From Alphaproteobacteria bacterium (GTDB lineage: Bacteria; Pseudomonadota; Alphaproteobacteria; Reyranellales; Reyranellaceae): a stretch of DNA of 43,292 bases. The stretch spans positions 1-43,292 of the forward strand of contig VGCZ01000045.1 in assembly GCA_016869975.1 (NCBI GenBank), in the 5' to 3' direction. The first letter of the stretch is position 1, and each line of letters begins with the position of its first letter. The position numbers and the translations under genes were made by a program. Under the pieces are notes generated by a model. The model worked only from the letters and a program-made list of their open reading frames with translations, was not told where the DNA came from and made no database searches. This document shows positions 1 through 43,292 of the stretch, one piece after another.

Positions 1-447
1 GAGGATGGCCTCGCGGACCTTGCGCTGGATCGTAGCTTCGCCGCCGACCAGGAAGTTCTTGGCCACCTGCTGGGTGATGCTCGAGGCGCCCTCCGGCCGC
101 CTGCCCTGCCCCATGTTCTGGAAATTGGTCAGCAGCGCGCGGCCGACGCCAATGGGATCGACGCCCCAGTGGCGGAAGAAGCGCTGATCCTCGGCGGCGA
201 CGAAGGCCAGGATCAGCCGCTTGGGCATGGCGTTGGCCGGCACGAAGACGCGGCGCTGGCGGGCGTATTCGGCCAGCAGCTTGCCGTCGGCGGTGTAGAG
301 CCGCGTCGTCGTCGGCGGCTGGTAGTCGACGAGCTGCTTGTGGTCGGGCAGGCCGGGCGCGAAATGCCAGTAGATCGCGATGGCGCCGCCCACGACGCAG
401 ACGATGGCGGCGAAGCCGGCATACATCATCCAACGGATCAGCCACAC
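1..447 (-). CDS. mrcA: Penicillin-binding protein 1A, N-terminal part (cut by window edge)
   Basis: Bifunctional peptidoglycan glycosyltransferase/transpeptidase of class A, anchored in the inner membrane and acting in the periplasm. Only about 149 N-terminal codons are in the window; the rest lies beyond base 1. Visible are a membrane anchor (about residues 8-30, ending AIAIYWHF), the GLPDHKQLVDYQPP linker and the start of the glycosyltransferase GT51 domain with AAEDQRFFRHWG (catalytic Glu) and GASSITQQVAKNF. The start could be the GTG at 447 or the ATGs at 429 and 426; an in-frame TGA at 490-492 rules out anything much longer. It lies about 110 bp downstream of the amidase on the same strand. 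An amidase-PBP1A pair divergent from rne is a common alphaproteobacterial arrangement. Family assignment is secure; the exact start is not. Confidence 0.93.
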   Translation of the reverse strand, partial: MWLIRWMMYAGFAAIVCVVGGAIAIYWHFAPGLPDHKQLVDYQPPTTTRLYTADGKLLAEYARQRRVFVPANAMPKRLILAFVAAEDQRFFRHWGVDPIGVGRALLTNFQNMGQGRRPEGASSITQQVAKNFLVGGEATIQRKVREAIL

Positions 448-556
448 GATCGATAGGCCTCGGACCTCGAAAGCGCACTCTGCGGCGATTCACCTACGCG
501 CTACGCGCGCCGCCGGCAACCGGACGGTTGCGCGCAGGGTTGATAAGACGCCGCGA

Positions 557-1414
557 CTAGGCCTTTTTCGCGGCGGGTCCGGGGCCTGGTTGCGCCGGCC
601 GCGTGCCGAAATATCGATCGGCTGCGGCCGATATGGCGCGCGCCAGTTTCTGCTGATGCGCCTTGTTGAGCAGCAGCCGCTCGTCGGCGCGGTTCGACAG
701 ATAGCCCAGCTCGAGCAGGATCGCCGGCACGTCGGGGGCGGTCAGCACGGCGAAGCCGGCATGGCGGTGGCTGCGCGGCAGGGTCGCCACGCCGTAGTCG
801 CGCAACGCCTCGACCATGATGCCGGCGAAGCTGCGGGACTGGTTGATGGTGCCGCGCTGCGTCATCTCGATCAGCACGTTGGCGACGTCGTCGGGCTGGC
901 GGCGCAGATCGACGCCGGCGACCAGGTCGGCCTTGTTCTCCTTGGCCGCCAGGGCCGCCGCCTCGCGGTCGCTGGCGCTTTCGGAGAGCGTGTAGACGGT
1001 GGCGCCGCGGACCCCGGGATCGGGATGGGCGTCGGCGTGCAGGGAAATGAACAGGTCGGCCTTGACCGCGCGGGCGCGGCTCACCCGTTCCCTGAGCGGC
1101 ACGAACAGATCGCCGCGCCGGGTCAGCGTCACCCGGTAGCGGCGCCCGGCGGTGAGCTGGCGCTCCAGCTCGGCGGCCACGGTGTAGACCACGGTCTTCT
1201 CGTGCATGCCCGAGGCGCCCGTGGTGCCGGGATCGGCGCCGCCATGGCCGGGGTCGAGGGCGATCAGCTTGGGCCTCGGCGGGACCACCGGCTTGGTCCG
1301 TGGCACGGTCGGCGCGGTGCGCGCGCTCTGCGCGAGCGCCGGCACGGCCAGCCCCATGGAGCCACCGACCAGAACGCCCAGCGCCAGCCGGCGCCTCAGA
1401 CCTTCCTCACTCAT
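557..1414 (-). CDS. amiC: N-acetylmuramoyl-L-alanine amidase (Amidase_3, AmiC-like)
   Basis: Zinc amidase that cleaves the bond between N-acetylmuramic acid and the peptide stem during cell separation; acts in the periplasm. The 285-residue protein has an N-terminal export signal (LRRRLALG, then a hydrophobic stretch ending VPALAQSA; the double arginines make Tat export possible). A proline-rich linker leads to the Amidase_3 domain beginning at about residue 50. Zinc ligands are H57 (DPGHGG), E72 (HEKTV) and H126 (SLHADA); the catalytic Glu is E235 (ILLELGYLSN). It is shorter than E. coli AmiC because the N-terminal AMIN domain is absent, so septal targeting must differ. It precedes the PBP1A gene on the same strand and is divergent from rne. 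No good Shine-Dalgarno sequence is visible before the ATG at 1414. Confidence 0.93.
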   Translation of the reverse strand: MSEEGLRRRLALGVLVGGSMGLAVPALAQSARTAPTVPRTKPVVPPRPKLIALDPGHGGADPGTTGASGMHEKTVVYTVAAELERQLTAGRRYRVTLTRRGDLFVPLRERVSRARAVKADLFISLHADAHPDPGVRGATVYTLSESASDREAAALAAKENKADLVAGVDLRRQPDDVANVLIEMTQRGTINQSRSFAGIMVEALRDYGVATLPRSHRHAGFAVLTAPDVPAILLELGYLSNRADERLLLNKAHQQKLARAISAAADRYFGTRPAQPGPGPAAKKA

Positions 1415-1888
1415 CAGTTAACAATTTAGAAAGAATCTCTATTAAAATCAATATATTATTTAATTATCTTCACCTTATGGTGGATTGAAAGCCGGGCACC
1501 GCCTAGAGATTGTGTTGTGGATTTTCCCCGCGCGAGCGTATGGTGATTCCTGCGAACAGTCGTCGTCTGTCGGACGGTCCCCAGGGGTCGGTCGACGGCG
1601 TCGGCGGTCCGGCTCCGGAACGCCCGGCCACTCTCACGCGGCGGGCGGCGATTGATGCGATCGCGCCGGGCCACGTCAGGACCGCTGATGTCATGGTGAT
1701 GACGGCTTCAACGAAACCCGGGGCCGGCGCAGCTTTTGTCGTCTCGGGGCATTGTGACCGTCCCTGTCCTGGCGTCTCGCGCCGTTCGACAGGTCGACGA
1801 CACGGTGTCTGCCGGTCCCGCTCTAAGCGACGGGCGCCCGCCTGATCGTTCGCACAGGTGGCCCACGCTCCGTCGCGGAGCAATGGCG
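1415..1888. promoter_or_regulatory. Divergent amidase/rne intergenic region with probable long rne leader
   Basis: This 474-bp gap separates the amidase and rne start codons. Bases 1418-1490 are strikingly AT-rich against a very GC-rich background and are the obvious place for promoters. One candidate reading toward rne is TTAACA (1418-1423), 16 bp, TATTAA (1440-1445). The rest (about 1500-1888) is GC-rich, contains short self-complementary stretches around 1555-1620, and has no gene I believe. If transcription starts in the AT-rich part, rne would have a leader of more than 350 nt. E. coli rne has a long 5' UTR used for autoregulation; that the same holds here is inference. Confidence 0.4.
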
Positions 1889-4618
1889 ATGGTCAAGCGC
1901 ATGCTTGTCGACGCCACGCACTCGGAGGAAACCCGGGTGGTCGTGGTGGACGGCACCAAGCTGGAAGAATTCGATTTCGAAGCGGCGTCCCGCAAGCCCC
2001 TGAAGGGCAACATCTATCTCGCCAAGGTCGTACGCATCGAACCGTCGCTGCAGGCGGCGTTCGTGGAATATGGCGGCAACCGCCACGGCTTCCTGGCCTT
2101 CAACGAAATCCACCCCGACTACTACCAGATCCCGATCGCCGATCGCGAAAGGCTGCTGGCCGAGCAGGCCCAGCGCGGCCAGCGCAGCGACGACGATGAA
2201 GATCGCCCGCCGCGCCGCCAGCGCCGCGTCGATCGCAGCGACATCGAGGACGCCGACGAGCAGCGCGCGCTCTTGGCCGGCGCCGCGCCCGAACCGGGCG
2301 AGGCGACCGACGCGAACCTGGCCGAGACGACCGGCGCCGATGTCGGGATCATCGCCGCGCCAGACGCCGCCGAGCCCGAGCCAGAGCCCGCCGCGCCCGC
2401 GGTGATCGAGGCCGCGCCGGCGCCCGAGCCGACGCCGGCGCCCGCTGCCGAGCCAACGGGCGGCGCGATCGCCGCGTCGGTAACCACCGACGTTCTCGCC
2501 GGCCCGGCCGTCGAGGACGACAAGCCGGCCGAGACTATCGACGCCACCGCCAGCGGCGACGTGGCCGAGGCGACGGCCAACGGCGATCCCTCCGTCGACC
2601 CGGCCGACGCGCCGCAGCCCGAGATCCCGGTCGAAACCCTGGGCGGCGACGACTACGAGCCCCGGCCGCGTCGCGCCCCGCCGCCGCGCCAGTACAAGAT
2701 CCAGGAAGTCATCAAGCGCCGGCAGATCCTGCTGGTGCAGGTCGTCAAGGAGGAGCGCGGCAACAAGGGCGCCGCGCTGACGACTTACCTCTCGCTCGCC
2801 GGCCGCTACGCCGTGCTGATGCCCAACGCCGGAAGGGGCGGCGGCATTTCCCGCAAGATCACGAATGCCGCCGACCGCAAGCGCATGAAGGAGATGCTGG
2901 CGGAGTTCGAGGTGCCGCAGGGCATGGGCGTGATCCTGCGCACCGCCGGGCTGGAGCGCTCCAAGCCCGAGGTGCGGCGCGACTACGACTACCTGATGCG
3001 CCTGTGGGACAGCATCCGCGAGTTCACCCTGAAGTCGACCGCGCCGGCGCTGATCTACGAGGAAGGCGACATCATCAAGCGCTCGATCCGCGACCTCTAC
3101 AACTCCGACATCGAGGAGATCTGGGTCGAGGGCGACGACGGCTTCAACCTGGCGCAGGATTTCATGCGCCAGCTGATCCCCTCGCAGGCCGGCCGCATCA
3201 AGCTCTACGACGATTCGATTCCGCTGTTCCATCGCTACCAGGTCGAGGCCGCGCTCGACGCCATGCACTCGCCCTCGGTACAGCTCAGGACCGGCGCCTA
3301 CATCGTCATCAACCCGACCGAGGCGCTGGTCGCCATCGACGTCAACTCGGGCCGCGCCACCAAGGAGCGCAACATCGAGGAGACGGCGCTGCGCACCAAC
3401 CTTGAAGCCGCCGAGGAGATCGCCCGCCAGGTGCGCCTGCGCGACCTCGCCGGCCTGGTGGTCATCGACTTCATCGACATGGAGGAGAGCAAGCACCAGC
3501 AGCAGGTCGAGCGCCGCCTGAAGGAGGCGATGCGGCTCGACCGCGCGCGCATCCAGATCGGCCGCATCTCGCCCTTCGGCCTGCTCGAGCTGTCGCGCCA
3601 GCGCCTGCGCCCCAGCCTGCTGGAGAACTCCACCGAGGTCTGCCCGCATTGCGAAGGCACCGGCCGCATCCGCTCGGTCGAATCGACGGCGCTGCACGTG
3701 CTGCGCGGCATCGAGGAGGAAGGCATCCGCCGCCGCGCCGGCGAGATCGTCGTCAGCGTGCCGACCGCCGTGGCGCTCTACATCCTCAACCACAAGCGCG
3801 CCAACATCGCCGAGGCCGAGGAGCGCTACGGCTTTCGCGTGCTGATCGTCGGCGACGACGATCTGATCCCGCCGCACTACGAAATCGAGCGCACGCGCGC
3901 GCGCGTCGGCGGCGAGCAGCAACAGCAGGCCCGCCTCACCGCTTCGGCCGCCTATGACGAATACGAGGATTTGCCGGAGGGCGAGGACGCCGAAGCGCCC
4001 GCCGCCGAGGGCGCCGAGGGCGAAGACGACGACGCCAATCGCCGCCGCCGTCGGCGTCGGCGCCGTCGCGGTGGCCGGCGCGACGAGCAGAATGGCGAGC
4101 CGATGGCCGCCGCGCCCGACTACAACGAGCCCGATGGCGTGCATGCCGCGCCACCGGTCAATGGCGAGGATCGCGGTGAGCCGGCCGACGCCGGCGCCGA
4201 GGACATGGACGGGCCGCGCGCCGACGATGGCGGTCCCGACGACGGCAACGACGATCAGCGCCGCCGCCGCCGCGGCCGCCGCGGCGGGCGCGGTCGCCGT
4301 CGCGAGCGCGAGGATGGCGAGCCCGACCAGGCGCACGCCGGCGCACCGCCGGCCGAGCGCGACGAGGAGCCGGCGATGCCCTCCGAACCGGCGCCGATCG
4401 AGGCGCAGACGGATACGCCGCCGCGGCCGATCATGGTCGAACAAGCGATCCAGCCCGTCGCGATTGAGAAACCGGCCAACGGCGAGATGACGACGGCCGC
4501 CCCGCCCGCCGTGCCCACCCCTGAACCACCGCCGCCACCGGCGATCCCCTCGACCTCGGTCGAGGCGCCGCCTGAGAAGCCCAAGCGGGGCTGGTGGTCC
4601 AGGATGACCGGCAGCTAA
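1889..4618 (+). CDS. rne: Ribonuclease E (endoribonuclease, RNase E/G family)
   Basis: Endoribonuclease that starts mRNA decay, matures rRNA and tRNA and scaffolds the RNA degradosome. The 909-residue protein opens MVKRMLVDATHSEETRV, typical of alphaproteobacteria. The S1 domain is split by an acidic, Ala/Pro-rich insert at roughly residues 90-285, so the catalytic part is shifted by 181 residues against E. coli. The catalytic aspartates are D484 (AIDVNSGR) and D527 (VIDFIDM), spaced 43 apart exactly as D303/D346 in E. coli. The zinc link is C585-x-x-C588 (CPHC). The C-terminal half is disordered with two Arg-rich RNA-binding blocks. It ends PKRGWWSRMTGS; a terminal GWW motif is the known PNPase docking site in Caulobacter RNase E. 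I chose the ATG at 1889 because GGAG at 1877-1880 lies 8 nt upstream; the ATG at 1883 is too close. Confidence 0.96.
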   Translation: MVKRMLVDATHSEETRVVVVDGTKLEEFDFEAASRKPLKGNIYLAKVVRIEPSLQAAFVEYGGNRHGFLAFNEIHPDYYQIPIADRERLLAEQAQRGQRSDDDEDRPPRRQRRVDRSDIEDADEQRALLAGAAPEPGEATDANLAETTGADVGIIAAPDAAEPEPEPAAPAVIEAAPAPEPTPAPAAEPTGGAIAASVTTDVLAGPAVEDDKPAETIDATASGDVAEATANGDPSVDPADAPQPEIPVETLGGDDYEPRPRRAPPPRQYKIQEVIKRRQILLVQVVKEERGNKGAALTTYLSLAGRYAVLMPNAGRGGGISRKITNAADRKRMKEMLAEFEVPQGMGVILRTAGLERSKPEVRRDYDYLMRLWDSIREFTLKSTAPALIYEEGDIIKRSIRDLYNSDIEEIWVEGDDGFNLAQDFMRQLIPSQAGRIKLYDDSIPLFHRYQVEAALDAMHSPSVQLRTGAYIVINPTEALVAIDVNSGRATKERNIEETALRTNLEAAEEIARQVRLRDLAGLVVIDFIDMEESKHQQQVERRLKEAMRLDRARIQIGRISPFGLLELSRQRLRPSLLENSTEVCPHCEGTGRIRSVESTALHVLRGIEEEGIRRRAGEIVVSVPTAVALYILNHKRANIAEAEERYGFRVLIVGDDDLIPPHYEIERTRARVGGEQQQQARLTASAAYDEYEDLPEGEDAEAPAAEGAEGEDDDANRRRRRRRRRRGGRRDEQNGEPMAAAPDYNEPDGVHAAPPVNGEDRGEPADAGAEDMDGPRADDGGPDDGNDDQRRRRRGRRGGRGRRREREDGEPDQAHAGAPPAERDEEPAMPSEPAPIEAQTDTPPRPIMVEQAIQPVAIEKPANGEMTTAAPPAVPTPEPPPPPAIPSTSVEAPPEKPKRGWWSRMTGS

Positions 4619-4669
4619 TCTTCTGGGAGCGCCGGCCTCCCGCCGGACCTCTCAAAGACGCGAGGCCCC

Positions 4670-5647
4670 ATGTTTCGTCGACGCTTCCTGCGCACCTCGA
4701 TCGGCGCGGGCTGTGCCCCTTTGCTCGCGCATGGCGCCGCCGCGCAGGGCACGGATTATCCCAACACCACGATCAAGCTCATCGTGCCCTTCGCCGCCGG
4801 CTCGGCGACGGACAACGCCGCGCGGCACGTTGCGGATCGGCTGACCAAGGCGTGGAAAGTCGGCGTCGTGGTCGACAACAAGCCGGGCGCCAACGGCTTC
4901 ATCGCCGCGCAGGCGGCGCAGCAATCGAAGCCCGACGGCTACACGATCTTCGTCACCTCCAACACAGCGATGGCCTCGAACGTCGCGATGTTCAAGTCCC
5001 TGCCCTACGATCCGATCGAGGGCTTCGAGCCGATCTCGCTGATCGGCTACGCGCCGGTCTTCCTGCTGGCGCACCCCTCGCTCGAGGCCAAGACGCTGCA
5101 GGAGCTGATCGCGCTGGCGAAGTCGAAGCCGGGCAAGCTGAACTGGGGCGCCGGCAGCGCCTCGACGCGCATCGCCGGCGAGATGCTGCGCTCGAAGGCC
5201 GGCATCGACATCACCTACGTGCCCTATCGCAGCACGCCCTTGGCGCTGCAGGACCTGATGGCCGGCCACCTCAATCTCAGCTTCGGCGATCCGGTCACCA
5301 GCACGCCGCAGATCAAGGCCGGCACGGTGCGCTGCCTGGGCGTCACCAACAACGGCCGCTATCCGCTGACACCTGATATCCCGACCATGATCGAGCAGGG
5401 CCTAGCCGGCTACGAGCTGTCGTCGTGGACCGCGGTCTTCGTGCCCAAAGGCCTGCCGCGGCCGGTCTACGATAAATTGCGTGCCGAGGTGGTCAAGGCG
5501 ATCGGTGATCCGGAATACGTCGAGACGCAGGCGCGCAACGGCGCCGTGGTCAGGCCGACGACGCCGGAGGAGATGCGCAAGATCCAGCTCGAGGAGATCC
5601 GCATCTACCGCGAGATCATGAAGACCGCCGGCATCGAGCCGGAGTGA
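4670..5647 (+). CDS. Bug-family (TctC-like) periplasmic solute-binding protein
   Basis: Extracytoplasmic binding protein of the tripartite tricarboxylate transporter (TctC/Bug) family, binding small carboxylates or related solutes. It is 325 residues, normal for the family. The N-terminus carries a twin-arginine-like signal (RRRFLRTS) and a hydrophobic segment ending AAAQG. Family hallmarks are IKLIVPFAAGSATDNAAR, VVVDNKPGANG, the LPYDPIEGFEPIS segment and the C-terminal EEIRIYREIMKTAGIEPE. GAGG at about 4661 serves the ATG at 4670. No TctA/TctB membrane subunits are nearby, so it is an orphan binding protein, which is common in bacteria with expanded Bug families. The ligand cannot be told from sequence. 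It follows rne by 51 bp and is followed by a strong bidirectional hairpin. Confidence 0.93.
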   Translation: MFRRRFLRTSIGAGCAPLLAHGAAAQGTDYPNTTIKLIVPFAAGSATDNAARHVADRLTKAWKVGVVVDNKPGANGFIAAQAAQQSKPDGYTIFVTSNTAMASNVAMFKSLPYDPIEGFEPISLIGYAPVFLLAHPSLEAKTLQELIALAKSKPGKLNWGAGSASTRIAGEMLRSKAGIDITYVPYRSTPLALQDLMAGHLNLSFGDPVTSTPQIKAGTVRCLGVTNNGRYPLTPDIPTMIEQGLAGYELSSWTAVFVPKGLPRPVYDKLRAEVVKAIGDPEYVETQARNGAVVRPTTPEEMRKIQLEEIRIYREIMKTAGIEPE

Positions 5648-5656
5648 CCGGCACAC

Positions 5657-5696
5657 CCGTTATCCTCGGGGCCGTTCACGACCCCGAGGATAACGG
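5657..5696. terminator. Perfect 15-bp hairpin, bidirectional terminator
   Basis: Bases 5657-5671 (CCGTTATCCTCGGGG) pair perfectly with 5682-5696 across a 10-nt loop. The hairpin lies between the convergent TctC-like gene (stop 5645-5647) and the VOC gene (stop at 5699). There is no long T tract on either side, so termination efficiency is inferred from position and stem strength. Confidence 0.75.
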
Positions 5697-5698
5697 AG

Positions 5699-6106
5699 TC
5701 AGGAATTCGGCGACGCGAAGTTGAGCTCGACGCCGACGCCGTCGGGATCGAACAGGAAGAGCTGCGCCGCGCCTGTGCGCGGCACGATGTTCTCGCGGAA
5801 CTCAACGCCCTTGGCGCGCAGGTGCTGGCGCATGGCGTCGAAGCCCGTGGCCTCGAAGGCGATATGATCGAGGCGGCCGGTATCGTCCATCTTCACACCC
5901 GGCGGACGCACCCTAACGCCCGGCCTGGGCTGGCGCGGCCCCAGCAGATGCACGGTCGGCACGCCGCCGGAATACAGCCAGTAGCCGGGGAAGCCCAGCG
6001 GCGGGCGATCGCCGTTCTCCAGCCCCAGCACGTCGACATAGAAATTCTTGGTCGCCTCGAGGTCGACCGGCTCGATGGTGTAGTGCTGCAGCAATCCGAG
6101 ACCCAT
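5699..6106 (-). CDS. VOC-family (glyoxalase/extradiol dioxygenase-like) metal-binding protein
   Basis: Single vicinal-oxygen-chelate module of 135 residues. The fold is recognisable from LLQHYTIEPVDLEATKNFY, GFPGYWLY, RLDHIAFEATGF and the closing LFLFDPDGVGVELNF. Likely divalent-metal ligands are H8, H81 and E127, the usual VOC positions. Members of this size include glyoxalase I, methylmalonyl-CoA epimerase and extradiol-dioxygenase-like enzymes; the sequence does not decide between them. The ATG at 6106 has AGGGAG 7 nt upstream and lies 11 nt after the stop of the HsaA-like monooxygenase gene, so the two are almost certainly co-transcribed. That suggests it acts on the product of the monooxygenase, or removes a reactive by-product, in the same catabolic route; this is inference. 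Confidence 0.88.
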   Translation of the reverse strand: MGLGLLQHYTIEPVDLEATKNFYVDVLGLENGDRPPLGFPGYWLYSGGVPTVHLLGPRQPRPGVRVRPPGVKMDDTGRLDHIAFEATGFDAMRQHLRAKGVEFRENIVPRTGAAQLFLFDPDGVGVELNFASPNS

Positions 6107-6117
6107 GATGCGTCTCC

Positions 6118-7308
6118 CTATGCGAAGGTCAGGTCGGGCTCGCCGCCCATCAGGAAATTGCCGACGTTCTCGAGGTGCGACAGCCGACCCTGCAGCTGCT
6201 GCGTCACCGTGTTGATGTCGCGGAAGCGCCGCTCGTAGGGATTGTCGTGGAATATCGCGGTGGCGCCGGCGGCGTGATAGACGAAGTGAGAGACTTCCCG
6301 CGCCATCTGAATCGCGTGCGTCGTCGCCATGCGCAACTGCATGCGCTGCGGGACGGTGAAGGTGCCGGTCTTCTGCACCTCGGCCCATACTTCACGCACG
6401 CTTTGCAGCAGCAGCGCGCGGGCCGATTGCAACTTGGCCTCGGACTGGCCGACGCCGAGCTGCACGACGTTGTTATCGCGGATCGGGCTCTTGACGCCGC
6501 GCGGATACTTGTCGCGCGCGAAGGTCATGAAGGTGTCGAGCATTGGCCGCGCCGTGCCCAGAGCCACGCCGGCGAAGCCAATGGCGTAGAGATAGAGCGC
6601 CGACATACGGTAGAGCGGCCCGCTCTCGCGCCGCTCGCGCATGAAGTCGCGGGTAATCGAATGGTCGGTGCGCACATAGTGGTCGGTGAGCGCGAACTGA
6701 TCGCTCGCCGTGCCGCGCAGGCCGATCACGTTCCAGATGTCGGTCCACTGGACCTCTTCGGTCGGCACGAGGAAGACGCGCAGCACCTGCCGGCCGTTGG
6801 CGTCGCGGATCGGCGTGCCATCGGCGGCGAAGAGCGGGCAATCGGCGCCCAGCCAGGTCGCGTGCCGCCCGCCTGAGGCGAAAGCCCAGGAGCCGGTGAC
6901 TCGATAGCCGTCGGCGCCGTCGGCCACCGCCTTGACCTTCGGCCCCGGCCCCCAGGCCAGCACCGAGCCGGGTGCGCCGAAGACCTTCTTCGCCACATCC
7001 GGCTCGAGATAGGCCGCCGCCATGGCGCAGCCGCTCGCCTGGCACAGGCACCAGCCGGCGCTGGCGTCGGCCATCGCGACGCGCTCGACCACGCGATAGA
7101 AGGTCTCGGGATCGACCTCCTCGCCATCGACCGAACGCGGCAGCAGCATGCGGAACAGCCGCGCGCCATGCATGGCCCGCAGGATGTCGGGGACGATGCG
7201 GCGCTCCGCCTCGATGCGCGGCGCCGCCGCCTCGATCACCGGCGCCAGCGCTTCGGCCTTCTCGATGAGTTCGGTGCGCAGGCGCCCGACGTTGGCGTGC
7301 ATGTCCAT
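6118..7308 (-). CDS. Flavin-dependent monooxygenase of the acyl-CoA dehydrogenase fold (HsaA/DszC/HpaH-like)
   Basis: 396-residue protein with the acyl-CoA dehydrogenase fold used as a two-component flavin monooxygenase, in which reduced flavin comes from a separate reductase. Marks of this branch are the N-terminal EAAAPRIEAERRIVPDILRA helix, ADASAGWCLCQASG, the GYRVTGSWAFASGG beta-domain segment, and the C-terminal HFVYHAAGATAIF plus RRFRDINTVTQQLQG stretch seen in HsaA and DszC relatives. The usual ACAD catalytic Glu motif is not apparent. The ATG at 7308 has AGGGAGG 6 nt upstream. It is followed 11 nt later by the VOC gene and preceded, across a repeat element, by two acyl-CoA dehydrogenases. 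No flavin reductase gene is visible in the window. The substrate could be phenolic, steroid-like or sulfur-containing; sequence alone cannot tell. Confidence 0.85.
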   Translation of the reverse strand: MDMHANVGRLRTELIEKAEALAPVIEAAAPRIEAERRIVPDILRAMHGARLFRMLLPRSVDGEEVDPETFYRVVERVAMADASAGWCLCQASGCAMAAAYLEPDVAKKVFGAPGSVLAWGPGPKVKAVADGADGYRVTGSWAFASGGRHATWLGADCPLFAADGTPIRDANGRQVLRVFLVPTEEVQWTDIWNVIGLRGTASDQFALTDHYVRTDHSITRDFMRERRESGPLYRMSALYLYAIGFAGVALGTARPMLDTFMTFARDKYPRGVKSPIRDNNVVQLGVGQSEAKLQSARALLLQSVREVWAEVQKTGTFTVPQRMQLRMATTHAIQMAREVSHFVYHAAGATAIFHDNPYERRFRDINTVTQQLQGRLSHLENVGNFLMGGEPDLTFA

Positions 7309-7332
7309 GGCAGCCTCCCTAGAGTCGCCCTT

Positions 7333-7397
7333 TCATTCGAAGCGACGCGAGGAACCCAGGCATCTTCCCTGCAGTCCTCGCCGCGCCCGGAATGACA
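7333..7397. repeat. Palindromic repeat, TGTCATyCCGrGCG family (diverged copy)
   Basis: Imperfect inverted repeat with arms 7333-7353 and 7375-7397 (TCATTCGAAGCGACGCGAGGA against TCCTCGCCGCGCCCGGAATGA). Read on the minus strand it begins TGTCATTCCGGGCGCGGCGAGG, matching the copies at 17594-17658 and 19312-19377. It fills the gap between the acyl-CoA dehydrogenase and monooxygenase genes. Confidence 0.7.
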
Positions 7398-7408
7398 GCA
7401 TGTTTCGC

Positions 7409-8458
7409 CTACGTGGCGACCTTGCTCGCGGTCAGCGACGGCCACATGGCGTCCGGCCCGGCCTCGCACATCGCGCGGCCCAGCTTGGCGCCCCAGTACG
7501 ACTCGCTGCCGTAGTCGCGGCGCCACACCCAGAGGCGACGCGTGTAGTGATGCAGGATGTGCTCGTAGGTGAATCCCATCGCGCCCATCGACTGGTGCGC
7601 GATGGCGCAGATCTTGTTCGCGGCGTCGCTCGCCTGGGTCTTGGCCGCCCAGATCGAGAAGGAATCACCGCCCTCCTCCGCGTCGCGCGCCGCGACTCGC
7701 GCGGCGGCCGCCACCGCCGCGACATAGGTCGATAGCTCGGCCAGCATGTGCTGGATCGCCTGGAAGGTGCTGATCGAACGGCCGAACTGCACGCGCTCCT
7801 TCGAGTATTGCGTGGTGATCGCCAGGATGCGATCGGCGGCACCGGTCATCTGGTTGGTGCGCGCCAGCGCCGCCAGCTCCAGCGCGCGTTCCGGCGAGAC
7901 CTTCGACGGCGCCGAGGCGCTCGCCGCGGCAGCGTCGAACGACACATCGTCGTAAGGCTCGCCGGTCTGGCCCTGCTTGACGTCGATCTTCACCGCCGAT
8001 TTCGGCACGATCGCCACCTGACCAGAAGCGACGACGACGATGTTGTCGCAGACCGACGCGAACGCGACACGCTTGGCCTTGCCCGAGACCTTGCCGCCTT
8101 CGATCCGCAGCGGCGCGCCCGACTCGGAGATCGCCAGCGCCAGCGGTCCCGACGGCGGCGTCAGCCCGGCTTCGCCAGCGATCATCGCGCCCAGCCCGGT
8201 CTCCGCCAGCGGCAGCGGCACGGCGTTGCGGCCGGCCTCGCGCAGCACGGCCATCAGGTCGCCGACATTACCGCCGGCGCCGCCGACGTTCTCCGGCACC
8301 GCCGCCCAAGGCAGGCCGGTCTCCTCGACCTGCTTCCACAGATCGGCCGGCCAGGTGCCTTTCTCGAAAGCGTTGATGATCTCGCGCGTCGCCTGCTCGC
8401 TGAACAGACGCGACGCGGTTTCGACGAACATGTCTCGGGTTTCGTTGTCGCTCGCCAT
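7409..8458 (-). CDS. Acyl-CoA dehydrogenase, probable non-catalytic subunit of a heteromeric enzyme
   Basis: 349-residue acyl-CoA dehydrogenase family protein, shorter and more diverged than its neighbour. N-terminal helices (ASRLFSEQATREIINAFEKG), an AAVPENVGGAGGNVGDL segment and the C-terminal FAD/tetramer region (KERVQFGRSISTFQAIQH, GAMGFTYEHILHHYTRR) identify the fold. By eye I find no Glu at either of the two usual catalytic-base positions (ALARTNQMTGAAD and WRRDYGSES occupy them). The ATG at 8458 is preferred over an upstream TTG at 8485 because GAGGACACAGGGCAG directly precedes it. It lies about 60 bp downstream of the larger acyl-CoA dehydrogenase on the same strand. Paired ACAD genes of this kind form alpha2beta2 enzymes in steroid side-chain degradation (ChsE1-ChsE2); that the pair works this way here is inference. 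Confidence 0.88.
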   Translation of the reverse strand: MASDNETRDMFVETASRLFSEQATREIINAFEKGTWPADLWKQVEETGLPWAAVPENVGGAGGNVGDLMAVLREAGRNAVPLPLAETGLGAMIAGEAGLTPPSGPLALAISESGAPLRIEGGKVSGKAKRVAFASVCDNIVVVASGQVAIVPKSAVKIDVKQGQTGEPYDDVSFDAAAASASAPSKVSPERALELAALARTNQMTGAADRILAITTQYSKERVQFGRSISTFQAIQHMLAELSTYVAAVAAAARVAARDAEEGGDSFSIWAAKTQASDAANKICAIAHQSMGAMGFTYEHILHHYTRRLWVWRRDYGSESYWGAKLGRAMCEAGPDAMWPSLTASKVAT

Positions 8459-8486
8459 CTGCCCTGTGTCCTCTACCTCATTCAAT

Positions 8487-8514
8487 TACCTTCCCCCGCT
8501 GGCAGGGGAAGGTA
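8487..8514. repeat. CTTCCCC/GGGGAAG palindromic repeat unit
   Basis: TACCTTCCCC (8487-8496) is repeated inverted at 8505-8514 (GGGGAAGGTA) with an 8-nt loop. It occupies the gap between the two acyl-CoA dehydrogenase genes. The same core recurs at 13937-13955, 14041-14061 and 26495-26538. Confidence 0.7.
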
Positions 8515-8519
8515 GCGGT

Positions 8520-9677
8520 TCACCGCAGCCCCAGCCCGCGCGCGATGATGCCGCGCAGGACCTGCGTCGTGCCGCCCTGGATCGAATAGGCCGGCGCCGC
8601 GAGTGTCGCCATCTGGCAGACGTCGAGGAACTCCTGGATGTCGTTCTCGTCGGCCGCCTCGGACTCGCCAAGCACGCGCGCGATCTCCGGCAGGTCCTGC
8701 TGGAAGTGCGTGCCGAGGTCCTTGGTGACGGAGGATTCGACCGCCGGCGACTTGCCGGCCTGCAGCATGCCGGCGACCGACAGCGACATCTGCCGCAGGC
8801 TCCACACGCGGGCCGCCAGCTTGCCGATCGTCACCTGGGCCTGATGGCCGGGCTGGCGGCCGACGATGCGGATCAGTTCCTTCAGCACGTGGATGTTGGT
8901 CAGGATGCGCTCCGGGCCGCTGCGCTCGTAGGCCAGCTCGCCGGTGACCTGCAGCCAGCCATCGCCCTCCTCGCCCAGCATCATCGAGTCGGGCACGAAA
9001 CAGTCGCGAAAGACCACCTCGTTCCAGTCGTGCTTGCCGTTGAGGTTTATGATCGGCCGGATAGTGATGCCCGGCGACTTCAGGTCGATCACCAACTGGC
9101 TCAGGCCACGATGGCGATCCTCGCGCTGGCCGCTGGTACGCAGCAGCGTGATCGCGTAGTGCGAGCGGTGCGCGCCGCTGGTCCAGATCTTGGTGCCGTT
9201 GACGCGCCAGCCACCCTCGACCTTGTCGGCGCGGGTACGCACGGAGGCCAGGTCGGAGCCTGAGTCCGGCTCGCTCATGCCGATGGCGAAGAAGCACTCG
9301 CCTTTGACGATGCGCGGCAGGATCGTGTCCTTCATCTCCTCGCTGCCGTAGCGCAGGATGTTGGGACCGCTCTGCCGGTCGGCGACCCAGTGCGAGCCGG
9401 CCGGCGCGCCGTTGGCCAGCAGTTCCTCGGTGATCACGTAGCGGTGCAGGAAGCTCTTCTCGGCGCCGCCGTACTTCTTCGGCCAGGTGATACCGATCCA
9501 GCCCTTATCGCCCATCGCTTTGCTGAATTCGGGCGAGCGGCTGTTCCAGCTCTTGAAACGCTCGCCGGCGCTCAGGTTGGGCAGGATTTCCTTGAGGAAG
9601 GCCCGCACTTCCGTACGCAATTCCTCGGCGTCCGGCGGCAGGCGGAACGGCGGGAAATCGAGCTTCGGCATCGTCAT
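8520..9677 (-). CDS. Acyl-CoA dehydrogenase, catalytic type
   Basis: FAD-dependent alpha,beta-dehydrogenase of acyl-CoA thioesters, 385 residues and complete. Domain order is normal: N-terminal helices (VRAFLKEILPNLSAGERF), the WPKKYGG loop, the beta domain with AIGMSEPDSGSDLAS and GWRVNGTKIWTSGAH, then the C-terminal helices. E251 in LAYERSGPER is the likely catalytic base, placed as in FadE26/ChsE4-type and isovaleryl-CoA-type enzymes. The C-terminus has the YSIQGGTTQVLRGIIARGLGL signature. The ATG at 9677 is served by GGAGG 9 nt upstream. It is first in a leftward group with the smaller ACAD, the monooxygenase and the VOC protein, and is divergent from a crotonase. The substrate is unknown but is likely a branched or cyclic acyl-CoA rather than a simple fatty acid. 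Confidence 0.93.
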   Translation of the reverse strand: MTMPKLDFPPFRLPPDAEELRTEVRAFLKEILPNLSAGERFKSWNSRSPEFSKAMGDKGWIGITWPKKYGGAEKSFLHRYVITEELLANGAPAGSHWVADRQSGPNILRYGSEEMKDTILPRIVKGECFFAIGMSEPDSGSDLASVRTRADKVEGGWRVNGTKIWTSGAHRSHYAITLLRTSGQREDRHRGLSQLVIDLKSPGITIRPIINLNGKHDWNEVVFRDCFVPDSMMLGEEGDGWLQVTGELAYERSGPERILTNIHVLKELIRIVGRQPGHQAQVTIGKLAARVWSLRQMSLSVAGMLQAGKSPAVESSVTKDLGTHFQQDLPEIARVLGESEAADENDIQEFLDVCQMATLAAPAYSIQGGTTQVLRGIIARGLGLR

Positions 9678-9806
9678 GTCAGGCTTCCTCCCAACTGAAA
9701 CGGTACTCTTGATACGCTACTCTGGCGTTGGACTGACGGCATTGTTCCGATAATCCTAGACGCCGAACGCTCAAAGTAAACGCGGATTCACGACGGGAGG
9801 AATGCG

Positions 9807-10607
9807 GTGGCGGACAAGCTGCTCTACGAGAAGAAGGACAACATCGTCACCTTGACGCTGAACGATCCCGACGTTCGCAATGCGATCTCCGACGAGGCGA
9901 TGATCAGCGCCATCGTCGACGCCTTGCAGCGTATCAAAGCCGACTACGACGTACGCTGCGTCATTCTGACCGGCGCTGGCACCGCCTTCAGTTCGGGCGG
10001 CAATGTGAAGAACATGCAGCGCCACGAGGGCATGTTCGCGGGCGGCGTCTACAATGTGCGCGTCGGCTACCAGAGAGGCATCCAGCGCATCCCGCTCGCC
10101 ATGTACGATCTGGAGCTGCCGATCATCGCCGCGGTCAATGGCCACGCCATCGGCGCCGGCTGCGATCTGGCCTGCATGTGCGACATCCGCATCGCCGCTC
10201 GCAGTGCGCGCTTCGCCGAGAGCTTCGTGAAGCTCGGCATCATCCCGGGGGATGGCGGCGCCTGGTTCCTGCCGCGCGCCGTGGGCATGTCCAATGCCAT
10301 GCTGATGGCCTTCACCGGCGAGCAATTCACCGGCGAGCAGGCCTTCGAGATGGGCCTGGCGTCAAAGGTCGTCGACGACGACAAGCTGATGGACGAAGCG
10401 ATGGCGCTCGCCAGGCGCATCGCCGTCAACCCGGCCTACGGCCTGCGCATGGCCAAGCGCCTGCTACGCGAGGGCGCGCGTACCGAGCTCGCCACCCTGC
10501 TCGACATGTCGGCCTCGATGCAGGCGATCGCGCACCAGAGCGAGGACCACAAGGAAGCGGTCGACGCCTTCGTCGAGAAGCGCAAGCCCGTGTTCAAGAA
10601 CAGGTAG
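9807..10607 (+). CDS. Enoyl-CoA hydratase/isomerase (crotonase) family protein
   Basis: 266-residue crotonase-fold CoA enzyme. Oxyanion-hole and CoA-binding segments are clear: LTGAGTAFSSGGNVKNMQ and AAVNGHAIGAGCDLACMCD. The active-site stretch is RFAESFVKLGIIPGDGGAWF. Aligned by eye with rat enoyl-CoA hydratase, the two catalytic glutamates (E144, E164) fall on Phe and Leu, so it may not be a true hydratase; isomerase, hydrolase or decarboxylase chemistry is possible. The GTG start at 9807 has GGGAGG at 9795-9800, 6 nt away. The gene is divergent from the acyl-CoA dehydrogenase pair across about 130 bp that must hold both promoters, so they probably belong to one catabolic unit. An NTF2-like gene follows 8 nt downstream. 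Confidence 0.92.
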   Translation: MADKLLYEKKDNIVTLTLNDPDVRNAISDEAMISAIVDALQRIKADYDVRCVILTGAGTAFSSGGNVKNMQRHEGMFAGGVYNVRVGYQRGIQRIPLAMYDLELPIIAAVNGHAIGAGCDLACMCDIRIAARSARFAESFVKLGIIPGDGGAWFLPRAVGMSNAMLMAFTGEQFTGEQAFEMGLASKVVDDDKLMDEAMALARRIAVNPAYGLRMAKRLLREGARTELATLLDMSASMQAIAHQSEDHKEAVDAFVEKRKPVFKNR

Positions 10608-10615
10608 GGCCGACC

Positions 10616-11068
10616 GTGGCGCGTGGCCGCATCCCGCCCATCGAGGCGAGTATCGAGGAAGACGACCACGAGGCGATCGTCGCGGCCAATCGCGCCTTCT
10701 ACGCCGCCTTCAGCCGCCGCGACTACGAGGCTATGGCCGCGATGTGGGCGACGACGGTGCCGGTGGCCTGCGTGCATCCCGGCCAACCCGCGATGCTCGA
10801 CCGCGAGACCATCCTGCGCTCGTGGCACGCCATCCTGCGCAATCCCAACGCGCCCAAGGCCGAGGCATCCGACGAGTTCGTCATCGCGCGGAACGGACTG
10901 GCCATCGTGATCTGCCGCGAGATCCTGCCCGGCGGCCAGCTCATCGCCACCAATGGGTTCGTGCGCGAGGGCGAGGTCTGGAAGATGGTGCACCACCACG
11001 CCGCCCCCGCGCCGCTGGCGCCGGCCACGCAGCCGACCGAGTGGCACGACCGGCGCAAGCTGCACTGA
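10616..11068 (+). CDS. NTF2-like (SnoaL/DUF4440-type) protein
   Basis: 150-residue protein with the cone-shaped NTF2-like fold. The hallmarks are the opening helix AIVAANRAFYAAFSRRDYEAM, MWATTVPVACVHPGQPAMLDRETILRSW and the closing strands FVREGEVWKMVHHHAAPA. Such proteins serve as small isomerases, hydrolases or ligand binders, and many are of unknown function. The GTG at 10616 lies only 8 nt after the crotonase stop with AGGG just upstream, so it is co-translated with the crotonase and may act on the same pathway. There is no signal peptide, so it is cytoplasmic. Confidence is good for the fold and low for any function. Confidence 0.8.
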   Translation: MARGRIPPIEASIEEDDHEAIVAANRAFYAAFSRRDYEAMAAMWATTVPVACVHPGQPAMLDRETILRSWHAILRNPNAPKAEASDEFVIARNGLAIVICREILPGGQLIATNGFVREGEVWKMVHHHAAPAPLAPATQPTEWHDRRKLH

Positions 11069-11078
11069 GGGGTACGGC

Positions 11079-11756
11079 GTGCGCACCGCTCTCGCCATGC
11101 TGGTCGTCGCCGCCACCGCCTTGCAGGGTACCGCGGCGGCGCGCACCCTCGAGCAGGCGCGGCGTGTCTGCCTGGAAGTCGACCACAACGATCCGGCCTT
11201 CGCCGAGGCCTGTGCCCAAGTGATCGAGTCGCCTGGCGTCGGCCCGCGTGAGCGCGCGGCGGCCCTGAACAACCGCGCGACCATGTCGGCTGACCCGCAA
11301 CGAGCGCTTCGCGATCTCGACCAGGCCATCGCGCTCGCGCCCGGTATCGCCAAGCTATTCAACAACCGCGGCCTGGCCCTGCTGTCCGACGACCCCCGGC
11401 GAGCGCTCGCCGATTTCGACGCAGCGGTCCGGCTGGACGCTCAATACGCGGTAGCGTGGACCAATCGCGGCGGTGCGCTCTTCGCCCTGAAGCGCTATGA
11501 TGAGGCGATCGCGTCCTACAGCGAGGCCTCCGACTGGCGCCCCGCTACCCTCAGCCCGCTCTACAACCCCTACAACGATCGGGCGCAGGCCAAAGAAGCC
11601 AAGGGCGATCTCGCCGGCGCCGTCCGGGATCGCACGCAGATGGCGCCGCTTTTCGAAGCAGCCAGCCGCGGCGACAGCGACCTCGCGGGGCCCAACGCCA
11701 GCGGCCTGCGATCCTGGGAGCCGTTCATCCTGCGATCCGAGATCAGCGCGCCTTAG
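11079..11756 (+). CDS. Exported TPR-repeat protein
   Basis: 225-residue protein with an N-terminal signal peptide (VRTALAMLVVAATALQGTAAA) and tetratricopeptide-like repeats: AALNNRATMSADPQRALRD, LFNNRGLALLSDDPRRALAD and AWTNRGGALFALKRYDEAI. TPR arrays bind protein partners; here presumably in the periplasm. The GTG at 11079 has GAGGGG 6 nt upstream, overlapping the stop of the NTF2-like gene, so it belongs to the crotonase transcript. Its 3' end overlaps the convergent DUF3298 gene by 14 bp. No specific function can be assigned. Confidence 0.82.
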   Translation: MRTALAMLVVAATALQGTAAARTLEQARRVCLEVDHNDPAFAEACAQVIESPGVGPRERAAALNNRATMSADPQRALRDLDQAIALAPGIAKLFNNRGLALLSDDPRRALADFDAAVRLDAQYAVAWTNRGGALFALKRYDEAIASYSEASDWRPATLSPLYNPYNDRAQAKEAKGDLAGAVRDRTQMAPLFEAASRGDSDLAGPNASGLRSWEPFILRSEISAP

Positions 11757-12774
11757 CCGCGAGTGGTCCGTCCGCGCGGATCACGGACCGCAACTGCTCG
11801 TAGCTCAAGGCCACCTCGAAAGCACCAGCCGCATAGGGGCCGATCTCGTAGGGGTTGAACACGATCTCGACGCCCTCCGGCCCAAAAGCCCAACGTGCGG
11901 GATCCATCAACAGCTTGCCGATGCTCGCCTCGGTGAGCGTTTCCGGGTCGCCGGGGCGGCCGACGAATTGCCGCCGCAGTTCCTCGATCGTGAGCCGGGT
12001 CACCAAGACCGGCCAGCCGGCCGGACGCGACAGCACGTCGTCGAGCGCCAGGGCACGGCCCGATGCCACGTCGACCAACACCGCGCTGTCGGCCGAATTG
12101 CCGTGCGCACCACCGAGATAGTCGCTGCGGAAGGTCGCGACGGTGACCAGGCCACGCGCGGGATATCGCAGTTCATGCTCGATCTCGACGGTCCAAAGTG
12201 CGCCCGCCGGCGGCGGTCGCAGATCAGGCGTCGGCCGCGGCTCCGTGACGGCCTTGCGCGCCTCGGCCTCGATGCGGGCGTTGAGCGCGCCGTCGGCGCC
12301 GCCGCCGTCGAATCGGGGATACAGGGCGAAGAAGCGATAGCTGTATCGACCGACCTTGCCGGCTTCTATCACGGCCCGTTCGGACACGAAGGGATAGTCG
12401 ACACCCGCCGGCATGTCGCGCATGCGCGCCATGCGGCTCTCGAGACGGCGCTTCAGGCAGTCATAGGACTGGCTGCCGATCTCGGACGCCGCCAACGAAC
12501 TGCGCAGAGAAATGTCGCATAGGCGTAGGTTGGTCTGCAGCCAGCGCGCCTGGTCCGCTTGCAGGTGCTCGCGCGCCGCCCCATGCAGGGTGGCGAGAAG
12601 CTTCGTGTAGGCGGCCGCCATGGCTCGGTCGGCGTCGCCCAGATCAGCGTGGCCGCAAATCGTCTTTTCGATCGCGCTGGACGCCTTCGCGCAATCGAAA
12701 CTCGGCCGCGATTGCCCCCACGCCGGCAGGCTCGCCGCGACCACTAGAAACGTCACCACCGCGCGCCACGCCAT
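11743..12774 (-). CDS. Exported LprI-like/DUF3298 protein
   Basis: 343-residue exported protein. A signal peptide (MAWRAVVTFLVVAASLPAWGQ) is followed by an LprI-like/DUF1311 region (FDCAKASSAIEKTICGHADLGDAD-type, with paired cysteines and two more downstream), then a DUF4163/DUF3298 module carrying the characteristic GGAHGN and ending EVALSYEQLRSVI. DUF3298 occurs in RsiV-like lysozyme sensors and in peptidoglycan-related proteins; LprI relatives bind lysozyme. A role in sensing or resisting cell-wall attack is plausible but inferred. The ATG (12774-12772) overlaps the TGA of the aminotransferase by one base (TGATG), implying translational coupling. The 3' end overlaps the convergent TPR gene. 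Confidence 0.85.
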   Translation of the reverse strand: MAWRAVVTFLVVAASLPAWGQSRPSFDCAKASSAIEKTICGHADLGDADRAMAAAYTKLLATLHGAAREHLQADQARWLQTNLRLCDISLRSSLAASEIGSQSYDCLKRRLESRMARMRDMPAGVDYPFVSERAVIEAGKVGRYSYRFFALYPRFDGGGADGALNARIEAEARKAVTEPRPTPDLRPPPAGALWTVEIEHELRYPARGLVTVATFRSDYLGGAHGNSADSAVLVDVASGRALALDDVLSRPAGWPVLVTRLTIEELRRQFVGRPGDPETLTEASIGKLLMDPARWAFGPEGVEIVFNPYEIGPYAAGAFEVALSYEQLRSVIRADGPLAAKAR

Positions 12775-13916
12775 CACCGCACCCAATTCGCGATACGCTG
12801 CACGGCCTCCTCCATCTCGGCGGTCGAACCCGCGAACGAGATACGCAACGTTCCGCGGCCGCGCTGCGGATCGAAATCGACACCCGGCGTCGTCGCCACG
12901 CCCGCCTCGCGCAGCATGCGGCGGCAGAAATCGACGCTGTCGTTGGTCAGGTGCGAGATGTCGGCGTAGGTGTAGAAGGCGCCGGTGGCCACGGTGAGCC
13001 GGTCGAGACCAGCCTTGGGCAACCCTGCCATCAACAGATCGCGATTGGCACGATAGCGCCGTACGTGGCCTTCGAGCTCGTCGGTGCAGTCGAAGGCGCC
13101 CAACGCCGCGTACTGCGAGATCGTCGGTGTCGAGATCATCAGGTTCTGCGCCAGCCGTTCGATCGGCCGCACCAGCGCCTGCGGCACGACCAGCCAGCCG
13201 ATGCGCCAGCCGGTCATTGAAAAGTACTTCGAGAAGCTGTTGACGACGATGGCGTCGTCGCCGATCTCGACCGCCGACGTCGCGCGCTCGCCGAAGGTGA
13301 GGCCATGGTAGATCTCGTCGGAGATCAGCGTCAGGCCGCGCGCGCGGCAATGCTCGTACAGCGCCGCCAGCTCGGTGCGCGTCACCATCGTGCCGGTGGG
13401 ATTGGACGGGCTGGCGACGATGACGCCGTCGAGCGCGCCGGCTTTCTCGAGGCGCGCCACGGTCGGCTGGTAGCGTTCCGCCTCGGTGGTGATGAGATCG
13501 ACCGGGGTCAGACCCAGCGCCGAGAGGATGTTGCGGTAGGGTGGATAGCCCGGCGCCGCCATCGCCACGCGGGCGCCGGCATCGAAGGCACCGAGAAAGG
13601 CCAGCAGGAAGCCGTTCGAAGAGCCCGTGGTGACGATCACCCGCTCGGCTGGCACCTCGACGCCGTAGCGTTCGCGGTAGTGCCTGGCGATGCGTTCGCG
13701 CAGCTTCGGGATGCCCAGCGCGTCGACGTAGCCCAGCCGGTCGCGTGACAGCGCCTCGCGCGCGGCCTCCAGCGCGCCCGATGGCGCCGGCGTGCTGGGC
13801 TGGCCGACCTCGAGATGGATCACGCTCTCGTTGCGCGCTTCCTTCTCGGCCGCCTCGCGCATCACGTCCATGACGATGAACGGCGGCACGGCGTCGGCGC
13901 GACGCGACACGCTCAT
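12774..13916 (-). CDS. Class I/II PLP-dependent aminotransferase
   Basis: Fold-type I aminotransferase, 380 residues. The PLP lysine is K230 in NSFSKYFSMTGWRIGW; D200 and Y203 (ISDEIYHGL) contact the cofactor, and the SPSNPTGTM motif is present. Members of this group transaminate amino acids such as aspartate, aromatic amino acids or alanine; specificity is not readable here. The ATG at 13916 has GGAG 5 nt upstream; an open extension further 5' has no ATG and runs into a palindromic repeat. The coupled DUF3298 gene follows with a TGATG overlap. The homogentisate operon a few kilobases away could use an aromatic transaminase, but the two are not in one transcript. Confidence 0.93.
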   Translation of the reverse strand: MSVSRRADAVPPFIVMDVMREAAEKEARNESVIHLEVGQPSTPAPSGALEAAREALSRDRLGYVDALGIPKLRERIARHYRERYGVEVPAERVIVTTGSSNGFLLAFLGAFDAGARVAMAAPGYPPYRNILSALGLTPVDLITTEAERYQPTVARLEKAGALDGVIVASPSNPTGTMVTRTELAALYEHCRARGLTLISDEIYHGLTFGERATSAVEIGDDAIVVNSFSKYFSMTGWRIGWLVVPQALVRPIERLAQNLMISTPTISQYAALGAFDCTDELEGHVRRYRANRDLLMAGLPKAGLDRLTVATGAFYTYADISHLTNDSVDFCRRMLREAGVATTPGVDFDPQRGRGTLRISFAGSTAEMEEAVQRIANWVR

Positions 13917-13936
13917 GACAACTCCGAATTTCTTAG

Positions 13937-14062
13937 CTTCCCCCGGAGGGGGAAGGTGGCAGCGCGAAGCGCTGACGGATGCGGGCTGCCTCAACGACTC
14001 CTGAGTCCGTCTTCGACATCCCCCATCCGCCCTTCGGGCACCTTCCCCCTCCGGGGCAAGGT
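13937..14062. repeat. Large imperfect inverted repeat built from two CTTCCCC palindromic units
   Basis: The left half (13937-13980) begins CTTCCCCCGGAGGGGGAAGG and continues TGGCAGCGCGAAGCGCTGACGGATG. The right half (14019-14062), read on the other strand, begins CTTGCCCCGGAGGGGGAAGG and continues TGCCCGAAGGGCGGATG. The two halves are therefore about 44-bp inverted copies, each with its own internal hairpins, around a unique centre. It fills the gap between the gamma-glutamyltransferase-like gene and the aminotransferase gene, both on the minus strand. Confidence 0.75.
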
Positions 14063-14078
14063 AAGAGCATTCGGCGAC

Positions 14079-15395
14079 TCATTTGTCGGCGATCAGCGCC
14101 AGGCCGTGGCCGCGCGGATCGGCCAGCGCCTGGCAGGTGCGGCGGTCGAACTTCAGGCCGCGCGAGCAGGTGAAGATGCTGAGCACGCCGCCGCTGGTGC
14201 CGGCGACCGCGTCGGCCAAGCGGCCGTGGCCCGTCAGCACCGTGCGCGCGGCGGCGCCCAATGCGCCAGGCGCGCCGGCACCGCCCGAGGCGGCGCCAGC
14301 GAGCAGGAACTCGCCGTTGTTGACGTTGCTGACCAGGATCGGCGTCGTCTGCGCCATGCCGTTGCCAGAGGGCGCGCCCATCATGACGCCGGTGCCGGGC
14401 GCGACCCGGCGGGCGCCGAAGAGCTGGTTCATGGTGACGACGCAACTGACCGCGCTGCCGTCGCGATCGACGGCGACGAAGCCAGCCTCGCCGCCCTCGA
14501 ACGCGCCACCGCCGCCGCCGCTGCCGCCCTGGAAGGCCGAGACCGCGGACTGACCGCCGCCGAACGGCGTGGGCGCGAAGGACGCGGTGTGGTCGCCAAA
14601 TCGCACCTGCAAGGGCGGCACGACTCGCGGCACGGCCTCGCGCAGATGCGCCAGGGTCAGGTTGCCGCCGGCCTGCTGCACCGCCTCGCTGAGCTGGCGC
14701 GCCAGCGGGCCCTGGTGGAGGTCGCCACCGCCGCGCGCCTTGATGATGCCCAGCGTCGCGCCGAGATCGCCCTGGCGGAACACGTCGCCCTCGGTGACCG
14801 CGACGCCGCCGCCCCTGTCGTAGATGCGCCGCGCCGCCGGATCGGCGCCGATCAGCCGCGCGCCGACCTGCAGGTCGCGCGACAGCGCGCGCGACACCGG
14901 CGCGCCGAAGCGCGCCAGGCGCTCGCCGTTGCCGACCAGCAACTCCCAGGGCGACCGGCCATGGCGCGCATGCAGCAACGCCATGCCGCGCACCGCCATC
15001 GGCACGGCGACATCGTAGCCGCGGGCCGAGCCGGCGACCGGCGTCAGCGGAAAGACGATCGCCTCGACCTGCCGCTTACGTGCGTCATGCACCAGGCAGA
15101 CCCCGCCGGCGCCCGGGCTGGCGGCCGACGGCAGGGTCGCCGCCAGGGTGAAATACATGGCCACGGCGGCGTCGGCGGCGCTTCCGCCGCTGGTCAGGAC
15201 ATCGCGCCCGGCGTCCGCGGCGCGCGGCTCGTCCGCCACAACTGCGCCAAAAAAACCCTCGATAAACCCGACGTCGCCGCGTACCGGTTTGTCGCCGGAG
15301 CAGCCGCCGAGCAGCGCGACAAGCGCCGCCGCCGCAAGGATGGTATGTGTGGCTTTCGCGAGGGTGGATGATCCGTCGATGGTTCTGAAGCGCAT
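14079..15395 (-). CDS. Gamma-glutamyltransferase-like lipoprotein, probably catalytically dead
   Basis: 438-residue member of the gamma-glutamyltranspeptidase (Ntn-hydrolase) superfamily. A lipoprotein signal ends LVALLGGC with the lipidated cysteine at about residue 32. The family-typical segment EPRAADAGRDVLTSGGSAADAA follows, with later AVDRDGSAVSCVVTMNQLFGARRVAPGTG. In active enzymes the autocleavage/catalytic Thr sits in a TTHYSVVD-like stretch; the matching stretch here is EAGFVAVD, so the Thr is missing. A Gly-rich run (SGGGGGAFEGG) precedes it. The protein is also shorter than the usual 530-580 residues. It may be a binding or regulatory paralogue. The ATG at 15395 (alternative 15407) lies inside the 5' end of the divergent M48 gene. 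No alternative start that keeps the lipoprotein signal exists downstream. Confidence 0.85.
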   Translation of the reverse strand: MRFRTIDGSSTLAKATHTILAAAALVALLGGCSGDKPVRGDVGFIEGFFGAVVADEPRAADAGRDVLTSGGSAADAAVAMYFTLAATLPSAASPGAGGVCLVHDARKRQVEAIVFPLTPVAGSARGYDVAVPMAVRGMALLHARHGRSPWELLVGNGERLARFGAPVSRALSRDLQVGARLIGADPAARRIYDRGGGVAVTEGDVFRQGDLGATLGIIKARGGGDLHQGPLARQLSEAVQQAGGNLTLAHLREAVPRVVPPLQVRFGDHTASFAPTPFGGGQSAVSAFQGGSGGGGGAFEGGEAGFVAVDRDGSAVSCVVTMNQLFGARRVAPGTGVMMGAPSGNGMAQTTPILVSNVNNGEFLLAGAASGGAGAPGALGAAARTVLTGHGRLADAVAGTSGGVLSIFTCSRGLKFDRRTCQALADPRGHGLALIADK

Positions 15396-16746
15396 CGTTT
15401 CCTGCATCGCCCTCATCGTGGCCGTTCTGGGGGGCTCGACCGGCGCGTCCGCCCAGCAGCGACTGGTTTTAGTCCGCGACGCGGAAATAGAAAACACGAT
15501 TCGCATCTTCGCGGCGCCGATCTTCCGCGCCGCCGGCCTCGATTCCGGGGCGATCGAGGTCCACCTCGTGCAGGACGCCTCGCTCAACGCCTTCGTCGCT
15601 GGCGGCCAGCGCATCTTCCTGCACACCGGCCTGATCATGCGCACCGAGAACGCCGGCCAGCTGATCGGCGTGATCGCGCACGAGACCGGCCATATCAAGG
15701 GCGCCCACCTCGCCAAGCTGCAGGACGCGATCCGCAACGCCACGGCCGAGGCGATCATCGAGCAGATCCTGGCCGGTGCGGCGGTGATCGCCGGCTCGCA
15801 GACGAACCGCGACAGCCAGGGTTATCCGCGCGAGCCGCGCATGCCCGGTGGTGGCGACAGCGCCGCGCTGCGCAGCTTCCTGAACTATACCCGCTCGCAG
15901 GAGCAGCAGGCAGACCAGGCCGCGGTGGGCTTCCTCGAGCGCGCCGGCATCTCGCCCAAGGGCATGCTGGAGTTCATGAAGATCCTGCAGGTGCAGGAGC
16001 GCATCTATGTCGGCGTCGGCCGCGGCAGCGGCTACATGCGCACCCATCCCCTGACCAGCGAGCGCATCGATTTCCTCGAGGAGCAGATCGCGCGCTCGCG
16101 CACCGTCAACGCCGCCGAGCCGCCGCAGTTCAGGGAGCTGCACGCGCGCATGGTGGCCAAGACGCTGGGCTATTTCGAGCCGCAGCGCGCGCTGTCGAGG
16201 TATCCCGATTCCGATCGCAGCATTCCGGCGCGCTACGGACGCGCCATGGCGCTGTGGCGCGTCGGCCAGGTCGCCGCCTCGATGTCGATCCTCGACGCGC
16301 TGATCCGCGAGCACCCCCGCGATCCCTACATCCACGAACTGAAGGGCGACATTTTGCGCGACTCGCAGCGACCGGCCGAGGCGGTGACCTCTTACGAGCG
16401 CGCCGTGGCGCTGCTGCCCTCCTCCGTCGCGCTGCGTTACCAGCTCGCCCAGGCGCAGGTGAACGCCGGGCAGTTCGCGCCGGCGGTCAGGAACCTCGAC
16501 CAGGTGGTGATCGCCGAGAACCGCAACCTCGGCGCCTGGGACCTGATGGCGCGCGCGCAGGCCGGGCTGGGCAACCAGGGCATGACCGACCTGGCCACCG
16601 CCGAGGTCTTCCTGCTGAGGGGTGACCGGCAGGCGGCGATCTACAAGGCGACGGCGGCCGAAAGAGCCCTGCCGCGTGGTTCGCCGGGCTGGCAGCGCGC
16701 CATGGACATCAAGGGTTTCATCGAATCAGGGCGCCCGAGACGTTAA
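15379..16746 (+). CDS. Exported M48-family zinc metalloprotease with TPR tail (BepA/YfgC-like)
   Basis: Periplasmic M48 peptidase of 455 residues, similar in build to BepA, which degrades or assists misassembled outer-membrane proteins. It has a signal peptide (MVLKRIVSCIALIVAVLGG, cut near ASA-Q) and a zinc motif H101-E102-T-G-H105. The third ligand Glu is in the SQEQQADQAAVGFLERAGI stretch, and a C-terminal TPR region covers about residues 270-440 (MALWRVGQVAASMSILDALI, ELKGDILRDSQRPAEAV). The ATG at 15379 is the only start that gives a proper signal peptide; AGGGTGG lies about 11 nt upstream. The first 17 bp overlap the divergent lipoprotein gene. A DsbA-like gene follows about 110 bp later on the same strand, consistent with a shared envelope-quality role. 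Confidence 0.93.
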   Translation: MVLKRIVSCIALIVAVLGGSTGASAQQRLVLVRDAEIENTIRIFAAPIFRAAGLDSGAIEVHLVQDASLNAFVAGGQRIFLHTGLIMRTENAGQLIGVIAHETGHIKGAHLAKLQDAIRNATAEAIIEQILAGAAVIAGSQTNRDSQGYPREPRMPGGGDSAALRSFLNYTRSQEQQADQAAVGFLERAGISPKGMLEFMKILQVQERIYVGVGRGSGYMRTHPLTSERIDFLEEQIARSRTVNAAEPPQFRELHARMVAKTLGYFEPQRALSRYPDSDRSIPARYGRAMALWRVGQVAASMSILDALIREHPRDPYIHELKGDILRDSQRPAEAVTSYERAVALLPSSVALRYQLAQAQVNAGQFAPAVRNLDQVVIAENRNLGAWDLMARAQAGLGNQGMTDLATAEVFLLRGDRQAAIYKATAAERALPRGSPGWQRAMDIKGFIESGRPRR

Positions 16747-16856
16747 GCGCCGCGAGATCGCCCTGGGATCGCCGTGAGTTGATGCGCCTGATGGCGATCC
16801 GATGTGCTAGATCGGTTGTGATCCGCCGCCCCCGAGGCTGGCCGCAGGAGATGTCG

Positions 16857-17585
16857 ATGCGCTGGTTTGTCCGTTTGGTCGCCGTTCTCGCCGCCGTCGC
16901 GCTTGCGCCGCTGGCGCACGCCCAGTCCGCGCCGGACAAGGCGGCGATCGAGAAGATCATCAAGGAATACCTGATCGCCAACCCCGAGGTGCTGGTTGAG
17001 GCACTGCAGGAGTATGAGCGACGCCAGACGGTCGAGAAGGACGAGCGCGCCAAGGCTGCGCTCAGCAAGCGCCGCGATGAGCTCAACGGCGATCCTCTGA
17101 CGCCGGTCGGCGGCAATCCCAAGGGCGACGTCACCATCGTCGAGTTCTTCGACTACAATTGCGGCTACTGCCGGCGCGCCCATCCGACGGTGAAGTCGGT
17201 GGTCGCGGGCGACGGCAAGATCCGCGTCGTCCACAAGCAGTTCCCGATCCTCTCCGAGGAATCGCGGATGGCCGCGCGCATGGCGCTGGCCGCGCACAAA
17301 CAGGGCAAGTACTTCGAGGTGCACAACGCGCTGATGGAGGCCCGCGGCCAGATCTCGGCGGAGCGCATGGCGCAGATCATCGCCGACCTGAAGCTCGATG
17401 CGCAACGCCTGACCAAGGACATGGAGGACCCGGCGATCACCGCGCATCTCGCGCAAGCCGCCGACCTCGCCCGCGCGCTGGGCGTCAACGGCACGCCGGC
17501 CTTCATCATCGGCAGCCAGCTGATCCCCGGCGCCGTCGACGCCGACACCATGAAGGCGGCGGTGGCGAAGGCCCGCAAGGGCTAG
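16857..17585 (+). CDS. DsbA-family thiol:disulfide protein with ScsC-type N-terminal domain
   Basis: Exported thioredoxin-fold oxidoreductase of 242 residues. The signal peptide MRWFVRLVAVLAAVALAPLAHA is followed by a helical ScsC/DsbA-accessory domain (KAAIEKIIKEYLIANPEVL), which in ScsC relatives mediates oligomerisation. The catalytic domain has VEFFDYNCGYC with the C102-x-x-C105 pair and the cis-proline loop GVNGTPAFIIG. It would oxidise or isomerise disulfides in periplasmic proteins. Two in-frame ATGs exist; GGAG at 16847-16850 abuts the first (16851), so the second (16857), 6 nt away, is preferred. A long perfect palindrome follows the stop and probably ends transcription. Confidence 0.93.
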   Translation: MRWFVRLVAVLAAVALAPLAHAQSAPDKAAIEKIIKEYLIANPEVLVEALQEYERRQTVEKDERAKAALSKRRDELNGDPLTPVGGNPKGDVTIVEFFDYNCGYCRRAHPTVKSVVAGDGKIRVVHKQFPILSEESRMAARMALAAHKQGKYFEVHNALMEARGQISAERMAQIIADLKLDAQRLTKDMEDPAITAHLAQAADLARALGVNGTPAFIIGSQLIPGAVDADTMKAAVAKARKG

Positions 17586-17593
17586 CCACTCCC

Positions 17594-17658
17594 TGTCATC
17601 CCGAGCGCAGCGAGGGATCTAGGCCAACCCTGGATCCCTCGCTGCGCTCGGGATAACA
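17594..17658. repeat. TGTCATCCCGAGCG palindromic repeat, near-perfect copy acting as terminator
   Basis: Arms 17598-17619 and 17633-17654 pair perfectly over 22 bp (ATCCCGAGCGCAGCGAGGGA half), extended by TGT/ACA at the ends, with a 13-nt loop. It sits between the convergent DsbA-like gene (ends 17585) and maiA (ends 17660), so it can terminate both. Related copies lie at 7333-7397, 19312-19377 and 37878-37904. Confidence 0.8.
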
Positions 17659-17659
17659 A

Positions 17660-18304
17660 TCACGGCTCCGCGTCGAACTGCTTGGCCGGCTGCGCCAGAT
17701 CGAAAGCCGGCAGCTTCAGGCACGTGGCGTTGATGCGCGCGATGGTCGGGAATCTCGACATGTCGACGCTGAAGCGGCCGGCGTTGAAGACCTGCGGAAC
17801 CAGGCAGAGATCGGCCATGGTCGGCGCGTCGCCATGGCTGAACGCGCCCGTCGCCGGATCGTTGGCGATCGATTGCTCGTAGGCCTCGAAGCCGACCTCG
17901 ATCCAGTGCCGCGACCAGGCAAACGCGCCGGCATCGTCCTGTCCGTAGTGCTGCCGCACATAGTTCATCACGCGCAGGTTCTGCACGGGGTGGATCTCGC
18001 AGGCCGGGATCAGCGCCAGCGAGCGCACGCGCGCGCGGCCGACCGGATCCTTGGGCAGCAGCGGCGGGTTGGGGTGCGTCTCCTCCAGGTATTCGAGGAT
18101 CGCCAGCGACTGGGTGAGGATGTCACCGGAGTCGAGCTTCAGCGCCGGCAGCAGCTTCTGCGGATTGAGCGCGGCGAAATCGTCCTTCAGATGCTCGCCT
18201 TTACGGAGGTGCTTCGACTCGTGCTCGACCACGATGCCCTTGAGATTGAGCGCGATGCGCACGCGATAGGCGGCGGACGAGCGATAATAGCCGTAGAGCT
18301 TCAT
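17660..18304 (-). CDS. maiA: Maleylacetoacetate isomerase (zeta-class GST)
   Basis: Glutathione-dependent cis-trans isomerase converting maleylacetoacetate to fumarylacetoacetate, in the homogentisate route of tyrosine and phenylalanine degradation. It is 214 residues, the usual length. The N-terminal thioredoxin-like domain carries YYRSSAAYRVRIALNLKG (the zeta-class SSxxxRVRIAL motif), then NPQKLLPAL and LTQSLAILEYLEETHP. The helical C-terminal domain has ATGAFSHGDAPTMADLCLVPQ and FNAGRFSVDMSRFPTI. Its ATG overlaps the TGA of fahA by four bases (ATGA), so it is translationally coupled. It is last in the operon hppD-hmgA-fahA-maiA and ends at a bidirectional palindrome. Confidence 0.96.
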   Translation of the reverse strand: MKLYGYYRSSAAYRVRIALNLKGIVVEHESKHLRKGEHLKDDFAALNPQKLLPALKLDSGDILTQSLAILEYLEETHPNPPLLPKDPVGRARVRSLALIPACEIHPVQNLRVMNYVRQHYGQDDAGAFAWSRHWIEVGFEAYEQSIANDPATGAFSHGDAPTMADLCLVPQVFNAGRFSVDMSRFPTIARINATCLKLPAFDLAQPAKQFDAEP

Positions 18305-19293
18305 GCCGCGCCCCCGTAGCGCACGACCGTCTGGTCGATGGCGCCGAAGATCGACCGGCCCTGCCCGTCGAGCATCTCGATGCGGATGCGATCGCCGAAC
18401 TTCATGAACGGCGTGAGCGGCTTGCCGCCGTCGATGGTCTCGCGTACGCGCCGCTCGGCGATGCAGGAGCAGCCGACCGAGGCGTCGCGGTTGGCTACCG
18501 TGCCCGAGCCGATCACGCTGCCGGCCTCGAGATGGCGCGTCTTGGCCGCATGCGCGATAAGCTGGCCGAAGTCGAAGGTCAGGTCGGTGGCCGCGTTGGG
18601 CCGGCCGAAGAGCTGGCCATTATAGGTCGAGAGCATCGGCAGGTTCAGCTTCGTGCCGTCCCAGGCGGCGCCAAGCTCGTCGGGGCTCACTGCCACGGGC
18701 GCGAAGGCGGTGGCCGGCTTGCCGTGAAAGAAGCCGAAGCCCTTGTTGAGCTCGCCGGGGATCAGGTTGCGCAGCGAGACGTCGTTGAGGATGGTCACCA
18801 GCTTGATGTGCTTTCGCGCGTCAGCGGCCGTCACGCCCATCGGCACGTCGTCGACGATGACGCCGATCTCGCTTTCGAAATCGATGCCCCAGGCTTCGTC
18901 GCCCATCACGATATCGTCGCGCGGGCCGATGAAGCCGTCCGAGCCACCCTGGTACATCAGCGGATCGGTCCAGAAGCTGGGCGGCATCTCGACGCCACGC
19001 GCCTTGCGCACCAGCTCGACGTGCACGACGTAGGCCGAGCCGTCGGCCCATTGATAGGCGCGCGGCAGCGGCGCCGCCGCTTTGGCGGGATCGAAGGCGA
19101 AGCCGCCGTCGACCTTGCCCGCCTCCAGATCGGCGGCGAGCCGGCGCAGCGACGGCTCGGTGCGCGTCCAATCATCCAGCGCGCGCTGCAGGGTCGGCGC
19201 GATGTCGTTCGCCCGCACCGCGTGCGACAGGTCGCGGCTGACCACGACAAGCGTGCCGTCGCGGCCGCCTTCCTTCAGTGAGCCCAGTTTCAT
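18301..19293 (-). CDS. fahA: Fumarylacetoacetate hydrolase
   Basis: Hydrolyses fumarylacetoacetate to fumarate and acetoacetate, the last step of the homogentisate pathway. 330 residues with the FAH C-terminal fold. Metal-binding carboxylates lie in GIDFESEIGVIVDDVPMG; further family motifs are MYQGGSDGFIGPRDDI, VTILNDVSLRNLIPGE, FHGKPATAFAPVAV, SVIGSGTVANRD and MKFGDRIRIEMLD. The ATG at 19293 has GAGG about 9 nt upstream. The stop overlaps maiA (ATGA). It is separated from hmgA by about 90 bp that contain a palindromic repeat, so expression of fahA and maiA may be lowered relative to the first two genes. Confidence 0.95.
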   Translation of the reverse strand: MKLGSLKEGGRDGTLVVVSRDLSHAVRANDIAPTLQRALDDWTRTEPSLRRLAADLEAGKVDGGFAFDPAKAAAPLPRAYQWADGSAYVVHVELVRKARGVEMPPSFWTDPLMYQGGSDGFIGPRDDIVMGDEAWGIDFESEIGVIVDDVPMGVTAADARKHIKLVTILNDVSLRNLIPGELNKGFGFFHGKPATAFAPVAVSPDELGAAWDGTKLNLPMLSTYNGQLFGRPNAATDLTFDFGQLIAHAAKTRHLEAGSVIGSGTVANRDASVGCSCIAERRVRETIDGGKPLTPFMKFGDRIRIEMLDGQGRSIFGAIDQTVVRYGGAA

Positions 19294-19311
19294 CGTCGGT
19301 GCCTCGCACAG

Positions 19312-19377
19312 TGTCATCCCGAGCGTCGCAAGGGATCTTGACGTTGCGAAAGATTCCTCGCTGCGCTCGGAATGACA
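19312..19377. repeat. TGTCATCCCGAGCG palindromic repeat, inside the homogentisate operon
   Basis: Imperfect inverted repeat: TGTCATCCCGAGCGTCGCAA at the left pairs with TTCCTCGCTGCGCTCGGAATGACA at the right. It is the same family as the 17594-17658 copy but more diverged. It lies between hmgA and fahA in the transcribed direction, where it could act as an attenuating or RNA-processing hairpin. Confidence 0.75.
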
Positions 19378-19384
19378 GTGGTTG

Positions 19385-20533
19385 TTATTCAGCCGCCTGC
19401 TTGGTCTGCGGCGGCCGCCAGGAATGCACGTAGCCTTCCCATTCCACGCCCGCCGGCATCGCGGCGATGTCGATTGCGTCGCGCGTGTCGAGCATGACCG
19501 CGACCTCGTCGGTCTCGGTCTTGCCGCCCTTGGTCGCGGCATGGAACGCCTTGGGGTGCGGGCCGTGGGTGAAGCCGCTGGGATGCACGGTCATCATGCC
19601 GGGATGGATGTTGTCGCGGCTGAAGAAGCTGCCCTTGTGATAGAACAGCACCTCCTCGAAATCGTCGTTGTTGTGGAAGAACGGCAGGCGCAGCGCCTCC
19701 GGGTCGCTCTCCAGCGGGCGCGGCACGAAGGTGCAGACGACGAAGCGGCCGGTCAGGAAGGTCGTGTGCACCGACGGCGGCAGATGGAAACGGTGGCTCA
19801 TGATCGGCCGGATATCGCGCCAGTTGACGCGCACGACCGACAGGTCGCCGTGCCAGCCGGTCGTGTCGAGCGGGTTGAACGGATAGGTGATGGTCGAGAG
19901 CTGATCGCGCCGCTTGACCACGACGCGCCAGCGCTTCTCGCCCTGCTGCGCCTTGAAGGCATCGTCGAGCGCCGGCGTGTCGAGGATCGCCGGATCGAAG
20001 ATCGCGTGCCGGCCGGCGATGCCCTTGTCCGGCAAGGTGAAGTGATCGTTGGTCGCCTCGATCATCAGCATCATGGTCGGCGACGTCGGCTCGAGCCGCC
20101 ACATCGTGCCACGCGGGATCATGATGTAGTCGCCATCGCAGTATTCCATGTGGCCGTAGTCGCAGAACAGGTGGCCTGCGCCTTCGTGGACGAACAGCAA
20201 GTCGTCGCCGTCGCTGTTGCGCGCCAGATCGGGCTGCGGCGAGTCGAGCCGCCAGATCCTCATGTGGACGGCCTTGTTCTTCAGCACGTCCTGCGCCGCC
20301 CACGGGCTGCCCTGCCCCGTCGCCAGCTTGTTGAGGTCGAAGGCGCGCGGCCGAATCGGGCCCTCGAAGTCGATCCAGTCCGTCGGCTTGTGCGGGTGAT
20401 GGAACTGCGCGGAGGGGCCGAAGAAGCCCTCCTTGCTGATCTCTCGCTCGTAGGTGCCCGCGGGCAGCCGCACATGCGCCTGGCGCGAGGCCACGCCCTC
20501 GACGCGCGACAGGGGAATCCAGTTCCTGGCCAT
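19385..20533 (-). CDS. hmgA: Homogentisate 1,2-dioxygenase
   Basis: Fe(II) ring-cleaving dioxygenase that opens homogentisate to maleylacetoacetate. The cupin-fold active site is visible: LPFFHNNDDFEEVLFYHKG and MTVHPSGFTHGPHPKAFH supply the iron ligands. At 382 residues it is clearly shorter than the roughly 430-450-residue enzymes of Pseudomonas and animals. The missing part is mostly N-terminal, and it matches a shorter bacterial branch; position in the operon makes the function firm. The ATG at 20533 has GGGAGG 5 nt upstream and lies 10 nt after the hppD stop, so the two are co-translated. Confidence 0.94.
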   Translation of the reverse strand: MARNWIPLSRVEGVASRQAHVRLPAGTYEREISKEGFFGPSAQFHHPHKPTDWIDFEGPIRPRAFDLNKLATGQGSPWAAQDVLKNKAVHMRIWRLDSPQPDLARNSDGDDLLFVHEGAGHLFCDYGHMEYCDGDYIMIPRGTMWRLEPTSPTMMLMIEATNDHFTLPDKGIAGRHAIFDPAILDTPALDDAFKAQQGEKRWRVVVKRRDQLSTITYPFNPLDTTGWHGDLSVVRVNWRDIRPIMSHRFHLPPSVHTTFLTGRFVVCTFVPRPLESDPEALRLPFFHNNDDFEEVLFYHKGSFFSRDNIHPGMMTVHPSGFTHGPHPKAFHAATKGGKTETDEVAVMLDTRDAIDIAAMPAGVEWEGYVHSWRPPQTKQAAE

Positions 20534-20543
20534 CGTGTCCTCC

Positions 20544-21623
20544 CTACGCCTTCAGCACGCCGCGGCGGATCTGGTCGAGTTCGATCGACTCGAAGAGCGC
20601 GCGGAAATTGCCTTCGCCAAAGCCTTCGTCACCCTTGCGCTGGATGATCTCGAAGAAAATCGGCCCGATTACGGTGTTGGTGAAGATCTGCAGCAGCCGG
20701 CCACCGCCCTCGGTGGGCGCGCCGTCGATCAGGATGCGGTTGCGCTTCAGCCGTGCGAGGTCCTCGCCGTGGCCCGGCAGGCGACGATCGATGCCCTCGT
20801 AATAGGTCTCGATCGTGTCCTGAAACGGCGTGCCCATGCCGCGCAACGCCTCGACGGAGGCGTATATGTCGTCGCTGCCCAGCGCCACGTGCTGGATGCC
20901 CTCGCCGTGATAGGCGTTGAGGTATTCGGCGATCTGCGACTTGTCGTCGGAGCTCTCGTTGATCGGGATGCGGATCTTGCCGCACGGGCTGGTCATCGCC
21001 TTCGATTTCAGGCCGGTGAGCTTGCCCTCGATGTCGAAGTACTTGATCTCTCGGAAATTGAAGAGGCGTTCGTAGAACTCCGCCCACTCCGCCATGCGGC
21101 CGCGATGCACGTTGTGCGTCAGATGGTCGATATAGGTCAGTCCGACGCCGCGCGGCTTGGGATCGATGCCGGGCAGATAATCGAAATCGACGTCGTAGAT
21201 CGTGCCCTTCGGTCCGTAGCGGTCGACCAGGTAGATCAGGCTGTCGCCGATGCCCTTGATCGCCGGGATGTTGAGCTCCATCGGGCCCACGCGCCCCTCG
21301 ACGCCCCAGGCGCCCAGCGACAGCGCCCTCTTGTAGGCCTGCGCCGCGTTCTTCACCCGGAATGCGATGGCGCAGATGCTGGGCCCGTGCACGCGCGCGA
21401 AGCCCTGCGCGAAACTCGCCGGCTCGGCGTTGACGATGAAGTTCACGTCGCCCTGGCGATAGAGCGTGACGTCCTTTGAGCGGTGCTTGGCCACCGCCGT
21501 GAAGCCCATCGACAGAAACAACCGGCCGAGCTCGGCCGTGTCGGGGGCGGTGTACTCGATGAACTCGAAGCCGTCGGTGCCCATCGGGTTCACCGTGTCG
21601 ACCTCGGGCTGAACGCTCGCCAT
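20544..21623 (-). CDS. hppD: 4-hydroxyphenylpyruvate dioxygenase
   Basis: Fe(II) dioxygenase converting 4-hydroxyphenylpyruvate to homogentisate, the entry step of the pathway. 359 residues with two VOC modules. The N-terminal module is [19 protein letters not shown]; the catalytic C-terminal one holds the ligands in [22 protein letters not shown] and [21 protein letters not shown]. The ATG at 21623 has GGAGG 6 nt upstream; a possible longer form starting near 21662 would run through the regulator-binding palindrome and is rejected. It is first gene of the operon, divergent from a MarR regulator whose likely operator lies about 30-50 bp upstream of this start. Confidence 0.96.
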
Positions 21624-21652
21624 GGGCGGCCTCCATTGACGGATCGGGCGAA

Positions 21653-21672
21653 TTGGTTTCAAATGAAACTAA
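21653..21672. promoter_or_regulatory. Palindromic operator, probable MarR-family site for the homogentisate operon
   Basis: The core GTTTCA-AA-TGAAAC (21656-21661, 21664-21669) is a perfect inverted repeat, extended to TTGGTTTCA/TGAAACTAA with one mismatch. Length (20 bp) and symmetry are typical of MarR dimers. It lies between the divergent hppD and marR starts, where binding would control both. Binding by the adjacent regulator is inferred. Confidence 0.7.
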
Positions 21673-21675
21673 TAC

Positions 21676-21686
21676 GTGCTTAGCAC
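21676..21686. promoter_or_regulatory. Second short palindrome GTGCT-T-AGCAC in the hppD/marR intergenic region
   Basis: A perfect 5-1-5 inverted repeat placed 3 bp after the larger operator, 24 bp before the regulator's ATG. It could be part of a promoter or a second operator site; its function is unknown. Confidence 0.4.
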
Positions 21687-21709
21687 TCTGGCAACCCCCA
21701 ACCATCGAC

Positions 21710-22174
21710 ATGTCCGACAAACCCGGCCTGCGGCTCGAACGCTTCCTGCCTTATCGGCTGTCCATCCTCAGCCAGACCACCAGCGCGGACCTGCATCGCC
21801 GCTATTTCGGCCCCTCGCATCTCACCATCCCGCAATGGCGGGTGATCGCGGTGCTCGGCCGCTTCGCGCCGCTCTCGGCTTCCGATATTTGTCGGCGCAC
21901 GGTGATGGACAAGGTCACGGTCAGCCGCGCGGTCGCCGGTCTGCGCCGTCGTCGTCTGATCGAGCAGGCAACCGATGGCAATGACCGGCGACGATCCCAG
22001 CTGCGGCTCACCCCATCCGGCCAGGCAATGCACGATCTGATCGTGCCGCTGGCCTTGGGGTACGAGGCGGAGCTGCTGACCCAGCTCTCACCGGCCGAGC
22101 GTAAGGCGCTGGACGGACTACTGGACAGGCTGCTAGAGGCGGCTCGCGGCTTGGCGGCGCGCCCCGACCCCTAG
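21710..22174 (+). CDS. MarR-family transcriptional regulator
   Basis: 154-residue winged-helix repressor of the MarR family. The DNA-binding region is visible: LTIPQWRVIAVLGRFAPLSASDICRRT, then the recognition helix MDKVTVSRAVAGLRRRRLIEQ and the wing DGNDRRRSQLRLTPSGQ. Dimerisation helices are at both ends. The ATG at 21710 is the first good start; an upstream frame opening at 21653 lies inside the operator. Divergence from the hppD operon and the 20-bp palindrome between them suggest it represses the pathway until an aromatic metabolite binds; that ligand is not known from sequence. Confidence 0.93.
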   Translation: MSDKPGLRLERFLPYRLSILSQTTSADLHRRYFGPSHLTIPQWRVIAVLGRFAPLSASDICRRTVMDKVTVSRAVAGLRRRRLIEQATDGNDRRRSQLRLTPSGQAMHDLIVPLALGYEAELLTQLSPAERKALDGLLDRLLEAARGLAARPDP

Positions 22175-22200
22175 ATATATGGTATCAGGGGATATATAAG
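22174..22200 (+). promoter_or_regulatory. AT-rich tandem GATATAT elements before aroQ
   Basis: GATATAT occurs at 22174-22180 and again at 22191-22197 in an otherwise GC-rich stretch, directly after the marR stop. These are the only promoter-like bases in the 72-bp gap before aroQ and probably include a -10 element for the aroQ-accBC-aat transcript. CCCCT/AGGGG also flank the first copy, so a weak marR terminator is an alternative. Confidence 0.35.
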
Positions 22201-22246
22201 GCCGTGGCTAGCGTCCAAAAGCGCCGCGAAAACAAAGGGATCGACC

Positions 22247-22684
22247 TTGTCACCCGTGCTGGTCCTCAACGGCCCCAACCTCAACATGCTGGGCAAGCGT
22301 CAGCCTGAGATCTATGGCCGCGAGACCCTGGCCGATATTGAGGCCGCCTGCCGCGCCGAGGCCAAGGCCCTCGACCTGTCCCTGGACTTCTTCCAGAGCA
22401 ACCACGAGGGCGCGCTGGTCGAGCGCATCCAGCACGCGCGCGAGACCAATAGCGGTATCATTATCAACGCCGGCGCCTATACCCACACCTCGGTCGCCTT
22501 GCTCGACGCCCTGAACGCCGCCGAGAAGCCGGTGATCGAGGTCCATCTGTCGAATATCTACAAGCGCGAAGCGTTCCGGCATCATTCCTACATCAGCCCG
22601 GTGGCGGTAGGCGTGATCTGCGGCTTCGGCAGCCAGGGATACCTCCTGGCGCTGCGGGCAATGGCACGCCTCGTTTCCCGCTGA
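22247..22684 (+). CDS. aroQ: 3-dehydroquinate dehydratase, type II
   Basis: Shikimate-pathway enzyme dehydrating 3-dehydroquinate to 3-dehydroshikimate; a dodecameric type II enzyme. 145 residues, standard. Signature elements are [20 protein letters not shown] (catalytic Tyr and Arg in the flexible lid), [36 protein letters not shown] and [19 protein letters not shown] (catalytic His). The start is a TTG at 22247 with AAGGGA 6 nt upstream; it aligns with normal family starts, whereas the next GTG (22256) would remove three residues. It is first of the aroQ-accB-accC-aat run, a conserved alphaproteobacterial order. Confidence 0.95.
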
Positions 22685-22705
22685 CCCCTCACCAACGGAC
22701 GGACC

Positions 22706-23179
22706 ATGTCGAGCCCCGACGAAGACCTCGTGTTGATCCGCAAGCTGGCCGAGCTGCTCAATGATAGCGGGCTGGGCGAGATCGAATACGAAACCGACGG
22801 CCGCCGCGTGCGGCTGGCCAAGCAGGCCGCAGCGGCGGCCGCTCCGATCTTCGTCGGCGGGCCGACGCCGGCCGCGGCGGCGCCCGTGGCCGCTGGCGCC
22901 GCGCCGGCCGCCGCCGCCCCGCCGGTGGCCGACGACGCCAGCAACCCCGGTGCCGTAAAGTCGCCGATGGTCGGCACGGCCTATCTGTCGCCCGAGCCGG
23001 GCAAGCCGGCCTTCATCAATGTCGGCGACAAGGTCGCGGCCGGCCAGACCCTGCTGATCATCGAGGCGATGAAGACCTTCAACCCGATCAAGGCGCCGAA
23101 GGCCGGCACTGTCTCCAAGATCATCATAGGCAACGCCCAGCCGGTGGAATTCGGCCAGGTGCTGCTGATCGTGGATTGA
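22706..23179 (+). CDS. accB: Acetyl-CoA carboxylase biotin carboxyl carrier protein
   Basis: Biotin carrier subunit of acetyl-CoA carboxylase, the first step of fatty-acid synthesis. 157 residues: an N-terminal helical part (IRKLAELLNDSGLGEIEYETDGRRVRL), an Ala/Pro-rich flexible linker at about residues 45-80, and the C-terminal biotinyl domain from SPMVGTAYLSPEPG to the end. Biotin is attached to K123 in IEAMKTFN. It lies 21 bp after aroQ and 2 bp before accC, so accB and accC are co-translated as usual. Confidence 0.97.
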   Translation: MSSPDEDLVLIRKLAELLNDSGLGEIEYETDGRRVRLAKQAAAAAAPIFVGGPTPAAAAPVAAGAAPAAAAPPVADDASNPGAVKSPMVGTAYLSPEPGKPAFINVGDKVAAGQTLLIIEAMKTFNPIKAPKAGTVSKIIIGNAQPVEFGQVLLIVD

Positions 23180-23181
23180 CG

Positions 23182-24525
23182 ATGTTCGAGAAGATCCTGA
23201 TCGCCAACCGCGGCGAGATTGCGCTACGGGTCCATCGCGCCTGCAAGGAGATGGGCATCGAGACGGTGGCGATCCACTCGACCGCCGATTCCGACGCCAT
23301 GCATGTGCGGCTGGCCGACGAATCGGTGTGCATTGGCCCGCCGCCGGCGCGCGAGAGCTACCTCAACATCCCGGCGATCCTGTCGGCCGCGACCATCGCC
23401 GGCGTCGACGCGATACATCCCGGCTACGGCTTCCTGAGCGAGAACGCACGTTTTGCCGAGTTGGTAGAAGAACACGGCTTCACCTTCATCGGCCCGACGC
23501 CCCAGCACATCCGCATGATGGGCGACAAGATCGTCGCCAAGCAGACGGCGGAGAAGCTCGGCCTGCCGTTGGTGCCCGGCTCGCCCGGCCCGGTCGAGTC
23601 GCTCGACGAGGTCAAGGCGCTGGGCGAGAAGATCGGCTATCCGGTGCTGGTCAAGGCGGTAGCCGGTGGCGGTGGCCGCGGCATGAAGGTGATCGATAGC
23701 GCCGACGCGGCCGAAGAAGCCTTCACCTTGGCGCGCCAGGAAGCCACCGCCGCCTTCGGCAACGGATCGGTCTATGTCGAGAAGTATCTCGGCCGGCCGC
23801 GCCATATCGAGATCCAGATTCTCGCCGATACCCACGGCAATTGCGTGCATCTGGGCGAGCGTGACTGCTCGCTGCAGCGCCGCCACCAGAAGGTGCTGGA
23901 GGAGACGCCATCGCCGGCGCTCAACCGCGAGACGCGCGAGCGCATCGGCGATCTGGCCGCCACGGCTATCGGCAAGATGGGCTATCGCGGCGCCGGCACG
24001 CTGGAGTTCCTGTACCAGGACGGCGAGTTCTATTTCATCGAGATGAACACCCGCCTGCAGGTCGAGCATCCGATCACCGAGGCGATCACTGGCATCGATC
24101 TGGTGCGCGAGCAGATCCGCATCGCCGCCGGCGCGCCACTGGGCTTCACCCAGGCCGACGTCAAGTTCTCCGGCCACGCCATCGAGTGCCGCGTCAACGC
24201 GGAGAACCCGGAGACCTTCGTGCCCTGCCCCGGCCTGGTCACCGACTACCATCCGCCCGGCGGGCTGGGCGTGCGCGTCGACAGCGGCCTGTACACCGGC
24301 TACCGCATGCCGCCCTACTACGACAGCCTCGTCGCCAAGCTGATCGTGTCAGGGGGCAACCGCAACGAGTGCCTGATGCGCCTGCGCCGCGCGCTCGGCG
24401 AGTACGTTATCGGCGGCATCGAGACCACCATTCCCCTGCACCAGCGCATCATCGCCCAGCAGGAATTCGTCGACGGCGAATACAACATCCACTGGCTGGA
24501 ACGCCTGGTCGGCCTCAAGAAGTGA
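23182..24525 (+). CDS. accC: Acetyl-CoA carboxylase biotin carboxylase subunit
   Basis: ATP-dependent carboxylation of biotin on AccB. 447 residues, the family standard. The N-terminal domain begins [17 protein letters not shown]; the ATP-grasp domain has [14 protein letters not shown] (nucleotide loop), [29 protein letters not shown] and [16 protein letters not shown]; the C-terminal domain has [13 protein letters not shown]. The ATG at 23182 is chosen over an in-frame TTG six bases upstream. It directly follows accB. Confidence 0.98.
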
Positions 24526-24583
24526 GCGGTCGCAGGCGCCGCCATCCGTTGCGCAATTCCTTCCGGCGCGCGACCTTGACGGC

Positions 24584-25237
24584 ATGAACGACTTCACGCC
24601 GGAGCTGTTGCTGCGCGCCTATTGCGCCGGGATCTTCCCGATGGGCGAGACGCGCGGCGATCCGACCTTGTACTGGGTCGACCCCGAGAAGCGCGCCATC
24701 ATCGAGCTTGACCAGTTCCACCTGCCACGCCGGTTGGCGCGCACCGTGCGCAACGGGCCGTTCGAGGTCAGCTGCGATCGCGATTTCGAGGGCGTCATGC
24801 GCGCCTGCGCGGCGCCGCGCCGGTATCAGAACGAGAGCTGGATCAATCGCCCGATCATCGAGCTCTACACCGGCCTGTTTAAACGCGGCTACGCCCATTC
24901 GGTGGAGTGCCGTGTCGATGGCGAGCTGGTCGGCGGCCTCTACGGCGTGTCGATCAACGGCGCCTTCTTCGGCGAAAGCATGTTCAGTCGGGCGCGCGAC
25001 GCCAGCAAGGTGGCGCTGGTGCATCTCGTGGCGCGGCTGATCAAGGGCGGCTTCACCTTGCTCGATTGCCAATTCATGACCGAGCATCTGCGCCAGTTCG
25101 GCACGACGGAAATCCCGCGCGCCGCGTATCGCGCGCGGCTTGAGCGCGCGATCGCCGCGCGCGCGCATTTCTACCTGGAGCTGGGCGGCGCGGAAGCCTG
25201 CGGGATCGTCACGCAGGCCAGGACCCACACGTCGTAG
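24584..25237 (+). CDS. aat: Leucyl/phenylalanyl-tRNA-protein transferase
   Basis: Transfers Leu or Phe from tRNA to N-terminal Arg/Lys of proteins, creating N-end-rule substrates that ClpS delivers to ClpAP; both clpS and clpA are also in this window. 217 residues with the family motifs [72 protein letters not shown] and [15 protein letters not shown]. The ATG at 24584 lies 58 bp after accC and has no strong Shine-Dalgarno sequence. The 3' end overlaps the convergent DUF2155 gene by 67 bp. Confidence 0.96.
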
Positions 25238-25677
25238 ACCGAGCTGTCGAGCGCCGAGAGCGCCGGCGACGAGGCGAACATCCAGCCCGAGAACAGCTTG
25301 TCGGCGGCCTGCGACGGCTTGTTGTCGGTGATGGTCAGGAACGCAACCGAATCGGGCGTCGCCTCGGGCGTATTGACCAGGCATTCCGCCGCGTCGATAC
25401 GCAGCGTGCCGAAGCGCACCGTGTCGCCGACCGCGACCAGGACCTCGCGCGTGCGCGTCGTGACCTTGTCCAGAGCCTGCAGCTTTACGGCGCGGCGCTG
25501 CCCCTCGGGCGCCGCCGGTGATCGCTGCAAGGGTTTGAAATCGTCAACCGGAGGGATCGACAGCGTGATCGGCGGGCCAGGCCGCGGCGCGGAGTCGGCC
25601 GGCGGGGTCTGCGCCGAGGCGCCCGCGCCCAGCGCGATGACGCACGCCGCCAGGGCGGCGCGGGCCAGTCCGCTCAT
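25171..25677 (-). CDS. DUF2155 (COG4765) exported protein
   Basis: 168-residue protein of a conserved alphaproteobacterial family of unknown function. A signal peptide ([22 protein letters not shown]) is followed by a Pro-rich linker and the DUF2155 domain: [39 protein letters not shown] and [16 protein letters not shown]. Two conserved cysteines (ECLVN, VLACV) suggest a disulfide in the periplasm. It is usually found beside aat and accBC, as here. The ATG overlaps the stop of the 79-aa gene (ATGA) and the 3' end overlaps aat by 67 bp. Confidence 0.93.
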
Positions 25678-25913
25678 TCGTCCCGCTTGGCCGGCGGCGC
25701 CTCGGCGGCGGCCGCCTCGACGAGATTGTGGAACACGGCGCGGATCTGCGCCGGATCGCAGCCCATGAGCACGCCATCCTCGACGGCGTCGGCGATCATG
25801 GCGCGGATCTCCTCAAGGTTCTCGTTGAGCACCTTGATCTTCTCCAGACACGATACCGGCTTGCCGTCGGGCTGCTTCCAGACCGGCGCGATGGACGGCT
25901 GGCCGCCGCTCAC
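25674..25913 (-). CDS. Small protein of unknown function between mlaD and DUF2155
   Basis: 79-residue soluble protein without signal peptide or membrane segment. I do not recognise a named family. Visible features are VWKQPDGKPVSCLEKIKVLNEN, a helix rich in Glu/Leu (ENLEEIRAMIADAVEDGVLMG), a CDPAQIRAVFHNLVEAA helix and a charged tail. The start is a GTG at 25913 whose GTGA overlaps the mlaD stop; GGGAG lies 7 nt upstream. The stop overlaps the next start (ATGA). Being locked between mlaD and DUF2155 with both overlaps argues that it is a real coupled gene. Confidence 0.8.
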   Translation of the reverse strand: MSGGQPSIAPVWKQPDGKPVSCLEKIKVLNENLEEIRAMIADAVEDGVLMGCDPAQIRAVFHNLVEAAAAEAPPAKRDE

Positions 25914-26419
25914 TGCTTGGCTCCCGGCGCTGGCGCCGTCGGCGGCGCCGGCGATGGTGGCGGTGGTGGCGGCGGCGACGAGCCGACGCCGCCGAAGATC
26001 AGGCGCGCGATCAGGTCGGCGAGCAGGATGGAACCCTGGGTCTTGCTGATGCGGCTGCCATCGGCGAGGAACTGGTTGCTACCGCCCGGCTCCAGCAGGA
26101 TCACCATGCCGCCCAGCAGCGATTCGCTGACGATACGCGCGAAGGTGTCGGCCGGCAGCTTTACGTCGCGGCGGATCGCCATGCGCACGACGGCGTTGAA
26201 GTCCTTGTCGAGCTCGAGGGCGGTGACGGTACCGACCTTGATGCCCGACAGCGTCACATCGGAGCCGCGCTTCAGACCGTCGGCGCGGTCGAAACGCGCG
26301 ACGATCTCGTAGCCGCGCGGCGTCGACGCCTCGGTGGTCGTGAAAGCGTAGATGACGAAGATACCGGCGACGCACAGCACCAGGGCGCCGATGATCGTCT
26401 CCACGATATTGCGTCCCAA
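25910..26419 (-). CDS. mlaD: MlaD-like MCE-domain lipid transport protein
   Basis: Inner-membrane-anchored substrate-binding component of an Mla-type system moving phospholipids between the membranes. 169 residues: a membrane segment near the N-terminus (IVETIIGALVLCVAGIFVIYAF), then one MCE domain (YEIVARFDRADGLKRGSDV, LSGIKVGTVTALELDKDFNAV, SESLLGGMVILLEPGG) and a Pro-rich tail (SSPPPPPPPSPAPP). I chose a TTG start at 26419 because GGAGG lies 5 nt upstream and the resulting MGRNIVET matches relatives; a longer form from 26470 is possible. MlaE/MlaF are not adjacent. The stop overlaps the start of the 79-aa gene. Confidence 0.9.
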   Translation of the reverse strand: MGRNIVETIIGALVLCVAGIFVIYAFTTTEASTPRGYEIVARFDRADGLKRGSDVTLSGIKVGTVTALELDKDFNAVVRMAIRRDVKLPADTFARIVSESLLGGMVILLEPGGSNQFLADGSRISKTQGSILLADLIARLIFGGVGSSPPPPPPPSPAPPTAPAPGAKQ

Positions 26420-26494
26420 TCCCGCCTCCGAATTCGCTGAACTCACGTCACTATACAATGATGGCCGCACGAGGACGAACGGCCCGCATCTCTA

Positions 26495-26538
26495 CCTTCC
26501 CCTGCCTCCAGGCGCGCAAGCGCGCCCTTGGGGGAAGG
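26495..26538. repeat. CTTCCCC/GGGGAAG palindromic unit with inner GC stem
   Basis: CCTTCCCC (26495-26502) pairs with GGGGAAGG (26531-26538), enclosing a second stem GGCGCGC/GCGCGCC (26511-26525 region). It lies immediately after the NDUFA12 stop on the transcribed strand, so it can act as a terminator before mlaD. It is the same family as the units at 8487 and 13937. Confidence 0.7.
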
Positions 26539-26544
26539 CAATTC

Positions 26545-26901
26545 TCACTCCGGTCTCCACGCCTCGTAGTCGCCGGTCGCCTTGGCGCGGCGGCCCGCGC
26601 CGGCGGCGCTGCCGGCGGGACGATAGGCGAGCGCGGTGCCGCTCGGATTGGGGCGATGCGCCTGCTCCCAGGGCTTGCGCGGCAAACCGCCTTTGGGCGG
26701 CGGCTCGGCCACGGTGTGGTGCAGCCAGCCGTGCCAGTCGGGTGGCACACGGCTGGCTTCGGCCTCGCCACGATAGATCACCCAACGCTTCTGACGGCGG
26801 CCGGCCTGGGTCTTGCGTTCGCGGTAGTAGCGGTTGCCTTGCGAATCCTCACCGACCAGTTCGCCGCACAGCCACGTGAACAGACGTGTGCCCACCGTCA
26901 T
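26545..26901 (-). CDS. NADH:ubiquinone oxidoreductase accessory subunit, NDUFA12 family
   Basis: 118-residue homologue of the mitochondrial complex I accessory subunit NDUFA12 (B17.2), also found in alphaproteobacterial complex I. Family features are GTRLFTWLCGELVGEDSQGNR-type N-terminus, YYRERKTQAGRRQKRWVIY, VPPDWHGWLHH and the Pro/Arg-rich tail PWEQAHRPNPSGTALAYRP. The ATG at 26901 is preferred; the preceding bases contain only GGGGA as ribosome-binding signal. It is divergent from nrdJ. The core complex I genes are elsewhere, as is usual for this accessory gene. Confidence 0.95.
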   Translation of the reverse strand: MTVGTRLFTWLCGELVGEDSQGNRYYRERKTQAGRRQKRWVIYRGEAEASRVPPDWHGWLHHTVAEPPPKGGLPRKPWEQAHRPNPSGTALAYRPAGSAAGAGRRAKATGDYEAWRPE

Positions 26902-27041
26902 CGACCATCCCCGAATCGCGAAAACATCACCGCGTCGCGCCGCTTGTAACCTCGCGCACCGTGTCTCGCAATGTGACGCGATCATCGTCGTCGACGCTCA
27001 TCAGAGGATCTCGCCACGCGTCACGATGCGGCGTTGCGCAT

Positions 27042-27088
27042 ATGCATCATGTAGTATCATGATTGAGCGTGTGCACAAAATATTGTTG
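27042..27088 (+). promoter_or_regulatory. Candidate pair of NrdR boxes upstream of nrdJ
   Basis: GCACAAAATATTGTTG (27073-27088) matches about 12 of 16 positions of the NrdR-box consensus acaCwAtATaTwGtgt, 9 of 10 in its core. A weaker match, ATGCATCATGTAGTAT (27042-27057, about 10 of 16), lies exactly 31 bp upstream centre to centre, the three-turn spacing usual for NrdR box pairs. An overlapping inverted repeat ATCATG-N6-CATGAT spans 27046-27063. They lie 107-153 bp before the nrdJ start. Repression by NrdR is inferred; the nrdR gene is not in the window. Confidence 0.5.
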
Positions 27089-27194
27089 CGCTCTCAAGAT
27101 TTTGTAATCTACTATCCTACGACGTCCATATGTGCGATCGCGATTTCGAAGGCGCGACACATCAGTGGGCGGTTTGCGGGGGCCCAAGCGGTCG

Positions 27195-30100
27195 ATGCGT
27201 TTCGTACGTCGCCATACCACAGAAGGTGAGTCGCCCTATGCGCGACTGCCGTTCCGTGCCGCGACGTCGGAGATTCGCAATCCCGACGGTTCGATCGTCT
27301 TCCGTCACGCCGACATCGACGTGCCGGCCGACTGGTCTCAGGTCGCCTGCGACATCCTCGCGCAGAAGTACTTCCGCCGCGCCGGCGTGCCGGCGGCACT
27401 TGAGAGCGTGCGGGAAGCCGACGTGCCGTCGTTCTTGTGGCGACGCGTCGCCGACGAGGCCGCGCTGGCGGCGTTGCCTAAGGAAGAGCGTTACGTCGGC
27501 GAGCGCGACGCGCGTCAGGTCTTTGATCGCCTGGCCGGCACCTGGACCTATTGGGGCTGGAAGGGCGGCTACTTCGACGGCGAGTCGGACGCGCGCGCCT
27601 TCCACGATGAGCTGCGCTTCATGCTGGCGCGCCAGATGTGCGCGCCCAACTCGCCGCAATGGTTCAACACCGGGCTGCACTGGGCCTACGGTATCGACGG
27701 CCCGGCGCAAGGCCACTTCTACACCGATCACCGCACCGGCGAGACGCTGGAGAGCCCGTCGTCCTACGAGCGGCCGCAGCCGCACGCCTGCTTCATCCAG
27801 AGCGTCGCCGACGATCTGGTGAACGAGGGCGGGATCATGGACCTGTGGGTCCGCGAGACGCGCCTGTTCAAGTACGGCTCGGGCACCGGCTCCAACTTCT
27901 CCGCCCTGCGCGGCGAAGGCGAGAAGCTGTCCGGCGGCGGCAAGTCGTCCGGCCTGATGAGCTTCCTGCGCATCGGCGATCGCGCCGCTGGCGCCATCAA
28001 GTCGGGCGGCACGACGCGGCGCGCGGCCAAGATGGTCGTGGTCGACGTCGATCATCCCGACATTGAGGCCTTCATCGACTGGAAGGTGGCGGAGGAACGC
28101 AAGGTCGCCGCCCTTGTCGCCGGCTCGAAGCTCGCCAACCGGCATCTCAACGCCGTGCTACGGGCGTGCTTCACCGCCGACATCGAGGGCGACGCCGCCT
28201 TCGATCCGGCGCGCAATGTGACGCTGCGGCGCGAGGTCATCGCCGCGCGTAAGTCGCTGATCCCCGAGAACTACATCCAGCGCGCCATCCAGTTCGCGCG
28301 CCAGGGCTATCGCCACATCGAGTTCCCCGAGTTCGACACGGATTGGGACTCCGAGGCCTACGCGACGGTATCGGGCCAGAACGCCAACAACACCGTGCGC
28401 GTCACCGATGCCTTCCTCGAGGCAGTCGCCCGCGACGCGCCATGGAACCTGGTGCGGCGCACCGACGGCGGCGTCGCCAGGACCGTGCCGGCGCGCGAGC
28501 TTTGGGAGCGCGTGTCGCAGGCCGCCTGGATGTCGGCCGACCCCGGTGTACAGTTCGACACGACCATCAACCAGTGGCACACCTGCCCCGAATCGGGCCG
28601 CATCAACGCCTCGAACCCGTGTTCCGAGTACATGTTCCTCGACGACACGGCGTGCAATCTGGCGTCGCTGAACCTGATGCGCTTCCGTCGCCCCGACGGC
28701 TCCTTCGATATCGACAGCTTCGAGCACGCCACGCGGCTGTGGACCGTCGTGCTCGAGATCTCGGTGATGATGGCGCAGTACCCGTCAAAGCGCATCGCCG
28801 AGTTGTCCTACGCCTATCGTACCCTGGGTCTGGGATACGCCAATCTCGGCGCCCTGCTGATGGCCGGCGGCATGGGCTATGACAGCGCGCGCGGGCGCGC
28901 TACCTGCGCGGCGATCACCGCGCTGATGACCGGCGTCGCCTACGCCACATCGGCCGAGATGTCGGCGGAGATGGGCCCCTTCCCCGGCTACGGCGCCAAT
29001 CGCGAGTCGATGCTGCGGGTGATCCGCAATCATCGGCGCGCGGCGCGCGGCCAGACCTCGGGCTACGAGGGCCTTTCGATCGCGCCTGTCCCGCTCGACA
29101 TCGCCAATTGCCCGCAGCGCGTGCTGGCCGACGCCGCCGCGCGCGCCTGGGACGACGCGCTGGCGCTCGGCAGCGCGCACGGCTTCCGCAACGCCCAGGT
29201 CTCGGTGATCGCGCCCACTGGCACGATCGGCCTGCTGATGGATTGCGACACCACAGGGATCGAGCCGGACTTCGCCTTGGTGAAGTTCAAGAAGCTCGCG
29301 GGCGGCGGCTATTTCCGCATCATCAACCAGACAGTTCCCGCGGCGCTGGCCCGCCTGGGCTATGACGACGTCGCCATCAAGACGATCACCGCCTACGCCG
29401 TCGGCCACGGCACGCTCTCCGGCGCCCCCCACATCAACAATGACAGCCTGCGCGCCCGTGGCCTCGACGAGACGGTGATGGCGCGGGTGGAGAAGGCGTC
29501 GGCCGACGCCTTCGATATCCGCTTCGCCTTCAGCCGCTGGACCTTGGGCGACGCGTACTGCCGCGAGCGGCTGGGCCTGGACGAGGCGAAGCTCGCCGAC
29601 CCCAAGCTCGACCTCTTGCCGCTGCTCGGCTTCTCCAAGGCCGAGATCGAGGCCGCGAACCTGTACGTCTGCGGCGCGATGACCCTGGAAGGCGCGCCCC
29701 ACCTGAAGGCGGAGCATCTTCCGGTGTTCGACTGCGCCACGCCCTGCGGCCGCAACGGCACGCGCGCGCTGTCGACCGGATCGCATATCCGCATGATGGC
29801 CGCGGCGCAGCCCTTCATCACCGGCGCGATCTCCAAGACGATCAACATGCCGAACGCGGCCACCGTCGAGGATTGCCGCGCCGCCTACGAGCTGTCGTGG
29901 AAGCTGGGCCTGAAGGCCAACGCGCTCTATCGCGACGGCTCGAAGCTGTCACAGCCGCTGGCGGCGATGTGGCTGCCCGACACGGCCAACGACGACGAGA
30001 TCGACACGACGATCCGCACGCCAGCGCAGCAGACCACCGTGATCGCCGAGCGAATCGTCGAGAGAATCGTCGAGCGCGAGGTCAGCGGCCGGCGCGATCG

Positions 30101-30890
30101 CCTGCCGCAGCGACGCAAGGGCTACACCCAGAAGGCGATGGTCGGCGGCCACAAGGTCTATTTGCGTACCGGCGAGTACAGCGACGGCAGGCTGGGCGAG
30201 ATCTTCATCGATATGCACAAGGAAGGCGCCGCCTTCCGCAGCCTGATGAACAATTTCGCCATCGCCATCTCGATCGGCCTGCAATACGGCGTGCCGCTCG
30301 AGGAGTTCGTCGAGGCCTACACCTTCACGCGCTTCGAGCCCTCCGGACTGGTCGAAGGCAACGACGCGATCAAGATGTCGACCTCGGTGCTCGACTACAT
30401 CTTCCGCGAGGTGGCGGTGTCCTACCTCGGGCGCACCGATCTGGCGCATGTTGCGCCGACGGTGAACCGGTCCGACGACGTCGGCGCCGGCGAGTCGGAG
30501 ACGACCTCGATGATGGCGCAAGCCATTGGCGCGCCGACGCTGGCCAGCGTCGGCTTCGTGCGCAGCAACCTTTATGTCTTAAACGGGCGAGGGGCCGGCA
30601 GCCAGGCAACCGCCGACGCGACGACGCAGGTCTTCGCGCCGGCGGTGGCCGCCCCCCTCCCCGCCCAAAGTTCGATGGACGGCATGGCCGTCGCCTTCGC
30701 CTCTGGCGGAGCGGCCGTCCTCGGATCCGCAACGGTCGGACACGCAGACGAGCGCCTCGACCGGGTCCGTGAGGCCCGGCTCAAGGGGTTCGAAGGCGAT
30801 GCCTGTACCGATTGCGGCAACTTCACCCTCGTCCGCAACGGCACGTGCCTGAAATGCAATACTTGCGGTGCGACCACGGGGTGCAGTTGA
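27195..30890 (+). CDS. nrdJ: Adenosylcobalamin-dependent (class II) ribonucleotide reductase
   Basis: Reduces ribonucleotides to deoxyribonucleotides with a B12-derived radical, so it works with or without oxygen. 1231 residues, the long NrdJ form. Key elements are [11 protein letters not shown] (active-site Cys about 198), [39 protein letters not shown] (the NxCxE catalytic motif at about 474), and [23 protein letters not shown] linker region follows (about 930-1100), then a TSCPD-like domain and a C-terminal zinc-like cysteine cluster CTDCGNF...CLKCNTCG. The ATG at 27195 gives [20 protein letters not shown], like relatives; an open extension back to 27132 is rejected. No nrdAB or nrdD is nearby. 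Two candidate NrdR boxes lie upstream. No intein is evident. Confidence 0.97.
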
Positions 30891-30997
30891 GGTCTTAGCG
30901 CGTCGTACGGGCGCGCGAGCGTAAGCGTTGAGTGAAAACCGCGTACCCAGTCCGGGACCGACGGTCGGAAACGGGCAAAACTCATAGGAGATATGTC

Positions 30998-31063
30998 ATG
31001 GCTGCGAAGAAGAAAGCTGCCAAGAAGAAGGCCGCCAAGAAGAAGGCCGCCAAGAAGAAGTAG
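30998..31063 (+). CDS. 21-residue (AAKKK)x4 lysine/alanine microprotein
   Basis: An ATG at 30998 is followed by four perfect AAKKK repeats and a TAG, giving Met plus 20 residues, 12 of them lysine. AGGAG at 30986-30990 lies 7 nt upstream, an ideal ribosome-binding site, and hairpins follow the stop. Repeat codons drift (GCTGCG, GCTGCC, GCCGCC; one AAA among AAG), so it is not a pure nucleotide repeat. The composition resembles the C-terminal tails of bacterial histone H1-like DNA-binding proteins; it would be extremely basic and helical. It lies about 110 bp after nrdJ. It could instead be a leader peptide or a fragment of a longer H1-like gene. Function unknown. Confidence 0.65.
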   Translation: MAAKKKAAKKKAAKKKAAKKK

Positions 31064-31082
31064 GCCTAAAGGCCAAACTTCA

Positions 31083-31145
31083 GATTGGCCCCTCTAACTG
31101 ATGCCAATCAGCTTCCCGCTCGGCGCTGAGGCGCCGGCGGGAAGC
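31083..31145 (+). terminator. Tandem hairpins after the AAKKK gene
   Basis: Two stem-loops: GATTGGC (31083-31089) with GCCAATC (31103-31109), then a strong one at 31111-31145 in which GCTTCCCGC pairs with GCGGGAAGC and CGGCGC with GCGCCG around a short TGAG loop with one bulged T. The T-containing stretch ATCATTTCATCATTG follows. Position and strength fit an intrinsic terminator. Confidence 0.7.
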
Positions 31146-31238
31146 ATCATTTCATCATTGTAAGCAGGCGGATGTCGGGACTATGGCCCCGGTGTTCCGC
31201 CTGTTTTCGTTTCGCGCGGGCGAGCGATCCGCTCTAGC

Positions 31239-32423
31239 ATGGCGGCGATGGACGGCGATCCAACCCGGCTGAGCATCCGCGTGGTCAACAGCGTAACCAA
31301 GCTCGACGCTGCGGCCTGGGACGCCTGCGCGCTGGCGCCGGAGGCTGCGGGAAACCCGTTCCTGAGCCACGGCTTCCTCAAAGCGCTCGAGGATTCCAAG
31401 TGCCTAGGCCGCGGCACCGGCTGGATACCGCAGCATCTCGTGGCCGAGGACGATTCCGGTGCGGTGCTTGGCATCGTGCCGATGTTCCTCAAGAGCCACT
31501 CCCAGGGCGAGTACGTCTTCGACCACGGCTGGGCGCAAGCCTATGAGCGTGCCGGCGGCCGCTACTATCCGAAGCTGCAGGTCTGCGCGCCCTTCACGCC
31601 GGTGCCCGGCCCGCGCATCCTGCCGCGCCCCGGGCCGCTCTCGAGCCACGTCTTCGACGCCATGGTCGAGTCGATGGTCAAGGTCGCGGCCGACAACGAC
31701 ATCTCCTCGATCCACGTCACCTTCTGCCTGCGCGAGCAATGGGACGCGCTCGGACGGCTCGGCTTCCTGAAGCGCCAGCACTACCAGTTCCACTGGCGCA
31801 ACGACGGCTACAAGACCTTCGACGATTTCCTGGCGGCGTTGAATTCACGCAAGCGCAAGGCGATCCGCAAGGAACGCGCGGCGATCGCCAGGCACGGGCT
31901 CACCATGCGCGCGCTGAGCGGCGCGGAGATCACGGCCCAGCACTGGGACGCGTTCTTCGCCTTCTACATGGACACCGCCGACCGCAAATGGGGCAGCCCC
32001 TACCTCAATCGCGAGTTCTTCCATCTGCTGGGCGGGTCGCTGGCCGAGAAGGTCGTGCTGATCGTCGCCGAGCGCGATGGTCGCCTGGTCGCCGGCGCGC
32101 TCAACCTGCGCGGTGACGACGCGATCTTCGGCCGCAACTGGGGCTGCGTGGAGAACCACGATTTCCTGCATTTCGAGGCCTGCTACTACCAGGCCATCGA
32201 CTACGCCATCGCCCATGGGCTCGAGCGCGTCGAGGCCGGCGCGCAGGGCGAGCACAAGATTCAGCGCGGCTATCTGCCGACGCCGACCTACTCGGCGCAC
32301 TGGATCGGCGACCGCCAGCTTCGCGCGGCGATCGCCAACTTCCTCGACCGCGAACGCCCCGCCGCCGAACGCGACATGGCGGCGCTGATGGAATACTCGC
32401 CGTTCAGGAAGGGCGACGAATAG
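31239..32423 (+). CDS. FemAB/GNAT-like protein, COG3146 family
   Basis: 394-residue cytoplasmic protein of the COG3146 family, annotated in genomes as a peptidoglycan biosynthesis or GNAT N-acetyltransferase-like protein, with a double GNAT fold like FemAB. Visible motifs are AGNPFLSHGFLKALEDS, VPMFLKSHSQGEYVFDHGWAQAYERAGG, YYPKLQVCAPFTPVPGPR, FHWRNDGYKTFDDFLAALNSRKRKAIRKER and FEACYYQAIDYAI...VEAGAQGEHKIQRGY. The substrate is not established for the family; aminoacyl transfer is the analogy with FemAB. The ATG at 31239 (or 31248) has little ribosome-binding signal. It converges on the DUF2007 gene with a 3-bp gap. Confidence 0.88.
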   Translation: MAAMDGDPTRLSIRVVNSVTKLDAAAWDACALAPEAAGNPFLSHGFLKALEDSKCLGRGTGWIPQHLVAEDDSGAVLGIVPMFLKSHSQGEYVFDHGWAQAYERAGGRYYPKLQVCAPFTPVPGPRILPRPGPLSSHVFDAMVESMVKVAADNDISSIHVTFCLREQWDALGRLGFLKRQHYQFHWRNDGYKTFDDFLAALNSRKRKAIRKERAAIARHGLTMRALSGAEITAQHWDAFFAFYMDTADRKWGSPYLNREFFHLLGGSLAEKVVLIVAERDGRLVAGALNLRGDDAIFGRNWGCVENHDFLHFEACYYQAIDYAIAHGLERVEAGAQGEHKIQRGYLPTPTYSAHWIGDRQLRAAIANFLDRERPAAERDMAALMEYSPFRKGDE

Positions 32424-32426
32424 ACT

Positions 32427-32711
32427 CTACCAATCGGTCTCGGTCAGATCGTCGAGGTCCTCGTCGGCGCCGGGAGGATGCTCGAGCAGATCGCGGGCGC
32501 GGCGCTCGTCGCGACGCGACACCTGCAGCTTCACGCCGCCGACGCGATCGGCGATCGAGGGCAGCGCGCCCAGAATGCCGGTATCGGCCAGCACCGAGGG
32601 AATGCCTTGCGCGTCGAGCATGCCGCGCGCGATATGCGCCTCGGCGACATCGTCGAAGGTTGCGACGATCACGAGCGCGATCGCGTCGTAATCGTCGGCG
32701 TCAACCGCCAT
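32427..32711 (-). CDS. DUF2007-type small protein
   Basis: 94-residue protein with the DUF2007 signature: ALVIVATFDDVAEAHIARGMLDAQGIPSVLAD followed by GGVKLQVSRRDERRARDLLEH. These proteins have a ferredoxin-like fold and are loosely called putative signal transducers; no firm function is known. The acidic C-terminal tail (GADEDLDDLTETDW) is notable. It starts 9 nt after the clpA stop on the same strand, so it is the third gene of clpS-clpA-DUF2007. Confidence 0.82.
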   Translation of the reverse strand: MAVDADDYDAIALVIVATFDDVAEAHIARGMLDAQGIPSVLADTGILGALPSIADRVGGVKLQVSRRDERRARDLLEHPPGADEDLDDLTETDW

Positions 32712-32720
32712 GCCTGGCCC

Positions 32721-35018
32721 TCAATTGGCCAGCGCCGGCTCGGACGGCGTCGGCTTGCCCTGCGGCGGCGGCGAGAAGGCGAAGACGAGCTCGTTCTCGC
32801 CGACATCGACGCGTACCGTGCCGCCATCCTTGAGCTTGCCGAACAGGATCTCGTCGGCCAGCGGCTTCTTGACCTTCTCCTGGATCAGCCGCGCCAGCGG
32901 ACGGGCGCCATAGAGGCTGTCGTAGCCATTGGTCGCCAGCCAGGAGCGCGCCTGCTCGCTGAGCTCGACCAACACCTTGCGGTCGGCGAGCTGCGCCTCA
33001 AGTTCGGCGATGAACTTGTCGACGACGAGGCCGACCGTCTCCGGCCCAAGGCTGGCGAACTTGATCACCGTGTCGAGGCGGTTGCGGAATTCCGGCGTGA
33101 ACAGGCGGTTAATCGCGTCGTCGTCCTCGTCCTTGCGCGTCGAGCGCTCGAAGCCGATCGGCGGCTTGGCGAGGTCGGCGGCGCCGGCGTTGGTGGTCAT
33201 ACACAGCACGACGTTGCGGAAGTCGACCGAGCGGCCGTTGTGGTCGGTCAGCTTGCCGTAGTCCATCACCTGCAGGAGGATGTTGAACAGGTCGGGATGC
33301 GCCTTTTCGATCTCGTCGAGCAGCAGCACGCAATGCGGATGCTGGTTGATCGCGTCGGTCAGCAGGCCGCCCTGGTCGAAGCCGACATAGCCAGGCGGCG
33401 CGCCAATCAGGCGCGACACCGAGTGCCGCTCCATGTACTCCGACATGTCGAAGCGGATCAGCTCGACGCCCATCAGCTTGGCGAGCTGGCGCGCCACCTC
33501 GGTCTTGCCGACGCCGGTGGGACCGGCCAGCAGGTAGGAGCCGATCGGCTTTTCCGGCTGGCGCAGGCCGGCGCGCGACAGCTTGATCGCCGCGGCGAGC
33601 TGGTCGATCGCCTTGTCCTGTCCGAAGACGACCGTCTTGAGGTCGCGGTCGAGATTGCGCAGCAGCTCGGTGTCGTCCTTCGACACGCTCTTGGGCGGGA
33701 TGCGCGCGATCTTGGCGACGATCTCCTCGATGTCGGCGACGTCGATCACGCCCTTGCGCTCGCTCTCGGGCTTGAGCATCTGCGCCGCGCCGACCTCGTC
33801 GATCACGTCGATCGCCTTGTCGGGCAGCTTGCGGTCGTTGATGTACTTGGCCGAGAGGTCGACGGCGGCCTTCACCGCCTCTTCGGTGTAGGTGACGTTG
33901 TGGTGCTGCTCGTAGACCGGCTTCAGGCCGGTCATGATCTTGATCGCGTCGGCCATCGACGGCTCGGGCACGTCGATCTTCTGGAAGCGCCGCACCAGGG
34001 CGCGGTCCTTCTCGAAGTAGTTGCGGTACTCCTTGTAGGTGGTCGAGCCAATGCAGCGTATGTCACCGCTGGCCAGGCTGGGCTTCAAGAGGTTCGAGGC
34101 GTCCATCGAACCGCCTGAGGTGGCACCGGCGCCGATCACGGTGTGGATCTCGTCGATGAACAGGATCGAGCCCGGCTTGCTCTTGAGCTCGGCGAGCACC
34201 GCCTTCAGCCGCTCCTCGAAGTCGCCGCGATAGCGCGTGCCGGCGAGCAGCGCGCCCATGTCGAGCGCGTGGATGACGCACTTGCTGAGCACGTCGGGCA
34301 CGTCGCCCTCGACGATGCGCCGCGCCAGGCCTTCGGCGATAGCGGTCTTGCCTACGCCGGGATCGCCGACATAGAGCGGGTTGTTCTTGGTGCGGCGACA
34401 GAGGATCTGGATGGTGCGCTCGACCTCGAGCTCGCGCCCGATCAGCGGATCGATGCGCCCCTCGCGCGCCTTCTGGTTAAGGTCCACGCAATAGGCCTGG
34501 AGAGCCTCTTCACCCTGCTTGGCCACCTTGTCCTCTTTCGAGTCCTCGTCGGCGCCGCGGACGCGGCGGGTCTCGGTGCGGCCCGGCGTCTTGGCGACGC
34601 CATGGCTGATGAAATTCACCGCGTCGAAGCGCGACAGGCCCTGCTGCTGCAGATAGTAGACCGCGTGGCTCTCGCGCTCGGAGAAGATCGCCACCAGCAC
34701 GTTGGCACCGGTCACTTCCTCGCGACCGGAGGATTGCACGTGGATCGCCGCGCGCTGCACGACGCGCTGAAAGCCGGCGGTCGGCTGCGGATCGCTGACG
34801 CTGTCGGTGGCCAGGCCCTTGAGCTCCTCCTCGATGTAGCGCGACAGCTCGCGCCGCAATTTGTCGAGGTCGACGGAGCAGGCCTTGAGCACGGCCATGG
34901 CGTCGCTGTCGTCGGTCAGCGCCAGCAGCAGATGCTCGAGCGTGGCGTATTCGTGGCGATGCTCGGTGGCGAGCGCCAGCGCGCGGTGAAGGGTCTTCTC
35001 GAGGTTCTTCGACAGCAT
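32721..35018 (-). CDS. clpA: ATP-dependent Clp protease ATP-binding subunit ClpA
   Basis: AAA+ unfoldase that feeds substrates to ClpP. 765 residues. The N-domain ([24 protein letters not shown]) receives ClpS. Domain D1 has Walker A GDPGVGKT (K224) and Walker [10 protein letters not shown] with [19 protein letters not shown]2 has Walker A GPTGVGKT and Walker [10 protein letters not shown], with [13 protein letters not shown] as the pore loop region and [11 protein letters not shown] as sensor. The ATG at 35018 has AGGAG 7 nt upstream; an open extension to 35063 is rejected because it would overlap clpS. clpS ends 23 bp upstream. With aat in the same window this gives three N-end-rule components. 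Confidence 0.97.
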
Positions 35019-35041
35019 GTGCCTACTCCTGCCCCTCTCCG

Positions 35042-35458
35042 CTACTCTTTCTCCAGCGTGCACTGGAGCGGATGCTGGTGCTTGCGCGCCAGATCCATGA
35101 CCTGCATCACCTTGGTCTCGGCGACCTCATAGGTGAAGACTCCACAAATACCCACACCCCGCTGGTGGACATGCAGCATGATGCGCGTCGCTTCCTCGCG
35201 GTTCTTGCTGAAGAACCGCTCCAGCACGTGGACGACGAACTCCATCGGTGTGTAGTCGTCGTTGAGCATCAGCACCTTGTACATCGAGGGCTTCTTGGTC
35301 CGCGTGCGCGTCAGCGTTGCCGTGCCCGAACCGCCCTTGTCGGAATCGTTTCCCTGATCGCCACCGCGGCCGCCCCCAATGCCATCGTCGTCGCGCCGCG
35401 GCGGCTCGCCGCTCGCGCGCCACAAGGCAGCGCCCGAAGTGATTGCGAAATTCCTCAT
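35042..35458 (-). CDS. clpS: ClpS adaptor protein (N-end rule)
   Basis: Binds N-terminal Leu, Phe, Trp or Tyr of proteins and hands them to ClpA. 138 residues: a Gly/Asp-rich disordered N-terminal extension of about 55 residues ([20 protein letters not shown]) and a folded core with [40 protein letters not shown] and [20 protein letters not shown]. The DD pair and the MEF..H residues form the N-degron pocket. The ATG at 35458 is the best start; longer open frame upstream lacks ribosome-binding sequence. It is co-transcribed with clpA. Confidence 0.95.
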
Positions 35459-35580
35459 CGACCGATCCGAACCAAACCGCCCCTCTACATAGGCATCGCC
35501 GCGCCGCGACAAAAGGGCCGCGGCCAAGGGCAGTCTAACCCGGTTTCGCGCGTGGCCCAAAGCCCGCCGCGCGGCGGCGA

Positions 35581-36267
35581 TCAGTACCGCGGACCATTCG
35601 GCCCGACCGACAGGCGCCATCTGCTGTGGGTCTGCTTGCTCTCCTGCCCGAGACGATCGCCCGCCGTGCGGCGCGGCGGTGGCGGCGGCAACTGGCGCGC
35701 CATCGGGTCAAGGGCGAAGAGCGGTTCGGCGAAACGCACGGCGGCGAAACCGTCGGACTGAAAATCGTACGCAGCGTAACCCCAGCGACCATTGCGGCAC
35801 GACGCCACGCTCCACCAGAACTCGTCGGATCGCAGGTCCCGGCGTATGGCGGGCGGCCCGTAGCCGCCGCTGGCCGACAGCGCCTGGTCGAGCTGACGCA
35901 TCTCGGCGACGTTCAGCACCCGTTCCGCCTTGCGCGCGCGCCACGGCCCCAGCAGATCGCCGACCGAACTGATCTCAAGGTTGAGGCCGACCGTCATGTC
36001 CGTGAGCACGCGCGAGGTCAGCCGCGGCCCGACGAAGTCGTAGATGCGCACCTGCTCGCCCCACACGGCGTTGTAGACGATGCGCAGCCGGTCGGGCGCG
36101 CCGGCTACGCAGGCGTCGCGGATGTCGGCGCTACCGACGTAGCGGAACCAATAGAAGCTGCGGCCGATTGGCGCTTCGATCTCGCGGCCCCCACCATTGG
36201 GGTCGGCGGAGCAGGCGCCGACCATCATCACCGCGACCGCAACAACTGCGCGCCAGAGCTTCGTCAT
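35581..36267 (-). CDS. Putative lipoprotein of unknown function
   Basis: 228-residue protein with a lipoprotein signal ([19 protein letters not shown], cysteine at 19). I recognise no family. Visible in the mature part are an aromatic stretch [66 protein letters not shown]-like amphipathic segments, and [22 protein letters not shown] near residue 170. The C-terminus is Pro/Arg-rich ([14 protein letters not shown]). Paired cysteines may form a disulfide. The ATG at 36267 has GGGAG 6 nt upstream. It is divergent from dacC across about 180 bp. Confidence 0.78.
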
Positions 36268-36446
36268 GCACCGCTCCCGGGGGGCCTTGGACATCAATAT
36301 GTCCATAGTGCCGCGACTTTGCGGCCGAATAGAGACTCGGCCAAACGCCCAGTTCTCAATTGCGCTTCGAGGCGACCTCGCGTACCCTTGAAGAGAATGT
36401 CGTAATCCCCTCATTTGACACAAAAAACGAGTCAAGAAAGCGCTTC

Positions 36447-37850
36447 ATGGTCGAGTATCGTGTGGGTCGTCGCCAACCCGTTATGGTGGCGGTCGGTATC
36501 ACGGTGATGGCGTTGGCGTGGCTGGTTACGGTCACCCCCGTCGAGGCACAGAATCGGACGACGACGGTGCGCAATGGCGGCGCAGTCAGCGTGCAAAAAG
36601 TCGCGCCGCGCAAGGTGCGTCGGACCGCTGCGGCGCCAGCTGTGGTGGCCAACCCTGAAGTAACCGGACGCGACGCCATGCTGGTGGTCGACGCCGAAAG
36701 CGGCCGCGAGCTGGAGGCGGTGTCGGCCGACGACAAGCGCCACCCCGCCTCGCTCACCAAGGTCATGACGCTCTATCTCGTCTTCGAGGCGCTCGATAGC
36801 GGTCGTCTACGGTTGGGTGACCGGATGCCGGTGTCGGTGCGCGCCGCCAACACCTCGCCGTCGAAGCTCGGCGTGCCCGCCGGCGCCGCCCTGGCGGTGC
36901 GCGACGCGGTCATGGGGCTGATCACCAAGTCGGCGAACGACGCCGCCGTCGTCGTCGCCGAGCAGCTCGCCGGCGACGAGAGCAGCTTTGCGCAGATCAT
37001 GACGCAGAAAGCGCGGCAGCTCGGCATGACCAGCACCACCTTCCGCAACGCCTCGGGTCTGCCCGATCCGGCGCAGGTCAGCACGGCGCGCGACCTGACC
37101 AGGCTGGCGCGGGCGATGCTGCGCGACTTCCCGCACTACTACCCACTGTTCTCGGTGCAGGAGTACGTCTACGAGGGCCGGCCGCTGCGCAACCACAACC
37201 ACATGCTGGGCTGGTATCCCGGGGCCGACGGGATCAAGACCGGCTATATCCGCGCCTCCGGCTTCAACCTGGTAATGTCGGCGACGCGCGACGGCCGCCG
37301 CCTGATCGGCGTGGTGCTGGGTGGCTCGACACCCGGCGAGCGCGACGCGGTCATGGGCGACATGATGGATCGCGGCTTCGAGCGCGCCGCCGCGCTGCGG
37401 CTCGCCCACTACCGGCCGCCGAAGGCGCCACCGGGCATCCGCTACACGGCGCTCAATTTCGCGCCCGGCGCCGCGATCCCAGGCGAGGCCCCACGCGCGG
37501 CGGTCGCGGCCCGCCCGACCTTTCCATCCGGCTCCGCCGAGTTCGACAGTCGCACGACGCCATTCAGCGACATCGGTACCGACGGCGCCAAATGGGCCAT
37601 TCAACTGGGCATATTCGCCAACTCGCAGGCGGCCACCCAAACGGTGCAGCGCGCGATAGGCCTGCTGCCCGACCTGCGGACCGCTGCGCGCACGACGATC
37701 GACACGGTGACGGTCAACGGCAGGATCATGCACCGCGCGCGATTGACCAATCTCGACAGCCAGCGCGCCATCAAGAGCTGCAAGCGACTGGAGCAGGCGC
37801 ACATCGCCTGCGCACCGCTCAACCTCGGCCTCAGCGTGGCGCAGAACTAG
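36447..37850 (+). CDS. dacC: D-alanyl-D-alanine carboxypeptidase with SPOR-like C-terminus
   Basis: Serine D,D-carboxypeptidase (PBP5/6 type, peptidase S11) trimming the terminal D-Ala of peptidoglycan stems in the periplasm. 467 residues. An N-terminal membrane/signal segment (VMVAVGITVMALAWLVTVTPVEAQ) precedes the catalytic domain: S102-LTK105, S162-AN164 and K264-TG266 are the three active-site motifs. Instead of the usual PBP5 C-terminal beta domain and amphipathic anchor, the end holds a SPOR-like module (KWAIQLGIFANSQAATQTVQ, RARLTNLDSQRAIKSCKRLE), which binds denuded glycan at division sites. The ATG at 36447 has only a weak AAGAAAG upstream. Confidence 0.94.
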   Translation: MVEYRVGRRQPVMVAVGITVMALAWLVTVTPVEAQNRTTTVRNGGAVSVQKVAPRKVRRTAAAPAVVANPEVTGRDAMLVVDAESGRELEAVSADDKRHPASLTKVMTLYLVFEALDSGRLRLGDRMPVSVRAANTSPSKLGVPAGAALAVRDAVMGLITKSANDAAVVVAEQLAGDESSFAQIMTQKARQLGMTSTTFRNASGLPDPAQVSTARDLTRLARAMLRDFPHYYPLFSVQEYVYEGRPLRNHNHMLGWYPGADGIKTGYIRASGFNLVMSATRDGRRLIGVVLGGSTPGERDAVMGDMMDRGFERAAALRLAHYRPPKAPPGIRYTALNFAPGAAIPGEAPRAAVAARPTFPSGSAEFDSRTTPFSDIGTDGAKWAIQLGIFANSQAATQTVQRAIGLLPDLRTAARTTIDTVTVNGRIMHRARLTNLDSQRAIKSCKRLEQAHIACAPLNLGLSVAQN

Positions 37851-37877
37851 AGCGTCGGGTGCTAGACCAGGCGCGCC

Positions 37878-37904
37878 TGTCATCGCGAGCGCAGCGAGGG
37901 TGTG
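37878..37904. repeat. Half copy of the TGTCATCCCGAGCG repeat
   Basis: TGTCATCGCGAGCGCAGCGA followed by GGG matches the left arm of the copy at 17594-17658 with one change. No matching right arm is present downstream, so this copy is truncated. It lies just after the carboxypeptidase gene. Confidence 0.65.
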
Positions 37905-38111
37905 GATTCACATTTGAAGTGCAACAGGGCGGAGGGAAAGGCCTCGGCGGCGTGAGCTCCTACGCCAGGCCAGAATCCCGCTCTGTGCTCACGATCGCAC
38001 CCGACAACGCTCTACTCTTGGCTTAGCGCCGGCCGGGACAGGTTCTCACGGCGCGCAGCTGCTCGAATGCTGCCGCATTCGGCCGCCGCGAGGAAGGCAA
38101 GCCCTTGACTA

Positions 38112-38125
38112 TATCGCATGCGATA
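38112..38125. promoter_or_regulatory. 14-bp perfect palindrome TATCGCATGCGATA, likely operator
   Basis: A perfect palindrome 204 bp upstream of the oxidoreductase gene, immediately after TTGACT (38105-38110), which resembles a -35 element. The size and AT-ended symmetry suit a dimeric regulator, for example of the GntR class, but no regulator gene is adjacent, so the assignment is open. Confidence 0.5.
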
Positions 38126-38328
38126 ATGTTGCTTTATCACACGGCGCAGAGATAGAGGGCTTTGTTATAGCCGCGCGGCAGGGGCGATAACCCGAGCATA
38201 TCACCGCTGCGAAAACCGTATCTGCCCGTGGCGCCGGCAGCGGCGTAGAAGTCGCGACGCGTGCGACCGAAAAAAGAAAATCCAGGGTCCCCGATCGACT
38301 CGCGGACCATGCGAGGGAGTGCCTGCGC

Positions 38329-39303
38329 GTGAAGGCCGTGATCATCGTGCCGACGCCGGATGGCGGCCGGATCGGCGTGCAGGATGTCCCCGACCCAAGG
38401 CCGACCGAGAGCGAAGTGCTCGTTCGGGTTCATGCCGCGGCGGTCAATCGCGGCGAGATCGGCGTGCGCAAGGCGGCACGAGCCGGCAGCCCGATGCGAA
38501 ACGGGATCGAATTCGCCGGCGAGGTCATCGAGCTCGGGCGCGAGGCGAAGAGCGTCGCGGTCGGCACACGCGTGATGGGCCATTGGCAAGGCGGTCAGGC
38601 CGAGCTGGTTGCCGTCGATCCGAGGCTACTTGTGCCGATACCGGATCGCCTGTCCTGGATCGAGGCTGCGGCCTGGCTCAATGTCTTCTGCACCGCGCAC
38701 GATGCAATCGTCACCCACGCGCGCCTGCAGCGCGGCGAGTCGATCCTCATCAACGCCGCCTCCTCGGGAATCGGCGTGGCATCTCTCCAGATCGCCCGCT
38801 GGGCCGGAGCCGCTCCGATCATCGCGACGTCCCGCGTGGCCGCCAAGCTCACCGTCCTGAACTCCTACGGGATGGACGTCGGCATAGACTCCTCGGGCGC
38901 GGACTGGCCTGACGCCGTGCTGGAGGCGACGAAGGGTAAGGGCGTCGACGTCGTCGTCGATAGCGTCGGCGCCGAGGCGCTCGCCGGGAACCTGCGCTGC
39001 CTGTCGCTGCTCGGACGCCTGGTGAGCGTCGGACGACTGAGCGGTCAGCGGGCCGAGATCGACCTGGACAGGCTGGCCTTGAGGCGTCTCACGATCGTGG
39101 GCGTCACCTTCCGCACGCGCTCGCTGGACGAGCGCGTTGCCTGCATCCGCCGGTGTGCGGCCGACCTGCTCGGTCCTCTCGAGCGTGGCGAAGTAAACCC
39201 GGTCGTCGATCGCGTCTTCGCCCTCGAACAGATCGAGCACGCGCACCAATACCTGGAGAGGAACAGTCACATCGGCAAGGTGGTCCTCACCATCGTCCCA
39301 TGA
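38329..39303 (+). CDS. Quinone-oxidoreductase-like MDR family NAD(P)H oxidoreductase
   Basis: 324-residue member of the medium-chain dehydrogenase/reductase superfamily, closest in look to NADPH:quinone reductases and zinc-free alcohol dehydrogenase-like enzymes. The N-terminal GroES-like part has VRVHAAAVNRGEIGVRKA and FAGEVIELG; the Rossmann part has GESILINAASSGIGVASLQIARW (nucleotide loop), VDVVVDSVGAEALAGNLRCL and the C-terminal QIEHAHQYLERNSHIGKVVL. Structural-zinc cysteines are absent. The GTG at 38329 has GAGGGAG 9 nt upstream. A broken TctC gene and a TauD-type dioxygenase follow on the same strand, suggesting a small catabolic operon. Substrate unknown. Confidence 0.9.
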   Translation: MKAVIIVPTPDGGRIGVQDVPDPRPTESEVLVRVHAAAVNRGEIGVRKAARAGSPMRNGIEFAGEVIELGREAKSVAVGTRVMGHWQGGQAELVAVDPRLLVPIPDRLSWIEAAAWLNVFCTAHDAIVTHARLQRGESILINAASSGIGVASLQIARWAGAAPIIATSRVAAKLTVLNSYGMDVGIDSSGADWPDAVLEATKGKGVDVVVDSVGAEALAGNLRCLSLLGRLVSVGRLSGQRAEIDLDRLALRRLTIVGVTFRTRSLDERVACIRRCAADLLGPLERGEVNPVVDRVFALEQIEHAHQYLERNSHIGKVVLTIVP

Positions 39304-39328
39304 GCATCGCAACAGGAGAGAGAGCGCG

Positions 39329-39908
39329 ATGAGACCTGCCGACCATTCCTTGCCGAGGCGTGGGCTTCTCCTGCTCGCGATCGCCGCAGGCCGCGCGCCG
39401 GCATCCCCCGCGAACGCAGAATGAAAGCCCGACCGACCGACGAGGATCCTGCTGCCATTTCCGGCGGGCGGTGCGTCCGACACCGTAGTCAGGGCCGTTG
39501 CCGCAGAAGTCTCGCGGGATATCGGCCAGCCGATCGTCATCGAGAACAAGCCGGGTGCCTCCGGAAAGACCATGCACGCGGCGCTGAAGGCCACGCGCGG
39601 GGATGGATATGCGCTGGGCTACGTCAGCAACACCGTCGCGGTCCTGACAGCGGTGACGGCCAACCTCCCCTTCGATCCTGTCGAGGACTTCAAGCTGATC
39701 ACCGTGATGGCCGGGTTCAGCGGCGTCCTGGCGGCGAACGCCTCGCTCCCGGTCGAAGACTTCCGCGCCTTCATCGACTATGTCCGGGCAAGACCGGCGC
39801 GATTTTTCTACGCGAGCTACGGCGCCGCATGAGGTGACGCGCGAGCTAAGGAACGACATTTCCACCTATCGCGCGGTAGTCGCGAAGGCGAAGATCGAAC
39901 CCGATTGA
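39329..39908 (+). pseudogene. Broken Bug/TctC solute-binding protein gene
   Basis: Starts ATG at 39329 with AGGAGAGAGAG upstream and a signal-peptide-like stretch (RRGLLLLAIAAGRAPASPANAE), then an in-frame TGA at 39422-39424 where relatives have Trp. The same frame continues as a clear TctC sequence (TRILLPFPAGGASDTVVRA, VIENKPGASGKTMHAAL, LPFDPVEDFKLITVM) to YASYGAA and a TGA at 39830. The next bases, in a shifted frame from 39831, encode the family's C-terminal end (ELRNDISTYRAVVAKAKIEPD, stop at 39906-39908). The whole is about 580 bp against about 975 for intact genes, so roughly 130 central-to-C-terminal codons are missing. Two independent lesions make function unlikely. It lies between the oxidoreductase and TauD-like genes. 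Confidence 0.85.
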
Positions 39909-39946
39909 ACGATGCACCAACCCGTGAGCAGTGAAGGAGGCCGGCC

Positions 39947-40768
39947 ATGAATGTAGGCATCACGACGAGCGCAGTCCGCACGCCCGCTATCCCGTTGACT
40001 GGCGCGATCGGCGCGAAGATCGAAGGGGTCGACCTCGCCAGTCTCGACGATGCGTCGTTCAGGGACCTCAAGTCCCTGTTCCTGCAGTACTGCGTGCTCG
40101 TGTTTCCCGGCCAGTATCTCGAACCACGGGCGCAACTGTCTTTCGCGGCAAGGTGGGGTGACGTGTCGATCACCCCGATGGTCACCTACGCCGATGGCTT
40201 CCCCGGGCTGCTTCAGCTCACGAACAGGGGGAAGGAGAACACTCCGACGGAGAACTGGCACTCCGATTCGACCTTCCTCGAGCGGCCGCCGGCCATGACG
40301 ATCCTCGCCGCCAGGACGCTGCCGCCGATGGGCGGCGACACCATGTGGTGCAACCAGTATCTCGCCTACGAGCGTTTGTCGGCCGGCATGAAAGACATGC
40401 TCGAGGGGGTGCGGGCCCGGTTCTGCGGAGCGCGGCTGGCGCGAGTGCACGGTCACACCTCGGCGATCCCCGAGGCATACCATCCAGTCGTGCGGACCCA
40501 TCCCGAAACGCACCGCAAGGCGCTGTTCGTCGGCCACCCGGAGACCTGCACGAACTTCGAGAACATGACCGTGGCCGAAAGCCGTCCGCTGCTCGACTTC
40601 CTCTACCAGCATTCGGCTCGGCCAGACGCGATCTACCGCCACATGTGGAGGCCAGGTGACGTGGTCCTTTGGGACAACCGCTGCACAATGCATTACGCCG
40701 TGCACGACTACGGAAGCGAGGCCCGCAATCTCAATCGCGTGACCATCATCGGCGACAGGCCCGCCTAG
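39947..40768 (+). CDS. TauD/TfdA-family Fe(II)/2-oxoglutarate dioxygenase
   Basis: 273-residue dioxygenase that couples 2-oxoglutarate decarboxylation to hydroxylation of a substrate; relatives release sulfite from taurine or cleave aryloxyalkanoates. Iron ligands are H105 and D107 (ENWHSDSTF) and distal H249 (RCTMHYAVHDY); the 2-oxoglutarate arginine is in EARNLNRVTIIGD. The N-terminal GAKIEGVDLASLDDASF is family-typical. GGAGG at about 39931 serves the ATG at 39947. The gene is intact although the upstream transporter gene is broken. The 3' end abuts the convergent AIG2-like gene with a 1-bp gap. The substrate is unknown. Confidence 0.93.
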   Translation: MNVGITTSAVRTPAIPLTGAIGAKIEGVDLASLDDASFRDLKSLFLQYCVLVFPGQYLEPRAQLSFAARWGDVSITPMVTYADGFPGLLQLTNRGKENTPTENWHSDSTFLERPPAMTILAARTLPPMGGDTMWCNQYLAYERLSAGMKDMLEGVRARFCGARLARVHGHTSAIPEAYHPVVRTHPETHRKALFVGHPETCTNFENMTVAESRPLLDFLYQHSARPDAIYRHMWRPGDVVLWDNRCTMHYAVHDYGSEARNLNRVTIIGDRPA

Positions 40769-40769
40769 A

Positions 40770-41198
40770 TCAGAATCCGAGCCGGTCGACGTTCTCCCGA
40801 ACGACGTCTATGGCGCGCGCCTTGTGCTGTGCGCGCCACGCATCCAGAGACCAGTCGCCCTCGAGCGCCGGTGGTGCCTTGTCCGAGGGCACAAAGAGCA
40901 GCGCGCCCAGCGGTCCCGGCGCGCCGGCAGTGGTGACGAAGACCCGCGTCAGCCGATAGCCCTCGCCCTCGTAGAGCGCCAGCCGGCGCTGCTCGCCGGC
41001 CGAGACACCGTCGAGCAGGTCGCCGTCGGTCTCGGCACCGCGCTCACGCACCAGGATGGGATAGGTCTTGCCGCGCGCCGGATGGCGGCGCCAGTCGCGC
41101 AACGTGGCGGACTTCAGCGCGTCGCGTGCGACGGGACGACCCAGCACGAGCGACAGCAGGTCGCGATCGCGCAGGGTGCCGTAGAAGAAGAAACGCAT
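40770..41198 (-). CDS. Gamma-glutamylcyclotransferase/AIG2-like protein
   Basis: 142-residue protein with the GGCT/AIG2 fold. The start RFFFYGTLRDRDLL carries the YGTLR substrate-binding loop, and RRLALYEGEGYRLTRVFV contains the likely catalytic Glu (in the YEGEGY stretch). Relatives cleave gamma-glutamyl compounds to 5-oxoproline or remove gamma-glutamyl groups from amines; many bacterial members are uncharacterised. The ATG (41198-41196) overlaps the TGA of the phosphomannomutase gene by one base (TGATG), so it is translationally coupled to a sugar-nucleotide operon, an unexpected partner. Confidence 0.88.
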   Translation of the reverse strand: MRFFFYGTLRDRDLLSLVLGRPVARDALKSATLRDWRRHPARGKTYPILVRERGAETDGDLLDGVSAGEQRRLALYEGEGYRLTRVFVTTAGAPGPLGALLFVPSDKAPPALEGDWSLDAWRAQHKARAIDVVRENVDRLGF

Positions 41199-42592
41199 CA
41201 GTGGCCGGCGGAGGGCTCGTCAGGCATCACCACGCCGCTGGCCGACAGCGCCGCCTTGAGTTCCGTCATCAGCCGATCCAGGCCGGCCTGATCCCTGGCT
41301 TCGCAGCGCGCCACCAGCACCGCCTGGGTGTTGGACGCGCGCAGCAGCCACCAGCCATCCGCCGTCGAGACGCGCACGCCATCGACGTCGTTGAGGTTGG
41401 CCCTGGCCGCCTTCAGGCGCGCCTTGACCTCCTCGACGACCTTGAACTTGCGGTCCTCGGCGCAGTCGAAGCGCAGCTCCGGCGTGTTGATCAGCTGGGG
41501 CAGACGATCGCGCATCGCCGCCAGCGTGTCGGACGAACCGCCGACGATGTTGAGCAGCCGGATGCCGGCGTACATCGCGTCGTCGAAGCCGTACCAGCGA
41601 TCGGCGAAGAAGACGTGGCCGCTCATCTCGCCGGCCAGCGGCGATTTCTCCTCGGCCATCTTGACCTTGAGCAGCGAGTGGCCGGTCTTCCACATCAGCG
41701 GCTTGCCGCCAGCCGACGCGACCTCGTCGAACAGCGCCTGGCTCGCCTTGACGTCTGCGATGATGGTCGAGCCGGGGCGCTCCTTGAGCACGTCGCGCGC
41801 CCAGATCGCCAGCAGCTGATCGCCCCACAGGATGCGGCCCTGCCCGTCCAGCGCGCCGATGCGATCGCCGTCGCCGTCGAAGCCGATGCCGACATCGGCG
41901 CCGCGCTCCTTCACGGCGGCGCGCAGGTCGAGCATGTTCTTCTCGACCGTCGGGTCGGGATGATGCGCCGGGAAGGTGCCGTCGACGCGCTCGAACAGCA
42001 CGGTGTGCTCGCCCGGCAGCCTGGAGACGATGTCGCGGATCACCACGCCCATGGCGCCGTGACCGGTGTCCCACACCACCTTGAGCGCACGACCCGGCTT
42101 GAAGTCGCGCAGCACGCGCGCGACATAGGCGTCCTTCACCGGCCGCTCGGCGAGCGCGCCGGCGCCCGTCTCGACATCGCCCGCCTTGGACATCGCGCCC
42201 AGCTTCTGGATGTCGGCGCCGTAGAACGGCTTCTTGCCGAACATCATCTTGAAGCCGTTGTAGTCGGGCGGGTTGTGCGAGCCGGTGATCATGATGCCAC
42301 CATCGGCATTCAGCTCGTACACCGCGAAATACAGCATCGGCGTGGCGCACATGCCGATGCGCAGCACATCGACGCCCGATTCGCGCAGGCCCGCGACGCA
42401 GGCTTCCTGCAGCGACGGCGAGCTCAGCCGGCCGTCATAGCCCAGCGCGACCGACTTGCCGCCGGCGCGGCGCACCAGCGTGCCGAAGGTGCGGCCGATG
42501 GCGCGGGCGTCGGCGGGATGCAGCGTCTGGCCGACGATGCCGCGGATATCGTACTCGCGCAGAATGGTGGGATCGAAGACGTGCACGGTCAT
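41198..42592 (-). CDS. Phosphomannomutase/phosphoglucomutase
   Basis: Alpha-D-phosphohexomutase interconverting hexose 1- and 6-phosphates, supplying mannose-1-P or glucose-1-P for polysaccharide and lipopolysaccharide precursors. 464 residues, AlgC/ManB type. Domain 1 has [16 protein letters not shown] and the phosphoserine loop [15 protein letters not shown] with S105; the metal loop is [10 protein letters not shown]; the sugar-specificity loop is GEMSGHVFF; domain 4 has [15 protein letters not shown], the phosphate-binding RxSNT motif. The ATG at 42592 has GGAG 4 nt upstream and follows the ugd stop by 1 nt (TGACATG). It is coupled to the AIG2-like gene. Confidence 0.95.
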
Positions 42593-42593
42593 G

Positions 42594-43292
42594 TCACTCC
42601 GCCGCCCGCGCGGTTGTCGCCGCCGAGTTGCGCGGCTGGGGTCGGCCGACGCACTCGTAGATGAAGCCATTGGCGCGCATCTCCTCGGGATTGAAGATGT
42701 TGCGCAGGTCGACGACAAGCGGCTGGCGCATCAGCGGCTTCAGGCGCTTGCCGCTGAGCGAGCGGAACTGGGTCCATTCGGTCAGGATCACCAGGCAGTC
42801 CGCCCCCGTCGCCGCCTCCTGCGCCGTGCGCTTGAAGTCGACGTCGTTGAGCAGCTTGGCCGCCTCCTTCATCGCCTCCGGATCGTAGGCCTGGATGCGC
42901 GCGCCGGCCTTCTGCAGCGCCGGCACGATGTCGAGCGAGGGCGCGTCGCGCATGTCGTCGGTGTTGGGCTTGAACGACAGGCCGAGCACGCCGATGGTCT
43001 TGCCGGCGACCGAGCCGCCGCAAGCGGCGATCACCTTCTTCGCCATGTTCTTCTTGCGCGTGTCGTTGACCTTGATCACCTGCTCGACGATGGTCGCGGG
43101 CGACCCCATCTCGCGCGCGGTATACGCCAAAGCCAGCGTGTCCTTGGGGAAGCAAGAGCCGCCATAGCCCGGGCCGGGGTGCAGGAACTTGCGGCCGATG
43201 CGGCCGTCGAGCCCGATGCCGCGCGCCACGTCGTGCACGTCGGCGCCGACCTTCTCGCACAGATCGGCCATCTCGTTGATGAAGGTGATCTT
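42594..43292 (-). CDS. ugd: UDP-glucose 6-dehydrogenase, C-terminal part (cut by window edge)
   Basis: NAD-dependent oxidation of UDP-glucose to UDP-glucuronate for capsule, exopolysaccharide or lipid A modification. The window holds the last 232 codons; the N-terminal NAD-binding domain lies beyond base 43292. Visible are [22 protein letters not shown], the catalytic loop [16 protein letters not shown] (nucleophile Cys), the central helix, and the C-terminal UDP-binding domain [33 protein letters not shown] and [13 protein letters not shown]. It is followed within 1 nt by the phosphohexomutase gene, so the two enzymes act in one sugar-nucleotide route. Confidence 0.96.

Follow-up and report, generated by a model that had tools for sequence, protein, structure and literature searches.

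The window analyzed here, 43,292 nt of the forward strand of contig VGCZ01000045.1 (GenBank assembly GCA_016869975.1, an alphaproteobacterium of the Reyranellaceae), carries behind nrdJ a micro-ORF for M(AAKKK)4 that, in comparisons among related genomes, proved conserved and frame-constrained and forms part of a structured RNA unit whose site is fixed. Its place after nrdJ, its Shine–Dalgarno (SD) sequence, ATG, frame and amino acid composition are kept through sequence divergence, and the conserved 3′ RNA domain that follows ends, as aligned, in a terminator-like hairpin. Judged from this conservation, the ORF is very probably a real translated gene. By analogy to known Lys/Ala-rich proteins, we assign a probability of about 0.6 to the reading that its product is a translated polycationic micropeptide that resembles a bare histone H1-like tail and binds a polyanion.

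The micro-ORF behind nrdJ and its occurrence in the order

The ORF starts with ATG at 30998–31000 and ends with TAG at 31061–31063. The initial annotation, which had described a 21-codon ORF made of ATG, (AAKKK)x4 and TAG with AGGAG 7 nt upstream, located after nrdJ and followed by strong hairpins, was confirmed as an observation: the ORF and its SD can be read directly, the upstream gene (27132–30890) was assigned by Pfam to nrdJ, encoding a B12-dependent ribonucleotide reductase, and two strong hairpins follow the ORF, with a third lying beyond position 31145, where the annotated piece ended (Table 1). The downstream gene (31239–32423) was assigned by Pfam to FemAB_like (PF04339). Twelve of the 21 residues are Lys and eight are Ala, so that beyond Met the peptide contains these two amino acids alone, and the codons differ among the four AAKKK units (GCT, GCG or GCC for Ala; AAA or AAG for Lys). 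The peptide had no Pfam match at E 0.001, a weak test at 21 aa. Four further similar places are present in the same genome, each within a longer reading frame.

Table 1 Features at the micro-ORF locus, in window coordinates.
Feature	Position	Strand	Basis
nrdJ 3′ end, about the last 31 codons and stop	30798..30890	+	Genus-g3 comparison; nrdJ by Pfam
Intergenic leader	30891..30985	+	Read from the window
SD AGGAG, 7-nt spacer before ATG	30986..30990	+	Read; kept in 38 of 38 inspected genomes
Micro-ORF, 21 codons and TAG: MAAKKKAAKKKAAKKKAAKKK	30998..31063	+	Direct reading, relatives, codon comparison
Hairpin GATTGGC/GCCAATC, loop holds CCCTCTAAC	31083..31109	+	Read, fold, model R1
Strong G+C hairpin GCTTCCCGC...GCGGGAAGC, in a position like that of helix 4 in relatives	31111..31146	+	Fold, alignment
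Terminator-like hairpin CAGGCGGA...TCCGCCTG, then TTTT	31165..31207	+	Read, terminator scan, fold

Other ways of reading the start region were considered. An in-frame GTG extension of 43 aa, which would make the ORF the tail of a longer gene, is found in the window genome and in locus L009, is absent from L007 and L008, and was rejected; the short upstream extensions listed among the reading frames of a few loci of other genera are unrelated. An overlapping ATG at 30993, which opens an Arg-rich frame of 34–35 aa, was likewise discarded, as it occurs in L006, L007 and L008 only and leaves an SD spacer of 2 nt. A scan for sigma-70-type promoters found none. The leader contains GCGTAAGCGT at 30919–30928, which also precedes a tandem second copy of the ORF in the relative G004. 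As an operator this motif was rejected, with two matches at one mismatch in the window compared to 3.5 expected, not above chance.

To survey relatives, 61 genomes including that of the window were searched by DNA similarity instead of by a peptide pattern, and the nrdJ end together with the ORF region was matched in all 37 family genomes. Inspection of 38 genomes (the window genome, 36 of the same family and one of another family of the order) located a Lys/Ala ORF with AGGAG and ATG 76–115 nt past the nrdJ stop in every one. In the region downstream of nrdJ, where a nucleotide search had been proposed at the outset, the ORF was present in 38 of 38 genomes, and neither a frame break nor a loss of the ATG or ribosome-binding site was found among them; the in-frame extension that would mark a longer gene is not conserved. 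In seven remoter members of the class with a matching nrdJ end, no such ORF was detected within 450 nt under a Lys-content filter.

The pattern AGGAG-N3-9-MAAKKK[AV]AKK, which combines SD and ORF, was then matched in 73 of 76 genomes of the order, including all 51 of high quality; the reversed pattern gave no match in the same 76. In a sample of the class, 10 of 385 genomes contained the pattern, five inside the family and five outside, the latter as stand-alone ORFs of 22–36 aa whose preceding 1,000 nt contain no nrdJ tail. In a sample of the phylum it was present in 2 of 398 genomes, both members of the family. This rarity in broad samples points to scattered lineages and not to a general bacterial gene. 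The three order genomes without the pattern are G072, G073 and G089. The RNA element described below is likewise missing from G073 and G089, whose completeness is 74% and 71%. In G072, a metagenome-assembled genome (MAG) with 8% contamination, a junction on contig C51 (locus L218) joins a point within the nrdJ tail to one shortly ahead of the second 3′ hairpin and takes out the micro-ORF together with the NrdJ C-terminus; it may be either a genuine deletion or an assembly error. On these counts, the micro-gene appears fixed in the order of the window organism (Reyranellales in GTDB; Reyranella, Vineibacter and relatives).

This distribution bears on two alternatives. The tract is a simple 15-nt repeat, as expected if it were not a gene but low-complexity sequence that arose by accident and was maintained by slippage and base composition. 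That it recurs throughout the order at a single site, with SD, start and stop retained and with nonidentical codons, makes such an origin exceedingly improbable, and the 73 of 76 genomes contradict it. A type I toxin–antitoxin pair, with a small peptide that is toxic or acts on membranes, would also involve a short ORF, probably on a short structured transcript, as seen here. That possibility is very improbable, as toxins of this type are hydrophobic transmembrane peptides, the present peptide has no hydrophobic segment in its Lys and Ala residues, and the ORF is found in every high-quality genome of the order.

Constraint on the reading frame and the 3′ RNA domain

A set of 63 loci distinct by sequence, gathered using the pattern, contained peptides of 18 aa (53 loci), 20 aa (one), 21 aa (four) and 22 aa (five), composed of Lys and Ala up to the stop, or nearly so. 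Across the 53 loci of the 18-aa form, variation was found at 9 of 17 third, 1 of 17 first and 3 of 17 second codon positions, and 18 unique ORFs gave a rough pN/pS of 0.14. Counted as change types and not as events on a tree, 9 of 15 distinct codon changes in the 18-aa form were synonymous compared to 19% expected (P = 5 × 10−4), as were 2 of 3 in the 21-aa group and 2 of 2 in the 22-aa group. In codons 11–18 of the 18-aa form, just 2 of 7 change types were synonymous, and GCT accounts for 277 of its 306 Ala codons. Within the same genus, GCT makes up 19 of 221 Ala codons of nrdJ (three loci) and 4 of 30, 6 of 28 and 4 of 28 of those of rplL, both genes preferring GCC/GCG. High-expression codon usage was rejected as the source of the GCT bias, since rplL does not favor this codon. 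The scarcity of synonymous changes in codons 11–18 and the GCT bias indicate that the nucleotide sequence itself is constrained, so that pS underestimates neutral change. The initial suggestion that codon variation between repeats reflects selection on the peptide rather than recent slippage alone is borne out by the excess of synonymous changes as far as peptide-level constraint goes, and has to be widened to include constraint on the nucleotides.

Synonymous variation was also reduced at the end of nrdJ. Over the 38 of the 53 18-aa loci with enough sequence, which belong to genus g3 and not to the genus of the window, synonymous sites in the last 31 nrdJ codons carried 0.43 bits compared to 0.73 in amino-acid-matched upstream codons (P = 5 × 10−5). 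Two adjoining bins (six and seven usable codons) had about equally low variation, so the constraint on nrdJ may extend further or be partly noise. The nrdJ end may overlap a cis element, either a promoter or an RNA element.

Positions 30985–31220 (236 nt) folded better than all 200 shuffled versions (z = −4.64). A terminator scan found one such site compared to a shuffle mean of 0.8 and, taken alone, is no evidence. RNAalifold was applied to 30 of the 49 full-length 18-aa loci, hand-picked for diversity, and predicted 78 pairs, 12 of them with compensatory changes. In the 41 pairs that were retained, 98.0% of cells pair across the 30 sequences, and 12 pairs have changes on both sides compared to a shuffle mean of 5.6, a count reached in 0 of 500 shuffles and not approached by slid versions of the structure (at most six), in a test that favors the structure because it was derived from the same 30 sequences. 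Covariation is located in helices 2, 4 and 5 of the six; in these sequences none was seen in helix 3, in the terminator helix 6 or in helix 1, which precedes the SD. Long-range pairing of GGUUGGGG in the leader with CCUCUAACC, possible by eye, was discarded as it is broken by variants in L031, L035 and L089.

A covariance model of the 3′ element (R1), built from 32 of 53 sequences including that of the window, matches the window at 31056–31146 and is matched by 72 of 76 order genomes. In the class sample, searched with stricter filters and 14 candidates scored per genome, it was detected in 4 of 289 genomes, all in the family. Exact CCCCTCTAAC occurs within 150 nt downstream of the ORF in 42 of 53 18-aa, 0 of 1 20-aa, 4 of 4 21-aa and 2 of 5 22-aa loci. 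The ORF is present and R1 unmatched in G092, in which the contig stops 36 nt past the ORF, and in G037, which belongs to the other family of the order. A second RNA match in G066 (E 0.003) was rejected because it sits on an apparent tRNA gene, as judged by eye. Rfam release 15 gave no family for window positions 30600–31400 up to E 1; at the same threshold the element of three relatives was unmatched, with two weak sub-threshold matches outside it.

The combination of a conserved structured RNA and a conserved ORF, as in dual-function small RNAs, allows the roles to be reversed: a regulatory small RNA would come first, its 3′ domain with an exposed CCCCUCUAAC acting by putative base pairing or protein binding, and translation of an accessory ORF would be secondary or one of two functions. 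The paired and covarying positions, the near order-wide match to R1, the retained CCCCTCTAAC and the GCT bias within the ORF would all fit this reading, which we regard as possible but rather doubtful, because G037 keeps the peptide without a match to R1 and the peptide thus persists where the 3′ structure differs.

A leader peptide of an attenuator that responds to lysyl- or alanyl-tRNA and thereby regulates the gene behind it would likewise account for a run of Lys/Ala codons followed by hairpins and a terminator, here ahead of the FemAB_like gene; by eye, CGCCUUU could pair either with the preceding AAGGGCG or with the following AAAGGCG, and the alternative helix leaves out the terminator. 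Attenuation is nevertheless unlikely, as no conserved regulated gene lies directly downstream. When up to 5 kb (often about 1.5 kb) was examined, FemAB_like was found downstream in 25 of 63 loci, three being too short, and in 22 others the first long downstream ORF is of a different family behind the same micro-ORF and RNA. That the micro-gene is kept beside either family argues against an attenuator for one target gene. The micropeptide reading remains our preferred one.

AAKKK ORFs in other lineages

A scan of named genomes found at least 119 stretches, and 120 ORFs were classified among the matches listed. At least 32 of the listed ORFs, of 18–22 aa, are nrdJ-linked, and one more is a cut second copy in G004 of 51 aa or more. 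At least 47 listed ORFs of 13–36 aa stand alone, with no nrdJ tail ahead of them (five with <100 nt upstream and one running off its contig), and at least 40 others are longer. The listed stand-alone ORFs adjoin different genes, with small groups sharing a neighbor (ten neighbors compared with Pfam). Record titles name Gemmatimonadota, Betaproteobacteria, Planctomycetota, Hydrogenedentota, Chloroflexi and Woesearchaeota; most are MAGs whose labels may be wrong. By eye, many of 26 ORFs (23 of the 47 and three from the class sample) have a strong hairpin close behind.

As the pattern fixes codons 2–10, changes were counted in later codons, using eight hand-made groups with 21 ORFs; 16 of 21 codon changes were synonymous (P = 1 × 10−7). 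The peptide composition recurs and the RNA surroundings do not, which points to the peptide, in an argument that depends on a search aimed at that very composition. Tentatively, AAKKK micro-genes may be a recurring stand-alone kind in bacteria and possibly archaea, encoding bare polycations of 13–36 residues and having their own SD and often a strong 3′ hairpin. They would have arisen several times, with products that serve nucleic acid or polyphosphate as minimal counter-ions or condensing agents. In the Reyranella order, one such gene would have become established after nrdJ, and its message would have acquired a conserved structured 3′ domain that has a second function.

Several of these loci have features of their own. 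Four Gemmatimonadota stand-alone ORFs (L075, L102, L119 and L164) contain CTCCT shortly before AGGAG, possibly forming an SD-hiding hairpin for translational control. In L071 and L084, named Woesearchaeota, 13-aa MAAKKKAAKKKKQ ORFs are preceded about 45 nt upstream by TTTAAATATA, which resembles an archaeal TATA box. L201–L203 (G367, G444 and G276), from another alphaproteobacterial family, carry AAKKK ORFs of 31–36 aa that are not at nrdJ, each with a strong 3′ hairpin and an upstream hairpin, the latter being TTCGAGAAACATTTCTCGAA in two of the three and a variant in the third. On the G004 contig (L052), matches at 415–456 and 122–163 of the minus strand place a second copy in tandem after the first. 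It begins MAAKKKAAKKAVKK, extends for at least 51 aa in H1-like fashion until cut by the contig end and may connect the micropeptide with longer H1-like proteins.

Proposed action and comparison with known systems

In the micropeptide reading, the message would be its own transcript or a processed 3′ part of the nrdJ transcript, translated into a diffusible peptide of 18–22 residues with a predicted charge of about +10 to +12. Such a peptide would act like a detached histone H1-type tail without a fold of its own, its predicted partner being a polyanion (DNA, RNA or polyphosphate); the 3′ domain would stabilize this short message, perhaps with an additional role as RNA. The initial interpretation is supported in part, in that a separate micro-gene and selection on the peptide stand; the nucleic acid binding and the strong expression from an independent transcript that it suggested are putative. 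Hairpin conservation with covariation, codon-level constraint and stand-alone relatives in other phyla are additional to it. If translated, the ORF encodes a conserved protein of no more than 18–22 residues that a whole order shares, and it would demonstrate that an H1-like tail can be an entire protein. Genes of this length are easily missed by annotation, and this one is accompanied by a defined RNA element that, in the window and three relatives, has no counterpart in Rfam release 15 up to E 1.

The string AAKKKAAKKK was not found in the open-access PMC literature; KKKAAKKK, AKKKAAKK or KKAAKKKA occurred in one paper, which by title and abstract concerns a designed antimicrobial peptide, and no such gene is named among the matches listed. 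SgrS/SgrT is a small RNA encoding a peptide. The peptide-encoding small RNAs treated in passages of PMC5521070 likewise join a short structured RNA to a micro-ORF, whereas the peptide here is a bare polycation. A survey of Bradyrhizobium sORFs and BjsR small RNAs (PMC5082802) covers alphaproteobacterial sORFs and 3′-UTR RNAs; its main text mentions neither nrdJ nor lysine nor AAKKK.

The peptide itself resembles the tails of H1-like proteins. For Chlamydia Hc2 and H1-like proteins of Bordetella and others, PMC2848022 describes Lys/Ala-rich pentamers that follow one another directly and distribute their positive charge evenly, and the present peptide shares both features with Hc2. It differs in that Hc2 has 165–237 aa and two charged residues per pentamer compared to a whole protein of 18–22 aa and three here, and in that the repeat number of Hc2 varies between strains (PMC2848022) whereas length is constant in the genus-g3 loci examined. 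In Pseudomonas, the C-terminal KPAA tail of AlgP/PhaF is similarly Lys/Ala-rich and disordered; DNA binding by the AlgP tail and by KPAA-repeat peptides, and association of AlgP with polyphosphate granules, are reported in PMC9239181. AlgP joins an N-terminal helical domain to a 195-aa tail (PMC9239181), whereas the micropeptide has no other domain. The Lys/Ala-rich low-complexity repeats of the Hc2 and AlgP tails are present in the peptide and its relatives alike, and the long repeat tract of such proteins, in about 100 aa or more, is replaced by 18–22 aa in the 63 loci. By size the peptide therefore falls outside the H1-like proteins; by analogy, it may work as their tails do.
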